DNA of 64,000 nucleotides from a virus. A program made the position numbers and the translations under genes. Of this stretch, positions 1 to 64,000 are shown piece after piece. Under the pieces are notes generated by a model, which saw only the letters and a program-made list of their open reading frames with translations, was not told the DNA's origin and ran no database searches. How positions within the stretch are numbered: the first letter of the stretch is position 1; each line of letters opens with the position of its first letter. The stretch is taken from positions 1 to 64,000 of the IMG/VR virus record IMGVR_UViG_3300005841_000032; one strand, written 5' to 3'.

Positions 1-308
1 GTATTATTATTTGTTGTGATCAGGCTGTTGGCATGACCCACATCGCCAACGTTCAGCGTGCCTCCCGAATTTACGGTCAGCGTGTTGTTGTTGGTCAGGG
101 TGGTTGTTCCAACTGTCAGGTTGGTTCCGTTATTTACGGTGGGGTTGATATTGTTATTGATTGTAACCGTTTCGGTTACATTATCTCCAATGTTGCCGCT
201 GGTCCAGTTGGCTGTCGTGACCCAGTCGCCCGAGGTTGTCATATCGGCTTGCGCAAAAACGCTCCCGACTGAGGAAATCAGCAGAGCAAGAAAAAGGGGT
301 ACTCTCAT
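1..308 (-). CDS. Secreted low-complexity protein, N-terminal part (runs off the left edge)
   Basis: An ATG at 308 opens a frame with no stop to the window edge (102 codons seen). It begins with a typical signal peptide (MRVPLFLALLISSVGSVFAQ), cleaved after FAQ as is common in Bacteroidetes. The mature part is rich in Asn, Thr and Gly with W-x(6)-NW spacing, as in beta-helical surface or adhesin repeats. Bases 1-300 contain 148 G+C (49% by hand count), far above the AT-rich neighbours, so this gene may be recently acquired from a host. Function is unknown; a surface or fibre-like role is inferred. Confidence 0.7.
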   Translation of the reverse strand, partial: MRVPLFLALLISSVGSVFAQADMTTSGDWVTTANWTSGNIGDNVTETVTINNNINPTVNNGTNLTVGTTTLTNNNTLTVNSGGTLNVGDVGHANSLITTNNN

Positions 309-315
309 TTTTATC

Positions 316-534
316 TCATTTTTTATTATCATAAAAATACTCATGAAGTTCACCTATTTCACGATCTGTTAAATATGAAGTACCATATTCCTCTTTCCAT
401 GCTTCATATTCATCTTGAGTTAAGCCCATTGATTGAACCATTTGAATTAAACTTCTATTTTTACCATGAGAATAACCGATAAATTGAGCATCAGCTAACT
501 CTAACATATGTTCATTTACTTTTTTCTTAGCCAT
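316..534 (-). CDS. Small hypothetical protein (72 aa)
   Basis: A charged soluble protein starting MAKKKVNEH, with no motif I recognise. It follows the helicase gene by 12 nt and ends just before the secreted-protein gene, so it could be the last gene of the minus-strand run to its right. Its last codons contain GTATTTTTAT, similar to the repeated promoter-like motif found elsewhere in the window. Confidence 0.6.
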   Translation of the reverse strand: MAKKKVNEHMLELADAQFIGYSHGKNRSLIQMVQSMGLTQDEYEAWKEEYGTSYLTDREIGELHEYFYDNKK

Positions 535-546
535 ATTGTTTTTATT

Positions 547-3060
547 TCATAGTTCAAGATAAACAAATTCATTCTTTGCACGGGTTAAACAAACGAAGGA
601 CAAATTCGATTCTTGTATTAATTGTTCCTTTGTTACCGCATACTGACTCGGTATTAGTTTTTTTCCTTCGTATTTCTCAATGAAGAACACCCTATCCGAT
701 TCAAGGCCTTTTGCCTTGTGCACAGTCATTAATGCTATTCCATCCCTTTCATTATCATCAAATACTGTTTCTATAAACGTTTCTACCTCTGATAAGGTGT
801 CAAATTTATCAAATAACATTCGTAGTATTTCTATTTTTTCAAGAATTATAGCGTATTGGGGGTGATTTTTAGGATTAATCAATTTTTTTCCGGTTTTCTT
901 TGAAATATTTTCAATTTTCTTCACTAAAATTTGTTGAAAATACAATTCTATCTCTTCTTTATCCTCTGTATCCGGACAATTTACAAGTAATGCTAATAAT
1001 CCCTTTTCTAATTCCTTTCCCACTATATAAGCTTTCTTTCCCATCTTTATTAGCTGCATGAATGCATCTACAAGTGGACGAGTATTGCGGCACAAAACAA
1101 AATCTCCGTCTTGCGCTTCTTCTAATTTTCCTTTTCTTACTATTCCTTCTTTTCCTTCTGGATTCTCTTCGATTTCTTTATATACCTTTTGTGCTTCTTT
1201 TACAATGTTCTTAGCGCACCTGTAACTTATTGATAATGGGAGTGTTACGGTATTAGGTTGGCTTGCAAAGCTGTCAAATGAATTAACATCTGAACCGCGA
1301 AAAGCGTAGATAGATTGCCGAGGATCACCGACCAAAATATTTCTTCCTGTCATTGGTTTTACTAACCTGTTCAAGAACAATTGATCTAGCTTACTCATAT
1401 CCTGTGCCTCATCGATTGCCAAGTAATCATATTGTGGCATTCTTATTTCTTTATTCCTTACCGGCATCTCTATAAAGTCCTGAAAATCTACATTTAAACT
1501 ATAATCATTTGTATCGTTGTATTTATAGAAATTCTTAATTGCTCTTATCATTATACTTATCTGTTCTTCTTCTAAATCTATCGCATAATTTTCTAATAAT
1601 TTTTCTACTTCTTCTTTTTCTGGCTTTGTCATTGTTGCTCTTGCCAATTTCATTACTCTGTCTACCTCATAGATTGTACTCCATTTCTTTCTATTATTTT
1701 TTTCTCTTTCTAATAATGGAAGTATAAAATCTATCTGTTTGTTTTCTTTTAATGTTACGTTGCCGGGATAATGTTTTCTAATTGCTCCAAATCCAATGGA
1801 GTGCATCGTACTACATTCGAAGCTATTTTCTAATCTTTCTTTCAGTTCATTTACTATGTGTTTATTAAATGCTACAAATAAACCTCTTTTTCCATAAGGA
1901 ATTAACTTGGATATTTCTACAAGAACAGTTGTGTTGTGTGTAACTGTAAAATCTCCAAGAAGGAATCGACCATCGCCATCTATTTCAAAACCATAATAAT
2001 TCCCTATACCTTTATACTCTATAGAAAATCCAGTATTTAAGACATCTTTCTTTTGCTTTCTAATCTTCGCCTTTTTTCTTTTTATTTTACATGGTATTTC
2101 GTGAACATTTCCACAAATAGAAATTCGCCAATAATATCCAATAAAATTACTATCCTTAATCGTTGATTTTTTATAAGTATAATTGGAATAAAATCCCAAA
2201 CTTCTAGCTAAAAATAAAATATCATTCTTGAGGACATCAAACTTAGTAGAAATCTCATAATATCCTCGTGAATAATGACCATCAGTATCAAGTAAGCCTG
2301 CCAATAATTGAAGTCTGTTTTTTCTTGAATTTATAAGATATTCTTTTGGTATAAATACCTCTTTGTCACTTAAACATCTTAAAAATTCATTTCTAAACTT
2401 ATTTCTTCCTGATCTTTTGCCGCTATTTTGAGTGGTTAATGAAATTCTATAGCATGAATCTCTATCATTATCAGAAACCATTTTAACTTCAATACCTTCT
2501 TCTTTTATATTCTTTAAGTAACTGATTAGCTCAATGTCTTTCGCATTTATAGAAACTGTAGGGGTTCCATTATGCTTTGTTCCATCTCCAATCCATACTC
2601 CCAATAAATAAGGATCAATGTTAGTTTTTTGTTTTGCAAACTCAACTCCAACCCTAAACTGTTTAAATTGATGTCGTTGCCATTTGGGCACCAATAGCCA
2701 ATCATTTAATGGAATATCTATTGTATCGTTTTTATTTATTCCTGACTCAGAATAGGAAGCTTTTAAACTTAATATGTGACTTTTATTGCACCCCCATATA
2801 TCCCCCTTTACAGGAATAACGTCATACATTTCATCTTCTCCCATTACAGTCGATAAAACATTTCTAGGCATCGAATCCGGCCCCATCAATTGATCACCTT
2901 GTTTTACATCTTGAACCTTTTTTATTTCGCCGCTAAACATCAAAACAGGAGTGTCAAATTTTAGACACTTACCGGCACCCGCTGTCGCCTGTATAGCTAT
3001 GTTCTTATTAGTAGTAATTACTTCTGAGAATATATTTTCTTGGTAGTGGCTGAACTTCAC
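547..3060 (-). CDS. UvrD/Rep-family superfamily 1 DNA helicase interrupted by an intein
   Basis: An ATP-driven DNA unwinding enzyme. The precursor is 837 aa. The Walker A loop (AGAGK, residues 27-31, then TT at 377-378) is split by an intein at residues 32-376. After the intein the helicase motifs follow in order: motif II DEAQD (550-554), motif III GDPRQSIYAFRG (578-589), a motif IV-like SYRC, motif V TVHKAKGLE and motif VI LTRAK. The spliced protein would be about 492 aa, short for UvrD and more like phage versions. The start is GTG at 3060. A role in replication or recombination fits the rest of the window. The family is clear; the exact pathway is inferred. Confidence 0.92.
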   Translation of the reverse strand: MKFSHYQENIFSEVITTNKNIAIQATAGAGKCLKFDTPVLMFSGEIKKVQDVKQGDQLMGPDSMPRNVLSTVMGEDEMYDVIPVKGDIWGCNKSHILSLKASYSESGINKNDTIDIPLNDWLLVPKWQRHQFKQFRVGVEFAKQKTNIDPYLLGVWIGDGTKHNGTPTVSINAKDIELISYLKNIKEEGIEVKMVSDNDRDSCYRISLTTQNSGKRSGRNKFRNEFLRCLSDKEVFIPKEYLINSRKNRLQLLAGLLDTDGHYSRGYYEISTKFDVLKNDILFLARSLGFYSNYTYKKSTIKDSNFIGYYWRISICGNVHEIPCKIKRKKAKIRKQKKDVLNTGFSIEYKGIGNYYGFEIDGDGRFLLGDFTVTHNTTVLVEISKLIPYGKRGLFVAFNKHIVNELKERLENSFECSTMHSIGFGAIRKHYPGNVTLKENKQIDFILPLLEREKNNRKKWSTIYEVDRVMKLARATMTKPEKEEVEKLLENYAIDLEEEQISIMIRAIKNFYKYNDTNDYSLNVDFQDFIEMPVRNKEIRMPQYDYLAIDEAQDMSKLDQLFLNRLVKPMTGRNILVGDPRQSIYAFRGSDVNSFDSFASQPNTVTLPLSISYRCAKNIVKEAQKVYKEIEENPEGKEGIVRKGKLEEAQDGDFVLCRNTRPLVDAFMQLIKMGKKAYIVGKELEKGLLALLVNCPDTEDKEEIELYFQQILVKKIENISKKTGKKLINPKNHPQYAIILEKIEILRMLFDKFDTLSEVETFIETVFDDNERDGIALMTVHKAKGLESDRVFFIEKYEGKKLIPSQYAVTKEQLIQESNLSFVCLTRAKNEFVYLEL
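1933..2967 (-). mobile_element. Intein with LAGLIDADG endonuclease in the helicase P-loop
   Basis: 345 aa (residues 32-376 of the precursor). It starts with Cys right after AGAGK and ends in a canonical VTHN, with Thr377 as the +1 nucleophile. The first splicing block reads CLKFDTPVLMFSG. Two dodecapeptide motifs, LLGVWIGDG (152-160) and LAGLLDTDG (253-261), indicate a homing endonuclease. The insertion lies between Lys and Thr of the Walker A motif, so the helicase cannot bind ATP until splicing is complete. Confidence 0.93.
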
Positions 3061-3075
3061 GTAGTCAATTATATT

Positions 3076-3318
3076 TTAACTCTGTTTATTAGTTTTATTC
3101 TCTAGGCTTTTTAATATAGCTAATGTCTTTTCTCCATGCTCAATCAATTCTCTTTCTTGTTCAGCTATAAATTTCTGATTGTTTTTAAGCCAAAATCTAT
3201 ATCTATCTTTCCTTCTTGCTATAATTGCTTCAAATGATTCTATTGAAACATTATTTCTTATCAGCGTTTCCGCAGTTGTTTGCGGTAAATCCTTTAACCA
3301 ATCATCAGGCTTTTTCAT
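3076..3318 (-). CDS. Hypothetical protein (80 aa)
   Basis: Starts MKKPDDWLKDLP. The second half is helical and charged, likely coiled-coil. Its start overlaps the stop of the gene upstream (ATG at 3318, upstream gene ends at 3315), suggesting coupled translation. No family recognised. Confidence 0.6.
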   Translation of the reverse strand: MKKPDDWLKDLPQTTAETLIRNNVSIESFEAIIARRKDRYRFWLKNNQKFIAEQERELIEHGEKTLAILKSLENKTNKQS

Positions 3319-3521
3319 ATTGCTTCTCCTATTATTCCATAATCATAACCGTCTAATTCTAATCTATCGATTCTAAATCCATAAGCTTCAACAATACCGC
3401 TTAATTTTTCTATTTCTTCCTGCTGCTTGTTTATAATTTCAATCAATTCATTTATTTTTAAAGCAATATCTACTGTTATTGCAGGAACATGTTTCAGTTC
3501 TTCTGTTTTCCCTTGTGCCAT
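3315..3521 (-). CDS. Hypothetical coiled-coil protein (68 aa)
   Basis: ATG at 3521 (MAQGKTEELKH) is chosen over a start 10 codons earlier, because the upstream gene's stop codon lies 1 nt before it. The middle (INELIEIINKQQEEIEKL) shows a heptad pattern. Function unknown. Confidence 0.6.
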   Translation of the reverse strand: MAQGKTEELKHVPAITVDIALKINELIEIINKQQEEIEKLSGIVEAYGFRIDRLELDGYDYGIIGEAI

Positions 3522-3522
3522 A

Positions 3523-3711
3523 TTAATTACCCCATTTATGTAAATCATCAACTATTTCATTATAAATGTCATCATCTTCTTTTTGAACTTTCTCTTCTTC
3601 TCGAAGCATAACACCAATTAAATTTGCAAGGTGCGATAGCGTTAAAGACTTATCGCCGTTTCTTTGAATACTAACTCTAAGATATTCTTGCAGTTTTTCT
3701 AATTCTCTCAT
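3523..3711 (-). CDS. Hypothetical protein (62 aa)
   Basis: Starts MRELEKLQEYL, acidic at the C terminus. Its start overlaps the end of the next gene upstream by 4 nt. No recognised family. Confidence 0.55.
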   Translation of the reverse strand: MRELEKLQEYLRVSIQRNGDKSLTLSHLANLIGVMLREEEKVQKEDDDIYNEIVDDLHKWGN

Positions 3712-3902
3712 AATGTAAAATCTGGTTCGCCTGTTATTTTCTTTAATTGCTTTTGCAACTTATTTCGTTCTTTTGTAAGAGTTTTCAATCGCTCTTTCCA
3801 ATATACCATTCCTTCAAATAGTATGATGTGCACTTCATTTGCTTGCTTACATTCTATATTTACTTCCTTAAGTTTTGTTCTTATTTCTTGTTCTGTTTTC
3901 AT
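3708..3902 (-). CDS. Hypothetical coiled-coil protein (64 aa)
   Basis: ATG at 3902 (MKTEQEIRTK) is preferred to one six codons earlier. It lies just after the upstream stop and is preceded by GGAGAT six bases before, one of the few clear Shine-Dalgarno-like sequences in the window. The protein is mainly a basic helical segment. Function unknown. Confidence 0.55.
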   Translation of the reverse strand: MKTEQEIRTKLKEVNIECKQANEVHIILFEGMVYWKERLKTLTKERNKLQKQLKKITGEPDFTL

Positions 3903-3906
3903 AATT

Positions 3907-4350
3907 TTATCTCCAAGCATAAATTTCTGCTTCTGGATTTTCTTTGCATGCTGCCAAATATCTATCGATAAATGAAACTAATGTCTCGTAACTTCCCCAT
4001 CCATTTGGCGGGTTATATAATTTATATTTTTCTGGTTTATCAGTTAAATCTTTCAGCCCCCTCTCAAGAGGGTCAATTAAATCTTTTGCTATTTTAATTC
4101 CTTGTTCTTCAGGTCTCCAAATACAATAGTATAATCCGGCTTTCTCTGCCATATCAACGAGATTGTGAGTTATATTGCCTTCAAACACCTCAATAGTTTC
4201 TAATGGTTGCCGATCGCTATAATATTGCTCAATGGTCGGTAACAAATTAAACAATTCATGTTCTTTTACTTCTTTCAGTGATCGTTCCAGGTTTTCTTTC
4301 CACTCCTTATATTTATGATTTAGGATTCTTAGCGATATATCTAGACTCAT
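3907..4350 (-). CDS. Conserved phage hypothetical protein (147 aa)
   Basis: Starts MSLDISLR and contains NITHNLVDMAEKAGLYY, WRPEE and NPPNGWGSYE. From memory these are hallmarks of a widespread phage protein family of unknown function. Its ATG overlaps the TGA of the preceding (frameshifted) gene as ATGA, so the two were translationally coupled. Confidence 0.7.
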   Translation of the reverse strand: MSLDISLRILNHKYKEWKENLERSLKEVKEHELFNLLPTIEQYYSDRQPLETIEVFEGNITHNLVDMAEKAGLYYCIWRPEEQGIKIAKDLIDPLERGLKDLTDKPEKYKLYNPPNGWGSYETLVSFIDRYLAACKENPEAEIYAWR

Positions 4351-4611
4351 AGCTTTCTATATTTTTTCTTAAACCATTGTACAAATTGACTTTTAGCGTT
4401 ACCCTTATAAGGATAATCTTCATTATACACATAATCATGTATTCCGGCATTCCATGCTTGTCTCATTTTCATTCTTACAAATACAACTATGCTATTTGTA
4501 AATTCTTCTGGAGTAATTCCATCCATCTCAGTATCAATATAATCAAAATTGTCATAGATTTCTTTTTTCCAGCTTATTCATTTTACTTTCTGTTTTAAAT
4601 TGATTTTTCAT
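4347..4611 (-). pseudogene. Small gene disrupted by one extra base (frameshift)
   Basis: Both ends are gene-like: the ATG at 4611 overlaps the upstream TGA as ATGA, and the TGA at 4347 overlaps the downstream ATG. The span is 265 nt, one more than a multiple of three. Frame 1 gives MKNQFKTESKMNKLEK and then stops. The remainder (EIYDNFDYIDTEMDGITPEE to QWFKKKYRKL) is open in the +1 frame. Removing one A from the run of six (plus strand T at 4563-4568) joins them into an 87-aa protein. It could be a sequencing error, a true mutation or programmed frameshifting. Function unknown. Confidence 0.75.
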
Positions 4612-5216
4612 ATTTCTTTTATGTAAATCCTTACTTCATTTGGAGCCGTTAATTTACCCCCGTAATAGGGGAATAATTTAAATCTAAGCCCATCGTATTT
4701 CTTTTCCATTGGCACTACCGTTCCACCTATCAAATCAGTTTTCCCTTCACCCTGATACACTCTTATTTCATACATCTCATCGCTTTCTCTATACATTAAT
4801 ATTCGATAATTTTCATAACAATGAATGGTGCATAACTCAGTCCAATATCTCTTTCCATCAAGGTAGTTATAAGCATATAATTTCACCATTTCTCCGCCCA
4901 TCGTTTGCCACCCTAGTCTAATTGATCTGTAATGCAAATCAAATCCAAATGCCATTCCGTACAACTTATGAGTTGATCTATCTTCATACCAATTATCAGG
5001 GCTTGTTCCATCACTAAACATTACATTAAATTCCAACCTATCTTTAGTTACCAATCCCAATTTATAAGGCAATTTGATCACGTCATTAAATCGAGTCGAG
5101 TAATGTTTCCCTTTCTTTATTCGATACAAGGTCATTTGTTTTGCGCACAAATGGCTCATCCAAAACATTAATGCAATGAATGAGAGAATGGGGATGGCTA
5201 GGATTAGTAGTATCAT
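4608..5216 (-). CDS. Hypothetical membrane-anchored protein (202 aa)
   Basis: An N-terminal hydrophobic segment (residues 1-25, MILLILAIPILSFIALMFW) is followed by a soluble domain rich in aromatic residues and strands. This suggests a single-pass protein with its domain outside the cytoplasm or facing it from the membrane. Ends overlap both neighbours by 4 nt. Family not recognised. Confidence 0.65.
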   Translation of the reverse strand: MILLILAIPILSFIALMFWMSHLCAKQMTLYRIKKGKHYSTRFNDVIKLPYKLGLVTKDRLEFNVMFSDGTSPDNWYEDRSTHKLYGMAFGFDLHYRSIRLGWQTMGGEMVKLYAYNYLDGKRYWTELCTIHCYENYRILMYRESDEMYEIRVYQGEGKTDLIGGTVVPMEKKYDGLRFKLFPYYGGKLTAPNEVRIYIKEI

Positions 5217-6061
5217 TTTTTTCCTTTTATTCTTTCTTGTACCTCAATCGGAAAACTTGCAATTCGTTTCTCAGTAATTGCGTCTGCATCGTGATATTGT
5301 TTATCCTCATTCTTTTCCCAATCTGCATAAGTCATAACCCAAAAAGGGGTTGGTTGCTTAATCCAAGTTGGCAAAAATTTTCCACATTCTTGCATCAACT
5401 TAATATTTGAAATCACAGCCTCTCTGCAATCATGATTACCAATCCACACAGTTCTTTTACCATTACCAAATGCTCCTTCCAATAAAATTTGTTGATCTTC
5501 CCAAATTTGCTTATTCTCTAATTTAAATTGTTCACAAGATTGGCTTGTCCAAGGTATTTCTTTTGGATAATTCGGAATTCTATATTCATTCAAATTTTCA
5601 TCAATTAAACCAATATGCATTTCGCCTTCTGAGAAATAAAAACCGCCGGACGACGTGCAATTACCAGTTTCAAATCCAATATTTGGAGACCAATTATAAT
5701 AAAATTTACCACCATTCACGCTATTTCCAAAGTAAGTGTCAAAACTCAATAAGATTCCCAAATCATAATGATACAATACATATAATTTGTTATCCTTTCC
5801 ATCTTTATCTGAAAAATCTTCAACATAAATATCTTCAAATCCAAACCCCTTTATTACTCGGAAATAATCGGACAATTTCATACTAAATGTCGTATCACCA
5901 ATTGCATTTAAAACTCTATTCTTTTTTTCATTATGTTTTATATGAAGCCACAAGCCCAAGTTAGATGTATCTTTATCTTCCTTATAAGATTTTCCTGTAA
6001 TTTCTTCTGCTAAGCTTAACGGATCAACCATTAACATTTTCTTAATATCTTCTGTTTTCAT
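5213..6061 (-). CDS. Hypothetical protein (282 aa)
   Basis: A soluble protein starting MKTEDIKKMLMVDPLSLAEE. It has no signal peptide or catalytic motif I recognise. The length, clean codon structure and 4-nt overlaps with both neighbours make it a real gene. It probably belongs to the pool of conserved phage proteins of unknown function. Confidence 0.65.
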   Translation of the reverse strand: MKTEDIKKMLMVDPLSLAEEITGKSYKEDKDTSNLGLWLHIKHNEKKNRVLNAIGDTTFSMKLSDYFRVIKGFGFEDIYVEDFSDKDGKDNKLYVLYHYDLGILLSFDTYFGNSVNGGKFYYNWSPNIGFETGNCTSSGGFYFSEGEMHIGLIDENLNEYRIPNYPKEIPWTSQSCEQFKLENKQIWEDQQILLEGAFGNGKRTVWIGNHDCREAVISNIKLMQECGKFLPTWIKQPTPFWVMTYADWEKNEDKQYHDADAITEKRIASFPIEVQERIKGKK

Positions 6062-6525
6062 AAATCTTTTATTTTAATTGTTTTGTGCGCTCCTTTATTT
6101 GCAAGTATATCCGCGACATGGTTATAGTAATTGTGTTCCTGCATTTGTGTATGGCCACGTATCCAATTCAGTTTCACCTTCCCATCTAATCGAAAGTACT
6201 CATCTACAAATATAATCCAAAGATCGGCATGCGTTCTATTTTTAAAATTGTTTCTATACCATCTGAATACCCATTCTTTTTCTACCGAATTTACTATCCA
6301 TTCACAATCCATGAATATGTTTGCGTGTTCGCCTTTATTTACGTACTTCAATGATGAAACTAATGCTTTCAATTCCATTCTCGCACTAGAGGTGTTAAAA
6401 TAACTTCCTCCACAAAATTGCCTAATCGTCCGTCCTCTTTTTAACACTATACCATATCCTCCTCTGTCATGAGTTAAATTATGTGCGGAGCCATCAGTCC
6501 ATATTTCTACGTTCATTTCTAACAT
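6058..6525 (-). CDS. rnhA: Ribonuclease H (RNase HI type)
   Basis: Cleaves RNA in RNA-DNA hybrids, which fits primer removal in phage replication. Catalytic residues are visible: Asp11 in the motif WTDGSA, Glu51 in ARMELKAL, Asp73 in FMDCEW and Asp139 in HVADILAN, plus His125 in WIRGHT. The length of 155 aa matches bacterial RNase HI. A second ATG at 6516 would shorten the N terminus by three residues. The start overlaps the end of the HNH gene by about 30 nt. Confidence 0.92.
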   Translation of the reverse strand: MLEMNVEIWTDGSAHNLTHDRGGYGIVLKRGRTIRQFCGGSYFNTSSARMELKALVSSLKYVNKGEHANIFMDCEWIVNSVEKEWVFRWYRNNFKNRTHADLWIIFVDEYFRLDGKVKLNWIRGHTQMQEHNYYNHVADILANKGAHKTIKIKDL

Positions 6526-7243
6526 TTATTAGCCTATCGATCCAACAATTAAAGTCTTCATAAGTCATATAACTTTTAGCCTTATTGCAAGTTAAACAGC
6601 AACTAACAACATTATCTAACTCATAACCTTTATTATTATCAAGCCTGTCAACTCCATTATAATAGTAAAAAGACCAAAAATTTGTTTTTCTTACAATTAA
6701 TAATTGTTTAGCGGGTATTCCGCAATAGTGACAATTCTGTTTAGTTAAATAATAAAATTCTTTTTTGCTTAAATCAAATGATCTACCATTTTTTACAGCG
6801 CTATGCCTATAAGTCGCATATAATCTATTAAAAGTTGAATCGGCCTGTTCAAATTTTTCATTTATATCAATCTTTGCTCTATCTATACCGACCACACTAT
6901 ATCGCAAACAACCACAGCTTTTTTGAAATCTCAATTGCCCTCTGTGAACTTTAGAAATTCTTCCACATTGACACAAACAATTAAAATAAGGAGTTTTGCT
7001 TTTACCACTTCTACTTATTTTATACCCAGCAAATGAAACTATTTTCATTATTCCAACTGATTCTCCTATTCGATCTGCATAATCTTGCTCCTGACATTTG
7101 CCTCTTGGAAATTTTATACCATATTCAGAAGTATATCTCATTACGGTACTTGGGTAAACTCCATTCTCTTTAGCAATTTGCTTAATTGTCTTGCCTTCCT
7201 TTAAGCACTTCTTTAAATATTTCTTATCAGTATATTTTTTCAT
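6494..7243 (-). CDS. HNH homing-type endonuclease
   Basis: A free-standing endonuclease. The N terminus has a helix-turn-helix (KTIKQIAKENGVYPSTVMRY). A Cys-containing region (CLCQCGR, SCGCLR) follows, and the C-terminal HNH core has CHYCG, NGVDRLDNNKGYELDNVV and CLTCNKAK, i.e. paired zinc ligands around the nuclease fold. ATG at 7243 is preferred to a TTG six codons earlier. It sits 6 nt from a GTATTTTTAA motif that may be its own promoter. The gene overlaps RNase H and lies beside the tRNA, a common place for mobile endonucleases. Confidence 0.88.
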   Translation of the reverse strand: MKKYTDKKYLKKCLKEGKTIKQIAKENGVYPSTVMRYTSEYGIKFPRGKCQEQDYADRIGESVGIMKIVSFAGYKISRSGKSKTPYFNCLCQCGRISKVHRGQLRFQKSCGCLRYSVVGIDRAKIDINEKFEQADSTFNRLYATYRHSAVKNGRSFDLSKKEFYYLTKQNCHYCGIPAKQLLIVRKTNFWSFYYYNGVDRLDNNKGYELDNVVSCCLTCNKAKSYMTYEDFNCWIDRLINVRNERRNMD

Positions 7244-7248
7244 ACTGA

Positions 7249-7263
7249 TTAAAAATACCAAAA
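7249..7263 (-). promoter_or_regulatory. GTATTTTTAA motif upstream of the HNH gene
   Basis: The minus strand reads TTTTGGTATTTTTAA, six bases before the HNH ATG. It resembles the Bacteroidetes -7 box TAnnTTTG with one change. The same core occurs before the sheath gene and other genes in this window. If it is a promoter, the mRNA would be leaderless. Confidence 0.4.
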
Positions 7264-7308
7264 ATCACTATTACTGATGGAACGTTATCAACCTAAACGT
7301 CTATTTTG

Positions 7309-7383
7309 TGGGCCTTGATGGATTTGAATCAACGACCTACAGATTATGAGTTCTGCCGCTCTAACCATCTGAGCTAAAGGCTC
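7309..7383 (-). tRNA. tRNA-Met-like (CAT anticodon) with an 8-nt anticodon loop
   Basis: Minus strand, 75 nt. Acceptor GAGCCTT pairs with AAGGCCC (one A-C mismatch). D arm is GCTC/GAGC. Anticodon stem is GCAGA/TCTGT with loop ACTCATAA, one base longer than the standard seven. T arm is GTTGA/CCATC with loop TTCAAAT and weak pairing. No CCA is encoded. The CAT anticodon could be elongator Met or lysidine-modified Ile. The mismatches and extra loop base suggest a decayed or unusual tRNA, or a single-base sequencing error. Confidence 0.75.
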
Positions 7384-7389
7384 TATTAT

Positions 7390-7620
7390 TTATTCAATTC
7401 TATAACAATACAATTCTCCATTTTCATCTTTCCTTACACTAAACTTCCATTCAGGCGATTGTCTCTTTGCGAATGAATGAGCAAGTGTGCTAATCGAATA
7501 ACGTTTCATTGGGTCTATTTTCATTGCATCACCTTTATTCATTTCTGCAAATGGATACTTGCTTTGACCTTTCTTTTTAGTCGTTCGCACCTTTGGTATT
7601 TTCTTTCGCTCTATATTCAT
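7390..7620 (-). CDS. Small phage protein (76 aa), DUF7303-like
   Basis: Basic N terminus (KKIPKVRTTKKKGQ), then a small domain with FAKRQ, WKFSVRKDENGELYCYRIE. This pattern resembles short phage proteins in which a serine-rich helix is followed by WKF-x-RK and a terminal W/YRIE. The family assignment is from memory and moderate. Function unknown. Confidence 0.6.
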   Translation of the reverse strand: MNIERKKIPKVRTTKKKGQSKYPFAEMNKGDAMKIDPMKRYSISTLAHSFAKRQSPEWKFSVRKDENGELYCYRIE

Positions 7621-7623
7621 TTT

Positions 7624-7728
7624 CTACCCTATTAAAATTTTAACCACAAAATACAACACTAATACTATCACAATAATAATCAATTTTGTATCTGTGTTGT
7701 TATGTCGGGGATTTTGATATATGTTCAT
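7624..7728 (-). CDS. Small single-pass membrane protein (34 aa)
   Basis: ATG at 7728 starts a short polar N terminus (MNIYQNPRHNNTDTK), followed by one strongly hydrophobic helix (LIIIVIVLVLYFVV). The gene fits between its neighbours, 3 nt from each. It is one of several tiny membrane proteins in this run. Function unknown. Confidence 0.55.
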   Translation of the reverse strand: MNIYQNPRHNNTDTKLIIIVIVLVLYFVVKILIG

Positions 7729-7731
7729 TTC

Positions 7732-8112
7732 TTACATTTTGTTTTTATAAAGAGCTTCTATAGCAATGTCCTTAATATCCTGTATGGAGCCATATGGTTC
7801 AGAAGGGTTAAAATCAAATTGAGTTATTTGCTTCAACGCTTCCCGCAATTCCGATAACTCACATTTAAGTCCTCCATTATCTAAAACAAAATTTTTAACT
7901 GTTTCCTCTTGTTTTAAAATAAGTTCGAAAGCCTTTTTGTTTTGATCTTTTAACTTACCATTCTCTTCTTTCAAACGATCAATTTCCGATATATAACGAT
8001 CATGTATCTGATTTAAAGCTACGTTGTGGCCAGAGGCTTTTATAAAGTCGCTCCAATATCTTATGAAGTCTGTATATAAAAAGGGCATTGGTAACTGATT
8101 ATCGTTTTCCAT
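7732..8112 (-). CDS. Hypothetical coiled-coil protein (126 aa)
   Basis: A central coiled coil (about residues 38-95, RLKEENGKLKDQNKKAFELI) is followed by SELREALKQI and a C-terminal IAIEAL. The neighbouring gene at 8126-8587 ends with the same LREAL...IA..AL pattern, so the two may be diverged paralogues. Function unknown. Confidence 0.6.
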   Translation of the reverse strand: MENDNQLPMPFLYTDFIRYWSDFIKASGHNVALNQIHDRYISEIDRLKEENGKLKDQNKKAFELILKQEETVKNFVLDNGGLKCELSELREALKQITQFDFNPSEPYGSIQDIKDIAIEALYKNKM

Positions 8113-8125
8113 TTAGCGTACTATT

Positions 8126-8587
8126 TTATTTTTTATCGCTATTGACTTTGAGTGCTCCGGCGGCTATCTTATAAACTTCCTTATCGCCAAACACCATCTC
8201 ATCGTGATCTGAACGTCGGCTTAGCTTTTGAATACTCTCCAGTGCTTCGCGTAGACGCTTGATTTCATTCCTATTTGCTTGCGCTATAGTTACGGCTTCT
8301 TCGAAGTCTGAGCGTAGACGCTGGTTCTCAGTGTTTTTGCTTAGAAGTTCGGACTCTAGCCATGCGGTTGATTTTTTATATGCTTCGTCTCGCCCTTTGC
8401 TGTCTCTCAAAAGTCGTTCGTACATTTCTGAGATTTGTCTACAATAACGCTCAGCCATTATTATACGGTCATTTTCAAACCAATGTAATTTAGCTTTGTG
8501 TTCTTTACTTACTTCTTCTGCTTTGACTTTTAGTTGCTTGACTAATTTATTTAATTCGTCAAATCCGTTTAAATCTGGTGTATTCAT
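8126..8587 (-). CDS. Hypothetical coiled-coil protein (153 aa)
   Basis: Long heptad-rich helices over most of the length and a C-terminal RLREALESIQ...KIAAGALK resembling the end of the gene downstream. It has somewhat higher G+C than its neighbours, e.g. in the ELLSKNTENQRLRSDFEEA region. Function unknown. Confidence 0.6.
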   Translation of the reverse strand: MNTPDLNGFDELNKLVKQLKVKAEEVSKEHKAKLHWFENDRIIMAERYCRQISEMYERLLRDSKGRDEAYKKSTAWLESELLSKNTENQRLRSDFEEAVTIAQANRNEIKRLREALESIQKLSRRSDHDEMVFGDKEVYKIAAGALKVNSDKK

Positions 8588-8724
8588 GTTTTATTTCTCT
8601 TTACTATGTTTAACGCAAATGTATAAGATTCGGATGAAGTTTTTAAAGAAATTTTTTAACTATTTTGAGCAATATACTCAAGAATTGCTTGAGATTCTTC
8701 TTTCGCTCTTCCATGCACACCTGA

Positions 8725-8817
8725 TTAATTGATGAAATCTTCGATCTTAAAATACAAACTGTCTTTCTCTTCTGAGTTAAGAAGGTCAATAAGGATTGCG
8801 ATGTTTGGAGCATTCAT
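8725..8817 (-). CDS. Very small ORF (30 aa)
   Basis: ATG at 8817 gives MNAPNIAILIDLLNSEEKDS..., ending TAA at 8725. It fits the gap between two genes on the coding strand and has normal amino-acid use, but is too short to be certain. The rest of 8588-8724 shows no convincing gene, only a 20-codon frame starting with GTG. Confidence 0.35.
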   Translation of the reverse strand: MNAPNIAILIDLLNSEEKDSLYFKIEDFIN

Positions 8818-8829
8818 ATATTCGTTTGT

Positions 8830-9078
8830 TTAAAATTCTATCAATCTTTTGTACTCAGAAATACCAACTTCAGTTAGCCAACAAGTTTCTTCGCCCTTAG
8901 TAGTATTATCTACCCCCGCTAACCCTTTTTTAACAAGAGAACCAAGATAACCTTTATCTTCTACTGTTTCAGTGCAACCCCAAACTACATCGGATAAATC
9001 ACCGTCTCTATATTCAGATTCAGCAATTTTGCGAAGCATTCTAAATTCACCTTGTGTTAAATTAGTCATTGGTTTCAT
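8830..9078 (-). CDS. Small winged-helix-like protein (82 aa)
   Basis: ATG at 9078 (MKPMTNLTQGEFRMLRKIAE) is preferred to a TTG eight codons earlier. The arrangement of a helix (EFRMLRKIAESEY), a recognition-like segment (GYLGSLVKKGLAGV) and a wing (TCWLTEVGISEYKRL) suggests a MarR-like DNA-binding fold. Probably a regulator; targets unknown. Confidence 0.5.
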   Translation of the reverse strand: MKPMTNLTQGEFRMLRKIAESEYRDGDLSDVVWGCTETVEDKGYLGSLVKKGLAGVDNTTKGEETCWLTEVGISEYKRLIEF

Positions 9079-9149
9079 ATTTCTTGCTGTTTTGATATAC
9101 AATTATACGGCGATTCCGATTCCAAAGCAATACTTTTTACAAATATTTT

Positions 9150-9186
9150 TTAAAATAAAATAGGCAAGCCTTTCGACCTGCCTATT
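9150..9186 (-). terminator. Rho-independent terminator after the 9207-9659 gene
   Basis: An 8-bp stem, AATAGGCA (9159-9166) with TGCCTATT (9179-9186), is followed on the minus strand by TTTTATTTT. It lies directly downstream of the gene ending at 9207. Confidence 0.75.
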
Positions 9187-9206
9187 CTGACTAAAATTAG
9201 GGCTTT

Positions 9207-9659
9207 TTAGTCCAAATGAGCCACCCCTTCTACTTTGCTGAACTTAATCCCCGGCACCTGATAGAGGTACAATTGGAGCCTTTTAGCGGTCATTAAAGGA
9301 TATTTCTCTTTTACCCGCTCAATAATATGGTCAAAGGTAATAGTCTTTGTTCCGTGGCCCTTAGATTGCTCAAAATAGCCTTTAAGGAAGTCAAATATGC
9401 CTATGTTGACCCTTTGGTGTTTTTTTAAACGAGGGCGGGTTATCGGGTTGACTTTAACCATTTCCCTTCTTTCTTCACCATTTACGACCTCTTCCTTACT
9501 TACCTCCATTTTCACGCCGTTGATCGTGTTACCCTTTACCTCATAGATTGCCTTTGTGAGATTCAAGGAATGACGGTCTCTTAAATACTCCCTCAGCACC
9601 TCAAAGAGTTCAAGACGATTCAATTCTGCGTTTCCTACTGTTTTCAATTCTGTTTTCAT
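9207..9659 (-). CDS. Hypothetical protein (150 aa)
   Basis: ATG at 9659 (MKTELKTVGNAELNRLELFE) is preferred to an earlier start. The C-terminal part (KTITFDHIIERVKEKYPLMTAKRLQLYLYQVPG) is helical and could be DNA-binding. It is alone between a structured intergenic region and a terminator, so it is probably its own transcription unit. It has higher G+C than most neighbours. No family recognised. Confidence 0.55.
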   Translation of the reverse strand: MKTELKTVGNAELNRLELFEVLREYLRDRHSLNLTKAIYEVKGNTINGVKMEVSKEEVVNGEERREMVKVNPITRPRLKKHQRVNIGIFDFLKGYFEQSKGHGTKTITFDHIIERVKEKYPLMTAKRLQLYLYQVPGIKFSKVEGVAHLD

Positions 9660-9729
9660 TTTTGTTTGTTTTTGTTTCCAGACTTTTAACAAACCTTATG
9701 CCATTACGCTAAACCCTCATAGGAATGCG

Positions 9730-9826
9730 AGAATTAATTTCTGTTAAACGATCTTTACTTGAGTGTGTGGAACTTAGGGTAAAAATTTGGACGCCTTAGA
9801 AATTAATTCTACATTTATTACACACT
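9730..9826. repeat. Interleaved inverted repeats in an intergenic region
   Basis: A perfect 13-bp inverted repeat, AGAATTAATTTCT (9730-9742) and AGAAATTAATTCT (9798-9810), is interleaved with AGTGTGT (9762-9768) and ACACACT (9820-9826). AACCCTCAT occurs as a direct copy on both sides. This could be a protein-binding site or regulatory RNA structure, or part of a replication origin. Function is not shown by sequence alone. Confidence 0.6.
9786..9817 (+). promoter_or_regulatory. Bacteroidetes-type promoter candidate, plus strand
   Basis: TTTG at 9786-9789, a 20-base spacer, then TACATTTA at 9810-9817. This closely matches the -33 TTTG / -7 TAnnTTTG pattern. It faces the plus-strand RNA candidate that ends in a strong terminator at 9962. 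Confidence 0.5.
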
Positions 9827-9962
9827 AACCCTCATTTTATGATTTATGTTTTATGGTCGGCAAAAAACATTACATTTCAGGTTGGCAAGGAAGTAGAAGT
9901 ATGGGATATGAAATTTGTAATGTTCAACAATTAATTGAGAGGGCTTCGGCCCTTTCTTTTTT
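9823..9962 (+). ncRNA. Small-RNA candidate on the plus strand
   Basis: It lies between a promoter-like sequence and a strong terminator. Inside is a long hairpin: AACATTACATTTCA (9866-9879) pairs with TGAAATTTGTAATGTT (9909-9924), 14 pairs with a 2-nt bulge. A short frame starting ATGGTCGGC overlaps it but would run through the terminator, so a non-coding RNA is more likely. It opposes the general minus-strand transcription and might act as an antisense or regulatory RNA. The class is not recognised. Confidence 0.45.
9937..9962 (+). terminator. Rho-independent terminator with TTCG tetraloop
   Basis: GAGAGGGC-TTCG-GCCCTTTC, an 8-bp stem with one G-T pair, is followed by TTTTTT on the plus strand. 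The minus strand has no U-run after the stem, so the terminator works only for plus-strand transcription. Confidence 0.85.
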
Positions 9963-10024
9963 ATATGCTTTTGCTTTCAATATAACTACACTGTTGCCTT
10001 TTATATCTTATAACGTATAAAAAG

Positions 10025-10408
10025 CTATATAACTCTTCTGGATACAAGGAAAGAGCAAAGAGAATCGCAATCCAGATTCCAAACGTAACTATTTTCCAGC
10101 CTTATTGTTTTAACTCCTATTGATTTCAAGTAAATCTCTTTTCGGCTATCCTGTTCTTTTTGCTTTTTCTTGTTGTGAGACTTTCCATCTAGTTCAATAG
10201 TCGTATTTGATTCATGGAAATAGAAATCAGAAATAAAGAATGCTTCGTCTTTGTACCACCCTTTCTGAAAATTCATTTTGAATTTAAATCTATATTTCTT
10301 TTTCAATTGACTTATTAGTTTCTTAAACTGTTTTTCTGTAGCTGTAATATTCTGTCTTAGTTCTTTTTCATATTGCTTGCCTACTTCTAACTTTTTTCTA
10401 TTGATCAT
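10025..10408 (-). CDS. DUF559/Vsr-like PD-(D/E)XK nuclease
   Basis: 127 aa. An N-terminal basic helical part is followed by the nuclease core: FISDFYFHESNTTIELDGKSHN, then QEQDSRKEIYLKSIGVKTIRLEN. The acidic residues in SDF and ELDGKSH match the DUF559/EDxHD fold, which includes Vsr repair enzymes and some phage homing endonucleases. It lies right next to the structured non-coding region 10490-10873, as a homing nuclease beside its RNA element might. Activity is inferred from the motif only. Confidence 0.75.
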   Translation of the reverse strand: MINRKKLEVGKQYEKELRQNITATEKQFKKLISQLKKKYRFKFKMNFQKGWYKDEAFFISDFYFHESNTTIELDGKSHNKKKQKEQDSRKEIYLKSIGVKTIRLENSYVWNLDCDSLCSFLVSRRVI

Positions 10409-10489
10409 TATTATATTAGAATCTTATTTTAGTTATTAAAGATACCTATAAGATTATTTAAGTATTTAGTAGTGTATTTCCTTGTGTTA

Positions 10490-10873
10490 TATAATTAGTG
10501 AATTGGGTAAAGCACGCCCCGTACTAAGTCTTTCAACATAGGGACGTTGCTATTTGTTGGTTAATTATAGAACCCTACTTGTCGAACGTATTAACCCGTC
10601 CGTCTACTCTTGCCTGTTCGGTTCCTTTCTAAGCACCACGGCTTTGCTTTAAGTAGATGCACCACAGTAACAAATTGTTTTATACTAGCAATAATCGCTG
10701 CTGTACGGCTGCGTCCTACGACCAATTAAAGCTAGTTATTCAAAAAAAAGAAAAACCTCATCGGTTCCCGCTTTTTTTGAAAGATTGCTTAGGTCTTTTT
10801 TAGAAAGTTAGAAAGGAAAGAAACCGAATGAGGTTAATATTTTCAAAACTAACTGCTAAAATACCTAAGCAAA
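10490..10873 (-). ncRNA. Structured non-coding RNA candidate (about 380 nt)
   Basis: No protein frame is supported here. Bases 10501-10740 have 104 G+C of 240 (43%), against about 20-28% just to the right, a usual sign of structured RNA in AT-rich genomes. Two long pairings interleave: AACCTCATCGGTT (10754-10766) with AACCGAATGAGGTT (10822-10835), and TTGCTTAGGT (10785-10794) with ACCTAAGCAA (10863-10872), giving a pseudoknot layout. Shorter pairs exist, e.g. TAGGG/CCCTA, ACGTT/AACGT and ACTAGC/GCTAGT. Strand is inferred from a promoter-like sequence at 10876. tmRNA, RNase P and group II domain V signatures were not found. Confidence 0.5.
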
Positions 10874-10875
10874 CG

Positions 10876-10910
10876 TAAAAATACAACTTATTAATTTATC
10901 TTTTTCAAAA
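10876..10910 (-). promoter_or_regulatory. Promoter candidate for the structured RNA
   Basis: On the minus strand TTTTG (10906-10910) is followed after 22 bases by TATTTTTA (10876-10883). This fits the Bacteroidetes -33/-7 pattern and shares the GTATTTTTA core with other sites in the window. Transcription would begin close to 10870, at the first paired element of the RNA candidate. Confidence 0.45.
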
Positions 10911-10938
10911 TAGTTGTATTTAAATTAAATGAATTTGA

Positions 10939-10998
10939 GATTTAATGTTTAAGGCGACTTTGATTTGACCTTAGTCGAACATGCCTGAGTGTTAAATC
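10939..10998. other. Long imperfect hairpin downstream of the T5orf172 gene
   Basis: Nested pairs: GATTTAA (10939-10945) with TTAAATC (10992-10998), AGG with CCT, and CGACT (10955-10959) with AGTCG (10972-10976). No clear U-run follows on the minus strand. It may be a weak terminator, an RNA-processing site or part of the neighbouring RNA element. Confidence 0.45.
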
Positions 10999-11014
10999 TT
11001 TTAATTGTGAAAGT

Positions 11015-11560
11015 TTATTTGATTCCTATGATCTTTTTAATTGCTTTATCTATCTGTTCGACTGTCAAACCATACATCCACTCACCTCTAACTCTGAATT
11101 TATCAAGGTAACGATGTACCGCATGTTCCTCTTGAATGGAGCCGACAAATTTCTTTAAAAGCTTAATTGTAGGCTTCTGCGCTTGGAGCGTGTATTCGCG
11201 ATGGGAAGGTGATTTGCTAAAACCCACTTTATAGTAACCGGGAAGTGAAGCGTCTTCCATTATATAAATAAATCCTTGTTTACTTTTTATATCTCCATTT
11301 AATCCAATTGGTATATATCGTAGGATTCTTTTATTTTCTTCATTATATACTTGTTCAATGTAAATAAGCTTTAAAAGTTTATTCAGTAGAGTAGGCAGAG
11401 AGGCAATGTTTATATTTAGAGCCTTAGCAATTTGCGAGTCGGTCTCAATGAAGTTGCCAGACTCATCGATATTTTGCTGTATGTAACAAAGCAAAAGAGC
11501 TTCGATAATCGTAAGCTCTTTATAATATTCTGATAAAGGCGTTTGGATTTTAATTTCCAT
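11015..11560 (-). CDS. Winged-helix plus T5orf172 (GIY-YIG superfamily) protein
   Basis: ATG at 11560 overlaps the upstream stop as TGATG and is preferred to a TTG just before. The N-terminal 80 residues look like a winged helix (LLLCYIQQNI...TDSQIAKALNINIASLPTLLNKLLKL). The C-terminal part (GFIYIMEDASLPGYYKVGFS ... EEHAVHRYLDKFRVRGEWM) matches the T5orf172/MUG113 domain, a GIY-YIG relative common in phage proteins. Likely DNA-binding; nuclease activity is possible but not shown. Confidence 0.8.
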   Translation of the reverse strand: MEIKIQTPLSEYYKELTIIEALLLCYIQQNIDESGNFIETDSQIAKALNINIASLPTLLNKLLKLIYIEQVYNEENKRILRYIPIGLNGDIKSKQGFIYIMEDASLPGYYKVGFSKSPSHREYTLQAQKPTIKLLKKFVGSIQEEHAVHRYLDKFRVRGEWMYGLTVEQIDKAIKKIIGIK

Positions 11561-11793
11561 CAATAATGCTCTTTTCTATTTAAGCGGTGTTCTGTAAGTC
11601 TATTATTAATTTTTTCTAATCTAATAAGCAAATCTTCTATTTTTTTAGGAACTTCTTCGCCGACATAAAATATAGTTGAATAATTATCTAATTGAAGATA
11701 AATTTCTTTATTTGCATTTGCTGTTCTTAATGCTGTATTTTCCGCAATTAAATCTTGATATTCTTTAAGCGGCATCGTAATAGTTTTTTCCAT
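11560..11793 (-). CDS. Hypothetical protein (77 aa)
   Basis: Starts MEKTITMPLKEYQDLIAENTALR, a form often seen in phage coiled-coil proteins. It is coupled to the T5orf172 gene by a 1-nt overlap. No recognised domain. Confidence 0.6.
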   Translation of the reverse strand: MEKTITMPLKEYQDLIAENTALRTANANKEIYLQLDNYSTIFYVGEEVPKKIEDLLIRLEKINNRLTEHRLNRKEHY

Positions 11794-11807
11794 TTTTATC
11801 TTATTTT

Positions 11808-11891
11808 TTAATCTTCGTAAATTTTTTTGACTAGTAAATAGCCAAAAGCAAAACTAATAATCAGTACAAATATGATCACTAAATTAAACAT
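11808..11891 (-). CDS. Very small membrane protein (27 aa)
   Basis: The ATG at 11891 overlaps the upstream TAA as TAATG. The peptide is almost entirely one hydrophobic helix (MFNLVIIFVLIISFAFGYLL) with a basic tail. The tight coupling supports a real gene. Function unknown. Confidence 0.5.
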   Translation of the reverse strand: MFNLVIIFVLIISFAFGYLLVKKIYED

Positions 11892-12187
11892 TATACCTTA
11901 TAAAAATAATCTTTAAACGTATGCTGCTTAAATCCTTCTATTTCAATAGGCGCCCAAATAAGAATGTTGGAGGATTTGCTGCATGTTAATTTACCTTCCT
12001 TAACAAGAGATTTAAGAAGCAATCTGGTTTTATTGCAAGTAAGACCTAAATGTTCAGCTATGCGAGGCGTTCCCATCCACTTCCAATAGTATTCATCTTT
12101 ATTACCCGTAATCTTTTCATAATGTTTTACGCGAAATAAAAAATCGCGTTTCATGAATGCGATTGCTTCTTCTTTCAGTTCTTTCAT
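11891..12187 (-). CDS. Winged-helix DNA-binding protein (98 aa)
   Basis: The motif TPRIAEHLGLTCNKTRLLLKSLVKEGKLTC is a helix-turn-helix with a following wing, as in small phage regulators. The start abuts the zinc-ribbon gene (shared base at 12187). Probably a transcription regulator; target unknown. Confidence 0.65.
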   Translation of the reverse strand: MKELKEEAIAFMKRDFLFRVKHYEKITGNKDEYYWKWMGTPRIAEHLGLTCNKTRLLLKSLVKEGKLTCSKSSNILIWAPIEIEGFKQHTFKDYFYKV

Positions 12188-12561
12188 TATCGCATCTTTT
12201 CGTGGTCCTTAAATTTTGTTCCCTTATACTTTCTTTCAAAGTATGGCTTCATTTGTGGGTCAGGGTGATTAGGCAATATTTCATTTTTGAAATGATGCTT
12301 GGAGCGGATGCCTAGCTTCTTTTGCTTATCTTTCAAGAGAATTTTTTCAGGAACAAAAGTGCCACCAAGAACCCCCATTAATTCGGGAACTCCCTGTTTA
12401 GGTGCAATAAATTTAACAGATGATGAACATTTGGGGCAAGTAAGTTTTTTATTTCCTTTCTCTTTATACTCGTTTTCAGGAGATTTTATAACAGTAGTAA
12501 ATTCAGCAACGTAAAATTTGAACTTACATGCATTACATTGAAAGTTTTTAGGTTTCTTCAT
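12187..12561 (-). CDS. Zinc-ribbon protein (124 aa)
   Basis: ATG at 12561 overlaps the upstream TGA as ATGA, which favours it over a start two codons earlier. Two CxxC pairs (CNAC near residue 9, CPKC near residue 42) form a zinc ribbon at the N terminus. The C terminus is basic and Lys-rich (ILLKDKQKKLGIRSKHHFK). It may bind nucleic acid or a polymerase. Family not named with confidence. Confidence 0.65.
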   Translation of the reverse strand: MKKPKNFQCNACKFKFYVAEFTTVIKSPENEYKEKGNKKLTCPKCSSSVKFIAPKQGVPELMGVLGGTFVPEKILLKDKQKKLGIRSKHHFKNEILPNHPDPQMKPYFERKYKGTKFKDHEKMR

Positions 12562-13130
12562 AGGCAAATATCTAATTTTTTTATTTCTTCTGATAAAGAC
12601 TCATAGTCTGATTTTAAGTATACAGAAGAAATAGATTTCATAAATTCTTCATCGTATTCATCAGCGGTTACTAACATGCCGTAAACTTTAATATCAAACC
12701 ATTTTAGTTGATCTGTAATTTGTTTTACGCCTTGTTTGTAATCAGGTTGACCATCAGATACAATAATAATGATTTTACGAAATCCGGGTCTGCCGTTATT
12801 TACTAATTCATTAACGGCCAATTGTAAGCCGTCAACCATATTAGTTGAACCAGAAGAGTGATAAATATTAGAAATGGCAACTTGTAAAGATTTCTTGTCA
12901 TTTGAAAGAGGTGAATCTAAAACGGCATTAGTGGCAAATGTGACTACTCCTATCTTTACAGTCTCTTCGCTTAATTTGACTTTGTTTAATAATGATAGAA
13001 AAGACTTCTTCATGTATTCCTCATGCCCATTAACTGAAGCAGAAAAGTCCCCCACAATTAAAATATCAATTTGTAAACAGGGATTTTCAGGAGTGATAAG
13101 GATACAAAGAAGAAATAATAAGACTTTCAT
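12558..13130 (-). CDS. VWA-domain protein with N-terminal hydrophobic segment
   Basis: 190 aa. Residues 1-18 are hydrophobic and may be a signal peptide or anchor. The von Willebrand A fold follows: MIDAS motif DFSAS (Asp28, Ser30, Ser32), the threonine in GSTNMVDGL, and the aspartate in IIVSDGQPD. Such domains bind protein partners through a metal ion. It is coupled to a sigma factor gene upstream and a zinc ribbon downstream by 4-nt overlaps. VWA proteins are unusual among phage regulatory genes, and no partner ATPase lies next to it. Confidence 0.85.
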   Translation of the reverse strand: MKVLLFLLCILITPENPCLQIDILIVGDFSASVNGHEEYMKKSFLSLLNKVKLSEETVKIGVVTFATNAVLDSPLSNDKKSLQVAISNIYHSSGSTNMVDGLQLAVNELVNNGRPGFRKIIIIVSDGQPDYKQGVKQITDQLKWFDIKVYGMLVTADEYDEEFMKSISSVYLKSDYESLSEEIKKLDICL

Positions 13131-13996
13131 AAATATTCTCTTAATTGATCAATATTTTTTAATGCCTTTAATCTTTTTAAAACGCGCGGCTTGAATTTGG
13201 CCACATCCTTACTTTTCATTTTTAATTTTCCAGCTATATTGTCTGTTTGTTGATGATCTTCACCATTTAACCCAAACATAAAAATGAAAATGTCATATTC
13301 GCGTTGACTTAATTGATACAGGAACTTATTCAGATCGAAAGCTAGTGAGCCCTCGATATCCTCTGCATCTATTCCTAATTCATTGTTGCTTAATACATCT
13401 TCAAGGGTATCTTCATTATCATGTTCCTTGCTACTTCCTATGCCGTCTTGCAATGATGGATTATAACCGGCGTGAAGAACGGCTTCAATAATATCATCTT
13501 CATTTAAATCTTGATATCGTTCACATATATCATCTACATTTGGATACCGTTGTAATTTTTGTTCAAGTTCTGAAATGATCTTTTTAATTTTTGTAACAAG
13601 GGCTTCGCGGTTAGCAGGTAATTGAATGGTACGAACATTATAGTCAAATGATGAAATGATGCGTTTTCGAATCCACCATACAGCATATGAAAAGAATTTC
13701 CATTCCTTTCTAACATCAAATCTATAAGCAGCTTCTATGAGACCATCATTGCCTTCGCTGATAAGATCAAGTAATGGAACACCACCGCCTTGATATTTCT
13801 TAGCAACTGATATAACGAATTTGACATTGGCTTTGACTAATTTATCAAGTGAGGAAACATCATTTGTTTTTTGAATCTTGGCAATGAGTATCTTTTCGTC
13901 CGCTTTACTCAGTGGCTCATAATCTCTTATTTCATTAAAGAAACGATTTAGATTATCGTTATAGACGTCAGCCGTTATTTTTCGGGATATTTTCAT
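13127..13996 (-). CDS. Sigma-70 family RNA polymerase sigma factor
   Basis: 289 aa. Region 1.2 is LSKADEKILIAKIQ, and region 2 is LVKANVKFVISVAKKYQGGG, LLDLISEGNDGLIEAAYRFD and FFSYAVWWIRKRI, close to primary sigma factors. Region 3 (LPANREALVTKIKKI) follows. Region 4 is recognisable but diverged (LSQREYDIFIFMFGLNGED ... DNIAGKLKMKSKDVAKF). It would direct host RNA polymerase to phage promoters, perhaps to the GTATTTTTAA sites found here, which is an inference. Confidence 0.92.
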   Translation of the reverse strand: MKISRKITADVYNDNLNRFFNEIRDYEPLSKADEKILIAKIQKTNDVSSLDKLVKANVKFVISVAKKYQGGGVPLLDLISEGNDGLIEAAYRFDVRKEWKFFSYAVWWIRKRIISSFDYNVRTIQLPANREALVTKIKKIISELEQKLQRYPNVDDICERYQDLNEDDIIEAVLHAGYNPSLQDGIGSSKEHDNEDTLEDVLSNNELGIDAEDIEGSLAFDLNKFLYQLSQREYDIFIFMFGLNGEDHQQTDNIAGKLKMKSKDVAKFKPRVLKRLKALKNIDQLREYL

Positions 13997-14427
13997 ACTC
14001 CTTTTTTATAAACTTTAGCTTTCAAATAAACCGTTGTTTCGGGAGTATAATAGCCTTGCGCGTTTACATTTTGTTTCCATATTTCAATACATCCATTATT
14101 CAACATTTCTTTTGCCATTTTTTGTACACGTCTTTCAACTTCCCATTTCACATGAGAACCGTTTTTATCAACTAATACACTTCTTTCATTTTCATTGATA
14201 TATTGTCCAATACTCCACTTACCACCCCAAATATCAGCTTCATCAACGTAACGGAATGAATCAACGTAGTCAATAGCATGATAAGTCTCGTGAACTACAA
14301 ATGGAGGATTTTGGTAAGCAAAGAAATTAGCGATCATATTATGATTTGCCATAAACTTAATAGTATAAGCAATAAATACAATAGTGGCAATTATCACTGC
14401 GAGGAATAGGTAAATGAAATAGATCAT
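13993..14427 (-). CDS. Hypothetical membrane-anchored protein (144 aa)
   Basis: An N-terminal transmembrane helix (residues 1-23, MIYFIYLFLAVIIATIVFIA) precedes a soluble domain with many aromatic and acidic residues. It overlaps the sigma factor gene by 4 nt. Family not recognised. Confidence 0.6.
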   Translation of the reverse strand: MIYFIYLFLAVIIATIVFIAYTIKFMANHNMIANFFAYQNPPFVVHETYHAIDYVDSFRYVDEADIWGGKWSIGQYINENERSVLVDKNGSHVKWEVERRVQKMAKEMLNNGCIEIWKQNVNAQGYYTPETTVYLKAKVYKKGV

Positions 14428-14431
14428 AAAT

Positions 14432-14965
14432 TTAATAGTTACGTCTGCAAAATTCTGCCATTAAACAAGCGTCTACAATTCCGTCACTAGGAACTTTTGA
14501 TCTTTCGGTAGCAAGAAAAGTTTCTTTAGGGAATAACCTTTTTGCGGCTATCAATGACGTTGCTTTGGTATCCACTTTATATTTTGGTGAACCGTCTTTA
14601 TTTGTTTTTCCTTTAACTGGAATTTCAATAGGACGTATTCCCTCCCACATCTGTTTTTGCCAACGTTTAGGAATAACCTTTGTAAAAGGTAATTCGAGTA
14701 CTTGTAGCATTCCGATAATTAAACCATTATTTACTCCGAAGGCAAAGTTTGATTTTGCGGAACTACCAAAAACGCTATGGAGGTCTTCTATGACAACATG
14801 TAATCCTTCATATTTTTCTATTGATTCTACAATTATATCAGATAGAGCTTTCATATCTGCTTCCGTTTCATTATATGGGATTTTTCCATACTTATAAATG
14901 AATTTATCGTGCATAATACAATATGCACCGTCGGAACCTATGTCTATTGCTATACTTATTTTCAT
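14432..14965 (-). CDS. RuvC-like Holliday junction resolvase
   Basis: 177 aa with an RNase H fold. Catalytic acids are visible: Asp8 in AIDIGSDG, Glu60 in VVIEDLHS, and the C-terminal pair Asp161 and Asp165 in SDGIVDACLMAEF. The middle has KRWQKQMWEG and AAKRLFP, as in phage RuvC relatives. It would cut branched DNA during recombination or before packaging, in keeping with the SbcC/SbcD genes nearby. Confidence 0.85.
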   Translation of the reverse strand: MKISIAIDIGSDGAYCIMHDKFIYKYGKIPYNETEADMKALSDIIVESIEKYEGLHVVIEDLHSVFGSSAKSNFAFGVNNGLIIGMLQVLELPFTKVIPKRWQKQMWEGIRPIEIPVKGKTNKDGSPKYKVDTKATSLIAAKRLFPKETFLATERSKVPSDGIVDACLMAEFCRRNY

Positions 14966-14971
14966 GTATGC

Positions 14972-15202
14972 TTATTCGGAAATTTCACCAACTTCTTTTA
15001 ATTCTTTATAATATAATTCACGCTCTTCAACAATTTTAATCACCGCATATCCGACATGAATAGCATCTTCAATACTTAGATTCGGATTTTCTCTCAATTC
15101 CTTCATGGCTGTATAAATTACCTCTACTTCCAACTGATACTTTTTACTTCCACGTAAGCAAAGTAGAATTGCGTTCATGTCGTTTTCCCTTTGATCTTCC
15201 AT
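14972..15202 (-). CDS. Hypothetical protein (76 aa)
   Basis: ATG at 15202 (MEDQRENDMNAILLCLRGSK) is preferred over a start 18 codons earlier that would lie inside the HNH gene. Mostly helical and acidic at the C terminus. No recognised family. Confidence 0.55.
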   Translation of the reverse strand: MEDQRENDMNAILLCLRGSKKYQLEVEVIYTAMKELRENPNLSIEDAIHVGYAVIKIVEERELYYKELKEVGEISE

Positions 15203-15212
15203 AATGTTTGTT

Positions 15213-15764
15213 TTAAAGTAAACCCAACATTTTATTTGTACGAGCAAATTTACCAAAATATTTTAAGGCAGCTTTGTCATACGCGATAGCGCCCAACATT
15301 GGATCATCAAAACTACCTATTAACGGACGATACTTCGTGCCATTTTTTAATGTTGTCATAATTCTAGCTTCCCACTTTTTTGAATGTTTGTTCCAACTAA
15401 CCCCTTTAAATCCAGATGTATTATGACTCATTAATTTACTATTTTGACCATTCTCAGAAACCGTACACATTCTTAAGTTTTGCTTCCTGTTGTCTAAAGT
15501 TATTCCATTCTTATGGTCTATTATAACTTTATCATTTAAATCTAAATTTAATAAAAATCTATGTAAACTTATCTTCTTTTTCCTATTCCACTTATCTGTA
15601 AACTGTGAAGCTCTACCCTCTACATAAATTAAATCTTTGGTTTTAGTCGTAAACCAAGTACACGCATTCATTACTTTATCATAATCTTCTTTATCAATTA
15701 TCGTTGAATAATTTCCGTTAATTACGACAATTTTATCATTTTTAGATAAGTTTGGAAATACCAT
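15213..15764 (-). CDS. HNH homing endonuclease with AP2 DNA-binding domain
   Basis: 183 aa. The HNH core reads HRFLLNLDLNDKVIIDHKNG followed by DNRKQNLRMCT. The C-terminal AP2-type domain has SGFKGVSWNKHSKKWEARI and AIAYDKAALKYFG. This arrangement is typical of free-standing phage homing endonucleases. It overlaps the end of the SbcC-like gene by 23 nt, so it appears inserted at that gene's 3' end. Confidence 0.9.
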   Translation of the reverse strand: MVFPNLSKNDKIVVINGNYSTIIDKEDYDKVMNACTWFTTKTKDLIYVEGRASQFTDKWNRKKKISLHRFLLNLDLNDKVIIDHKNGITLDNRKQNLRMCTVSENGQNSKLMSHNTSGFKGVSWNKHSKKWEARIMTTLKNGTKYRPLIGSFDDPMLGAIAYDKAALKYFGKFARTNKMLGLL

Positions 15765-17604
15765 TATTTTTTTCTATATGTATTAAATTATCAAAATTAA
15801 TATCTGCTCCAGAATGCGTTACTAACAAAATTGTTTTATCCAAATCATTAAGGGCATTAGCAACACTTTGAACCCCAATTGAATCAATAGCATTTAAAAG
15901 TTCATCTGAGACATATAAATTCAAACCACCATATTTACTTGAATTATTTATTAATTGCTGAAATGCTAAGTCACAACAAATATTTAATCTAGCTACTTCA
16001 CCAGCGGAAAATCTATAAATGTTTTGGGGGTTTAAGCCATTTCTATAAATAATAGGTTCCAAAGCCTGTTTAATTTCTCCGCTCTTTAATTTCTTAAATC
16101 CTTCTATCTCTAAGTTTAAGTCAGAGCCGGTATATTCGAGATACTGATTTACTAGTCCTGTGATTATTTGCAGTGGCTTATTGCCAAGATAGAATTTGAA
16201 GTCAGAGAAATAATTGACCCATTTAGACTTAAGTTCTAATTGCTTATCTAAATCTTCTCTCTTTTCTTGTAGTCCATGTAGTTCTTTCTGTTTAATAGAT
16301 ATTCGTCTATTAATATCTTTAGTCGTATCGCTGAAAGAGTTCCCCTCAATGAACTTTCTCCGTAATTCGAGTCCGTCGATTTCTTTGACGTATCGTTGCT
16401 GTTGTTGTTCAAGTGATTTAATTGTTCGGGCGATTGCATCTAATTCGGATTGAATGGTTTTATTTTCTCTTTCTTGTTTATATATTTCATCCAAAAGAAC
16501 ATCTATTTCTTTGCACTGTTCTTTTTTATTCTTAATGACTACCTGAATTTCTGCCAGTTGCTTTTCGTACTTTTTTAAATCCTGTTCCGTGTATGCTTCC
16601 TTGCTTCTCAAATGAAATTTATGACTGCATTCGGGGCAAGTAATTAAACCGGCAAGATGATTTTTTATGTGCTGAATTGATTTTCCCAATTCTGTTTCTT
16701 CGTCTTGTTCGCTTGTTGTGTCGAATTGTTCTGAAAGTTCTTCCAGTTCTTTTTTAGTAGCAAGGTCAATTTCATGAAGTTTGAATTTCTTTAGCTTCTT
16801 TTTATTGGCCCCTATTTCTTCCTCCGATTGTAAAATTTTATCCCCATAATCTGAAATTTCTAGATTTACTTTCTCAATTTTTACAGCCTTTTCGTTTTCA
16901 AATTCCTGTTCAGCATTATCATTGAACGAAGATTCGAGAGCAAGAATAAACCCCTCTGTTTCTGAAATGTTTTTTATGCAAATCTGAATATCGTCTTTAA
17001 CTTTGTTAATGTCCAGTTCGAGATTCTCAATTACCTTATCAACTATCGTTGTATTAGTGAACCTGCCAATTACTTCCAATTTCCTATCGGTGTTTACTTT
17101 CAAGAAAGGCTGATAGTATTTACCTGAAATCAAATAGTAGTTTAATAGGTCGTCTGCTTTAATATCTAATATCTCTTTCAAAATATAAGCATCACCAGCT
17201 TTAACGTCTACTCCGTTTTCAACGCCTCTTTTTGTTGGTAGTGTTTTAGGAACTATTCCATTAACAAGTATGCTTAACTCACTAGACGTTTTGTTGCTAT
17301 AAATTTTACGGGATATATCGCAAGTTAAATCGTGCTCTTTATTCAATAGACGAATGCCTACGGTTAAATATCCATCTTCACAAAACCAGCTTACTAAGTC
17401 TTTTGAACTACTTCCAGTAAGCGAATATCCTAATAGAGCAACGGGGATAATATCCATGAATGAAGTTTTGCCGCCCCCGTTGCTCTTTTGACCGCTGTTA
17501 TCGTTGTTCAATGCAGATATGACGAAGCATTTGGAGTCAAAAAAATATTTGACTTCTGCGAATGACACAAAGTTATTAGCTGATATGGAATGTATGCGCC
17601 ACAT
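15742..17604 (-). CDS. SbcC/Rad50-like ATPase subunit of recombination nuclease (T4 gp46-like)
   Basis: 620 aa. Walker A is NGGGKTS (residues 42-48). Long coiled coils flank a zinc hook CPEC (323-326). The ABC signature FSAGE lies at 532-536, Walker B at LNLYVSDEL (561-569) and the H-loop THS at 596-598. With the SbcD-like partner encoded just upstream it would process DNA ends for recombination-dependent replication. The ATG overlaps the stop of a small membrane-protein gene as TAATG. Confidence 0.93.
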   Translation of the reverse strand: MWRIHSISANNFVSFAEVKYFFDSKCFVISALNNDNSGQKSNGGGKTSFMDIIPVALLGYSLTGSSSKDLVSWFCEDGYLTVGIRLLNKEHDLTCDISRKIYSNKTSSELSILVNGIVPKTLPTKRGVENGVDVKAGDAYILKEILDIKADDLLNYYLISGKYYQPFLKVNTDRKLEVIGRFTNTTIVDKVIENLELDINKVKDDIQICIKNISETEGFILALESSFNDNAEQEFENEKAVKIEKVNLEISDYGDKILQSEEEIGANKKKLKKFKLHEIDLATKKELEELSEQFDTTSEQDEETELGKSIQHIKNHLAGLITCPECSHKFHLRSKEAYTEQDLKKYEKQLAEIQVVIKNKKEQCKEIDVLLDEIYKQERENKTIQSELDAIARTIKSLEQQQQRYVKEIDGLELRRKFIEGNSFSDTTKDINRRISIKQKELHGLQEKREDLDKQLELKSKWVNYFSDFKFYLGNKPLQIITGLVNQYLEYTGSDLNLEIEGFKKLKSGEIKQALEPIIYRNGLNPQNIYRFSAGEVARLNICCDLAFQQLINNSSKYGGLNLYVSDELLNAIDSIGVQSVANALNDLDKTILLVTHSGADINFDNLIHIEKNNGISKLI

Positions 17605-17726
17605 TAGATAAAAAATATACTTATTAAAGCAATAATAAAAACAAGTTTAACTATGAAGCTTGCAATTTTGACTGTTCGCATTACGTCTTCTATATAAGAA
17701 TCGTTTAAGTCGTCTTGATCGAACAT
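17604..17726 (-). CDS. Small membrane protein (40 aa) between sbcD-like and sbcC-like genes
   Basis: ATG at 17726 directly follows the SbcD-like stop, and its TAA overlaps the SbcC-like ATG. An acidic N terminus (MFDQDDLNDSYIEDVMRT) precedes one hydrophobic helix (FIVKLVFIIALISIFFI). The position between two subunits of a nuclease is curious. Function unknown. Confidence 0.55.
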   Translation of the reverse strand: MFDQDDLNDSYIEDVMRTVKIASFIVKLVFIIALISIFFI

Positions 17727-18767
17727 TTATATAAAATCATTTAGGAGTTGACGACCAAATTCAGGATTTTCTATTTCCTTGCTAGTTGACCATTCATCAA
17801 AGCTAGTAAGAATATCGTTATCATTCATAACTAATGTTTTATTAGCTGAAATATTTTGCACTTCAAATGACTCTTTTTCAATCAATACTTTTGCTCCCGT
17901 ATCTTGTAGCAATACAACTAAGTGTTTCTTTTCTTCGCTTACTTCACCTTGTACCCGGATTCTTATGTTCGCCTCTAATTGTTTCAATTTAACGCTATCA
18001 ACTAATTCTTTAGTTATATCTTCTGGCAATACGTCTACTGTTATATATTCAGGGAAATCTAATTGCAGAAAGTCAAATATTTCGTTTTTGTTTTCTGTAT
18101 CGTAAATTACAATTACTCCTTTATTCCTATCTTCTCCGAAATTAGCTTGATAGCCGGACCCAGTATAAATTATCTTACCGCCTTCCAATACTTGCCTATT
18201 ATGATAGTGGCCGATAATAACATAGGTGAATTCATTAAATTTATTCGATGTCACTTCACTTTCTTTTTTTGCTCCTTTGTTTGTAAATGAACCTTCAATG
18301 CCCACATGAGTACATAAAATGGATATGCGGCCCTGAGCCATATTCTCAATAATCGCTTTGAGCTTTTCGACATAAACTAATTTCTCATCGTAATAAGGTA
18401 AAAAATACAAGTCAACGAATTCATTTGAAAACATTTGACCTGCTTTTAATACTTTAAAAGCAGGATGACCGTCAAAGGCATCAAGAAAAGATGCGTCACT
18501 TGTTAAATCTGTTTTATCGTGATTGCCGGGGATAGCGTAAATAATGATTTGTCTTTCTGCTGCTTCGTCAAGAATGCTTTTCCAAGTGTTTAATACTTGC
18601 TCAGGCTGACCCTTTCTGGAATTGAAAATATCCCCTAAGTGTAATAAAGATTTAACCCCTAACTCATCGCATATATTAAAAGCCTGTTTGAATATTGATA
18701 TATTTATCTCAATCGTATTTTCAGACAAGTGGGTGTCTGTAATTGAAACTGCTATTGGTTGCTTCAT
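17727..18767 (-). CDS. SbcD/Mre11-like nuclease subunit (T4 gp47-like)
   Basis: ATG at 18767 (MKQPIAVSITDTHLSE) is preferred, because the 20 codons before it overlap a terminator hairpin. Calcineurin-like phosphoesterase motifs, numbered from this start: DTH (11-13), GDIF (45-48), GNHD (81-84), THVG around His154 and GHYH (186-189), all metal ligands. It works with the SbcC-like ATPase to trim DNA ends. 346 aa is typical. Confidence 0.92.
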   Translation of the reverse strand: MKQPIAVSITDTHLSENTIEINISIFKQAFNICDELGVKSLLHLGDIFNSRKGQPEQVLNTWKSILDEAAERQIIIYAIPGNHDKTDLTSDASFLDAFDGHPAFKVLKAGQMFSNEFVDLYFLPYYDEKLVYVEKLKAIIENMAQGRISILCTHVGIEGSFTNKGAKKESEVTSNKFNEFTYVIIGHYHNRQVLEGGKIIYTGSGYQANFGEDRNKGVIVIYDTENKNEIFDFLQLDFPEYITVDVLPEDITKELVDSVKLKQLEANIRIRVQGEVSEEKKHLVVLLQDTGAKVLIEKESFEVQNISANKTLVMNDNDILTSFDEWSTSKEIENPEFGRQLLNDFI

Positions 18768-18772
18768 ATAAA

Positions 18773-18816
18773 GAATTAAAAAAATAGAGCCGATATATTC
18801 CGAGTTATACCGACTC
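18773..18816 (-). terminator. Terminator after the ssDNA-binding protein gene
   Basis: GAGCCGATATA (18787-18797) pairs with TATACCGACTC (18806-18816), 11 pairs including two G-T. On the minus strand TATTTTTTTAATTC follows. It separates the gp32-like gene from the nuclease genes, allowing different expression levels. Confidence 0.75.
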
Positions 18817-18831
18817 ATTAACCACAACTAC

Positions 18832-20106
18832 CTATTTACCTTTATTCAATTTAGCGCGAATAGCTGCTAACTTATCATTTACATTTGCAATGTGCGCTGG
18901 TTCTTGTTGAGTTTGTGCAACATTGATCGTTTTGCCACCCACTATTTTAGGGACAATAGGAGCTTTTACTTCTTCTTCTGCATTTTCATCTTCTGCTTGT
19001 TCATCAACTTGTTGTTGAATAACAGGTTTTGCAGGGCGACCACGTTTAGGAGCCTCAATAGATTGAACTTGTTGAACTGGTTTCTTAACAATAGTAGGTT
19101 TATTTACTACTTTAGGTTGTTCTTCTAGTTCTGTCTGATTTTCTTCGTTCTCCTTCGCAGCATCTTCGGGCACAAGTGAAAACATTTCTTCAACCTTATT
19201 CAAAAACTCATCATAAGCAAAAACATTAATTGGATAACCTTCTTCCGCCAGTTTCTTATCGAACCTTTCAAGTCCTTCTAATTGATAATCCAAATCCTTA
19301 CGTTTGAATGAATTCACAAAACGCTCCCTGAGAGACTTCTGCTTATCAAATGCTGCCAATTGATCATCAGTCAATGGGGTTGGAGTGAGAGCATAATTAA
19401 ACTTATCTATCGCTTTCTTATCAAGTGAAACCGCATATTTAGTTTTAATGCCTTCGCCCGACTTGTTAATTACAATAGCAATTCCATCTTCCGGGTCTGA
19501 ATATGGATCGGGACTATTGGGGTCTTTACTTACACTTGCTGCAAGCTCACTTAATTGTTCTTTTACAGTCTTTTTAATTGAAAGAGTGGCAAGTTTACCT
19601 GAACGGTCAAGCGCATAACATTCCCAAGTATCAATTGGTCGCAATCCACCTTCTTTCTTTACAGGATCGAAACCTGAAATCTTATTCCAGATGATCTTTT
19701 CCTTTTTCTCATCACCGTCTACAAAATTAGGAATAGCTACTTTCTTAGCAAAATCCATATATTCTTCTACAAGATCAAATGGATAACCGCCATGAACTTT
19801 AGCGTTAAAGATAGGTTTTTGTTTTACTTCAAATTCCCCTTCAATTATTTTCTTATTTTCATCCCTTTTAGGAGTTTTTATTTTGAGGAAAGAAACACAT
19901 TTAGCTACAAAAGGAGAAAGTTCTTCCTGTGGTACATTTTCATCGGGGTGAAATGGCATAATGCGAAACCAATTGTCCCCATCTTTTACTTCATGTGCGT
20001 CACTATTGAAACTATTAGATGGCCTTACAAGTGCTTGTTTGCTTTCTTGACTCTTAATGTTTGCTAAAGACGCTGCTTTGTACTTACTTCTGTCGAATCC
20101 GGGCAT
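18832..20106 (-). CDS. Single-stranded DNA-binding protein (T4 gp32-like)
   Basis: 424 aa. The N terminus MPGFDRSKYKAASLANIK and the DGDNWFRIMPFHPDE segment resemble the OB-fold core of gp32-type proteins from large phages. The C-terminal third is acidic (AEDENAEEEVKAP) and contains an AT-hook-like PKRGRPAKP. An acidic tail that contacts other replication proteins is usual for this group. Its own terminator follows, consistent with high expression. Assignment rests on layout and context as much as on motifs. Confidence 0.75.
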   Translation of the reverse strand: MPGFDRSKYKAASLANIKSQESKQALVRPSNSFNSDAHEVKDGDNWFRIMPFHPDENVPQEELSPFVAKCVSFLKIKTPKRDENKKIIEGEFEVKQKPIFNAKVHGGYPFDLVEEYMDFAKKVAIPNFVDGDEKKEKIIWNKISGFDPVKKEGGLRPIDTWECYALDRSGKLATLSIKKTVKEQLSELAASVSKDPNSPDPYSDPEDGIAIVINKSGEGIKTKYAVSLDKKAIDKFNYALTPTPLTDDQLAAFDKQKSLRERFVNSFKRKDLDYQLEGLERFDKKLAEEGYPINVFAYDEFLNKVEEMFSLVPEDAAKENEENQTELEEQPKVVNKPTIVKKPVQQVQSIEAPKRGRPAKPVIQQQVDEQAEDENAEEEVKAPIVPKIVGGKTINVAQTQQEPAHIANVNDKLAAIRAKLNKGK

Positions 20107-20111
20107 AATTA

Positions 20112-20393
20112 TTAAAATTTAATTGTTGATTTAATTGTGTTTGAAAGTTTTTCTAGTTGTGAAATATATCCCTGAAGTGAAAATGATTTAACTGTGCTAT
20201 TTGCTAATTTAAATTTGGCTATTTTATCAAGTGCGTTGCCTAGATGACTGTAATAACCCCACGGTTGCACTTCACCCCGCTTTAAAATTGAAAAAGAAGA
20301 ATCTTCTATTTTTATATAAAATGGTTCTAAAATTTCATCAACTATTTGCGGTCTAACTTCTCTTTTGGAACCTTTTACTCTACCCCTTGGCAT
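20112..20393 (-). CDS. Hypothetical protein with basic N terminus (93 aa)
   Basis: Begins MPRGRVKGSKREVRP, an AT-hook-like basic stretch, followed by EPFYIKIEDSSFSILKRGEV. This resembles small phage proteins of the DUF5405 type from memory. It lies just upstream of the ssDNA-binding protein gene. Function unknown. Confidence 0.55.
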   Translation of the reverse strand: MPRGRVKGSKREVRPQIVDEILEPFYIKIEDSSFSILKRGEVQPWGYYSHLGNALDKIAKFKLANSTVKSFSLQGYISQLEKLSNTIKSTIKF

Positions 20394-20397
20394 ATTT

Positions 20398-20658
20398 TTA
20401 CAGGATTAAAAAATTTGCTGCATTAGTATATTCATAAGAATCTGCTAAAAGAGTTACACTATCTAACTCTCTATCTTTTGCAAATCCTAAACCGCTCTTA
20501 TCAAGATAATCGCGTAATTTACAATAAGCTTTATGTGCATTATCAGCAATCACATAAGCAATTCCATAAGAAACGTCCGTAGTATTATGTTGCATCCCAC
20601 GACACTTAACTAAAAACAATTTCTTATCTTTTGTTTTTTCAACTAATAATTCTGTCAT
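20398..20658 (-). CDS. Hypothetical protein (86 aa)
   Basis: Starts MTELLVEKTKDKKLFLVKC, with a compact alpha/beta appearance (SYGIAYVIADNAHKAYCKL). It sits 4-5 nt from each neighbour in the recombination cluster. No family recognised. Confidence 0.6.
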   Translation of the reverse strand: MTELLVEKTKDKKLFLVKCRGMQHNTTDVSYGIAYVIADNAHKAYCKLRDYLDKSGLGFAKDRELDSVTLLADSYEYTNAANFLIL

Positions 20659-20663
20659 AATTT

Positions 20664-21200
20664 CTATCGTTTATTTGAGAATAAGTTTTTGCTTGATTTG
20701 ATTAATACACTATTTATTGTCCCTTCTAGTATTTCTTTTTCAAATTCTTCTGGTTTCAATTTAGCAGAAATGGCGTTTAATTTTTGATCTTTAGATTTTG
20801 CCGACCAATAAAGACCATCAACTATATCAGCTTGTTTTTGAACTTTAAATACGTTCTCTTTCTTGATCTTATATTGAGGGTCGCGGGTTACTGCCATATC
20901 AATTGAATTCTCAGTTGCTTTTTCTCCTAAGCCAATTAGAAGTTTTTTATGCTTCTCGTACAATTGAGCTTCAAAAATAGTAAAATCTAATTGAACTTTC
21001 CTAAGCAAGTCATCGATTTCCGCTTTAATATTTGCAATGCGATTAAATATAACCGGAAAAGTTATTATATCGTACATTGGTGCATTCATGTCTATTTGAA
21101 GTAAATCCTCAATAGCTATTTCGCTAGAACCAAAGTCTTTTATTTCAAGAGTTAGGATTTTTTTTCCTAACTCTATTATCGTTTTCTCTGATTGCTGCAT
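20664..21200 (-). CDS. Possible UvsY-like recombination mediator
   Basis: 178 aa, helical and basic. The segment AVTRDPQYKIKKENVFKVQK followed by a YW-containing helix (VDGLYWSAKSKDQKLNAI) resembles mediator proteins that load recombinase onto gp32-coated DNA. The location beside the ssDNA-binding protein and SbcCD-like genes supports this. T4 UvsY is shorter, and no RecA/UvsX gene is in the window, so this is a tentative assignment. Confidence 0.45.
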   Translation of the reverse strand: MQQSEKTIIELGKKILTLEIKDFGSSEIAIEDLLQIDMNAPMYDIITFPVIFNRIANIKAEIDDLLRKVQLDFTIFEAQLYEKHKKLLIGLGEKATENSIDMAVTRDPQYKIKKENVFKVQKQADIVDGLYWSAKSKDQKLNAISAKLKPEEFEKEILEGTINSVLIKSSKNLFSNKR

Positions 21201-21203
21201 TAA

Positions 21204-21782
21204 TTATTTGCCATATTTTTTCAACATTGAATAGGCATAGGGCAAAGAGAAACCGCCTTTCTCGGAAAGTTCTTTTGCTTTAAGTATGCCAGATTCAATG
21301 AGAGATTTTGCAGTTGCTTCTTTGTTGTTTTTCGAACCGTCTTTGTTTTTTACCTTTGCAGTCTTTGCTGTTTTAACGGGAACCTCAATCTCAATGGTGT
21401 TCGTTTCATCATTAGAAAGCGTCAATTTCGTTGCATCAATTTCATCTTCGGGAAGAAACTCTTCTTCAATCACATTTACTTCTTCTGATTGTTTTATTAC
21501 TACTGTTTGTTGTGTACTACGCGATTTCATATTTGTTTTATTTAAGTTTTGTTTACGTGCTTTTATTTCTTCTTCAATATTATAGAACCTTGCCGCTTGA
21601 CCTGTTGAAACTTTTAATTGACTCATTATTGCTCTACCTCTAGGAGTGGTTCTGATATTATGCCATGCTTCTGATACTTCTTTTTGATCATAACCCAAGC
21701 CAGTATACAAGCCTACAAAAGTAGATTTAAAACATTTAGCGGCATCTTCGATTACAAGATTGTCTTGAGTATTAAGTTTCAT
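21204..21782 (-). CDS. Hypothetical protein (192 aa)
   Basis: The N-terminal helical part has CFKSTFVGLYTGLGYDQKEV and a possible helix-turn-helix (RAIMSQLKVSTGQAARFYNI). An acidic low-complexity linker follows, and the C terminus (GGFSLPYAYSMLKKYGK) resembles a second small DNA-binding helix. Possible DNA-binding role. It overlaps MazG by 4 nt. Confidence 0.5.
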   Translation of the reverse strand: MKLNTQDNLVIEDAAKCFKSTFVGLYTGLGYDQKEVSEAWHNIRTTPRGRAIMSQLKVSTGQAARFYNIEEEIKARKQNLNKTNMKSRSTQQTVVIKQSEEVNVIEEEFLPEDEIDATKLTLSNDETNTIEIEVPVKTAKTAKVKNKDGSKNNKEATAKSLIESGILKAKELSEKGGFSLPYAYSMLKKYGK

Positions 21783-22297
21783 TTTTCAAGCTCTTTTCTT
21801 TCTGCTAAAAGATCACGATTTTGAGCAAGCTCATCTGAATATTTTTCAGGATAGCGTTTTTTTAATTTGTCAATATTATTTTGCAAACCAGTTTCAAAAT
21901 CACATTCTCCATTATCAAAATTAGCCAAAATATTTAAAAGTATTTGGCAATATTCTTTTTCAATTTCTTGTGGAATTTCTTTATTATAAATAATCCATTT
22001 TTTAGCAAGATCAGTAAGCAAAGAAACATACCTAATCAAGTTACTGAATGTGCCACCGATCTGACCATAAGTAGAATCAGCAAGTTCAATGTCTCTCACA
22101 TTTACATACAAAGATAAATACCAAGCAATATCGCTGAGTTCTTCTGATCTATTAACAAAATCTCCACTAGCCATTGCGTCTTGCAATTCATTCAGTTCAC
22201 TAGTCATACCAATCAAAGCATGGGCTAAATCAAATTGTGAACTTAATAACCATTTGTTTGTTCGTGTCGATAAAAGTTTGTACTCTGAAAATTTCAT
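21779..22297 (-). CDS. MazG-like nucleotide pyrophosphohydrolase
   Basis: All-alpha NTP-PPase signature: ExxE (Glu34, Glu37 in MTSELNELQDA) and ExxD (Glu53, Asp56 in SEELSDIAWYLS), which bind magnesium. The C-terminal KLKKRYPEKYSDE is typical of phage MazG proteins. It would hydrolyse nucleotides, affecting pools or host alarmone signals. 172 aa. Adjacent to a dNMP kinase, forming a nucleotide cluster. Confidence 0.85.
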   Translation of the reverse strand: MKFSEYKLLSTRTNKWLLSSQFDLAHALIGMTSELNELQDAMASGDFVNRSEELSDIAWYLSLYVNVRDIELADSTYGQIGGTFSNLIRYVSLLTDLAKKWIIYNKEIPQEIEKEYCQILLNILANFDNGECDFETGLQNNIDKLKKRYPEKYSDELAQNRDLLAERKELEK

Positions 22298-22533
22298 TTT
22301 CTTATTTTGTTTAATATGTATTTTGCTATGTTGCCCTCAAAGAATCTGCGAATTAAATACCCACGTCCTACGCTTATGATCGTAAACAATACAGTGGATA
22401 GCGTCATTTGACCACCACTCATTTCTATTCCACAAATCTTATTAACTACCGGAAGAAATGCAAATGTGATTAACAGACCAATAAACGTATTTACTGAGGC
22501 TTCAATAAGAGACTCTTTACGGGATTGGCTCAT
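22294..22533 (-). CDS. Small two-helix membrane protein, DUF7220-like
   Basis: 79 aa. MSQSRKESLIEASVNTFIGL begins a first transmembrane helix, and a second follows (LSTVLFTIISVGRGYLIRRFF). This pattern (SRK-SLIE ... R-YLIRRFF) is common in phage genomes. It overlaps both neighbours by 4 nt. Function unknown. Confidence 0.7.
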   Translation of the reverse strand: MSQSRKESLIEASVNTFIGLLITFAFLPVVNKICGIEMSGGQMTLSTVLFTIISVGRGYLIRRFFEGNIAKYILNKIRK

Positions 22534-23228
22534 AAATTTAAATTTTTAACAATTGAAATTATTTGTTGCTCCAAATAATTAAGATCATAAATATTATCTA
22601 CAATAAAATCCCAATCTGAATAATTATCCAATGATGTTTCAGAAGGGTGATTGGAGATTTTATCTGACTTTCTATTAATACGAATTAATATACCGCCATT
22701 ATCTTTAATGGCTTTTGCCTCATTGGGGAATCTAACGTCTGTTATTAACCAGTTAGAATTTTCATGCAAATCAGCAAACAAACAATTAACCCAAATTTGA
22801 GGATGAATCAAATCTCTTCCCGCTTCTGTTCCCAGTATCTGTAAAATTTTACGCGGAGTTAAAACTTCCGATTCTATTCTATATTTCCCTTCGCCACTTA
22901 TTTCAACTAAATACTTATGATTCTTTTTTGCTTCATCCTCACTTGCAAAATAATCGGGATAAGTAAAATCTTTAAATATTCCATCGTGATCTATTCCATT
23001 ATTCACAAAAAACCATCGACGCCAATTTTCATTCAATGGTGCATTTTTAACTTCTTCTTTCTCTAATTCTTCAATAGGAATATTAGTAAGCAAAGAAACT
23101 ATTTGTTTGAGTTTATAAGCAAACTTTTTGATCTCCCAACTATATTCAGAATGATGTCTAAACATAGATGCAAATGTATCTTTACCAGAACCTATCTTGC
23201 CGCTAATTCCAATTATATCTCTTTTCAT
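22530..23228 (-). CDS. Deoxynucleoside monophosphate kinase
   Basis: 232 aa. P-loop GKIGSGKDT (residues 10-18) at the N terminus, LGTEAGRDL in the middle and ITDVRFPNEAKAI near residue 162. These are the hallmarks of T4 gp1-type dNMP kinases. It would supply dNDPs for phage DNA synthesis, alongside the MazG gene. Confidence 0.88.
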   Translation of the reverse strand: MKRDIIGISGKIGSGKDTFASMFRHHSEYSWEIKKFAYKLKQIVSLLTNIPIEELEKEEVKNAPLNENWRRWFFVNNGIDHDGIFKDFTYPDYFASEDEAKKNHKYLVEISGEGKYRIESEVLTPRKILQILGTEAGRDLIHPQIWVNCLFADLHENSNWLITDVRFPNEAKAIKDNGGILIRINRKSDKISNHPSETSLDNYSDWDFIVDNIYDLNYLEQQIISIVKNLNL

Positions 23229-23250
23229 ATTTTGAGTTTGTAAAACTATA

Positions 23251-23982
23251 TTATTTTTTAGAATCTACCAAACGTTTTATATAAAATTCTGATTGAACAG
23301 GATTTTTTATTTTTATTATCCAGCCTTCTTTTGATTCTTTATGTACATATAAACGGTCCCATTCATTTTCACTTTCTAATTCAAATTCATCTTTATCAGT
23401 ACGTTCTTCCCATTGTTTTTCTGTAAGCCGTTTCTTAACTTTTGTTTTACTTCCATTAAAAGGGTTGTTGATCATTTTTTTATTTCTAGTTTCAAATTCG
23501 CTTAATTTAGTTCTATTTAAATAGTAAGTGATTAACGCCTTACTGATTCCCATTTCCTCTGCTATTTCTTTGTTTGTGTATCCATTTAGTCGTTTGGTTA
23601 AAATCTCTTTTGTTGTTTCTTCATTGCCCGTAAATACTGCTCTATCTTTTGGAACTGAATTTATCAACTCCATATATTCGCCTAATAATTCAGTTGCTAT
23701 ATATTCATCTTCTGGAGTAGTCGCATAAAAAATATTTTCATCAAATTCAACAAATTTTCTCTGTCCTTGATTTACCTTATTATAAAACCAAACGTTATTT
23801 TTCAAATGAGCAAAAAAGGTATACTTAACAGTCTTAATAATTGTACCTATATGTTCATCAAATAAATCTCTTTCACATTTATTCCACCAAGCTAAATAAG
23901 CATCATGTAGTATGTCTCTATATAACTCACTATCTAATTTAAATGAATAGCTTCTAGCCTTTCTATAATTTTCAACATTCAC
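23251..23982 (-). CDS. Sigma-like regulator (ECF-like region 2 and region 4)
   Basis: 243 aa, GTG start overlapping the upstream stop as GTGA. The N-terminal part (YRDILHDAYLAWWNK) resembles sigma region 2. The segment LNGYTNKEIAEEMGISKALITYYLNRTK is a clear helix-turn-helix of region 4 type. A C-terminal 80-residue extension is unlike ECF factors. It may be a phage middle or late sigma factor; the second one in this window. Confidence 0.75.
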   Translation of the reverse strand: MNVENYRKARSYSFKLDSELYRDILHDAYLAWWNKCERDLFDEHIGTIIKTVKYTFFAHLKNNVWFYNKVNQGQRKFVEFDENIFYATTPEDEYIATELLGEYMELINSVPKDRAVFTGNEETTKEILTKRLNGYTNKEIAEEMGISKALITYYLNRTKLSEFETRNKKMINNPFNGSKTKVKKRLTEKQWEERTDKDEFELESENEWDRLYVHKESKEGWIIKIKNPVQSEFYIKRLVDSKK

Positions 23983-24533
23983 GCTATATGTCCTGCTAAT
24001 TTCAAATGTTCTTTATTTCTGTAAATACTATACAAATCTGAAATGATTCCCTCATAAACATTAAATAATGTAATGGGAAGAGGTTTAAATATAAATTCAG
24101 GTATTTGAATGACCGCTATTGCTTCGCAATCTGGCTCAGTCATTTTATATGCAGTCAATTGCAATACCTGCTCAAGATAAACATTTGTGTTACTCTTAAA
24201 GTCACAAAGATATTTCTTTCCATTAGCTTTTAAGTAAATATCATATCGGCCCACAAACCAATCATGTTCTACTTTCTTTTCAATGGCGTATATTTCTTCT
24301 ACGTTATGCTCTTCAAAAAATTTAAGAAAATTTGCTTCATGTTCAGAGTTTTCAAAAGGAATAGAATCTTTAATAAAACGATCTATTTGCGAATGTAAAC
24401 TTATACCTTTACTTGTTGATTGTTTACGATGTTCTGCAAGTGAAATTCCTTCAAGTCCTATTTTGTTTGCCCAGCCCAAAAGAGCGGGTTTATCAAGTAA
24501 ACCTACGAGAGTTGAAATTGAGGGTTTTTTCAT
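23979..24533 (-). CDS. PD-(D/E)XK exonuclease (RecB/Cas4-like)
   Basis: 184 aa. The nuclease core is visible as GRYDIYLKANGKKYLCDFKS, with the aspartates and lysine of the PD-(D/E)XK site, followed by EQVLQLTAYKM, the QxxxY motif of RecB-family enzymes. Phages use such proteins in recombination or degradation of host DNA. It overlaps the sigma-like gene downstream by 4 nt. Confidence 0.82.
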   Translation of the reverse strand: MKKPSISTLVGLLDKPALLGWANKIGLEGISLAEHRKQSTSKGISLHSQIDRFIKDSIPFENSEHEANFLKFFEEHNVEEIYAIEKKVEHDWFVGRYDIYLKANGKKYLCDFKSNTNVYLEQVLQLTAYKMTEPDCEAIAVIQIPEFIFKPLPITLFNVYEGIISDLYSIYRNKEHLKLAGHIA

Positions 24534-25411
24534 GCTGCTTGTTTGAATGACGATCTTCTAATTGATTGATTCTTATTCCTAGATTCCTGAACGCATTCTT
24601 TAGAACAATATTTTACTTTATTAGCCATTGGAATAAAAGTCGCATTGCATATTGCGCAATTAATAGTTCTTCTTTGTTTAAAGACAGGAATATGATTCTT
24701 TAATTTCCATCCAAAGCAACCGTTCGATTTGCCAAATGCAACACTTTGTAATGAGGACGGTTTTAATCCAATTGATCTGGCAAACTTAGCTACGTTATGA
24801 ACTTTAACTTCTTCGCCGCTTGGAGAAATTAAAACTACATCACTACACTTAAACATCTCAATTCCATTAGCAACGTTTTTAACTCGCGTCTCATTGCGTC
24901 TAATTTTAGTCTCTTCGCTCTGCTTATAACCTTTTTGCTTTTTGGTTTCTAATCCACGCAAAGTAGCTTCTTTTGGAAATTCCTTCCCCAACCAATATCT
25001 AGTTGGATTTTTTAATTTAGCTTCACGCTGCTTTTGTTTAGTTGTTTCCTTTGTTGAATAACCATAGTTGCTAAAAGCTTTTTTAGAAATATTAAAACCT
25101 ATTAAGGATTTATATGGCTGAAATACATCTAAATAATTTTGCTCTATAACATTAACCAGTCGCATCTTAAAATTTTCTTTAGATTCGCCTTTTATTTTAT
25201 CTACATGTTCTAATACCTCAAACTTAAAACACTCGCGGCCATATTTATTGAATGAATTTTGCAACTTTGAATTCTCATGATAATTACCACGCAATCGACA
25301 AAAATGATCTTGTTTTCTTTTATATAAATTATATGTACTGCCAATATAAATTAATCCATTACGAATACAAGTTATGCAATATATTCCGGGATTTTTAGTT
25401 ATCTCCTTCAT
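24530..25411 (-). CDS. GIY-YIG homing endonuclease
   Basis: 293 aa. GIY (residues 9-11), YIG (22-24) and the catalytic Arg32 in LYKRKQDH form the nuclease. A NUMOD-like DNA-binding region (SDVVLISPSGEEVKVHNVAKFARSIG) follows, ending in CFGWKLK. A zinc-finger-like tail has CAICNATF and YCSKEC. It overlaps the 3' end of the IbrB-like gene by 17 nt, so it looks inserted at that gene's end. Confidence 0.9.
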   Translation of the reverse strand: MKEITKNPGIYCITCIRNGLIYIGSTYNLYKRKQDHFCRLRGNYHENSKLQNSFNKYGRECFKFEVLEHVDKIKGESKENFKMRLVNVIEQNYLDVFQPYKSLIGFNISKKAFSNYGYSTKETTKQKQREAKLKNPTRYWLGKEFPKEATLRGLETKKQKGYKQSEETKIRRNETRVKNVANGIEMFKCSDVVLISPSGEEVKVHNVAKFARSIGLKPSSLQSVAFGKSNGCFGWKLKNHIPVFKQRRTINCAICNATFIPMANKVKYCSKECVQESRNKNQSIRRSSFKQAA

Positions 25412-26078
25412 TTTCTTCGTCTAATTCTATACTCATCTCTTTTTCATCCCACGCTTTGGAGAAATCTATATCTGCAAACAAAGACGCAAGTCCAGTAATT
25501 TGTTTAAGCCTAAGCATCTCTTCTCTATCCATTCCGAGATGTCTTTGAATCCATGCGTCACTCATACCGGCTTGCACTAATTCCCCAACAATATTAGACA
25601 TAAGATCAATTGAATGCACCCCACGTGCCCTATTGTGTCTTATAGTACTTGCCATCCTGTTAGCAATATCCTTTTGAGAATTGCGAATAAACGTCAATGG
25701 TATCCTGCCCTTAGTCGATTCACTAATATCATTAAAAGTCTTTTCTATTAATCGCCTGTGTGCGCCATCCACCACTTTAATCTTTCCCTCTTCCGTTTTA
25801 TCAGTTACAATAGACATTGTATAACCATCTTCCGAAACAGAAGTGTGTAACAAATCCAAACTCAATTTATCCATTTTGTTTGGATTATATTCATTGACTT
25901 CTACGTCATCTGATTTAATCCACAAAACGCAATCAACTGGATGATGCTTTAGGGGGCTTACTGAATGTAACTCTAAACGTATCTCATTCAGCAAATCAAT
26001 TTGGTCATCAACATTTGAAACGCTGCTTATTTGTTCTTTAAGCAAGTCAACAAGTTCTTGGACTATACTATTCTTCAT
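25395..26078 (-). CDS. ParB/Srx-fold protein, IbrB-like
   Basis: 227 aa. Residues 50-130 form a ParB N-terminal-like domain: VEVNEYNPNKMDKLSLDLL, then KVVDGAHRRLI and RHNRARGVHS. The C-terminal part is helical with a possible DNA-binding segment (IQRHLGMDREEMLRLKQITG). In IbrA/IbrB pairs this protein accompanies a PAPS-reductase-like partner, as here, with an 11-nt overlap. The pair's biochemical role is not established; modification of DNA or nucleotides is a hypothesis. Confidence 0.82.
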   Translation of the reverse strand: MKNSIVQELVDLLKEQISSVSNVDDQIDLLNEIRLELHSVSPLKHHPVDCVLWIKSDDVEVNEYNPNKMDKLSLDLLHTSVSEDGYTMSIVTDKTEEGKIKVVDGAHRRLIEKTFNDISESTKGRIPLTFIRNSQKDIANRMASTIRHNRARGVHSIDLMSNIVGELVQAGMSDAWIQRHLGMDREEMLRLKQITGLASLFADIDFSKAWDEKEMSIELDEENEGDN

Positions 26079-27435
26079 TTTCTTCTTCTTTTTCTAATTG
26101 TTTAGATTGTACTCTAGCATCCTTCAACCTTCCATATCTCTCCAACGCCTTCTGCCTGATTATATTCTGATCCTTTGTACGAGAACATCCCATATACTGC
26201 AAAGCGTAATCGTTCTTCATTATTGTTGCGCATACTGCTTTCCAACTTGGACAATGACGGAAATCTGATATTGAAGTGTCTTCAGGGAATCCAGATTTGA
26301 TTTTCACAATTTCATATACTCCCGGCTTGGTGCAAAGTTTAGAAATTTCATGCGTATTTTCAATCTCAATCCCCTCTTCGATCATTGTCTTTATCACCTT
26401 TGGATTTCTTCCATATCCCTTTTCAGCCCAAGTCTTTTGAAATCTCTCAAGATTTTCAACTACTTTTTTTTTAAATCCTTCCGGCAATGTTGTCAAAAGA
26501 AAGTAGGCGTATTCCTTCCATGTAAAGTGATTTGGTTTAGTTATTGTTTTCCATCCCATTGCAGTTGTACCACCATACAAACCACCAAAGTTAACGCCAT
26601 TAACGCGACTTAACATTTTACCCCAACTATTCGGATCAATTGCCTTATATAGCTTTAGGTTTTCCTGCCCCGATTGATGGAATGGACTAGCAACCCTCAT
26701 TTGATCTACACTTAACCCAGCTTGCCAATACAAGTCGTAAATCTTATTGTAGTCAAATTCAAACTTATAATTCGCTACCCAAATATCCTCAGTAACCCAA
26801 TCATACAAAGGATAAAAATTCACTGTGTTTTGATCGACTACCTTTGAATATTTCAATCCCTTATGCATATACTTTCTATGCTTTGAGGTAAATATTGCCC
26901 TTCGGGTAAGTGACTCTTGCGCCCTCAATCCAATTAACACGGCTGTTCTGCCGTATGTTTTACCATACCACTCTGAAAACTGGATACGAGCATCGAAACC
27001 CTTAGTTCCTTTTATAAACTCATAGGGACAATTGCTATGATTTATCACATAGTCATGTTTAGGCATTGGCCTAACCCACAATTCTTTCTTATCTTCATCC
27101 CACGGTATCCAACGAGGTTCATACATTGATACAGAACATGCAGCCGAAATAGGTAAGCAAAGCCAATATCTACCCTTAACGTCACTCATTGCCTCAAAAG
27201 TACGTTCTGCATATTCGTGTGTATACTTGTAATCGGCTTCGTAATCTTCATAGTATACCGATAACTTATGTAATAAATTGTTTTCCTTTGCATACTTATA
27301 AGCCAAATTCAATAATACGCCACTATCCTTACCACAAGAAAAAGCTACCAATACATTTTCAAAATCTTCAAAGATTAATTTCAAGCGTTCCATGACTGCC
27401 TGATAGACATTCTTTGACTTTTCTTGCTCTTTCAT
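26068..27435 (-). CDS. PAPS-reductase-fold protein, IbrA-like (DUF3440)
   Basis: ATG at 27435 (MKEQEKSKNVYQAVMERL) is preferred to a TTG three codons earlier. The PP-loop motif is FSCGKDSG, near residues 32-39, for binding ATP or PAPS. SWYG-like, IGLRAQESLTRR and YPLYDWVTEDIW are family features. The C-terminal DUF3440-like segment has PSWKAVCATIMKNDYALQYM. It forms a pair with the ParB-fold gene downstream. IbrA is known as a regulator-type gene in E. coli prophages and the family is common in phages; its chemistry is not settled. Confidence 0.88.
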   Translation of the reverse strand: MKEQEKSKNVYQAVMERLKLIFEDFENVLVAFSCGKDSGVLLNLAYKYAKENNLLHKLSVYYEDYEADYKYTHEYAERTFEAMSDVKGRYWLCLPISAACSVSMYEPRWIPWDEDKKELWVRPMPKHDYVINHSNCPYEFIKGTKGFDARIQFSEWYGKTYGRTAVLIGLRAQESLTRRAIFTSKHRKYMHKGLKYSKVVDQNTVNFYPLYDWVTEDIWVANYKFEFDYNKIYDLYWQAGLSVDQMRVASPFHQSGQENLKLYKAIDPNSWGKMLSRVNGVNFGGLYGGTTAMGWKTITKPNHFTWKEYAYFLLTTLPEGFKKKVVENLERFQKTWAEKGYGRNPKVIKTMIEEGIEIENTHEISKLCTKPGVYEIVKIKSGFPEDTSISDFRHCPSWKAVCATIMKNDYALQYMGCSRTKDQNIIRQKALERYGRLKDARVQSKQLEKEEENEE

Positions 27436-27646
27436 CCAGTTCAATTCTTTTTAAGAAGCTATAAAGTTCACATTTTTCTCTCGAATATCCAAGAGATTCT
27501 AATTGACGATCATTTTTTAGTATTGCAATGCAAACACGTTGATATGAAGGCACTTTATCGAATATTTCAGGTGGCGATTCATCCGGGAATTCAGGATAGC
27601 ACCTTTTTTGCCATGTTTCTATGTACTCTTCTAACTTCTTTCGCAT
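27368..27646 (-). CDS. Detached copy of the IbrA C-terminal (DUF3440) domain
   Basis: 92 aa. The segment PSYQRVCIAILKNDRQLESLGYSR aligns with PSWKAVCATIMKNDYALQYMGCSR near the end of the IbrA-like protein next door (shared P-S, V-C, K-N-D, L, G, S-R). It overlaps the IbrA start by 68 nt, long for this genome, and the next gene by 56 nt. It could be a duplication of that domain or an accessory subunit of the same complex. Confidence 0.72.
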   Translation of the reverse strand: MRKKLEEYIETWQKRCYPEFPDESPPEIFDKVPSYQRVCIAILKNDRQLESLGYSREKCELYSFLKRIELDERARKVKECLSGSHGTLEINL

Positions 27647-28013
27647 ATTTTATTTTCCACTTATCAATAGTTTGTTGCGCTATTGCGTCCGCATCTTCTC
27701 TCTGTTTATCGGTTAGCTCTTTCCACGCCATCCTAGTTATATATTCTGGAATACCAAGTTTCCAATGAACAGCGCAATGGCCTACAAAAGCACGTTGATT
27801 CACTGAGGCGTTAGTAAGGCTATTGATCATTGTTTGCGGCCATGCTTTTACTACTTTCTTCATTGCTCTACCATACTTAACCCAATCTCCTGTAAATCGT
27901 ATGGCTTTTCGCAACATCTTTCTTTCTAATTTTTCATCTTCAATCTTTTTCCACATTCCCGCTTTATAATCTTCCCACTCCCAATACGGTATCCAAACTT
28001 GTTTTAACTTCAT
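27591..28013 (-). CDS. Conserved phage protein next to IbrA (140 aa)
   Basis: Starts MKLKQVWIPYWEWEDYKAGM. The middle has NQRAFVGHCAVHWKLGIPEY and a helical basic C terminus. Similar proteins accompany IbrA-like genes in other phages, from memory. Its ATG overlaps the polymerase stop as TAATG. No enzymatic motif is evident. Confidence 0.65.
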   Translation of the reverse strand: MKLKQVWIPYWEWEDYKAGMWKKIEDEKLERKMLRKAIRFTGDWVKYGRAMKKVVKAWPQTMINSLTNASVNQRAFVGHCAVHWKLGIPEYITRMAWKELTDKQREDADAIAQQTIDKWKIKYAKEVRRVHRNMAKKVLS

Positions 28014-31000
28014 TAGAACAATTCTATTTGCGTTTTTTCGTTGCCATAAACAACGTTCTTTTTATTATATGTGTCAAATTTTATTTGTCCATTCATCATT
28101 AATCCTACTCCTTCACCTCTTTCTTCTATCTTATTTTTAAATCTTTCCCATTCACTGTTCCACAAAGTAATATCTACCAAATCATTATTATGATCAATAG
28201 TTAATTTACACATTTCCCCTTTCTTTGTTTTACGCTTAACTATTTCTTGAATGATTCCGCCTATCACCACATTACATCCTTCATTCTCTTTCATTTGAAC
28301 TTGATCGGACGTTACGTGTTGTTGATAATCGAATCCTAATTCGTCTACCATTGTACTGTAATCAAAATAACCAAAGCCCGATAAATTACGCTGCATTTTA
28401 TACCAATAGAATTCTTTGTAATGATCTTCGGGCAAGTCAGAATCTAATTTATATAGTGCATAAAATTGCTCCATTAGTTTTTTTCTTTGTAATGGATGTT
28501 GAATAGCATGTAAACTATCAAAACAACCTGAATAAATTAAATGCTTAACTACTCTACTGTTTACCGCTTGAGATTTGCAGCGTTTTACAAACTCTTCCAG
28601 CGAAAAAAAATCACCACGCTCTTCCCTTTCTTTAGCAATATAATTCAATGCTACTTCGCCTACGTGTTTAATCCTACCAATAGACCAATAGATTGAATTA
28701 GTTTCAAAATCGGTGTAGAATGTTGATTTAGATTTATTAACATCAGGCGGGTGAAGTTTTATTTGATCGAACTTTCTTAGCTCACTTACTCTTTTTGCTA
28801 CTTCATCATCACTTGCATGTTGTAAAGATACTGTCCAAAACTCAAGTGGATAATAATGTTTTATCCATGCTGTTTGATAACCAATGAGAGAATATTCAAT
28901 CGCGTGACTCAAGTTAAAAGAATACGCCGCAAACGCTTCAATCTTATTCCAAATTTTTTCTGCTTCAAATTTTACACAACCTCTTTCAACGCAACCCGCT
29001 ACAAATTTATCTCTATAACTTTGCATTTTCTCCAAATCTTTTTTACCTGTAGCCTTCCTTACGCCATCGCCTTCCGTTAAAGTAAATCCAGCTAATACTT
29101 GAACCATCCTAATAATTTGCTCTTGATACGTATAAAGACCGAAAGTATCCTTTAATATTTCTTCCGTTCCCCAATCATATTCAGGCTCTTTTTTACCAAA
29201 CTTAATCTTCGCATAATTCTCATGCGCTCCTGAATCCATAGGGCCGGGACGATAAAGGGCATTCATCGCTGCAAGTTCTTCTATGCTTTCAGGTTTTACT
29301 TCCCTACAATACGCCGCAAGTCCATCAGTAGTAAATTGGAATATGTCTTGCGTTAATCCTCTTTTGAATAAAGAATCGAACACCCTTTTGTCCTTAGTGT
29401 CTATTTTATTCAAATTTATTTTTACGCCATTGTGTTCTTCAATTAAGTCTATCATTTCTTTCAACTTGTCCAATTGACTTAATCCAAGAATATCAGCTTT
29501 CAAGAAACCACAATCATCTAATTGCGTTCCGTCCCACTCACTTATTAAAACCCCATCTATTAATTTACAAGGAAACCAATCGTATATGGTCATTCTTTGG
29601 CCATGCTTATTTTTTGTTGGTGTAATAATTACACCCGCCGCATGTATAGATGATGACTTTGGTTGGCCTAAAACTAATGGTATATCCTGAATAGCTTCTA
29701 AATGCTCATTGATAAATTGCTTTAACTTATTATTCCCTATTGTGGCATGAAAAATACTTGAATATTCTTCATTGCTTTCTTCAATCATTCCGCCAAAGTA
29801 ATTTATGTTTTGAGGTTCTTCACCGCGGAAACGCAACAAATCTCTAAACGCTGCCTTACTTTGCATTGTTGAATATGTACCAATGGAACAAACATTGTCT
29901 TTACCAAATCTTTGTTCCATATATCTTTTTACATCCTCTCTTCTTTCAGAGGCAAAATCGGTGTCAATATCCGGTAATCCTTTACCGATCCTAGATTCAT
30001 TCAAAAACCTTTCGAAGATAAGTCCATATTCAATCGGGTCTACTTTTGTAATATTACAAAGCAAAGCTATTAAACTACCACCAGCACTACCACGTCCAGT
30101 ACCCACCATTACATCATTAGCTTCGCACCAATTGATTATGTCTCTAAGAATTAAGAAATAATCAATGAAGCCACCTCTTGAGATTACATCATATTCTACT
30201 TCAATTCTTTGTGTATAAATATCTAAATCCTTTCCCTTATCAATGACATTAGTTTGTAATCCATCTTGAATTACACTCCAAAATAAATCTTCATTAGTTG
30301 CAAATTGTTCTTTCTCTTCTTCTGTCATTTCATATTTAGGCAAGTGAATTTCACCCGTCTTAATCTGAAAATTACATCCATCTGCTATTTCATTGGTGCA
30401 TTCTAGTGTCCTTTGCAATATTTCTAGTGCCCAATCTTCGCCTTTTGTTTCAAATAGTTCAATAGATTGCGCCGCTATGTCTTCTAATGACTTAAAATAT
30501 TGATCTTCCGATTGGTATTCAAATCCTACCTTTCCAATGAAGTTCAATATTTTCTTAACTGGATAATCTTCTTTATCCAGATAATAAGAATCAGGAATTA
30601 AAACTAATCCAATTATGTCATTATAATATTGTAAATATGTTTTAAGACAATTTAGACATTGAATGTCTCTTTGCTCTGCTTTATATTGAACGGGGTCGAA
30701 TTGAAAGTAATATTTTTCAAACTGTGATTCTAAATACCGCTCTATCAAATCAGGATTCAACATCGTGTCATTTTGAAACACACAATACAATCCTTTTGAA
30801 TTATTCAATAGATGTTCTTCTGTGATATGAGTAGAGTTATTATCTACATTTAATTGCTTGTGAATCCTTAGCAGATTAGCCCACCCTATGTCATTTTTGA
30901 CATATAGTTTTACCTTATATTCTTCCTTTTCTTTTCGTACCGTGTAAGTTGCTCCAATAATTGACTTTAATCCTGCTTTCTTTGCTGCCTGTTGGAATTT

Positions 31001-31438
31001 CAATGCCCCCGCAAGCGTATGTTTTTCAGCTATACCTACTGTTTTTATTCCTATCCATTTAGCTTTATTGCACCAATCAGTATAATTTCGAGAGCCTACA
31101 CATAGCTCATAGCCACCATGAATTCCAAGATATGGAAACCCGCTTAATTCTTTCGCTTGCCCTATGTGCTTTAGTATATTGAGTTGTATTTTTTCTTCTT
31201 TCGTTGAGCTTCTATATACCTTTCCTCCAAAAGAGAAACACCAGAAATCTACTAATATAGCTTCTGGTGCGTTTAATTCATCTTCATCAATGATTAAATT
31301 AAAATCATCATCAAATAATTTTCCTCTCTTTGGCTCTATACATAGATGATCTTTGCCATCTAACTTAAATGATCTATTACTAGTCCATTCAACATTTAGA
31401 TTATTAGACTCTATCCATTGTTTTATGAAGTCGATCAT
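28013..31438 (-). CDS. dnaE: DNA polymerase III alpha subunit (DnaE-type, family C)
   Basis: 1141 aa, the replicative polymerase. About 100 N-terminal residues precede a PHP domain (FPYLGIHGGYELCVGS, then VGIAEKHTL), whose usual His ligands appear reduced. The palm follows: GRGSAGGS (448-455), PDIDTDF (489-495, two catalytic Asp) and KADILGL with Asp649. HAAGVII (599-605), YRPGPMDSGAHE and FNLSHAIEYSLIGY are family C motifs. A C-terminal OB fold includes GGIIQEIVKRKTKKGE. No proofreading subunit is seen in this window. Confidence 0.95.
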   Translation of the reverse strand: MIDFIKQWIESNNLNVEWTSNRSFKLDGKDHLCIEPKRGKLFDDDFNLIIDEDELNAPEAILVDFWCFSFGGKVYRSSTKEEKIQLNILKHIGQAKELSGFPYLGIHGGYELCVGSRNYTDWCNKAKWIGIKTVGIAEKHTLAGALKFQQAAKKAGLKSIIGATYTVRKEKEEYKVKLYVKNDIGWANLLRIHKQLNVDNNSTHITEEHLLNNSKGLYCVFQNDTMLNPDLIERYLESQFEKYYFQFDPVQYKAEQRDIQCLNCLKTYLQYYNDIIGLVLIPDSYYLDKEDYPVKKILNFIGKVGFEYQSEDQYFKSLEDIAAQSIELFETKGEDWALEILQRTLECTNEIADGCNFQIKTGEIHLPKYEMTEEEKEQFATNEDLFWSVIQDGLQTNVIDKGKDLDIYTQRIEVEYDVISRGGFIDYFLILRDIINWCEANDVMVGTGRGSAGGSLIALLCNITKVDPIEYGLIFERFLNESRIGKGLPDIDTDFASERREDVKRYMEQRFGKDNVCSIGTYSTMQSKAAFRDLLRFRGEEPQNINYFGGMIEESNEEYSSIFHATIGNNKLKQFINEHLEAIQDIPLVLGQPKSSSIHAAGVIITPTKNKHGQRMTIYDWFPCKLIDGVLISEWDGTQLDDCGFLKADILGLSQLDKLKEMIDLIEEHNGVKINLNKIDTKDKRVFDSLFKRGLTQDIFQFTTDGLAAYCREVKPESIEELAAMNALYRPGPMDSGAHENYAKIKFGKKEPEYDWGTEEILKDTFGLYTYQEQIIRMVQVLAGFTLTEGDGVRKATGKKDLEKMQSYRDKFVAGCVERGCVKFEAEKIWNKIEAFAAYSFNLSHAIEYSLIGYQTAWIKHYYPLEFWTVSLQHASDDEVAKRVSELRKFDQIKLHPPDVNKSKSTFYTDFETNSIYWSIGRIKHVGEVALNYIAKEREERGDFFSLEEFVKRCKSQAVNSRVVKHLIYSGCFDSLHAIQHPLQRKKLMEQFYALYKLDSDLPEDHYKEFYWYKMQRNLSGFGYFDYSTMVDELGFDYQQHVTSDQVQMKENEGCNVVIGGIIQEIVKRKTKKGEMCKLTIDHNNDLVDITLWNSEWERFKNKIEERGEGVGLMMNGQIKFDTYNKKNVVYGNEKTQIELF

Positions 31439-31617
31439 TTATTAATCAGTGTATCTCTATATAATTTACATCCAAAATTATTCAAAAGATCATCAACTTC
31501 ATGAGTTATTAAAAATGATTCATCTAATGAATCTATTACTAATTGACATTCCCCCTTATGCCATATTTCATCGCCTATTTGCAATGATTCGTATCCAGTA
31601 TATTCAACTTCTTTCAT
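31435..31617 (-). CDS. Small hypothetical protein (60 aa)
   Basis: ATG at 31617 (MKEVEYTGYESLQIGDEIWH) is preferred to a TTG two codons earlier. It starts 2 nt after the upstream stop and overlaps the polymerase gene by 4 nt. The beta-rich pattern (GDEIWHKGECQLVIDSL) suggests a small barrel. Function unknown. Confidence 0.55.
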   Translation of the reverse strand: MKEVEYTGYESLQIGDEIWHKGECQLVIDSLDESFLITHEVDDLLNNFGCKLYRDTLINK

Positions 31618-31619
31618 TC

Positions 31620-32162
31620 TCAAAATGTTTTATGTGTAAAGAATCTTTTTATTTTGTAGCAGGTATTTAAAGTTAACCCGGTGTAATTATCAGTTTGAAA
31701 GAAGTTATATTGTTGAGTTAATAGCATATCACTATCATCATCAATAATAGCGTATCTATAAAAGTCATAATATGGAACATTGAAATACTTTTCACAATTA
31801 TCTTTTAACCATAAACTAATTTCGGTTCCTCTTTCATATCCGGTTACGGGCGTTTTGTCAATAATGTTAAATGTGCCGCCACAAAATGAAAATATTGTTT
31901 TTAGTTCATCTACCGTCTTGTTCTTTCTCCATGTACTCGAAATTACGACTACGCTTTCCGTTTCTTCGCATAGCGCATTCAGTAACTTAATTCTCTCTTT
32001 ACTTATTTGGCTTGAATAATATTCTAACTCTTCTATTAGTTGTTTCTTAACACTTTTACGCAATTGCTTTTTAGCTTCTTTATAATCTTTAAATTGCAAA
32101 GATTCATAATGCAGTTGGCAATTAAGAACACCATCTATATCTAAGAAGATTAAATTTTTCAC
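31620..32162 (-). CDS. HAD-superfamily phosphatase domain protein
   Basis: 180 aa. Motif I is FLDIDGVLN (residues 6-14) with the nucleophilic Asp, motif II is VVISSTWR, and motif IV is AIIDDDSDML. The RGTEISLWL segment and the TD..TGLT end match the HAD domain of Swiss-army-knife RNA-repair proteins. It might remove phosphates from nucleic acid ends or nucleotides. It overlaps the primase gene by 4 nt. Confidence 0.85.
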   Translation of the reverse strand: MKNLIFLDIDGVLNCQLHYESLQFKDYKEAKKQLRKSVKKQLIEELEYYSSQISKERIKLLNALCEETESVVVISSTWRKNKTVDELKTIFSFCGGTFNIIDKTPVTGYERGTEISLWLKDNCEKYFNVPYYDFYRYAIIDDDSDMLLTQQYNFFQTDNYTGLTLNTCYKIKRFFTHKTF

Positions 32163-33145
32163 AGTTTACTTGTTAAATAACTCATATTGAAATCCATCCA
32201 ATCCTTTGAATTTTCAAGTAAACTTAATGCTTGTTCGCTATCAATTTCATTTGGATCGGCTTCATAAAGATAACTGATTCGTACATTAAAATGCAAGGCT
32301 GCTTTACTCGCTACTTGTTTTACTTTATCTAAAACATCTGCTTCGAACCATAACCAAATATTCTTTACTTTCTTTTTTTTCAATAGTTCTATTTGTTCAA
32401 TAGAAAGTTTCGCACCAAAGGTGGCTAAACATTTCATTTCTTCATTACCATCTAAACCTAAATTTGTATCTGTTTTGGTTTTACTGAATATTCCTTCCAC
32501 CAAAATCACGTCTGTGATTTTACCGGGTATTACTTCATCTATTCCAAATAGCATCTTAGAAAAATCCGTACTTGAGTTCTGATAACGCAAATATATTTCT
32601 TCTGTTCCGTTTTCTTTCTGCTTTTTGTTGTAATTATCTATCCATTCTTTACTTTTCTCCGATCTACCTACGTATCCAACCGTTTTACCGTCCATTTTTA
32701 CAAGGAAAGTAACGTAGTCTTTTTTCAGTCTTGACCGACCAACCTCATATTTCTGAAAATCGCCATCAGTAAACCCTCTTTTTCTTAAATATTCGTCCTC
32801 GAAAACTCTTTTCCAACCTATCGGAGGTTTTATTTCAGGCAGTTCTGTATTTAAAGGGCTAGAATCAATTTCTAGATTACTTGTGAGACGGCCAAATACA
32901 TTTACCTCACTTCGATACCCCTCGGAAAAATCTTTTATCTTACCTAAATATTTCAATAAATAACGGACATCGGTACCCCGAAAGCCACATTTGCCCCGGA
33001 AACAGCCGAATTTGTGAGGAGGCTCTAAAGAAACCCCGAATTCCGACATGGAACATGAGGGGCATCTTCCATATACGTTTTTACCTCTGGAATCTAAGTA
33101 AGAATCCTGTATTAAATCAAGTAACTGTTTTTCAGACAGTTTCAT
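32159..33145 (-). CDS. DNA primase (DnaG-like, zinc-binding and TOPRIM-like domains)
   Basis: 328 aa. Zinc-binding residues Cys28, Cys31, Cys48 and Cys53 (RCPSC ... GCFRGKC) recognise template. A TOPRIM-like core follows: VILVEGIFSK (213-222, conserved Glu) and IWLWFEAD (263-270), where the usual DxD motif is altered. Short for a primase; the helicase-binding domain is not evident. It lies between the polymerase and the DnaB-like helicase genes, as expected for the replisome. Confidence 0.87.
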   Translation of the reverse strand: MKLSEKQLLDLIQDSYLDSRGKNVYGRCPSCSMSEFGVSLEPPHKFGCFRGKCGFRGTDVRYLLKYLGKIKDFSEGYRSEVNVFGRLTSNLEIDSSPLNTELPEIKPPIGWKRVFEDEYLRKRGFTDGDFQKYEVGRSRLKKDYVTFLVKMDGKTVGYVGRSEKSKEWIDNYNKKQKENGTEEIYLRYQNSSTDFSKMLFGIDEVIPGKITDVILVEGIFSKTKTDTNLGLDGNEEMKCLATFGAKLSIEQIELLKKKKVKNIWLWFEADVLDKVKQVASKAALHFNVRISYLYEADPNEIDSEQALSLLENSKDWMDFNMSYLTSKL

Positions 33146-33404
33146 GAAATACTTTCCTGTACGTTTCGTTATCTATTTCATCAAAGTCAATGAATTTAAA
33201 GTCATTGCCGTCTTCATCGTAGTTTGTAAATACTACTTGCTTAATTCCTTCATCTGTTTTTGCAATATGGGTAAATCCAAATCCCTCACAAATAAGAGGC
33301 ATGTTTTCTCCCGGCTGCAATTGCGCATACATTTCATCTAAATCGAAGTCGCTAGACATTTCATTGGCATAGCGATCACAATACTGTTTAGAATACTCAT
33401 TCAT
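33132..33404 (-). CDS. Hypothetical acidic protein (90 aa)
   Basis: ATG at 33404 (MNEYSKQYCDRYANEMSSDF) is preferred to a TTG 16 codons earlier that overlaps the neighbour widely. The protein is strongly acidic (DFDLDEMY, NYDEDGNDFKFIDFDEID). A protein-mimic or regulatory role is possible but not shown. Confidence 0.5.
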   Translation of the reverse strand: MNEYSKQYCDRYANEMSSDFDLDEMYAQLQPGENMPLICEGFGFTHIAKTDEGIKQVVFTNYDEDGNDFKFIDFDEIDNETYRKVFHETV

Positions 33405-33645
33405 CGTTGCTGTGTTTATATTTATAAATGCCTCCGAATAATGCTCCAACAAAAGTTAATGCTACTTCGTCACACCCATCCATTTTCTTTTGAGAATTTA
33501 TATAGCATTGGTATTGCCAGTCTACACCCATAATAATTTCAACTCTATTCTCATTGCAAAATTGCTCGACTTCTTCAAATGAAATCTTAGACTTCCAAAA
33601 GTCAATTTCTTCTTTGTGATAATCGTGTGTAATATTATCGCTCAT
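33397..33645 (-). CDS. Hypothetical protein (82 aa)
   Basis: Starts MSDNITHDYHKEEIDFWKSK. No motif recognised. Tightly packed with both neighbours. Confidence 0.5.
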   Translation of the reverse strand: MSDNITHDYHKEEIDFWKSKISFEEVEQFCNENRVEIIMGVDWQYQCYINSQKKMDGCDEVALTFVGALFGGIYKYKHSNDE

Positions 33646-33648
33646 ATA

Positions 33649-33828
33649 TCAATCGCTAATAATGAAAACAATTTCATCTGCTTCATTTTCTCCATCAGAA
33701 AATTTTATTTGCTGCACTTGTGCGTTTTCAACAAGTGTGCAAGTAAAATCATCGTTATGTTTTTCAATAAAGACGTCCATTGAATCGGAAACGTGTCTCA
33801 ATGCTTCTTTTAATTGTTTAACTGTCAT
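33649..33828 (-). CDS. Small hypothetical protein (59 aa)
   Basis: ATG at 33828 overlaps the LuxR-like gene stop as ATGA. Sequence MTVKQLKEALRHVSDSMDVF continues to an acidic C terminus (DGENEADEIVF). From memory, proteins starting TVxxLKEAL...DDxxV are common small phage proteins. Function unknown. Confidence 0.6.
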   Translation of the reverse strand: MTVKQLKEALRHVSDSMDVFIEKHNDDFTCTLVENAQVQQIKFSDGENEADEIVFIISD

Positions 33829-34025
33829 ATCTCAATTATTTTGTTTCTGAATCCCCAAGCAACTGCATGAGCAGAATTATTAACATTAATTTTTTTATAC
33901 AATCTGCATTTAAGAGTTTCAATAGAACTATAAGCATACCCAAGAACTTTTGATGATTGATTAGTATCATCCCCATTAGCCATTGATCGTAAAAGAGCTA
34001 TATCTTTATTGCTTATTTCTCTCAT
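33825..34025 (-). CDS. LuxR/GerE-type helix-turn-helix protein (66 aa)
   Basis: Nearly the whole protein is a GerE-type DNA-binding domain (LRSMANGDDTNQSSKVLGYA, then SSIETLKCRLYKKINVNNSA). There is no sensor domain. Probably a transcription regulator in the replication region. It overlaps both neighbours by 4 nt. Confidence 0.78.
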   Translation of the reverse strand: MREISNKDIALLRSMANGDDTNQSSKVLGYAYSSIETLKCRLYKKINVNNSAHAVAWGFRNKIIEI

Positions 34026-34246
34026 AATTCAGGCGCTTCAAGTGGTTGCCATGCAATAGGTTTTGAGTTACCGCGACCCCACCCACTATCGTCTTGTCCC
34101 CAATTATAATGCTTCCCGCCAGAATAACCATAGTCAACAACTGATTCAAGCCAACCAAATTCATATCTTTTATTACCCATATACATAAGAATCTTTTCGC
34201 CTATGTTAGGTAACTGGTCTTCTGGTTTTATCCAAAGGTTTTTCAT
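34022..34246 (-). CDS. DUF551-like protein (74 aa)
   Basis: MKNLWIKPEDQLPNIGEKIL at the N terminus and KPIAWQPLEAPE at the C terminus match the DUF551 pattern (W-I ... LP ... W-x-P-L-P). These proteins are common in phages; function unknown. It overlaps the DnaB-like gene end by 41 nt. Confidence 0.72.
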   Translation of the reverse strand: MKNLWIKPEDQLPNIGEKILMYMGNKRYEFGWLESVVDYGYSGGKHYNWGQDDSGWGRGNSKPIAWQPLEAPEL

Positions 34247-36698
34247 CTGACTTTAATGGTTTATTCCTGATTATTTGTTTTTTCTCAACGTCCCAAAATT
34301 TCTTATTAGTTTCTGCTACATCTATAAATCTACCTTTAGCTACATCTTGCGCAATAGAGAATGTTGATTGCCAACTTTCAATCCTATAATGTCGCTTCTT
34401 TTCAATATGAAGTCTCATTACACTATTGTCATATTCATCCTCTGTTTGATTCAGAGTAAGCGCATAAGCAAATGGATCAAGTGTGGCTTTTAAATTTGAA
34501 ATATCATTTCTTGTTATTACCCAATTGGGATTATTCCAAAATTCTTTCTTTATATCGCTTGCCTGAGTTACCGCAGCTACTCCTATTTTAAATTCAGTAG
34601 CTATATTTATTATCTTTTCACTTGTTGCTTTTTTTCTTGTAGATGTTCCGTCCTGACCTGTGCTATATCTTTTACCGTCACCGGGGTCAAATCCCTCCAA
34701 AAGGTCAAATAGAACTAATCCTATCGGAGCTTCTTTTAACAAATCTATTAATATATTTCTACAATCCAAAATGGATGCGTTGTGAAATTGTTCAAATACA
34801 TGCACATAAATTTCACCTGCTTGCGCTAAATATGCTTGTTTGGCTTTTTCTATTTTTTTAATATCTGCTCCCGATAAATCACCTCTTCTAATATCATGTA
34901 CTTGCACCCCCGTCCACATTGCATCATATCCGTTTTCTATTTCTTCTTTAGTGCTATCGCCCGATGCAAGATGAAGGACTGGAATGCCTCTGAATGAAGC
35001 GTGAAAACCTAATGAGCGAAGCAAAGTTGTGTTATGAGTCACAATGCAATGGTCAGTTAAATAAAGACTCGTTGAATTATCCACTGCTATGCATTGCGTT
35101 TGCATTTTACCAACATATTCTATTTTATCTATAAATCTAGGCGTTAAATAGGATGTTTTAGGAACCACTCTTATTGCTTTTCTTTTTAAGAAGAATGGGT
35201 TAATTTCATTAGGTAAATTAATCATAACGTCATAAGCCAATCTCTTGGATATTCTTTTTTCACCCCTGTATGTATATTTTTTATATCCCCTGTTAACAAT
35301 GTGGCCGGTTCCACCTAATCCATTCACCAATTCTCTCACGTCTTCAGCTAATTTAAAGGAACTTGTATGAAATATTGAACAAGTTCCTTCTCCAGATAAA
35401 GAGCCATCAGTATCCATTAAGCCTCGTAATAAATTCACCCTATCATCTAATGATGAATATAAATAATTACATGGAATAAATTTATCGTATGAATGAATCT
35501 CTCTACCAAATAATTTCCTTAACCTACTTCCCAATTTGCAATAAGATAATCTATAGCTACATTTATCTATATGAATAGGCTTTATTTGCAGTTCATTTCC
35601 AACTCTTTCCAATATTTCTTTATCAATTGTGCTTATAGTTGGCGTTTCAAAAAAATGTCCATCTCCAATAAGCGCCCCCATAGTATATGGAGGTATTGGT
35701 AATTCTTTTTTATTAAAATTAATTGGTTTACAAATTGGCAGTTTATAATTCAAAACATTTTCGCGATCCCTGCACATGAAAATTCTTTCTTTTCCAATCA
35801 TTTCTTTCGTATTCAAGATAGTGTGTCTATCTGGGTCAATAAAGGTGGATGCATATCTCTTAGAGTCGGCTACTCTTTTTCTATCATTAGCTGTATACAC
35901 TTTCCATAAATGATTTTCATCACAATCTACGTATACCCCATCTGAAAAATGAATTCTGTATACATCTCTAATACCTTGAGGGAAAACACCAATAACTTTT
36001 ATCGTTTCACCTTTTTCAGATAAAACGCTATCTCCAACTTTTATTTCACCCATAGTGGTAAATCCATCAGGTGTATAAATTTTAGAATATAATGGTTGGG
36101 CTTTACCGCTTCCAGAACGAGCTACTACCAATAATCCTGTCCCGGCGTCAATCCCCCCGTGGGTTAAATGATCAAATGCTGGTAACCCCGTTGGTATCTT
36201 TGTTGTGCTGAAATCTCTATTCTGTCTTTCGTATTGCCGTTTATCGAATTGCTCATAAATTTTACTATACTGTTTTCGCTTTAATGAAAACTCATGCAAT
36301 TCTTTGTAACCATCTTTTGCTTCCACGTAGGCTTTATCGTACTCACCTCTCGCAAATAATTCCTCTGAACCTTTATGTAATTCAATAAACTTTGCGCGTC
36401 TTATATACTCTTCAAATGTTTCAAGTATGGTATCTTTCTTATCATATATATTGCATTCAGCAATCTTAGCAATAATACTAGTCGCGTCACGTGAATTAAC
36501 ATGTTGACTTATTAACCCAACTGTTGGCGTTTTATTATTTGCACTATGAAAATCAAAGATATATTTAAATATCTGTTTTTCAGGCTCGCTATTCAAATAC
36601 GAATATTGCAAATGAGCTTTAACAATCTCTAAAATGTTTTTAGAAACTATACAAGATTTTGCAAGTTCTATTATAAACTCACTATTTAACTGACTCAA
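34206..36698 (-). CDS. dnaB: DnaB-like replicative helicase interrupted by an intein
   Basis: 830-aa precursor, TTG start overlapping the upstream stop as TTGA. An N-terminal helical domain (1-150) precedes the RecA-like core: KIPTGLPAFDHLTHGGI, then Walker A RSGSGK (194-199) interrupted by an intein (200-556), continuing TTLLRSLGFHA. Walker B is IGLVLFDLLEG. Further DnaB features are AVTQASDI and GDLSGADI. The mature protein would be about 473 aa. With primase and DnaE-type polymerase it completes a phage replisome. The C terminus overlaps a small DUF551-like gene. Confidence 0.92.
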   Translation of the reverse strand: MSQLNSEFIIELAKSCIVSKNILEIVKAHLQYSYLNSEPEKQIFKYIFDFHSANNKTPTVGLISQHVNSRDATSIIAKIAECNIYDKKDTILETFEEYIRRAKFIELHKGSEELFARGEYDKAYVEAKDGYKELHEFSLKRKQYSKIYEQFDKRQYERQNRDFSTTKIPTGLPAFDHLTHGGIDAGTGLLVVARSGSGKAQPLYSKIYTPDGFTTMGEIKVGDSVLSEKGETIKVIGVFPQGIRDVYRIHFSDGVYVDCDENHLWKVYTANDRKRVADSKRYASTFIDPDRHTILNTKEMIGKERIFMCRDRENVLNYKLPICKPINFNKKELPIPPYTMGALIGDGHFFETPTISTIDKEILERVGNELQIKPIHIDKCSYRLSYCKLGSRLRKLFGREIHSYDKFIPCNYLYSSLDDRVNLLRGLMDTDGSLSGEGTCSIFHTSSFKLAEDVRELVNGLGGTGHIVNRGYKKYTYRGEKRISKRLAYDVMINLPNEINPFFLKRKAIRVVPKTSYLTPRFIDKIEYVGKMQTQCIAVDNSTSLYLTDHCIVTHNTTLLRSLGFHASFRGIPVLHLASGDSTKEEIENGYDAMWTGVQVHDIRRGDLSGADIKKIEKAKQAYLAQAGEIYVHVFEQFHNASILDCRNILIDLLKEAPIGLVLFDLLEGFDPGDGKRYSTGQDGTSTRKKATSEKIINIATEFKIGVAAVTQASDIKKEFWNNPNWVITRNDISNLKATLDPFAYALTLNQTEDEYDNSVMRLHIEKKRHYRIESWQSTFSIAQDVAKGRFIDVAETNKKFWDVEKKQIIRNKPLKSDEKPLDKTRRPVT
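35031..36101 (-). mobile_element. Intein with LAGLIDADG endonuclease, starting with alanine
   Basis: 357 aa (residues 200-556). It begins with Ala right after GSGK (AQPLYSKIYTPDGF) instead of Cys or Ser, and ends in VTHN with Thr557 as +1 residue. LAGLIDADG motifs are MGALIGDGH (340-348) and LLRGLMDTDG (423-432). Ala1 inteins are known (KlbA type) and splice by a bypass in which the +1 residue attacks the first junction directly. The insertion is between Lys and Thr of Walker A, the same place as in the helicase at 547-3060. Confidence 0.92.
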
Positions 36699-37210
36699 AT
36701 CTTTTCCTGTTTTTTCTTGATAACCATTATTTGTTTTTTGATCAAATGATTAACGTGAATTGTTTTCGTTCTTTTCCAATCAAACCAAACTCTTTCGAAA
36801 TCTTCTTTAGGTAACTTCTTAATTTTTCCATCCCACGGATCAAGTAAGAAAATATAGTTATCATTAATTCCAGCAACTACCGATGAATGACCGTTAGGGG
36901 TTCCGTTTTCTGTTGCATCTCCCGTAAACCAATCTACTATTAATGGTATTTCTTGCGCAAGATAATATTTAATATCTTCAAAGGAGCTATTATTTTTTAT
37001 TTTACATGATAAGCCGTAAGACTCTACGGCTTTTTTCATGTTAGTGTCATTTGTTCCTCTTTCGTATGTATGTTTGCTTCTTTTTGCTATCTCTTCTTCA
37101 CTCGCTTTTATTCCATAATACGATAAAACTATCCTAATAGATGCAGGACCACAAAGAGAATCATCGCTTTGTTTATACTTTCTTAATTTTAGCAGTTTGG
37201 GCCTAGGCAT
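36695..37210 (-). CDS. C39-like cysteine peptidase
   Basis: 171 aa. Catalytic residues of the papain-like C39 fold are visible: Cys20 in SDDSLCGPASIRIVLSYYG, His108 in GHSSVVAGI and Asp124 in IFLLDPWDG. No ABC transporter or signal peptide is attached, so it acts in the cytoplasm or as a processing enzyme. It overlaps the helicase start by 4 nt. Substrate is unknown; prohead or host protein processing are possibilities. Confidence 0.85.
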   Translation of the reverse strand: MPRPKLLKLRKYKQSDDSLCGPASIRIVLSYYGIKASEEEIAKRSKHTYERGTNDTNMKKAVESYGLSCKIKNNSSFEDIKYYLAQEIPLIVDWFTGDATENGTPNGHSSVVAGINDNYIFLLDPWDGKIKKLPKEDFERVWFDWKRTKTIHVNHLIKKQIMVIKKKQEKI

Positions 37211-37212
37211 TA

Positions 37213-38043
37213 TTAAAAAAATCCTATTCTTCTTTTACCTTTATTTATTTGATCAAACTCAAACATTTTATCGATGCAAAAATGCTTAATTTCATCTATA
37301 GTTTTGCCCCTCAATTCAATTGCATAATTTTTTACATCTTGTTCTTTGAAAATATTTTTAAAGGTATTTGTTATTATCTCAAATATTTCCTGTTCAGAAT
37401 TTATTCCTCCTATTTCTATTGTGTATTTAAATCTACTTGGTCTTTTTTTAATTGCGTCTGGTATTAAATCTATATAGTTAGTGCTACCAAAAAATATACT
37501 ATTGTCAATAGATAGGTGTCCGTCTAAGATGGCTTTTAATAAAGCTTCCTTCGAAGCAAATACATCTATTTCATCCATTACTATAACAAAAGGATTAATG
37601 TGACTTTGACGTAATTGCACAACAAAATCCCAAATATCTTTTAAATGATGTTCGCTATATTCAATGTAAAATACCAAAGCATTACTGGTATCTATTAATT
37701 GCTTGCAATATCTTTTAATAATAGAAGATTTTCCCGTACCCTCTTGCCCATAAAACAAAACACCCAATTTATGAATTAATCCTAATTCAGAAACTTTTTT
37801 ATATTCGAAGTAGCCATTAATGACTTTATCTATAATCTCTTTATTGCGCCAATTAAACATCAATAAATTTTCTTTTAGTTCAATTTTATTTATTTGAACT
37901 CTATTGGCTGGATAATCAAGCCACTTTAACAAATAAGTTCCAGTCTCTAAAAATTCAATTGATTTAATCGTTTCAAAATTAGAATAATTAACCTCGCCAT
38001 TTTCTAAATAATGAAAGGATTTAAAATGACTTGATTTAAACAT
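37213..38043 (-). CDS. AAA+ ATPase
   Basis: 276 aa. Walker A GQEGTGKSS (99-107), Walker B VIVMDEID (153-160), sensor-1-like GSTN and an arginine-bearing RPSRFKYTIEI. The layout is of a single AAA module with an N-terminal extension. In the replication cluster it could be a helicase loader or a protein remodeller; clamp loader features are not clear. Confidence 0.8.
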   Translation of the reverse strand: MFKSSHFKSFHYLENGEVNYSNFETIKSIEFLETGTYLLKWLDYPANRVQINKIELKENLLMFNWRNKEIIDKVINGYFEYKKVSELGLIHKLGVLFYGQEGTGKSSIIKRYCKQLIDTSNALVFYIEYSEHHLKDIWDFVVQLRQSHINPFVIVMDEIDVFASKEALLKAILDGHLSIDNSIFFGSTNYIDLIPDAIKKRPSRFKYTIEIGGINSEQEIFEIITNTFKNIFKEQDVKNYAIELRGKTIDEIKHFCIDKMFEFDQINKGKRRIGFF

Positions 38044-38611
38044 AGCCTCTGTTTTTAAATATTCGTGGATAATGTATCTTCAATAATGATTTGCAATGGG
38101 TCTTGTTTATACATTTTAAACAAGTAAGACTTTTATGATTATAAAGGGTTGTAAATTGAAGGCAGTGAAAAAGTCTGGCTTCGTCTTCGAATCTTTTCTT
38201 CTCATTTTCTTCTGCAATATTTAATTCGCCATTTGATATGCCAGTTTCTAATATTTCTTTTTTAAGCTCATCAACATTTATTCCTATAGTAGCTAAAAAC
38301 TGACCGCTATAATAACTTTCTTCGTCTTTTTTTTCAAGCCATTTTTTGAATGTAGATTTTCCTATAATCCAAGATAAAGAAATATCACGTTTGGTCACTT
38401 GACCAAACCGTCTATTAAACGACCAAGCGAAATAATTAATTAAGAAATTAACAGAGATTGATTCTAATTGATAGTGACGTGCAAGTAGACCAATGAAATT
38501 ATCTATTAGCAGAGATTGTTTCTGTAAGTTTAAATCTAGTTTGAATTGTTTCTTGTAGAAACGAGAATAAAAATGGTTGTATAACCGCTCTGTCAGTAAA
38601 TGCAAATCCAT
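38036..38611 (-). CDS. Hypothetical protein with Cys cluster (191 aa)
   Basis: Helical protein starting MDLHLLTERLYNHFYSRF. Near the C terminus CLKCINKTHCK suggests a zinc site. It overlaps the AAA+ gene by 8 nt, so the two may act together. Family not recognised. Confidence 0.6.
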   Translation of the reverse strand: MDLHLLTERLYNHFYSRFYKKQFKLDLNLQKQSLLIDNFIGLLARHYQLESISVNFLINYFAWSFNRRFGQVTKRDISLSWIIGKSTFKKWLEKKDEESYYSGQFLATIGINVDELKKEILETGISNGELNIAEENEKKRFEDEARLFHCLQFTTLYNHKSLTCLKCINKTHCKSLLKIHYPRIFKNRGYV

Positions 38612-38649
38612 TAGGCCAAAAGTAACTAACGTTTTTCAAAAAGCCAAAA

Positions 38650-39234
38650 TTAATCGTAAGCAATATGTAGTTCTATATTTTCCTTAGTTGCCAAGCTCAA
38701 AGTATGGTCAATATATATACTTTGAAACTGTTCGTCGGATAAATTATCACATTCTGATACTTCGCTTCTAATTTCTCTGGAAATAACTAGAGCATAATAT
38801 TGACCAGCTGGAAGATCGGGCAAGAAAATAGCATTAACTTCAGTATCGGCCTCCACCAATGTAACCGAAAAAGGCTTCGATCCTATCGTTGGCAATTTTT
38901 CCTCTGTTACTAAATCTCCACATGAATCTGCAATAACGGGTAATCCAGCTATTTTAAATATGCAAAATTGTTGATCGATTACGTCCGATTCATCTGAAAA
39001 TATTTGGTCAAACCACGCACGCACATTTGTGCGATCGGCATTTGAATTATTGTATAAGGCAATGATCAAATAAGTGGGCTTTTTATTTTGTTTCCCAAAT
39101 TCACTTACGCTATCAAAAATGGCATTTAAATAATCGTTGGGAACTGGAGTGCTAGAAATATAGCCGCCAAGCGATTTATAAGCAAATTTTTGTTGCGCCT
39201 GAAATGTTGCTGCTCCTGTATAATATAAAATCAT
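38650..39234 (-). CDS. Possible virion-associated protein (194 aa)
   Basis: MILYYTGAATFQAQQKFAYK and SLGGYISSTPVPNDYLNAIF recall structural proteins of Bacteroidetes phages, from memory. It is the first gene left of the plus-strand island and is transcribed away from it. A hairpin (TTCCCA/TGGGAA, 39244-39258) lies just upstream and may be an operator. Function unknown. Confidence 0.5.
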   Translation of the reverse strand: MILYYTGAATFQAQQKFAYKSLGGYISSTPVPNDYLNAIFDSVSEFGKQNKKPTYLIIALYNNSNADRTNVRAWFDQIFSDESDVIDQQFCIFKIAGLPVIADSCGDLVTEEKLPTIGSKPFSVTLVEADTEVNAIFLPDLPAGQYYALVISREIRSEVSECDNLSDEQFQSIYIDHTLSLATKENIELHIAYD

Positions 39235-39283
39235 TGACTTATTTTCCCATTTTGGGAAGTTTAAAATATTTATTTAAAATGTC

Positions 39284-39314
39284 TTGCTTTCTAAACTTAA
39301 AGATACTAGTTTAG
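39284..39314 (+). promoter_or_regulatory. Promoter candidate for the plus-strand genes
   Basis: TTG (39284-39286), a 20-base spacer, then TAGTTTAG (39307-39314), close to the Bacteroidetes -33 TTTG / -7 TAnnTTTG pattern. It lies about 20 nt upstream of the first plus-strand ATG. Confidence 0.4.
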
Positions 39315-39335
39315 AGTCATCAAAACAAAACAGAT

Positions 39336-39512
39336 ATGAAAGCACAAAAAATCACTAACAAAATGCTACGTCAAGCGTGGCGCGATGAACATAGTAAATT
39401 AAGGACTTACAAAGCACACATCTCACGCGCACCGAGATATGGCGGTGGAACCATTCACCTAATTAGCGCAGGACCAATGAATAATATAACTTCAACTGAA
39501 CTTTATTCTTAA
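39336..39512 (+). CDS. Small basic protein (58 aa), plus strand
   Basis: ATG at 39336 gives MKAQKITNKMLRQAWRDEHS, then a Gly- and Arg-containing segment (HISRAPRYGGGTIH). It lies 6 nt before the metallopeptidase gene and probably shares its promoter. No family recognised. Confidence 0.6.
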   Translation: MKAQKITNKMLRQAWRDEHSKLRTYKAHISRAPRYGGGTIHLISAGPMNNITSTELYS

Positions 39513-39518
39513 ACATTT

Positions 39519-40010
39519 ATGAAACGCATTATTTTGATCATCGGGGTAGCGGTTGCAATTGCTACATTATTTGTTAGATGCTCTTTAGTGGAAGAACCTG
39601 AATTCAAGGTTGATCCATTGCTACAGCCATATGTAGAAGAATTTTACAATGAAATGGAATCAAGAGATATTTACAAAACTAAAGTAAATCTCATTGTGAG
39701 ATTTGGTAATGAAAATCATACTTTTCATCAGGGGCGACAGGTAATTATAGAAATATTGAAATCACAATTCGATAGATATAACAATGACGTCGAACATTAT
39801 TTAAATTTTTCTATTGTAAGTCATGAAATGGGACACGCTCTGTTTAAATTAAAAGATGTGCAAGGCGATGAAATTTCACTAATGAATTATAGTTGGACGT
39901 ATACTTCATACATGAAGGTGCCATCAACTAGAAAATTGTTTTTGGATCAATTGATTTTAAAAACAAATATTACTCAAAATCAACTTTGGAATACTCTTAA
40001 TACTCATTAA
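39519..40010 (+). CDS. Lipoprotein with HExxH zinc metallopeptidase motif
   Basis: 163 aa on the strand opposite to all neighbours. The signal (MKRIILIIGVAVAIATLFVR) is followed by Cys21, a lipobox-like site. SIVSHEMGHALFKL carries the zinc-binding HEMGH motif. It would sit at a host membrane. Because it is isolated and exported, it may be a host-affecting gene (superinfection exclusion or envelope remodelling), which is inference. It converges with the tail-fibre gene, overlapping its end by 4 nt. Confidence 0.8.
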   Translation: MKRIILIIGVAVAIATLFVRCSLVEEPEFKVDPLLQPYVEEFYNEMESRDIYKTKVNLIVRFGNENHTFHQGRQVIIEILKSQFDRYNNDVEHYLNFSIVSHEMGHALFKLKDVQGDEISLMNYSWTYTSYMKVPSTRKLFLDQLILKTNITQNQLWNTLNTH

Positions 40011-42724
40011 GGTTTATAAAGAATAGTAATAAATCCTCTATTTTGAGTAGCATCATCAAAATTCGAACTATCAAAAAATCCTCCCCCTAATCTATCCAAT
40101 ACTATAGTGGCAGGGCTACTGCCAAAAATTTCAGCTATTCTTCCAGAATGGAATTGTTCGTTTGGATTATTTTCATATCTATCCGCTAGAGAATAATTTG
40201 CCCTAACAATAGCTGCCGTATCATTTAGAATCATGACATTTACTGATACTATTTTTAATGCATCTATCGATGCAAGCGATACGGATACACTAGGGGTAGA
40301 CGACATGTTCCATACACCAATATCAAAGCAATAACTATTTAATTGTACGGCGTCGCCTGATTTAACAACTTGTCCAGACGCTATTTTAGTCGCAGTAATT
40401 CCTCCATCTTTTACATGTATGTTGCCTCCACCAATTTCTAATGTTGTATTGTCAACTACTCCTGAATTTAATTTTGAAGTTGTGACTCCACTATCTTTAA
40501 TTCTAAGCGTATCGGAGTTGATCTCTAATGTTGAATTGTCAACATTTACATCAATAATGAAATCTGCACTCAAATCTCCGCCCCCAGATAAGCCGCTACC
40601 TGCCCCTATACTTCTAGTTCTTGGAGGCGGGCCATTTACATAGTCAATGGAGATTATTCCGCTTGCGGAATTGAAGTCATTAGAGTTAAATGCTGATGCC
40701 CCCTTGGTTGAACCATCGGCGACGGCATCGTTTATCGCCAATGTTCTATTGGCCGAAAGATCGCCTCCGCCGGTTAACGGTGCAATTGTGCTTATCGTTC
40801 TTGTAGAAGAGACAAAGCCGGTTCCTTGAGATATATGCTTAAATAAAAACCAATTGGTTCCATCAAAACGAGCTACAAATATTAAGTTATTGTTTGCTGC
40901 TTGCTCTAAGTCATCAGAAGTTATAGAATATAATAAGTCTCCGGGGTCGCCGCTATTGATATAATTTTGCACTATATCAAAAGTAAATACACCCAGATTA
41001 TAAGTTCCTCTAAACTGAATCACAAAAGAATTACCATTCCTTAATGTACTAGGCAAATCTGTCCTTAAATCCAGATATGCATTTGTAGTTAAATTGTAAA
41101 CAGGACCAAAGTCAATACTTTCATTGTCCCCAACTACAATTGAATCGTCATTCGTAATTACTACAACTTCTTTTCTGGTGCCAACTACAAATCTGGTTAC
41201 AGGGTCAGTATCAGTATCAATGCTTACATACTCAACTCCAATTACCTGCCCTGTAGTTAATCCGCTAATAACATTTGAATAACTATTTGCAGCCAATTGC
41301 AAAGTTATATCAGTTGTATAGGCTGTTCTGCTATTGCTTATTTGAACTCCATTGTCATCAAAAGACGATTCATTCAAATAGCCAACTGCATCAACTGGAA
41401 TTGAAGTTAATTCGCTATATGATTTAAAATTTTTATAAGCGTATTGAACTGAATAGTTGGCTGGACTTTCAAATACAGTTAATGGAACAACTGCAAATTC
41501 CTGATTAATAGGAAATGAAAGTTTTTGATTCCCTAAATCTATGCCGTCGCTATCTTGTGAATTTCCTGTAAATACAATATCAATAGCCTCTGCATTAGGG
41601 GCAACAAGTAATTGCTGACTAGAATTTGCAAACTTATCTACATCTAATGTATCAAGGATGAGATTTATCTGAGTTGCAGAAAGAGAAGATTGTTTAACTG
41701 TATAATATGCCCCATCTTCCGTATACAATCTCCACCCATCAAAATCACCGTTTGTAAAGTCGGAAGTTGTTCTGAACTTACCGCCATTTCCGGCAATCAA
41801 AGTAACTCGATTTGCACTCGAATCCATAGTCCAGTTTGAACTACGAAAAGCCCATGCAATCTGAACTAAGTTTTTATCCCTAGGAGTATTAGTAGAATCA
41901 AATTTAATTGATTCTACTCCTATAAGCGCATTATCAGAAATGCTTATATTATTATTTTCATAATCGGCTTTATCGCGATATATATTAAGACTTCTTTTAT
42001 CCTGAATTGTTATTGTGCTTCCAGTTCTTTTTACTCTTGCCAATAAAAATTCCTGACCTTCAATTAATGCCGGTGGCGTATTTAAAACACTTTCAACAAT
42101 AGCTGTTAGCGTACAACTATCATATTGATAGGGGTATTTATCATCGCTTGGTACAGATATACCGGGAGTAAATGTGCCCACAATAGCAATTTGCAAATTA
42201 CTTTCTGATAAAAAATCTCCAGCAAGTAAGGCATTGTGTTCATCGATCAATTCTACAACATCATATTCAAACAAATTAAGTGTTGAATTTGGGAATGATA
42301 TGCGAGTTGGATTATTTGGCTGACCTCTTAAAATCTCTGTTAAATCTCCATCTGGGCAAACTAAATTGCCTTGCTTGTCTATTGATACAAGAAATTGTTC
42401 ATTTGGAGAGTACGTATGTGATATTTTAAGCCATCTCCATTGAGAATCGTTGGCAATTGAAATGTTATCGGTAGCCGGTCTATAAATTATATTCCCTTCA
42501 TTGTTTATAGCAAACAATTCATTGTTTTTAATAGAGCCAATATTTGTTCCCTGACTTATTTGCCCATTATCAAAATTTCCCTCAATGTAATTGGCAAATA
42601 ATCCAAACTCAATAGAGTTTTTAAGAAATAATTTTCTGAATCCATCATCATCTAAAAATTTTTTAAACCGATTAAGTTCTTGTAACCCTATAAATAAATT
42701 TGAAGATGTTTTGAAATTGGCCAC
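40007..42724 (-). CDS. Tail fibre protein with C-terminal repeats
   Basis: 905 aa, GTG start. The C-terminal half has fibre-type repeats: PLTGGGDLSANRTLAI and GLSGGGDLSADFIIDV, then STLEINSDTLRIKDSG and TTLEIGGGNIHVKDGG. Such repeats form trimeric beta-structured shafts in phage fibres. It lies at the distal end of the tail module after the SGNH protein gene. Receptor binding is the likely role. Confidence 0.82.
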   Translation of the reverse strand: MANFKTSSNLFIGLQELNRFKKFLDDDGFRKLFLKNSIEFGLFANYIEGNFDNGQISQGTNIGSIKNNELFAINNEGNIIYRPATDNISIANDSQWRWLKISHTYSPNEQFLVSIDKQGNLVCPDGDLTEILRGQPNNPTRISFPNSTLNLFEYDVVELIDEHNALLAGDFLSESNLQIAIVGTFTPGISVPSDDKYPYQYDSCTLTAIVESVLNTPPALIEGQEFLLARVKRTGSTITIQDKRSLNIYRDKADYENNNISISDNALIGVESIKFDSTNTPRDKNLVQIAWAFRSSNWTMDSSANRVTLIAGNGGKFRTTSDFTNGDFDGWRLYTEDGAYYTVKQSSLSATQINLILDTLDVDKFANSSQQLLVAPNAEAIDIVFTGNSQDSDGIDLGNQKLSFPINQEFAVVPLTVFESPANYSVQYAYKNFKSYSELTSIPVDAVGYLNESSFDDNGVQISNSRTAYTTDITLQLAANSYSNVISGLTTGQVIGVEYVSIDTDTDPVTRFVVGTRKEVVVITNDDSIVVGDNESIDFGPVYNLTTNAYLDLRTDLPSTLRNGNSFVIQFRGTYNLGVFTFDIVQNYINSGDPGDLLYSITSDDLEQAANNNLIFVARFDGTNWFLFKHISQGTGFVSSTRTISTIAPLTGGGDLSANRTLAINDAVADGSTKGASAFNSNDFNSASGIISIDYVNGPPPRTRSIGAGSGLSGGGDLSADFIIDVNVDNSTLEINSDTLRIKDSGVTTSKLNSGVVDNTTLEIGGGNIHVKDGGITATKIASGQVVKSGDAVQLNSYCFDIGVWNMSSTPSVSVSLASIDALKIVSVNVMILNDTAAIVRANYSLADRYENNPNEQFHSGRIAEIFGSSPATIVLDRLGGGFFDSSNFDDATQNRGFITILYKP

Positions 42725-42761
42725 TTTAATATTTTTTTTACCCTAATAATTAATATGATTT

Positions 42762-45700
42762 TTAAAAAGTTACCCAATTTGTTCCGTCAAAAAACACCGG
42801 AACTTTTGTTGATCCACCACCAACAACGGCAACTAGGAAAGAAGGCGTAAGGGCGTCGGTAACGTAGGCAACGTCCCCAACCGTTCCAGTGGGAAGAGTA
42901 GATACTGTAAAAGATTTTAAATTTAACACAGTAGATAATTTAGTTCCAGTTGAAGATATTCTTATCCGTTCTGAAGCTGTTGCTCCTGCGGCCATAGTAT
43001 TAAATATAATATCGAAGTCTTCCGATGCAGGGGTCACATCAGTAGTAACCACATCTATTGCGGCCCCTATCTTAGAAGATCCACTAGAATTCTGTGAAAT
43101 AAATTCCATGCCAACTCCTACTCCAATTGCTGGTGTGCCAGACGTTGAGTGATCTAAAGTTAATATTCTTGTTATTGAACTATTTGATGCATTGAATTCA
43201 AGGGCATGAATAAGCCTTGTTGGAGTATATCCAACACCGTTTGATATTGCCCATTTACTACCATTCCAATCTAGTCCAACGCTGCTACTTTGCTCTACTG
43301 TAAAATGCCCAGTGCCTTTTGTATTGATTATTAGCCCAACATCAGACACAGAGCCATCCATAGCAAATATTCTATTTGATCCCGTACTTGTTGAATTGCC
43401 AAAAGTATAATTCCCTATACCCTTGGTTGCCATTATAAACCCAACATCTGTTGCTGAACCATCTGCAATTAAACTTCTATTTGCTCCTGAAATACCTGTA
43501 CCGAACGAGGCGTTACCGGCTAAAGTAGAGAATATTCCAGAAGGAACGGCATTTGTTCCGTCTGACTTCATTAATTCATTATTGGCCGCCGTATTTGTTA
43601 TGCCGCCACCGGATGATGATAAGGTATGAGTAGAATGTGTATAAGTTAGCCCTGAACCTATATTTACATTTACATTTACTCCGTCCGTATCGTCCCAACC
43701 AATAATAGAGTTCACATTTGGGTCGGTCCAATTTGTTAGACGTCCATTTGTGGTGGCAATTGGAATAAATCCAGATGTCAACGCAGCGTCATTTAACGTA
43801 TATTCCTTTCTAGCCGCACCTGTTGTTATTGTGAAATACGTTTTATCGGTAAGAAACTCTATAGCTCCTATTTCAGGTGACGTCATCAACGGTCCCGACG
43901 GAATTTTCATAGGAGCCGTACCCGCCGCTGTAGTGCCGGCTGCAAAAGTATGCGATACGAAATTTGTAATCCCGCTATTACCCACCCAGAATAAATCTTT
44001 GGTCGTGTTCCCGCTTACGCCATTATTTCCAAAAAATTTAAATCCGCCTGTTGAAAAACTTTGTGCAAACGTCATGAAACCACTAGAGGTATACGGAGTG
44101 AAATAACCAAAATTACTTGTTGTCACAGCACTAGAAATACCCTTGTTAAGTAAATATTCTAATGTGCCTTCTTGGTGTATCTCCATTACCTCTACCTGAT
44201 TTCCTGTTGTACCTCCAGATACAAACCATTGATGTGATCCAACAGCGTTGAAACCTGGTGAATAAGTAGACGAGTTACCAAAATAATTTCTGTGTTGCTG
44301 CTGTGCGCTTGTGTTCGATAGTGTAAACGTGTTCATTACCGTGGCTGAGAAAGCAGATACTATTTTTGATCCGCTCTTTAATAACCAATCTTGTGTCTTG
44401 TCGTAATTAGTTGTCGGCACAATCGCTCCTTGTCCTACCAAAGAGCCATTAACAAATGTTTTACCATCGAGCCTTGTATTAGGTCGTGTATTATTTACGA
44501 CTCCAACGTTTCCTAACGAGTCAACGCCTAATTGATAAGCCTTTGGTAAAAAAGGCGGACTAAAGTACTTGATATTGTTAAATTGACTAGCGCCGTTTGT
44601 TACCAGTGCCTGAGAGCTTATTGTGTTAAGTTGTTTAACAGTGCTATAAATTACTTCCGCGATTAATAAATGTCCCTGATCGTTCGGATGAATATTGTCA
44701 GCTGTATAAATAGTGGGACTAATGCCTTGAGATGAAAAAGGCGTCGTAATATCAACGTATATCGCACCGAGTGAACCGCACAACGTAACCAAAGCCGAGT
44801 TATATGCTGTTGGACTGTTTCCTATATACGATCCGGCGATACTCAAAACGATTACTTGACTTGCAGGCCATCCCTTAGTTGTAATCGCATTATTAAGAAT
44901 TGTCGTCATATCGTTTGAATATTGAACTGATGTCCGACCGGCGGTAAGGTCATTAATACCCAATTCAAAGCATAGATATTTATGAGTCGAAGAATTGTAA
45001 GTAGGTATACTCCCAAGATTTGATACAGCGAAAGTTTGTGCTGTTATTCCGCCTGTACCAGTAGAGGCCTCAGTTAATCCATAAAGATTAGATACCTGTT
45101 TTGAAAATCTCCAGTTAGTTGTAGACGCTCCTGTACCCGCAGTAAGTGAGTTTCCAAGCGCAACGAACGATTTTCCTGAAAGACTTTCAGAAATAGGGTT
45201 TCCAATGTTTTGTTTGGCCGTCGAAAGTCTTGTATTGGCATTATCCCATGTAAAGCTACTTGACCCGGCAAAAGCTCCTGACGAATTATACTGCACTTGA
45301 GTATCTGATCCTCCAGCAGAACCAGAAAACGAAGAAGCCGTTCTATATTTAATCTGGCCAGTTGATGAGTTTCGTACGAGTACCTGAGTTAACGCGTCGT
45401 CATTTACTGGAGTAGATGCAATATTAAAATTTGGCACATAAACTTGATCTGGGTCGGATGACCGCGCAACAATGCCATGCCCTCCCAAAATAAGAGAGTT
45501 TGGTGACGTTGATGGTATATGGTGGTCGTATCCGCCAAATATGCCTGATAATGCGCCAAGAGCACCTCTACCTGAAACCTGAGCTGAAGTATTTGCTGAA
45601 ATATTAATAGCATTGGCAAAAGCAGTAACGTGCTTACTTGAATCTGAAGATGGAATGCTAAGTCCAATAGCCATACCCCCACCACTAAATAGACCCCCAG

Positions 45701-46424
45701 ATACTTCTCCTGAATGCTTTAGTTCAGCGTACTGTCCGCCAACCATACCAACATAACCGTAGTATTTATTTCTGTTTCCCCAAACAAATCCTGCGCTACC
45801 CGAAAAAAAGTTAACATTGTCGCCAACTACATTACTAGTTCCAGTTATAAATGTATCAGTAACCGTTCCATTAGTACCGCTACCCGGATTGCCAAAAATT
45901 GTAATGTCTTCTCCAAATACCCATACATTATTGACAAAATTTAATGCATCGTGTATTGTAGGTGGAGTTTGAGTCATCCAAACTAAAGCATTAGAGTTAG
46001 CATAGAAATTATCAGTGCCTATTTTGCCAACACTACTACCGGTTCCAAATACAAAATTGTTTGCCGCAATATTTAATCCTAAATCTGATTTTACCTGAGC
46101 GATACTCCTATTGGTCCACACTCCACTCTTTCTCTGTAGGAAATCATCATTAGATGCAGTAAGTCCAATTATAGATGTTAGATCAGTTGGCACACTTGTT
46201 ATTTTAGACCACGCCAAAGAATTAAGAAATGAAGGATTTGAGTATGACCCCAACAAACTTACCTTAGATATATTCAATACATCAAATGCATCAGCTGTTC
46301 TAGATGGCAATGTTGGTTTAAGACGAATATTTGTATTTATATAAGTGGTAATGTCGCCCTCACTTGTTTGCGCAAAAGAAACATTAACTATAAGTACAAG
46401 TAAGACTAAAAGTATTTTTTTCAT
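42762..46424 (-). CDS. Large fibre-like protein with signal peptide and SGNH hydrolase domain
   Basis: 1220 aa. It starts with a signal peptide (MKKILLVLLVLIVNVSFAQ). A fibre-like region carries GSDTQVQYNSSGAFAGSSS. Residues about 417-600 form an SGNH/GDSL hydrolase: GNSLT (424-428), GIND (489-492) and the catalytic DNIHP (576-580). A long C-terminal part repeats GTGHFTV and GATASERIRISSTG patterns typical of fibres. The enzyme may deacetylate or cut host surface sugars. A signal peptide on a tail protein is unexpected. Local G+C is higher than in the adjacent genes. Confidence 0.85.
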   Translation of the reverse strand: MKKILLVLLVLIVNVSFAQTSEGDITTYINTNIRLKPTLPSRTADAFDVLNISKVSLLGSYSNPSFLNSLAWSKITSVPTDLTSIIGLTASNDDFLQRKSGVWTNRSIAQVKSDLGLNIAANNFVFGTGSSVGKIGTDNFYANSNALVWMTQTPPTIHDALNFVNNVWVFGEDITIFGNPGSGTNGTVTDTFITGTSNVVGDNVNFFSGSAGFVWGNRNKYYGYVGMVGGQYAELKHSGEVSGGLFSGGGMAIGLSIPSSDSSKHVTAFANAINISANTSAQVSGRGALGALSGIFGGYDHHIPSTSPNSLILGGHGIVARSSDPDQVYVPNFNIASTPVNDDALTQVLVRNSSTGQIKYRTASSFSGSAGGSDTQVQYNSSGAFAGSSSFTWDNANTRLSTAKQNIGNPISESLSGKSFVALGNSLTAGTGASTTNWRFSKQVSNLYGLTEASTGTGGITAQTFAVSNLGSIPTYNSSTHKYLCFELGINDLTAGRTSVQYSNDMTTILNNAITTKGWPASQVIVLSIAGSYIGNSPTAYNSALVTLCGSLGAIYVDITTPFSSQGISPTIYTADNIHPNDQGHLLIAEVIYSTVKQLNTISSQALVTNGASQFNNIKYFSPPFLPKAYQLGVDSLGNVGVVNNTRPNTRLDGKTFVNGSLVGQGAIVPTTNYDKTQDWLLKSGSKIVSAFSATVMNTFTLSNTSAQQQHRNYFGNSSTYSPGFNAVGSHQWFVSGGTTGNQVEVMEIHQEGTLEYLLNKGISSAVTTSNFGYFTPYTSSGFMTFAQSFSTGGFKFFGNNGVSGNTTKDLFWVGNSGITNFVSHTFAAGTTAAGTAPMKIPSGPLMTSPEIGAIEFLTDKTYFTITTGAARKEYTLNDAALTSGFIPIATTNGRLTNWTDPNVNSIIGWDDTDGVNVNVNIGSGLTYTHSTHTLSSSGGGITNTAANNELMKSDGTNAVPSGIFSTLAGNASFGTGISGANRSLIADGSATDVGFIMATKGIGNYTFGNSTSTGSNRIFAMDGSVSDVGLIINTKGTGHFTVEQSSSVGLDWNGSKWAISNGVGYTPTRLIHALEFNASNSSITRILTLDHSTSGTPAIGVGVGMEFISQNSSGSSKIGAAIDVVTTDVTPASEDFDIIFNTMAAGATASERIRISSTGTKLSTVLNLKSFTVSTLPTGTVGDVAYVTDALTPSFLVAVVGGGSTKVPVFFDGTNWVTF

Positions 46425-46732
46425 TAATCTTTATTGGCAATTTTGTCCCACTTATTAAACAAAGAATCGCAATTATAACCCAAACTGCCAACAATAAGAA
46501 TATCGTGTATTTGTCCAGTGGGTATAGTGAAATAATAAGATATAACTGTAATAAAAGTAGCTATTACAGCTAATAGAGTGCTTTTAAAATGATTGCTAAA
46601 GTATCCTTTGATTTCAACAAAAGTTTCTCCGGTAACATTCTTTTTCAAGAAATGACTAAACATGCCAACCATTCCTATCGCCAATAAAGAAGGCAATTCA
46701 AATAACCATTTATATTGTTCTATTGTATCCAT
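46424..46732 (-). CDS. Holin-like membrane protein (102 aa)
   Basis: Two to three hydrophobic helices (LPSLLAIGMVGMFSHFL; TLLAVIATFITVISYYFTI; ILIVGSLGYN) with a charged C terminus. Its size and position next to tail genes fit a holin, but no endolysin gene is seen nearby. Other membrane roles remain possible. It shares one base with the start of the next gene. Confidence 0.55.
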   Translation of the reverse strand: MDTIEQYKWLFELPSLLAIGMVGMFSHFLKKNVTGETFVEIKGYFSNHFKSTLLAVIATFITVISYYFTIPTGQIHDILIVGSLGYNCDSLFNKWDKIANKD

Positions 46733-46739
46733 AATTCAA

Positions 46740-47069
46740 TTAATATATTTTCCATTTAGATTCATCCTGTTGCGGATTGTCATATAAAGCTCTTAAATTT
46801 AATTTCAATTCTTCTTCTACTGGGCTTGCGCCAAGCACTCCGCTTCCAACTATAATCCATTCATCGTTTTTCTTTACTAGCCCCGTATCCCCATTGCCTC
46901 TTTGAGTAGGGAATAAATTGCCGCTCGCATCCCATTCGCCACGATCATGAAAATTAATTATTGTCTCAGTAGTTACTTTTACATTACCATTATCTTGCAC
47001 CAATGGCAAAACCTCAGGTCCCTTTAAGGTAGTCGCATCATTTAATACTGATATTCTTTTATCTGCCAT
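46740..47069 (-). CDS. Small tail-associated protein (109 aa)
   Basis: The opening KRISVLNDATTLKGPEVLPLVQDN resembles the N-terminal region of phage fibre proteins (ISDL...LPIVD pattern). It lies between the tail-fibre module and the 476-aa tail protein, directly adjoining the latter. Probably a virion component. Confidence 0.55.
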   Translation of the reverse strand: MADKRISVLNDATTLKGPEVLPLVQDNGNVKVTTETIINFHDRGEWDASGNLFPTQRGNGDTGLVKKNDEWIIVGSGVLGASPVEEELKLNLRALYDNPQQDESKWKIY

Positions 47070-48500
47070 TTATTCTAATAATATTCCGTCACCGCTTTCA
47101 AGTAAAAAATGCCCCTCATTTTCCAAAGCCAAATAAAATGTTTCAATCACAGGGGCAACTGAAATTTCATTCAAAAATAATGTAGCAAAAGCGGTATTAT
47201 AATTAATGAATGTTTTTCTTAAAAATACCCTTATTTCATCATTAGTATATCTTCCGTTTTTATTGTCTCCGATAACATCAATGAAATTTTTATTATTTAA
47301 ATAACATCTATCATAGGGTAATGAACATGGAGTTATTTTTACATTCCATATGAAAATAGAAGGTTGCATATCGTATGCGCTATCACTACTAGCCCCAAGA
47401 TCAACGTCTATTGAAGTTGAATCAAAATTGTCTTGCTCGCTATCCTGATCATCGCTATTATTTGTATCAAAAAATATTTGCGGTATTATTTTAACCGCAT
47501 TTTCAGGAAATTTTAATTGATGGCCAAAACCTATATTTAGTCTCGCATCATTTTCCGATAATGTACCCTTGTCTTTATTATAAATTATACCTCTTACAAA
47601 ATACCATGTTCCTGTTTTATTCAACCGTCTAGTTTCAAAGAAAAATTTACTGTCGGTGTTGTCTATTATATTCTTTAATGAAATTTCATTTCCATTTACA
47701 TCAAAACATTTACAGCCAAACGTTATATTTTCATTTGTTATATCTTGCGCTACATAAAATGAAATCTCAAAATCTAAACGAGGATCAATTGTTCTTCTTT
47801 TACCTATATCGTCACCACCTATTCCAGAATCACTTATTGGCTGTTCAATTTCCATACAACGTTTACCTCTATAAGTAGTGATGAAAACATTTTCTGGAGT
47901 AATTAATGGATATAAACTAGAATCTTCTATATCTTCTGTGTATTCGTAACTGGAGTTAAGATCATATCTTCCAGTATTGCCCTTGAACAAGGGAGAACAA
48001 TTATCTATATTCCATCCATTTTTATGTACTTGGAATCCTCCTAGTTTAAAATATGTAAGATCATTCCAATTAAACAATCGCAAAATCTCTCCGTCTGGTA
48101 TATCATCTTCTTGTGAAACTTCAATAGATTTTATTCCACCCCTTTGCAACCTAAGTCGCAATGAATTAGACATTTCATAAAATAAATGATTAATGGACTC
48201 TGTGTTTGAAGTGAACAATCCATGTTGCACTAGATACTCATTCAAAAGAAAATCGTCATCTGTAAAGGTTTCAAATTCTCTAGTCAATTGCACAAGATAG
48301 CCCCAAAATACTGCGATTGGGAAATAATAATTTTCAAAATCAGTTGCTCCTATTTGTTCATCTTCTCTTAAAATGTATTCCGCTACCCCGCCATTAGCTT
48401 TAAGTTTTTCTAATACATTATTAGCCCAATTCTGAACATCTGCTGAATCAGCATCAAAATAAGGCTTAAATATACTTGAATCAAAAAACTTAGTTGTCAT
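47070..48500 (-). CDS. Tail/baseplate protein (476 aa)
   Basis: The N-terminal part is helical and acidic. Residues 200-420 contain a beta-rich region (TYRGKRCMEIEQPIS, FEISFYVAQDI) like carbohydrate-binding jelly rolls. It follows the baseplate J-like gene, the place of gpI-like or fibre-attachment proteins. Role inferred from position. Confidence 0.6.
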   Translation of the reverse strand: MTTKFFDSSIFKPYFDADSADVQNWANNVLEKLKANGGVAEYILREDEQIGATDFENYYFPIAVFWGYLVQLTREFETFTDDDFLLNEYLVQHGLFTSNTESINHLFYEMSNSLRLRLQRGGIKSIEVSQEDDIPDGEILRLFNWNDLTYFKLGGFQVHKNGWNIDNCSPLFKGNTGRYDLNSSYEYTEDIEDSSLYPLITPENVFITTYRGKRCMEIEQPISDSGIGGDDIGKRRTIDPRLDFEISFYVAQDITNENITFGCKCFDVNGNEISLKNIIDNTDSKFFFETRRLNKTGTWYFVRGIIYNKDKGTLSENDARLNIGFGHQLKFPENAVKIIPQIFFDTNNSDDQDSEQDNFDSTSIDVDLGASSDSAYDMQPSIFIWNVKITPCSLPYDRCYLNNKNFIDVIGDNKNGRYTNDEIRVFLRKTFINYNTAFATLFLNEISVAPVIETFYLALENEGHFLLESGDGILLE

Positions 48501-48502
48501 GA

Positions 48503-49717
48503 TTATAAAACTGTTGCGCTTAAATTAACTGATATCTCCTGATCATAAAAAATTGGATTTACAACCTCTGTTCCTTGACTTATCATTACGTTACCAAATA
48601 AATCTCTAGCTATAAAGCCTCTAAATCTTGGAAATTCATTTGCTTTTAAAGTTATATCTACATTTGGGGTAAAATATCTATCAGCAACACTTTTTACACC
48701 ATCAACATTTATTACAATGGAAAGCAATTTATCCCACTCTATTTTATTCAATGAGCTATCCCAAAATCTAAAATCTACAAGCTTACTAAACTTTTGTTGA
48801 ATATCAATAACTACATCACTGAAACTTACACCTGTAAATAATTCTATGCGCATATCTACATCAATAGGAAAATAAGTTACATTTTTCAATTTAACTCCAT
48901 AGCTTTTTGTTCCTATTGGATTTAATTCAGTTAATGCAAAATATTGACTTCCTTGTTCCAGTAATGTATTTAATTCATCATCATTTAAATCAATACCATT
49001 GACCGTAAGTATAGATAATGTCGCTTTTCCATTTTGATCTATCCCATCAAAAACAACTCTTAAAACATTGCTATTAATTTTTATAAATGCTTGCGTTAAA
49101 TATGATAACGTGTCCTGAGCTAAAATATCCGGCCCCTCTTTTATTCTTTGCAAAAACGTTGCGTCATCTTCAACATCTCTCCCACCTTTTGCTCCATATT
49201 CATTTATTACAGCAATATGCCCCGATGGCTCTGGTGAAATATTTATAATGGTATACGGATCAACATTAGAGCTACCACTAGATTGTTGCGATCTTACCTT
49301 TACATAATCATATCCCTTAACACCTATAGTTAAATCGCTTTCAAGATCAAATATATTACCCTTATTATCTGATACCGTATTTATTCCAGCTTCATAAAAC
49401 GTTCCTTCATTTGCCACCATTCTTACCCATGTAGACGATTGAGCAGCATTAAATCTAGGAGCTATTCCTAACATTTCAGCTACACTATCCAAGGTAGAAT
49501 CAAAAGCAAGATCGGGGTACAAATGGGATACTGCTAAAACAATATCTTTTAATGCTTTCTTTGCCGTTCTTACGTTTCCCCTAATTAATCCACGCAAAGC
49601 AGAATGGTCTGAAACTTTGGTTATCTTATTCTGCGAGTTATTAATAAATGATTCAATGTGAATTGACTCTAATTCCTGACTAGTAGCTTGTCTAATTATA
49701 TTTTTTGCATTTGGCAT
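48503..49717 (-). CDS. Baseplate J-like protein (T4 gp6 type)
   Basis: 404 aa. The core YGAKGGRDVEDDATFLQRIK followed by TLSYLTQAF is the signature of baseplate J proteins (E-x-G-x-D-x-E-sD-x-x-y-R). Such proteins form the baseplate wedge of contractile tails. It lies among other baseplate genes. Confidence 0.88.
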   Translation of the reverse strand: MPNAKNIIRQATSQELESIHIESFINNSQNKITKVSDHSALRGLIRGNVRTAKKALKDIVLAVSHLYPDLAFDSTLDSVAEMLGIAPRFNAAQSSTWVRMVANEGTFYEAGINTVSDNKGNIFDLESDLTIGVKGYDYVKVRSQQSSGSSNVDPYTIINISPEPSGHIAVINEYGAKGGRDVEDDATFLQRIKEGPDILAQDTLSYLTQAFIKINSNVLRVVFDGIDQNGKATLSILTVNGIDLNDDELNTLLEQGSQYFALTELNPIGTKSYGVKLKNVTYFPIDVDMRIELFTGVSFSDVVIDIQQKFSKLVDFRFWDSSLNKIEWDKLLSIVINVDGVKSVADRYFTPNVDITLKANEFPRFRGFIARDLFGNVMISQGTEVVNPIFYDQEISVNLSATVL

Positions 49718-49718
49718 A

Positions 49719-50651
49719 TTATAATGGTAATGATTGAGATATTATTTCTCTTGATCTTGTTTCTACTTCAAACTCTACAAATATTGCATCAGCATCTTTT
49801 TTTATATCCTTTATGGTGAAAGATTTAAAACAATCATCAGTAGCAAAATTTCCCGATATTTGTCTAAATATTGTAGGATAAGAAAGTGCAGCTATGGTGC
49901 CCCCTTTAAAATTCAACCCCCTATCTGAAAAGTCAGGATCGTCTCCCCTTTTTAAATCAGTAAGAATTTTTGCACTTTGAATTAATGTATCATTATAACT
50001 TAAACAAGTTAGATCCGATTCAACTGTATCAATTATTATACGTCTATCTATATCTTTCCCGTATGTTTTTTCTACTGTATCGATGTTATCAATAACAGAA
50101 TTCAATACAATGGCTGAATTGTTCTTGTAAATGACTTTAATTAAATACCCCCCTGACAATGTATAATCTTCTTCTCTTAATTGATTTTGTAATGCAGTGT
50201 CAATCCAGCTATCAGGGTCATTTGATTTTAAAATATCTCTTTCTAATTCTTCAAGTCCCTGATTTTGTGATGTGGTAGTAGTCATCACTACACTTCTTCT
50301 AAATCCATCTCTAGTTTGACTTGATTTTAACCAAATATCAGAATTAAATGCTGTTTCAAGTGCATTTCCAATATCTTCAATATATTCAGTAACTACCCAA
50401 AATTCATAGTTAGCAAGTATATTGGAATTAAGATTTATTATTTCAATTACTCTATTTTGTTCCTTGATTAAATTATCAAGCCTCTTTAATTCATCTTTAG
50501 GATTTATATCTGAAAATCCAGAATAATAATTTGCTATCGTTGAATAATCAATTTCAATGAATGAAATATAATCTGCTAAAAATTGACTTATGTCATATTT
50601 TGTAACAGACTCAAAATCGTCTAATATTTGATCAGTTATTTGTTCGTTCAC
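49719..50651 (-). CDS. Baseplate-associated protein (310 aa)
   Basis: GTG start overlapping the upstream stop as GTGA. The segment SFIEIDYSTIANYYSGFSDI and a long helical part are followed by beta-rich sequence. Position between the J-like protein and a hub-associated protein indicates a baseplate role. No precise family recognised. Confidence 0.55.
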   Translation of the reverse strand: MNEQITDQILDDFESVTKYDISQFLADYISFIEIDYSTIANYYSGFSDINPKDELKRLDNLIKEQNRVIEIINLNSNILANYEFWVVTEYIEDIGNALETAFNSDIWLKSSQTRDGFRRSVVMTTTTSQNQGLEELERDILKSNDPDSWIDTALQNQLREEDYTLSGGYLIKVIYKNNSAIVLNSVIDNIDTVEKTYGKDIDRRIIIDTVESDLTCLSYNDTLIQSAKILTDLKRGDDPDFSDRGLNFKGGTIAALSYPTIFRQISGNFATDDCFKSFTIKDIKKDADAIFVEFEVETRSREIISQSLPL

Positions 50652-51424
50652 CTTCTTATCAATTTTTTCAATTTACTAACCGACTTCAAATTAGATACAA
50701 TACTATTAGCTGTCTTTTGCAATGAGGAAAATGAAAGATTCTTAATAGCTGATTTTATATTGGACAATCTTGACAGTATACTGTCTAATGGCGCAACCGC
50801 CACTAGTTGTAAACTATATGCGGGTAACATATTATTTTCATTCTCATTTTGCGTATGAGTAAAATTAATCACCTCCACTTGGTAATTGTTGCCTAATATA
50901 GGATTATAAAAATATAAAGAATGCGGTTTACCATTTTCGTCTAATTGTTTAGACTTCTCTTTCATTGATTCTAAAATCTTAATGCATCCATATCCCGTCT
51001 TAGCAATAGAACTAAATTCTGGAATACGTTGCTGCAATAAATTTGGAGGCGTTATTTTTGGCACTCCATTGTTAAGCGATAATCTAAATCCAGCTAATTC
51101 TACCCTTGTATTATTTACAAGTAATTTAAAGCGTCTACCAAATGTCCCCGAAATATTTATTGTGCTGGGTGTAAATGTTGTATTTTTCAATACGTATACT
51201 CCACCTATAGTCTTTCTTACATTAGTAATTTCTTGTTGAGTTTCTCTTATTTCTTTTGGCAATACAGGCCAAGCAAAGTAATCTACAACATCACCGTTTG
51301 AATTTACAAGTTCTAACGCAAGCAAATAGAATTCGACGTCATTCGAATAAATTGCATTAAGAGCGCCTCTTCCAAGTTCCTTAATTTTCTGATTAAAACT
51401 TAATTCTACAGCTTCTTTTGACAC
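50648..51424 (-). CDS. Tail tube/baseplate connector protein (258 aa)
   Basis: GTG start at 51424. The conserved-looking YFAWPVLPKEIRETQQEI and TTFTPSTINISGTFGRRFKL match a type seen in contractile-tail baseplates, where proteins carry a LysM- or tube-like fold. A GTATTTTTAA motif is 4 nt upstream of the start. Role inferred from position and motif. Confidence 0.55.
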   Translation of the reverse strand: MSKEAVELSFNQKIKELGRGALNAIYSNDVEFYLLALELVNSNGDVVDYFAWPVLPKEIRETQQEITNVRKTIGGVYVLKNTTFTPSTINISGTFGRRFKLLVNNTRVELAGFRLSLNNGVPKITPPNLLQQRIPEFSSIAKTGYGCIKILESMKEKSKQLDENGKPHSLYFYNPILGNNYQVEVINFTHTQNENENNMLPAYSLQLVAVAPLDSILSRLSNIKSAIKNLSFSSLQKTANSIVSNLKSVSKLKKLIRR

Positions 51425-51427
51425 TAT

Positions 51428-51440
51428 TTAAAAATACGAA
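51428..51440 (-). promoter_or_regulatory. GTATTTTTAA motif before the baseplate connector gene
   Basis: The minus strand reads TTCGTATTTTTAA, 4 nt upstream of a GTG start. It is the same core as at 7249, 57412, 60955 and 61749. Confidence 0.4.
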
Positions 51441-51449
51441 AATGGCGTT

Positions 51450-51680
51450 TTATGAAAGTGTGCCTGTTCCGGGTGCCGTTGTGGCCCCTGTTCCCGCAGG
51501 CACAGCTACAACTACAGGAATTCCAGCTGATACAGTTATCGTTGCAGACTTTATTGAAGCTTCGATTATATTGGCAAGCCCTGTGCAAAATGCTTCCTGA
51601 GCTTGTTTTTGCTCTAACCCCTTTGTTTGTTCAATAAGAGTGTTTATTTGAGCTTTTATGGTTGAATTTACTATTGGCAT
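51450..51680 (-). CDS. Small structural protein, Gly/Ala/Thr-rich C terminus (76 aa)
   Basis: MPIVNSTIKAQINTLIEQTK, then AQEAFCTGLANIIEASIKSA, and a low-complexity end (GTGATTAPGTGTLS). From memory, proteins with GIPVVxA...TGATTxPGTGxL ends occur in tail modules of large phages. It lies between spike and baseplate genes. Function unknown. Confidence 0.6.
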   Translation of the reverse strand: MPIVNSTIKAQINTLIEQTKGLEQKQAQEAFCTGLANIIEASIKSATITVSAGIPVVVAVPAGTGATTAPGTGTLS

Positions 51681-51683
51681 ATT

Positions 51684-52499
51684 TTATTGAACAAATGACT
51701 TTTGACTTTTTAAATCTTCCAGTTGCTCTTTTAATTGAAGATATTCAGTAGAACTTCTTAGCGGATAAGGTCCCGCCGAATCATTTCCTAACGTATTTAA
51801 AATTGATTCTAAAAGACTTACTGTTTTATTCCCCCTAAGTATAGGTTCATCAGATTCGTTTAATTGCACTGTATTAGAATTAATTAAACACCCATTCTCA
51901 TCTATTTGTATTGATATTGGTTCACTTACGCTATCCTTTTTATATTCTACCTTAAAACTAGTTGATGTTTTTATAGAAGTTACTCCATCGTTCACTATTT
52001 CTATATCTCCGTTAACATTAACGTTCAATTTACCTCCTCTATCTTTATTTGTAACTTTTATTTCCAAATTTCCACTTCCTTGATCGCCATCTACTGAAAG
52101 TATAATTTTTCCTCTTCCGTCTATAATAATTCCAGCCGTTCCAATTCCATTCTTTTTTATAAATCTAAATTGATCTTCCTTTTGAAATTGATATTGTTGA
52201 GGTGTATTAAAAACATCCATTACATAAAGTTTACCACTATAGGGAGCTTTAACACAAATTACATCAGAGCCAAAATCATCTATGGAATTTGGAAAATCAA
52301 CAAGTTGCAAAGCTATTTTACCTATTCTTATATTATGTTGATATTCCCCATTTTCATTTGAGATGGTTACTGTATTCGTAAGATAACAATTTTTAATATA
52401 AACTTCTCTGTCTACATCGATAGGCATAGCAATTCTCCACTCTGAAATATCATAGCGATTATCTGTCATGCCTACTGTTCCTATGCCATTGCTACTCAT
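51684..52499 (-). CDS. Baseplate spike-like protein (271 aa)
   Basis: OB-fold-like N-terminal half with beta strands, then a repetitive beta stretch (GNLEIKVTNKDRGGKLNVNV) and C-terminal LKEQLEDLKSQK. The pattern fits gp5/gpV-type puncturing spikes, and the gene overlaps the hub gene by 4 nt. Assignment by layout and location. Confidence 0.6.
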   Translation of the reverse strand: MSSNGIGTVGMTDNRYDISEWRIAMPIDVDREVYIKNCYLTNTVTISNENGEYQHNIRIGKIALQLVDFPNSIDDFGSDVICVKAPYSGKLYVMDVFNTPQQYQFQKEDQFRFIKKNGIGTAGIIIDGRGKIILSVDGDQGSGNLEIKVTNKDRGGKLNVNVNGDIEIVNDGVTSIKTSTSFKVEYKKDSVSEPISIQIDENGCLINSNTVQLNESDEPILRGNKTVSLLESILNTLGNDSAGPYPLRSSTEYLQLKEQLEDLKSQKSFVQ

Positions 52500-54862
52500 T
52501 TAACAAATTGTCTACGCTGTAAAAAAAAGTTAAAAATGTTGCGATTTACACTCCAGTTCTTTAAAAATCCTGAATTTTTTATAGAAGCATTTGTGTCAAT
52601 GGAGGTATTGATAATATCAAAGTAACTAACCTTTTCCGGTTTAGCTCCAAATAATTCTACCTTGCCCTTAATATATTTTTCTATCATTCCTCTACTTACT
52701 GTTAAAATTGTATAACGGTCATTTAAAGTTCTTACATTTCTTACAGCGTCAACATAAAAAATTTCATCAGTTGGAACATAATAAATCATCATTCCAGATT
52801 TTATTCTTCTATCTCCATTTATAGTAATAGTTCCTTGTCTTGTAAATGGCAAATACGCATGACTTTGAATAATGTATTGTAAATCATAAAAAGCTTGAGA
52901 TTCAGCATACTCCATTTCTTTTTTTGTTACGCTGCTATCAATAAATTCCGTAGGCGAATAATTATACTCTATTTCATAAGATTTGTTGCCAAATACCTCC
53001 GCATATTCATCAAATACCACAATAGAGGCAAGCATAAAAGAAGACAATTCACTTCTTACTCCTAAACCTCTAGGGATTATTCTATACCATGAGTAAGCGT
53101 CATTGCTATAGCTTAAACTATCATTTATTATATCTTGTTCCTTTATATCTATTACTAAATCACTAATAAGAGACTCTCTACCCAATCTAGTATCTTTTAC
53201 AGATATTGTCGGCAACACAATTGCATTGTTTATTTCTGGTACTGAATTTCTACTTATGTTTCTAAGGCCCTTTTTTATCGAGCTTGTCAAATAATTTTTA
53301 GTTCTTGAAATATTGCCAAGAACGTTTATTCCATCTTTAATATCTTCTACTTCAACATCTTTATAAACCATACCTCTATATCCTTGAGCGTCAAATGGCA
53401 TTTTGCGAACTATGAAATAATATTTATCTCCATAAGTATCGCCCCTAAATTCAACAAATGGTTCTTGACAAACTTTTTTTATACTGTTAATAATGCTTCC
53501 ATTATCAGTGGAAATTGAATTATCCGCTAATACTCTATTGGCTGCGCTAGGATCAAAAACAAATTCAATTATTCTCCAAAGCCCTTGCCTTTCTTCTTGT
53601 AAAAATTTATTATTTAACGATTGTACAATGGTATTGTCTGTTACGATACTGTATTTTTTTGCTTGCGCCCTTAATCCATATGAATTAAAAACACTATTTG
53701 GAATTAACCCAATGCTGGAAAACTTATTGAAAATATATTTTAAGATTGTGCTTACGGGCTTAAAACTAGTTGCCGCTGCGCTAAGAAATCTGGATTCAGC
53801 CTCTATTAAATTTCTTTGTGTTAATATACTATCCGGATTATTAAATATTTGCGCTCCTATTTGCTCTGGGAAAAATATCGATCCGTCTTCTACTAATAAT
53901 TTCATCAAATCTCTACCGGATACAGTGATATTCTTATCTCTTGAACTGCTACTTGTATTAACTACATCAATTAGTCCAATCATATCGTATATGTTGCCCG
54001 GAACATCTTGGGGACCAAATGAACGGTCAAATAACTTATTTCTTTTTTCTGATTCCAAACCTTCAAACCTTATATATACAAGATCGTTTTCCTGTAATAC
54101 TTTATCGAATAAAAAGTCGTTTCGTCTTAAAAAACTATCATTTTTAATCTCATATTTAGATATACTAGCAGTCGAAAGTATATCTTCTCTTATTCCGCCT
54201 GAATTACGTCCAATTACATTATCCATAACCCACCCAGCCACTTTATCATAAACAGCAGCAACAGGCGTTAACCCTAATGCAAAAGAACCTAATTGACCAT
54301 TTACACTTGTTTCAGCATATTCCACAAATGAAGAAATGTCATACCAGTAACCTTCTTGATAATTACTTCCTATAAAAGTTGAGGAACGAATCCAAATATA
54401 AACAGATATATCATTGATTTGTTCTTTTAATATTTCCTGATCATTTTGATTTTTTATTATTGATATATAATTGGGATCAGTAAATAAATCTCTTAATGCC
54501 TTTGCAATAAAAGGTTTATAATCAGTTAGCTTTATTGTGTCGGGTACAATATTTGATTTTGTTACTTGCCTTTTTATTACTCCATTAGACAATACAACAG
54601 AAGTCCCTGACTTTATAATCAAATTTTCAGGAATGGTTTTGCTAAAAAGTTCTAATTCCTCTTTGGTATAATGAGATATTATTCTTTGATAATTATTCTT
54701 ATCTAATTGATCTATAAATTGGCCCGCAGAAGTGATTTTAACAATTAAAGTATCAATAAATTTTTTTGCAGTAAAATCAGGAGCTAATTCAAATTGTGAA
54801 AGGAACTCGCCTACAGTTTGCTCATCATCTACGCAAAATTCATTAAGGTCATTAATTAACAT
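52496..54862 (-). CDS. Baseplate hub / tail tip protein
   Basis: 788 aa. The central region (ENDLVYIRFEGLESEKR, VVNTSSSSRDKNITVSGRDL) matches gp27/gpD-like hub domains. The C-terminal QGTITINGDRRIKSGMMIYY and YILTVSRGMI-like end also recall hub proteins. It overlaps the spike-like gene and follows the tape measure gene, as in other myoviruses. Confidence 0.72.
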   Translation of the reverse strand: MLINDLNEFCVDDEQTVGEFLSQFELAPDFTAKKFIDTLIVKITSAGQFIDQLDKNNYQRIISHYTKEELELFSKTIPENLIIKSGTSVVLSNGVIKRQVTKSNIVPDTIKLTDYKPFIAKALRDLFTDPNYISIIKNQNDQEILKEQINDISVYIWIRSSTFIGSNYQEGYWYDISSFVEYAETSVNGQLGSFALGLTPVAAVYDKVAGWVMDNVIGRNSGGIREDILSTASISKYEIKNDSFLRRNDFLFDKVLQENDLVYIRFEGLESEKRNKLFDRSFGPQDVPGNIYDMIGLIDVVNTSSSSRDKNITVSGRDLMKLLVEDGSIFFPEQIGAQIFNNPDSILTQRNLIEAESRFLSAAATSFKPVSTILKYIFNKFSSIGLIPNSVFNSYGLRAQAKKYSIVTDNTIVQSLNNKFLQEERQGLWRIIEFVFDPSAANRVLADNSISTDNGSIINSIKKVCQEPFVEFRGDTYGDKYYFIVRKMPFDAQGYRGMVYKDVEVEDIKDGINVLGNISRTKNYLTSSIKKGLRNISRNSVPEINNAIVLPTISVKDTRLGRESLISDLVIDIKEQDIINDSLSYSNDAYSWYRIIPRGLGVRSELSSFMLASIVVFDEYAEVFGNKSYEIEYNYSPTEFIDSSVTKKEMEYAESQAFYDLQYIIQSHAYLPFTRQGTITINGDRRIKSGMMIYYVPTDEIFYVDAVRNVRTLNDRYTILTVSRGMIEKYIKGKVELFGAKPEKVSYFDIINTSIDTNASIKNSGFLKNWSVNRNIFNFFLQRRQFVK

Positions 54863-56676
54863 TAGTGATAATAAGTTTTTGGACTAGTTCCTGCCGTTGG
54901 AACATAATCAACTGAACTGCCATCTTTATTGTAGTATCTATCTTTACCTTTTTCTAATGGCTTTTTACTGCCCACTGCATTATGTTTAATAACAGTTTTA
55001 TCATCACTACTTGTTAAATCAGGAAATTTAAATTTTTCTCTAAAATGTTCAGCGGCCTTATCTATTGCTTGACTAAATCTTTTTTCAAATTGCGATTCTA
55101 GTTCAATAATGCCCTCCATAAATCCATCTATAAATGCATCAGTTACTCTTGCTGCATCCTTTTGTTGCGTTGAAGTATATTTTTCAGATTCGCTTTTTAT
55201 AACATTATCAGGAATCAATTTTTGAATTTCACTTGGACTCATTGATCCTATTTTATCCCCCTGTGCAAATAATCTATCTATAGCTTCAGACGGTAAATTA
55301 AATTCACTTTTAGCAATAAATTTTTGATATGATTCACTAGCAGAACTACTTCTAATCATTTTCATCATTTCTTGCAAATAACCTGGGGTTTGTATACCTT
55401 GCTCTTGCATTTTTTGAAGCTCCCACATATCAGCATTGGGCTTTAATGATCTTAAAACAGAATAGCTCATTGCTTGCGAAAATGGAGTTTGCGGATTACT
55501 TAATCCAGAATTAATTTTATCAATATTAGACAATGAACGAGGATCGCCAATAGAAAACATTCCACCTATTCTATTAAATTCATACATTAATCTAGTTGCA
55601 TCTGATCCAGAAACATTTTCTTTTGTTTCAGAAAACTTTTGCAATAATTGAGTTTGAGTTTTTATAGCATCGCTGAATCTTGATCTATCCAATCCCTCTG
55701 CTATACCAACGCCCAAGGCTCTTTGAACATTTATTTTTGCACTGCCTCCTCCGCTACGTTCCATTCCAAATGCAGATAATGTAGCGTCTTCGCCAACACC
55801 AAATCCTCTTTGTAAGCCAAGCACCATTGCAGCATTCCCACTAGCATTATTAGTTGATCCACTTGCAAGAGAAATTCGACTCATTGCCTCTTTAACTGCA
55901 ATAGAATCAAATCCCGAATTTGCCATATTTACTCCTTCTCCCCTACCTCCAATAGCATTAAAACCAAATGTAGCTTGTTGGAATTTATCTAATGTCCTAA
56001 AATGCCTAACAACTGCATCAGCTGCCATTCCAGATAAATCTTTACCGAATTGCATTCCAATAGCAGAAAAATTAGTTTGACCGGCTCCCGTTCCTAAAAT
56101 TTTAGTTCCAGCCAATGCATCCATGCCGGTGCCAACTAATCCACCAGCAAGTCCTCCGGTTATTTGAGCAAACGGGGAAACTATATCCAATCCAGTTTCA
56201 GAATTCACAGAATTTTTTAACAATCCTGCTATGTCCCTTAAAAATCCGGCTTTTAAAACTTCTGAAAAAATATTTTTTTCTTCTTTCGGCCCATTTGATT
56301 TATTAAAATCTTGCGCTCCCCTTATTGATTTTTCTTCCCCCTTAATGCCATTAAGTTCATTTTGCAATCTTTGAATTTTTCTTTCTGCTGCTACCCTTTC
56401 TGCCCTATCTTCAAAAGAGTCTCCTAATCCACTTACTATTGATTTGGCTTGTTTTAATTTTTCTTGAGTTATTTCTTTTTGAACTTTAAGAAATTCCCTA
56501 GAAGCTTTTAACTGATCTTCAATTATCTTGAATTGTTCCTTCTGATTCTTAGTTTGTTTCGCAGCTTCATTGGCAAACGATTCATACATAGTTTTAGAAT
56601 CCGATTGCAATTTTTTCATGAATGCAGTTAACTCACTACCTTCTGCCGAAAACTTAATTTTCTTTTCTTCTGCCAT
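54862..56676 (-). CDS. Tape measure protein
   Basis: 604 aa. The N-terminal 120 residues form coiled coils (NQKEQFKIIEDQLKASREF, RKIQRLQNELNGI). A central Gly/Ala-rich stretch (ITGGLAGGLVGTGMDALAG) is followed by helical sequence. The size and place between tail assembly chaperone genes and hub fit. Its helical length would imply a rather short tail. Confidence 0.78.
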   Translation of the reverse strand: MAEEKKIKFSAEGSELTAFMKKLQSDSKTMYESFANEAAKQTKNQKEQFKIIEDQLKASREFLKVQKEITQEKLKQAKSIVSGLGDSFEDRAERVAAERKIQRLQNELNGIKGEEKSIRGAQDFNKSNGPKEEKNIFSEVLKAGFLRDIAGLLKNSVNSETGLDIVSPFAQITGGLAGGLVGTGMDALAGTKILGTGAGQTNFSAIGMQFGKDLSGMAADAVVRHFRTLDKFQQATFGFNAIGGRGEGVNMANSGFDSIAVKEAMSRISLASGSTNNASGNAAMVLGLQRGFGVGEDATLSAFGMERSGGGSAKINVQRALGVGIAEGLDRSRFSDAIKTQTQLLQKFSETKENVSGSDATRLMYEFNRIGGMFSIGDPRSLSNIDKINSGLSNPQTPFSQAMSYSVLRSLKPNADMWELQKMQEQGIQTPGYLQEMMKMIRSSSASESYQKFIAKSEFNLPSEAIDRLFAQGDKIGSMSPSEIQKLIPDNVIKSESEKYTSTQQKDAARVTDAFIDGFMEGIIELESQFEKRFSQAIDKAAEHFREKFKFPDLTSSDDKTVIKHNAVGSKKPLEKGKDRYYNKDGSSVDYVPTAGTSPKTYYH

Positions 56677-56679
56677 TAT

Positions 56680-56964
56680 CTAAAAATCTTTCAAATCAAT
56701 CTTATCAAACGCTTCTATCAATTTTTCTTTATTTACTATACTTTCACTGATCCAGCCATCTTTTTTAAATCTTTCTTCACGCCTCTTCTCTTCCTCTCTT
56801 TCAGTAAAGAATTCTTTTATTAAATTATCTTCAATATATTCAAAATGAATATCTAATTGGTTGGCGCTTCTATGCTGCTCACTATTAAATGAAACATTAT
56901 ATTTTTTCCTCCACCAAAAGTCACGCTTCCAATCGTTATCCCATTTTAATACAAACTCTCTCAC
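56680..56964 (-). CDS. Possible tail assembly chaperone, second gene (94 aa)
   Basis: GTG start at 56964 sharing its G with the upstream TAG (TAGTG). Rich in W, K and E (REFVLKWDNDWKRDFWWRKK). Its location just before the tape measure gene is that of a second chaperone. In many phages this is made by frameshifting from the first; here it has its own start. Confidence 0.5.
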   Translation of the reverse strand: MREFVLKWDNDWKRDFWWRKKYNVSFNSEQHRSANQLDIHFEYIEDNLIKEFFTEREEEKRREERFKKDGWISESIVNKEKLIEAFDKIDLKDF

Positions 56965-57353
56965 TATTCATCTTTCTTTTCTTCTGTCTTTAGTTTTCTA
57001 GCTTCATCATTTAAAGCTTCTCTCCATTCCTCCATCCAAGCATAATAATTCTCATAAGCCTTAACAACTTGCTTAGATTGAAAAAGATCTAAATCAAACA
57101 AAGAGGTAACATTCATATCAGTTTTTAATTCAGGTATAAGTATCTCAAAGGTACAAGCTGATTCTACTGCAAGATAGGCTTCTCGTGAAGCCACACTACC
57201 AAATAATAGATCTTTATGCATTCCGTTTGTTACGTGTAATTTTCTAACTTCTATATCGATTAATTTGGCATTCTTAGGAAAGGCAATAGAATAAGTATTC
57301 GGACCTATGGTGACCTTCAATTCTCTAGGTGGTAGTTTCTTTGCTTCTGTCAT
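56964..57353 (-). CDS. Possible tail assembly chaperone, first gene (129 aa)
   Basis: Starts MTEAKKLPPRELKVTIGPNT, with helical C terminus (NYYAWMEEWREALNDEARKL). It lies between the tail tube and tape measure genes, the expected chaperone place. No family motif was identified with certainty. Confidence 0.55.
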   Translation of the reverse strand: MTEAKKLPPRELKVTIGPNTYSIAFPKNAKLIDIEVRKLHVTNGMHKDLLFGSVASREAYLAVESACTFEILIPELKTDMNVTSLFDLDLFQSKQVVKAYENYYAWMEEWREALNDEARKLKTEEKKDE

Positions 57354-57370
57354 AATTATTTAATTGTGCT

Positions 57371-57413
57371 TATTAAAATTAAAAAGGCTATGGTTTATTT
57401 CATCCATAGCCTT
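57371..57413 (-). terminator. Terminator downstream of the tube/GIY-YIG genes
   Basis: AAGGCTATGG (57384-57393) pairs perfectly with CCATAGCCTT (57404-57413) across a 10-nt loop, and TTTTTAATTTT follows on the minus strand. It probably belonged to the tail tube gene before the GIY-YIG gene was placed between them. Confidence 0.82.
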
Positions 57414-57423
57414 AAAAATACGG
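57412..57423 (-). promoter_or_regulatory. GTATTTTTAA motif upstream of the terminator
   Basis: The minus strand reads CCGTATTTTTAA, overlapping the first bases of the terminator stem, about 60 nt before the first chaperone gene. It shares the core found at other sites; the position here makes a promoter role less obvious. Confidence 0.3.
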
Positions 57424-57435
57424 TTTGTAATTAAC

Positions 57436-58425
57436 TTACAGATTCGGTGAAAGCCTCCACTTAAATCCATATAATGTATCTAAATTACTTTTCCCTCTTA
57501 TAAATCTACCAATAGCATCTGCTTTGCCACTATTATAATCGCCAGCTTCTTTTAAAGTTTTGAATTCTGCTAAAATTTCACCAGTAATAGCATCTAATTT
57601 CTGAACACTCGTTTTCCCATTTTCACTATTTTTAGCCAATAGAATTCTATCATTAAACTGATCCAAAGACATTTTTTCATAATCTGATTTGTAAATAAAT
57701 ACAAAATTATGCGCCTTACGAACTGTATTTAAGCAGCATGGAACAACTCCTGATATTTTAGTAATTTTCTTAGCTTGAGTTGCCGATTCATATTCAGCTA
57801 TCAATCTACCATTAAAATCAAATTGTAATACCCGTTTGGCATACATTTGAATCAATTTATTTTTTTCGCTTTCAGTGTAAATGCGTTTCTTTCTAACTCC
57901 CTTAAAATTTTTCCTTGCTTCTTTAGCCGAAACACTCATTTTGGCTCTTGTTTCATCACTAACTTTTTTACCCAAATTAGCCAATCTATTATTTTCTATT
58001 TCTTCTTTACTTTTAACACTGCCCTTTGGACGCCCTATTCTTTTCTTGGCTTCTGTAGAATATCTTATATCAGCTATACTCTTTTTAGCCCTTCTATCTT
58101 TATTGTACCCCAACTTATAAAATCGATTATCTTTTTCAGAAGCAAAAAGAATATCGTTCAAATATTCTTGTTCAATATCTTTTAAATGATCCTTAAATCT
58201 ATCCATAGACAAGCCTTTATTTTCTACTACCTCTAAAATATATGGAATTAAAAATAGCCCATGCATTTGATATGCTTTGCACAAATCTTTATTTGAATGT
58301 TGTTGCAAGCGCATATATCGTTCATGGTCCTTTAATCTTCTAGCCAGATTGCAAGATGAACCAATATAAATTTTTGATTTATAAAAATCAACAATAGCAT
58401 AAATGCCAGCCTTAACTGAATTCAT
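57436..58425 (-). CDS. GIY-YIG homing endonuclease inserted behind the tail tube gene
   Basis: 329 aa. GIY (7-9), YIG (20-22) and Arg in LARRLKDH form the nuclease. A basic region with GRPKGSVKSKEEI and DETRAKMSVSAKEARK is a NUMOD3-type DNA-binding part, and FNGRLIAEYESATQAKK resembles NUMOD1. The protein ends YGFKWR-LSPNL; the last five residues equal the end of the tail tube protein. This suggests the element re-created or captured the end of the tube gene. Confidence 0.9.
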   Translation of the reverse strand: MNSVKAGIYAIVDFYKSKIYIGSSCNLARRLKDHERYMRLQQHSNKDLCKAYQMHGLFLIPYILEVVENKGLSMDRFKDHLKDIEQEYLNDILFASEKDNRFYKLGYNKDRRAKKSIADIRYSTEAKKRIGRPKGSVKSKEEIENNRLANLGKKVSDETRAKMSVSAKEARKNFKGVRKKRIYTESEKNKLIQMYAKRVLQFDFNGRLIAEYESATQAKKITKISGVVPCCLNTVRKAHNFVFIYKSDYEKMSLDQFNDRILLAKNSENGKTSVQKLDAITGEILAEFKTLKEAGDYNSGKADAIGRFIRGKSNLDTLYGFKWRLSPNL

Positions 58426-58450
58426 GCTACAAATCTAATAAAAATAAATT

Positions 58451-58936
58451 TTATAAATTTGGTGAGAGTATAGGATTAAGATACCGGAAGCCAATATTAT
58501 GTCCAGAAATAGTATTTTCAGTAATATTAGCACCTTCTGTGTCAATGTATACTTGACCTAAGATTGCATAAGGAACTGCTTTTGGAATTTTCTTTCCAGT
58601 TTCATCTATCAAATCAGTTACTTTTTTGAAAATATCGATTTGAATTCCATCGCCTTCTAACAAAAGTTGATCATCAAACTCTTGATTAGTTTTTACATTT
58701 CTATTAATACCCCCTAATCCAGTACTTGTAAAATCAATTTCATAAAAATCACAAGAACCTCTACCGCCCCAAGATAAAATTGGAACCTCGCTAGTTAATG
58801 CCGTTCCTATTCCGCGGACTTCGCCGCGGCTCATATCTTCAGTCCAAGAAATATTACGCATTCTTCCTATCGCTGTACCATTTTTCCTAATTACTGCGAT
58901 GTTGCCGGTGAGCACCTTGCCTTCGTTTGCTGCCAT
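58451..58936 (-). CDS. Tail tube protein
   Basis: 161 aa, beta-rich, following the sheath gene by 10 nt as in most myoviruses. MAANEGKVLTGNIAVIRKNG and the C-terminal GHNIGFRYLNPILSPNL fit tube proteins. It would form the inner tube through which DNA passes. It should be strongly expressed. Confidence 0.78.
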   Translation of the reverse strand: MAANEGKVLTGNIAVIRKNGTAIGRMRNISWTEDMSRGEVRGIGTALTSEVPILSWGGRGSCDFYEIDFTSTGLGGINRNVKTNQEFDDQLLLEGDGIQIDIFKKVTDLIDETGKKIPKAVPYAILGQVYIDTEGANITENTISGHNIGFRYLNPILSPNL

Positions 58937-58946
58937 TTATTTTTTA

Positions 58947-60929
58947 TTAACTATTAGGGTCTAAAATTGTACCAGTAAAGAAAATAAAATTAACAGCAGT
59001 ATTGGCTACAAATGCATACGTTACTTCATATGCATCTACATTCAATACTACATTTACGTCCCTAAAACTGATTATTAAATTGTCTTGATTATCTTTTGCG
59101 CACTTTGTTTGCAGATAATTTTCAACAAAAGTTTTTACATCTTCTGCCTTTAATGTATTACGATTTGTACCATCCGGTTTCTTAAGAAGAACCGTTTTTG
59201 CATTAAATACCAACTCCTTATTTAATTGCCTTTCAATACGTGCCAGTTGCTTACTATAAGTTGAGCCGTCAGGGTTGACTAGTAATTGATCATTTTGAAG
59301 AGTATTAATTCCTTCAACAATTTCAAAAGAATTTCCAATTGCGCGCGTCATTAGCACACCATTCGACAAACCTAATTCAAGGTCATTCTTTTTAAGTGAA
59401 TGAGCTTCTCCCTCAATTCCAATGTTTTTAAATGTCAATGGAATCTGTGGCGCTAATCCTGCTTCACGACCAAGTATTGCTGCTGCTTTATAAATAGAAT
59501 CGTAATGCTTAAACCCTTGTCCGCCTATCGCTATCTTATTTGCACCACCATGTACCAATGTTACATATTGACTATCAAAAGCCACTGCTAATGAATTAGA
59601 ACTATTGGAACCCGTATTCCAATCAGAAACATCGTAGCCTCCACCAATATAAATATCTGGTTTAATTTGAAGTTCATTTGTTGCAAATTCAATAATAGAA
59701 AGATTAGAAGTAGATCGTGCATTAACACCCCAATCATCTGCAAGTATAAAATCAAACGTTAAATCTGCAATAGCCTCTAAAGCATCTGTAAGATCGTCTG
59801 AGCTATAAGATTCAGTGCCGCCTACTGCTTTTTCATAAATGCTATATGCAGCAAGATCATCAGTTGTAATTTCATCACTAGCCCCTATTGAATAATCTGC
59901 AAGCGTAAAGTAAAATTTGAATGTAAAGTTACTATTCATCCAGTTTACTAATTCCTGAACAGTGCTAACCTCTGGTGATTTTACAATCAATTCAGGAATA
60001 GTACTTAATTCTGGAATTCCATCAAAATCTTCTGGAGCGTCAATTGAAATAATGCCATCTAATCCTTTATATGTTCCCCTATAAAAACTCAAGATGAATT
60101 TAGTATCGTCTACTTTTCCAGCTGACATTCTTGCAGCATAACCACGAGTAAGAATGGTTCCCTCTACCCCACCTGAAAAATTACCACTGTTACCTGCAAC
60201 TGAACCGGTTGTCTGAATAGTAGCAGGTAATCCATTCAATGAATCCGCTGAACCATGAGGTGCGTAAATCACTATCTGAGTTGTGTTTTGTGAAAACACT
60301 TCACATAAACCATTTGCATCTATTGCCGATGCAAGTCCTGCAACAATTGCTACAATATTGTCACCGGGTTTAACTACATAGGTTCCAGCAGGTTCACCTC
60401 CAATATTTACAGCAATAGAGTCACCGACTACACCAACATTAGTAATTGTTATTGTTGCTTTTGCCCTTGTTTCGTCTCCGAGCACTCCATTCCCAATATA
60501 CCCCTCGGCATTCACTTGAATATCGAGCGAACCATCATTTTCATCACCATCACTAGCCGATGAGCCAAAAAATAAATTAATTTCAGCCGGAACGGTTTGT
60601 GCGGCGCGAATATAAGTTAGACTATCTATCCCTTTTGAAGCTCCGCCTCCGGGCAAGAACAATGGACCGGCAAGAAACCAATGTAAGCCACCTTTTTGAA
60701 ATTTTCTAAATTCTCCTAATTGATTAAAAGTATAAATAGCATCTTTACCGCTTTTCAATGTGCCATTTATACCGGAGCCTCCACCATAAAACTTTGAATT
60801 ACCCGTAGAAATTAACAAAGTATTACCAAAACCTAATTGCAATACCGGAGAAGTAATGCCTCCCTTAATTGTTGAATAAGCTCCGGGAATTGTAATAACT
60901 GAAGAGTCGAAAAAATGCTGTCCGGCCAT
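58947..60929 (-). CDS. Tail sheath protein
   Basis: 660 aa. The N terminus (PGAYSTIKGGITSPVLQLGF) and repeated beta domain, with SSLAVAF-like and LTFDFILADDWG segments, fit a contractile sheath. C-terminal ELVFNAKTVLLKKPDG and VNVVLNVDAYEVTYAF are typical of the sheath's conserved end. A GTATTTTTAA motif lies 26 nt upstream, and the tube gene follows. Confidence 0.85.
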   Translation of the reverse strand: MAGQHFFDSSVITIPGAYSTIKGGITSPVLQLGFGNTLLISTGNSKFYGGGSGINGTLKSGKDAIYTFNQLGEFRKFQKGGLHWFLAGPLFLPGGGASKGIDSLTYIRAAQTVPAEINLFFGSSASDGDENDGSLDIQVNAEGYIGNGVLGDETRAKATITITNVGVVGDSIAVNIGGEPAGTYVVKPGDNIVAIVAGLASAIDANGLCEVFSQNTTQIVIYAPHGSADSLNGLPATIQTTGSVAGNSGNFSGGVEGTILTRGYAARMSAGKVDDTKFILSFYRGTYKGLDGIISIDAPEDFDGIPELSTIPELIVKSPEVSTVQELVNWMNSNFTFKFYFTLADYSIGASDEITTDDLAAYSIYEKAVGGTESYSSDDLTDALEAIADLTFDFILADDWGVNARSTSNLSIIEFATNELQIKPDIYIGGGYDVSDWNTGSNSSNSLAVAFDSQYVTLVHGGANKIAIGGQGFKHYDSIYKAAAILGREAGLAPQIPLTFKNIGIEGEAHSLKKNDLELGLSNGVLMTRAIGNSFEIVEGINTLQNDQLLVNPDGSTYSKQLARIERQLNKELVFNAKTVLLKKPDGTNRNTLKAEDVKTFVENYLQTKCAKDNQDNLIISFRDVNVVLNVDAYEVTYAFVANTAVNFIFFTGTILDPNS

Positions 60930-60954
60930 TAGGTGTCTTTAAAATGCGTTAATC

Positions 60955-60969
60955 TTAAAAATACCAAAT
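60955..60969 (-). promoter_or_regulatory. GTATTTTTAA motif before the sheath gene
   Basis: The minus strand reads ATTTGGTATTTTTAA, 26 nt upstream of the sheath ATG and almost the same as the site at 7249. A possible late promoter. Confidence 0.45.
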
Positions 60970-60985
60970 CGGCGTTTATAATTCC

Positions 60986-61744
60986 CTAACTTGAACTATC
61001 GTTTAAATCGTCGCTTTCTTCAAATTCAATTGAACCTTGTGGCGTTTCTGCTCCTTCTGGCTTCCAATATATTCTTATTTTTCTAAATATTTCCTGAATC
61101 ACAATAGATGGTGACACTTGCTCATATTCAAATGTTAACACTATCGCTTTCTGGAATAATCTATCTGGAATCTCATTTCTCATTTTCAATTCCTGACCTG
61201 CTATTTTTATATTACTTAATCCCGTTAACTCAAAGTGATTTATGCAAGAGACTAGAAGGGCTTTCATAACATTATAAATAACTGTCATTTCTACTCTATT
61301 CTCGCAAACGATTAGAACGTAATGGGTAGCTAGATAACGTCTCATATATTGAGCCCTATATTGATCTGGTTCAGGGGCGTTATTAGCTATTTCAATTTCA
61401 TCCTGATCTCCTTCACCTATCATTATTGAATTATTTGCGGGGCTTTCAGATGGTTGCGTAATGTATAATTGCGGCACCTTTGTGTCATTGTGATCAAAGT
61501 TTAGAGTGCAATTGAAATGCTTTGGACTTTGAGGAGTAGTTATAAAAATCTTTACCGCTTCGTCATATAAACTTCTATTTGATACCGTTTGATTATTTAA
61601 TAGCAAGTAAAGTAAGCCTTCTTCTTGTTTTCCTTCTATTTGCTTATTTCTGTAATCGTCTCTTATCGTTATCAATAACTGATTGATTGTTTCTAAGATA
61701 ACGTGCTCGGGCAACAGGAGGGGTATATTGTTCAAAACTGCCAT
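60986..61744 (-). CDS. Tail completion/terminator-like protein (252 aa)
   Basis: ATG at 61744 (MAVLNNIPLLLPEHVILETI) is chosen because the earlier frame runs through a terminator hairpin. The gene lies just upstream of the sheath gene, where tail or sheath terminator proteins are encoded. NQLLITIRDDYRNKQIEGKQ and the beta-rich middle fit. Family uncertain. Confidence 0.6.
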   Translation of the reverse strand: MAVLNNIPLLLPEHVILETINQLLITIRDDYRNKQIEGKQEEGLLYLLLNNQTVSNRSLYDEAVKIFITTPQSPKHFNCTLNFDHNDTKVPQLYITQPSESPANNSIMIGEGDQDEIEIANNAPEPDQYRAQYMRRYLATHYVLIVCENRVEMTVIYNVMKALLVSCINHFELTGLSNIKIAGQELKMRNEIPDRLFQKAIVLTFEYEQVSPSIVIQEIFRKIRIYWKPEGAETPQGSIEFEESDDLNDSSS

Positions 61745-61748
61745 TACC

Positions 61749-61763
61749 TTAAAAATACGAAAA
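61749..61763 (-). promoter_or_regulatory. GTATTTTTAA motif before the tail completion gene
   Basis: The minus strand reads TTTTCGTATTTTTAA, 4 nt from the ATG, immediately after a terminator stem. This pairing of terminator and motif suggests a transcription-unit border. Confidence 0.45.
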
Positions 61764-61782
61764 CCCGCCTTTGAAGCGGGTT
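61750..61782 (-). terminator. Terminator between neck genes and tail completion gene
   Basis: AACCCGC (61762-61768) pairs with GCGGGTT (61776-61782), a G+C-rich 7-bp stem, with TTCGTATTTTT following on the minus strand. Confidence 0.75.
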
Positions 61783-61809
61783 CTACTTTAAGCCAAAAAA
61801 AAAGGAATT

Positions 61810-61965
61810 TCAATTTTTATTTTGAAGCGTCCTCCACGCAATAGTATCTAATTTTGTACTAATTCCATATCTTGGCATAACTTCAATATCACGAATCAAT
61901 TCTGAAATCAATCTACCACGAGAAACCAATCCATGTTTAACACCTGTAAATTTAGCAAGAACTTT
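61810..61965 (-). pseudogene. Coding-like remnant without a clear start
   Basis: An open frame of 51 codons ends at TGA 61810. It reads KVLAKFTGVKHGLVSRGRLI and continues ELIRDIEVMPRYGISTKLDT, which looks like true protein sequence. There is no ATG near its N terminus and an in-frame TAA at 61966. A TTG at 61929 could start a 39-aa product. It is either a small TTG-start gene or the tail of a broken gene. Function unknown. Confidence 0.45.
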
Positions 61966-62008
61966 TTAAAGGAATTTTTTAAAATATTTTTGATAAGAAA
62001 TTTAGCAA
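61948..62008. repeat. Direct 11-bp repeat AAATTTAGCAA
   Basis: Two perfect copies at 61948-61958 and 61998-62008, 50 bp apart; the second is part of a short palindrome with TTGCTAAA. The repeat brackets the start of the remnant frame and could mark a past deletion or insertion. Confidence 0.5.
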
Positions 62009-62012
62009 ATTG

Positions 62013-62753
62013 CTAAAATATATCATCTAATATTTCCCCCACAATTTTTGGAACGTCAAAGTTAGCTAAAGTTTTCCCAAATAAATCCCTTTTTTCAAAT
62101 CCCGGATGCCAAAATGCCATTGGATCAGATTTTGAACTTACCCGCCTAAATGACGTATAGCTATTCTGCTTTGTGACACTATCTTTTTTCTTTGTTATTC
62201 CTTCATGAATACTATGCTTATGCTGATATTCTTTGATAGCATTAGTTCCCGGCATAGTTATTTTCTTAACCTGTGGCTGCTGAAACTTTTTAGGTAAATC
62301 GCCTTTCTTTATTGGTTGACCTACATCCTTTTTCTTTGCAACCTTATAAACTTCTTCCGGCATTATATTGCTAAAATTTTCAGGCAAGGCACTGGGTGTC
62401 CCGTGAGTAAATGGAACAGTATTGTAAGTTGATCCTGATTTACTTTGCTTTGCATTTGGGCCTGCCAAAAGATCAGGTTTCATATCCCAACTTGGCTTTC
62501 CGCTTTCAATGGCATTAGCTAATTCACCCGTCAATACTACCGCGCCTTGAGCAAATCCTTCATCAACTACATTAATATTAGAAATATATTCTAATCGTGC
62601 AGTATGTAAGTTGTTGTTTGCTTCTGTTTCTAATGCCTGTGCAAATCTTCCAGTTACTTCTTTTACTGTATGATCAATAAGATTCCTTACATCTTCATCA
62701 CTCAATGAATATGCTTCAACTAATGGTGTCGGATCAAAGTCAATTTTTATCAA
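62013..62753 (-). CDS. Minor neck/tail structural protein (246 aa)
   Basis: TTG start overlapping the upstream TGA. An N-terminal helical part (VRNLIDHTVKEVTGRFAQAL) resembles HK97 gp10-like neck proteins. The C-terminal half is Lys-rich and probably flexible. Role inferred from position between connector and tail completion genes. Confidence 0.55.
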   Translation of the reverse strand: MIKIDFDPTPLVEAYSLSDEDVRNLIDHTVKEVTGRFAQALETEANNNLHTARLEYISNINVVDEGFAQGAVVLTGELANAIESGKPSWDMKPDLLAGPNAKQSKSGSTYNTVPFTHGTPSALPENFSNIMPEEVYKVAKKKDVGQPIKKGDLPKKFQQPQVKKITMPGTNAIKEYQHKHSIHEGITKKKDSVTKQNSYTSFRRVSSKSDPMAFWHPGFEKRDLFGKTLANFDVPKIVGEILDDIF

Positions 62754-63694
62754 ATTGATTCACTTAAAAGTATTCCAAGCGCCACTTTTTGCGCACTTGT
62801 TAAATTGTCAAAAATAGTTTGCGCTGAGCTATATTTCAATTGCCTTATAAAAGCTGGCAATTCTTCCGGTTCACAAGCATTAGGTAACCAACTATTATCC
62901 AATAAACGGTCACCAGTATAGTTTTCTGTATCCTTAATTAGATGCGCTCTTTTACCAATCGCTCTTATTGGCAATATTAATTCTTCTTGACCTTGCGATA
63001 CATTATTTTTTGTTGAAGTCAATGATTCTCTTACAATATCTATAATATGAAATACGGGTCTATGAACAAAACGAATAGAAACAGAAGGCGCAGTAATATT
63101 ATTTGATTCAAGAAACGTTGTAAACGTATTGCTATATTCAATAACATTATCATGAAATGTATAGTCAATATATTCCTCTAACTTCTTTATTGGTTCATCG
63201 TCACTTACGAACAATCCAATAAAATGGATAGACTCAATATTATACTTTGTAAATGAAAAGTAATTAGTATCATCATCATTCAATGTAGGAAACATTACTT
63301 GAGTATGATGCGCTGTTGCATTTTCAATAGTTATGCGATCCATGAATGATAACTTGTTTTCATCAAATGAAGTTATCATTACGGAACCAGAATCAATCAT
63401 GCCCCAATCTACAAATTGATTTTGATTAAATTTACCATCATGAGCAATACCAGTAATAATCATTCTGGTTCTAGTGGGATTGGCAAATATATAGCCAATA
63501 CCACCACAATTCATGCATTGATTCCTATGATCTATTTCTTTAGTCTTACATGGGCAAAGAATAACGGTTTCATAGATAACCTTGTAACCTTTATTGGTTA
63601 CCATGCCATCTATATCTTCTTTTCTAAAGCTAGATTGCTTTACCTCTGTCCCCGGCAGGGATTGATTAATTATAGTTTTTTGAGACGGGCGCAT
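62750..63694 (-). CDS. Structural protein with zinc-ribbon-like motif (314 aa)
   Basis: LCPCKTKEI and CMNCGGIGYIF form a CxC/CxxC metal site near residues 47-65, followed by NPTRTRMIITGI. This combination occurs in neck or connector-region proteins of Bacteroidetes phages, from memory. The remainder is beta-rich. Probably a virion protein; exact role unknown. Confidence 0.65.
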   Translation of the reverse strand: MRPSQKTIINQSLPGTEVKQSSFRKEDIDGMVTNKGYKVIYETVILCPCKTKEIDHRNQCMNCGGIGYIFANPTRTRMIITGIAHDGKFNQNQFVDWGMIDSGSVMITSFDENKLSFMDRITIENATAHHTQVMFPTLNDDDTNYFSFTKYNIESIHFIGLFVSDDEPIKKLEEYIDYTFHDNVIEYSNTFTTFLESNNITAPSVSIRFVHRPVFHIIDIVRESLTSTKNNVSQGQEELILPIRAIGKRAHLIKDTENYTGDRLLDNSWLPNACEPEELPAFIRQLKYSSAQTIFDNLTSAQKVALGILLSESI

Positions 63695-63714
63695 AAATTG
63701 CCATTTTTACTTTA

Positions 63715-64000
63715 TTAAAGTGCGCCAATAGATATACCCCGATATCTCGCAATAAGGCGAGGAATAGTAATATCCATATCTTTTTCATATTGCACAATTC
63801 TACTAGAAAAAACCCCATACATTGCGCTGGCAGAGGTACTAATAGACTGACTGACGCCATCAACAGAATTCGACACACCTGTCACCCCAACGCCAAATAA
63901 AATGTCACCCATCGCATTGAACATATTTATTGTGGCTTGTTTACCAATCACATTCAATATGTCTGCCGGAATACCTCTTTTACAATCTCCAATTCCCGTT
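63715..64000 (-). CDS. Structural protein, C-terminal part (runs off the right edge)
   Basis: The frame is open from the window edge to the stop at 63715, so the 5' end lies outside. The visible part (ADILNVIGKQATINMFNAMG, then VSNSVDGVSQSISTSASAMY) ends in TIPRLIARYRGISIGAL. Upstream position of the neck genes suggests a virion or connector component. Function unknown. Confidence 0.6.
   Translation of the reverse strand, partial: TGIGDCKRGIPADILNVIGKQATINMFNAMGDILFGVGVTGVSNSVDGVSQSISTSASAMYGVFSSRIVQYEKDMDITIPRLIARYRGISIGAL

Follow-up and report, generated by a model that had tools for sequence, protein, structure and literature searches.

The longest gap between genes in this virus record raises the question of whether it encodes a non-coding RNA and, if so, how much of the gap belongs to that RNA and to which class it should be assigned. 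An earlier note had proposed a structured RNA with interleaved helices over 10490-10910, next to a gene for a DUF559 nuclease. We find that the observation is partly right: the site is real, with a structured part of ~135 bases, and a structured non-coding RNA of no described class on the minus strand is supported both by the fold signal and by a promoter motif found throughout the phage. The candidate is credible but orphan; it is known from one sequence, on which its proposed reality and role rest.

Positions are those of the window, the 64,000-nucleotide stretch that was analysed, which forms the first part of a gene-dense record of 110,427 bases from a virus whose host group is Bacteroidota. 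The minus strand carries nearly all genes of the record, and among annotated relatives Chryseobacterium phage MA9V-3 is the nearest (identity of 40% for DnaE and 43.5% for TerL).

Results

The gene-free region and its base composition

10409-11014, minus strand: gene-free region between a GIY-YIG (T5orf172) gene and the DUF559 gene, with no ORF and no coding signal
10490-10740, minus strand: non-coding part, G+C-rich at 42-43% and with no excess structure, as judged by shuffle z, coding model and composition
10025-10408, minus strand: neighbouring gene for a DUF559 (Vsr-like) nuclease (Pfam PF04480, E=1.6e-11)

The ~600 nt without a gene that had been described here are borne out by computation: the 606 nt of 10409-11014, the longest gap of the record, contain no ORF of at least 50 aa, and the stop-to-stop frames inside reach at most 48 aa. 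A 3-periodic model trained on the phage's genes scores the neighbours as coding and detects no coding signal in 10409-11014, and the small frames of this region have no Pfam match, which together rule out a decayed gene. The raised G+C content reported over 240 bases next to an A/T-rich right flank is also present, at 0.42-0.43 over 240 bases in 10485-10740 versus 0.26 at 10740-10930; about 2-3% of all 240-base windows are equally G+C-rich.

Localization of the excess structure

In shuffle tests, the excess folding energy falls within the A/T-rich 10745-10880, where the MFE z is -4.45 on the minus strand and -4.00 on the plus strand. Among 150 random minus-strand control windows of 130 bases each, z averaged -0.24 and went no lower than -3.51. 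The G+C-rich 10480-10745, by the same test, is not structured beyond chance (z of -0.26 minus, -0.54 plus). The structured part is therefore ~135 bases in length, not 420. Inverted repeats are denser at 10551-11050 than anywhere else in the whole record, and 10601-10900 holds 15 inverted 8-mers against a shuffle mean of 2.3, a count as high being seen in 1 of 1000 shuffles.

Tandem hairpins and alternative pairings

10785-10872, minus strand: hairpin B, with a 10-bp helix at its base (10872-10863 with 10794-10785), two inner helices and a large loop, -27 kcal/mol
10739-10782, minus strand: hairpin C, an A-tract/U-tract helix with the tip AACC-GAUGA-GGUU, -15 kcal/mol
10754-10835, minus strand: helix A, 13 bp with one bulge, between the loop of B (10835-10822) and the tip of C (10766-10754)
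10613-10632, minus strand: TTAGAAAGGAACCGAACAGG in the G+C-rich part, a further complement of the B loop, duplex of -21.4 kcal/mol

The two long pairings previously described in an A-B-A'-B' order are both present and interleaved (13 bp with one bulge, and 10 bp in a helix B that continues inward), but the pseudoknot that they would form is not the best fold, as tandem hairpins compute about equal or better. Helix A competes with the tip of hairpin C, which must be opened for it to form. Folded as tandem nested hairpins on the minus strand, B and C together give -42.0 kcal/mol, and the helix-A form gives -46.1 kcal/mol before any pseudoknot penalty (-26.0 from the remaining stems and -20.1 from helix A). 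With a penalty that we estimate at ~7-10 kcal/mol, the helix-A form would come to about -36 to -39 kcal/mol, so that the predicted pseudoknot is possible, not favoured, its energy being near that of the nested fold or slightly poorer.

The computed duplex energies of the B loop with its two potential partners are alike, at -22.4 kcal/mol for the tip of C and -21.4 kcal/mol for 10632-10613, and three of the four matches to AACCGA-N(0-3)-AGG in the record lie at 10613-10833. The hairpin loops are complementary, with a computed dimer gain of only -2.2 kcal/mol.

Hairpin C is below the -4 kcal/mol stem cut-off in a test for a stable G+C stem followed by a U-run and is not an intrinsic terminator, the best terminators of the phage having values of -10 to -18 kcal/mol. 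An attenuator with hairpin C as its terminator is thus a weak proposal, because C is without the stem strength of the phage's terminators. Downstream of 10870, the first strong terminator found is the one at 9162.

A phage-wide motif and the predicted RNA start

10876-10910, minus strand: promoter-like site, TTTTG (10910-10906) plus GTATTTTTA (10884-10876), an instance of the phage-wide gene-start motif
10879-10921, strand not assigned: AAATACAACT...AGTTGTATTT, a perfect 10-bp inverted repeat that overlaps the promoter-like site
10437-10445, minus strand: GTATCTTTA, promoter-like motif 28 nt ahead of the DUF559 ATG

The minus-strand site that had been read as TTTTG-N22-TATTTTTA and likened to a promoter proved to be real and to belong to a motif used across the phage. 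In the whole record the coding strand carries GTATTTTTA 17 times and the opposite strand 3 times; 11-12 of the other 16 coding-strand sites, depending on the start codons accepted, are within 45 nt before a start codon. The 8-mer GTATTTTT is 13-fold enriched upstream of phage genes, the highest value among those seen at least 5 times, and all 19 top-scoring motif sites of the record fall on the coding strand. This enrichment on the coding strand upstream of starts, together with the copy at 10884-10876, points to a phage promoter of the GTATTTTTA type, and the motif, which resembles the Bacteroidota -7 element TANNTTTG, is likely a phage promoter motif. In favour of its use here, the 10884-10876 site has further bases in common with the site before gene L009:2895-4280. 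Against it, the motif score of the 10884-10876 site ranks only 22nd in the record, under most gene-start sites.

The spacing between the -7 element and the transcription start site is 4-5 nt in Flavobacterium (PMC6847099), from which we predict an RNA start at 10871/10870, at the base of helix B. The strand and start of the candidate RNA are therefore better supported than the earlier note knew. Elsewhere, GTATTTTTA lies mostly 4-28 nt before start codons (e.g. window 61750, 60956 and 7250; L007 5147; L009 4305), and at several sites the distance to the ATG is so short that a leaderless mRNA would result.

Relation to the DUF559 gene

The link to DUF559 comes down to adjacency, as this gene has its own motif copy and its two non-coding flanks fold together no better than shuffled controls (gain of -8.8 versus -8.3 kcal/mol for shuffles). 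The separate motif favours a minus-strand unit distinct from DUF559, although no strong terminator follows hairpin C before 9162, and the candidate RNA is not clearly tied to this gene. No structure was found at the DUF559 start codon (10365-10494, z +0.65). An intron with DUF559 as its ORF was ruled out on account of this lack of joint folding and of the genes to either side, which read complete.

The opposite flank of DUF559, the gap at 9693-10024, contains interleaved repeats of its own, a 13-bp AGAATTAATTTCT/AGAAATTAATTCT pair and AGTGTGT/ACACACT, with an inverted-repeat count of 10 versus 1.5 in shuffles and an MFE z of only about -1. At window 9937-9956, a good terminator-like hairpin, GAGAGGGCTTCGGCCCTTTC plus a T-run, points along the plus strand, although the nearby genes are all on the minus strand; no promoter motif was found for this plus-strand hairpin.

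Search for known classes and relatives

At the gathering score, Rfam finds no family in the region (group I/II introns, tmRNA, GOLLD, ROOL, OLE, pRNA), and at E up to 5 over 9600-11050 it returns only three poor matches, at 9835-10171, outside the candidate. That the earlier note could not match the locus to a known RNA class thus withstands this check, no match being credible even at the permissive threshold. ARAGORN finds only the tRNA at 7308 and no tmRNA in the region. Group I and group II introns were rejected on the lack of an Rfam match and on genes 11015-11563 and 9207-9692, which read complete, not split; a phi29 pRNA was rejected as there is no Rfam pRNA match.

No homologue was found in the phage, viral or species-genome collections. 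Comparison of the region with 50,697 phage records by blastn gave short chance matches only, ten related viral records searched for the RNA yielded only A/T-rich fragments, and searches with exact sequence patterns gave 4 chance matches in G+C-rich DNA, with none from further pattern searches. Protein probes (sigma factor, DnaE, TerL, DUF559 and gene 9207) led to distant viruses only, or none, in IMG/VR, and the TerL probe led to distant relatives only or none in the species genomes.

Discussion

We tentatively favour, at somewhat short of an even chance, the reading that the candidate is an orphan, phage-specific non-coding transcript of the minus strand whose 5' domain, made of two hairpins, works through loop pairing. 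Computation shows the lack of a gene, the promoter motif, the local fold signal and the complementarities. We infer transcription, which would begin near 10870 from the phage's own GTATTTTTA-type promoter; the first ~130 nt would then fold into the tandem hairpins B and C, and a start at the base of hairpin B would give an RNA with a folded 5' end. The G+C-rich 10490-10740 is possibly the 3' part of the transcript. Since the B loop has two complementary partners, the tip of C and a site nearer the 3' end, we infer loop pairing in the cell, by which the RNA may switch between forms or the exposed loop may pair with another RNA; the RNA may have a regulatory role. A more specific proposal, which we regard as quite doubtful, is that the locus represents a new class of small phage RNA, transcribed from the phage's own type of promoter, whose tandem hairpins, with loops complementary over 13 bp, form a conformational switch, also using 10632-10613, or a kissing-loop oligomer.

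The evidence for a transcript can also be read at the level of DNA. The fold signal is nearly equal on the plus strand (z -4.0), which argues against the transcript, as do the absence of a homologue in the collections searched and the weakness of hairpin C as a terminator, and in A/T-rich DNA inverted repeats acting as DNA can yield excess folding energy. The repeats might therefore be bound by protein, as an operator or a replication or packaging element, or be by-products of local duplication, with no functional RNA made, an explanation that fits the like signal on both strands, the three related AACCGA(N)AGG copies in both orientations and the perfect inverted repeat over the promoter-like site. 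Their spacing is unequal, however, with no regular iteron array, and the motif predicts a transcription start at the base of hairpin B, so that we consider a DNA-level origin rather unlikely. If there is a transcript, it could instead be a long 5' leader (~460 nt) of an mRNA for DUF559 and gene 9207-9692, in which hairpins B and C, together with the sites that can alternatively pair with the B loop, would regulate read-through or nuclease expression. The common strand, the lack of a strong terminator between 10870 and 9162 and the alternative pairings of like energy (-22.4 and -21.4 kcal/mol) are consistent with such a leader, but the promoter-like motif 28 nt before the DUF559 ATG, a hairpin C too weak for a terminator by the criteria used and a start codon that is itself unstructured (10365-10494) make it unlikely.

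Gene-free length, raised G+C content and interleaved pairings had suggested that a large ornate phage RNA occupies 10490-10910 and that its G+C-rich part is a structured domain. The z of -0.3 to -0.5 for that part, the absence of homologues, a fold signal of ~135 nt only and the lack of any Rfam family of the GOLLD/ROOL kind even at the permissive threshold count against this proposal of the earlier note, which we now regard as improbable. The nearest annotated relative, MA9V-3, carries a permuted tmRNA (L003 22857-23081; RF04321, 64.7 bits), likewise a non-coding RNA, and for this reason tmRNA identity was asked of the candidate, in which the string GTTCGACAAG recalls the tmRNA D-loop. ARAGORN and the Rfam tmRNA models (E up to 5) have no match in the region, yet both find the MA9V-3 copy; no T-arm or acceptor partner is seen; and the gene order differs, the MA9V-3 tmRNA lying between terminase and Rep helicase and the candidate between helicase and sigma factor (13127-13996). 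We therefore give very little credence to a diverged, perhaps permuted, tmRNA.

The orphan transcript that we favour shares features with several known systems. The phi29 pRNA is a phage RNA of similar size, in which two complementary hairpin loops can pair, but the candidate consists of two tandem hairpins with no 5'-3' closing helix and no Rfam pRNA match, and its phage has an ordinary large terminase (L009:839-2314). GOLLD and ROOL are, like the candidate, structured non-coding RNAs of phages and prophages whose function is unknown, and kissing loops are important in both (PMC12286853). They are complex and several hundred nt long (many GOLLD RNAs exceed 800 nt) and are often near tRNA islands, whereas the candidate has a signal of ~135 nt, a nearest tRNA ~3 kb away and no model match. 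With small phage RNAs and attenuator leaders the candidate has in common a predicted promoter of its own, short hairpins and alternative pairings, but it is without a sequence relative and without a strong terminator. Should it prove to be transcribed, the candidate would give a poorly studied Bacteroidota phage lineage a non-coding RNA whose start site is defined; whatever the RNA proves to be, the phage-wide GTATTTTTA motif is a point of entry to the gene regulation of this virus.

Other features of the record

The tRNA at window 7308-7383, identified by Rfam and ARAGORN, has a two-base anticodon by ARAGORN, which assigned no amino acid. At the record end, the gene at L009 5576-6394 encodes a Bacteroidota sorting domain for type IX secretion; it is much like host DNA and possibly marks a provirus boundary or represents cargo. 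Mobile endonucleases are abundant in the record. Inteins are apparently present in the helicase genes at window 547-3060 and 34206-36698, as judged by reading the translation, and with the many GIY-YIG and HNH genes they make this a virus heavily loaded with mobile elements; a reverse transcriptase gene is found in the same record at L008 5369-6325 (RVT_1, E=7.6e-14).
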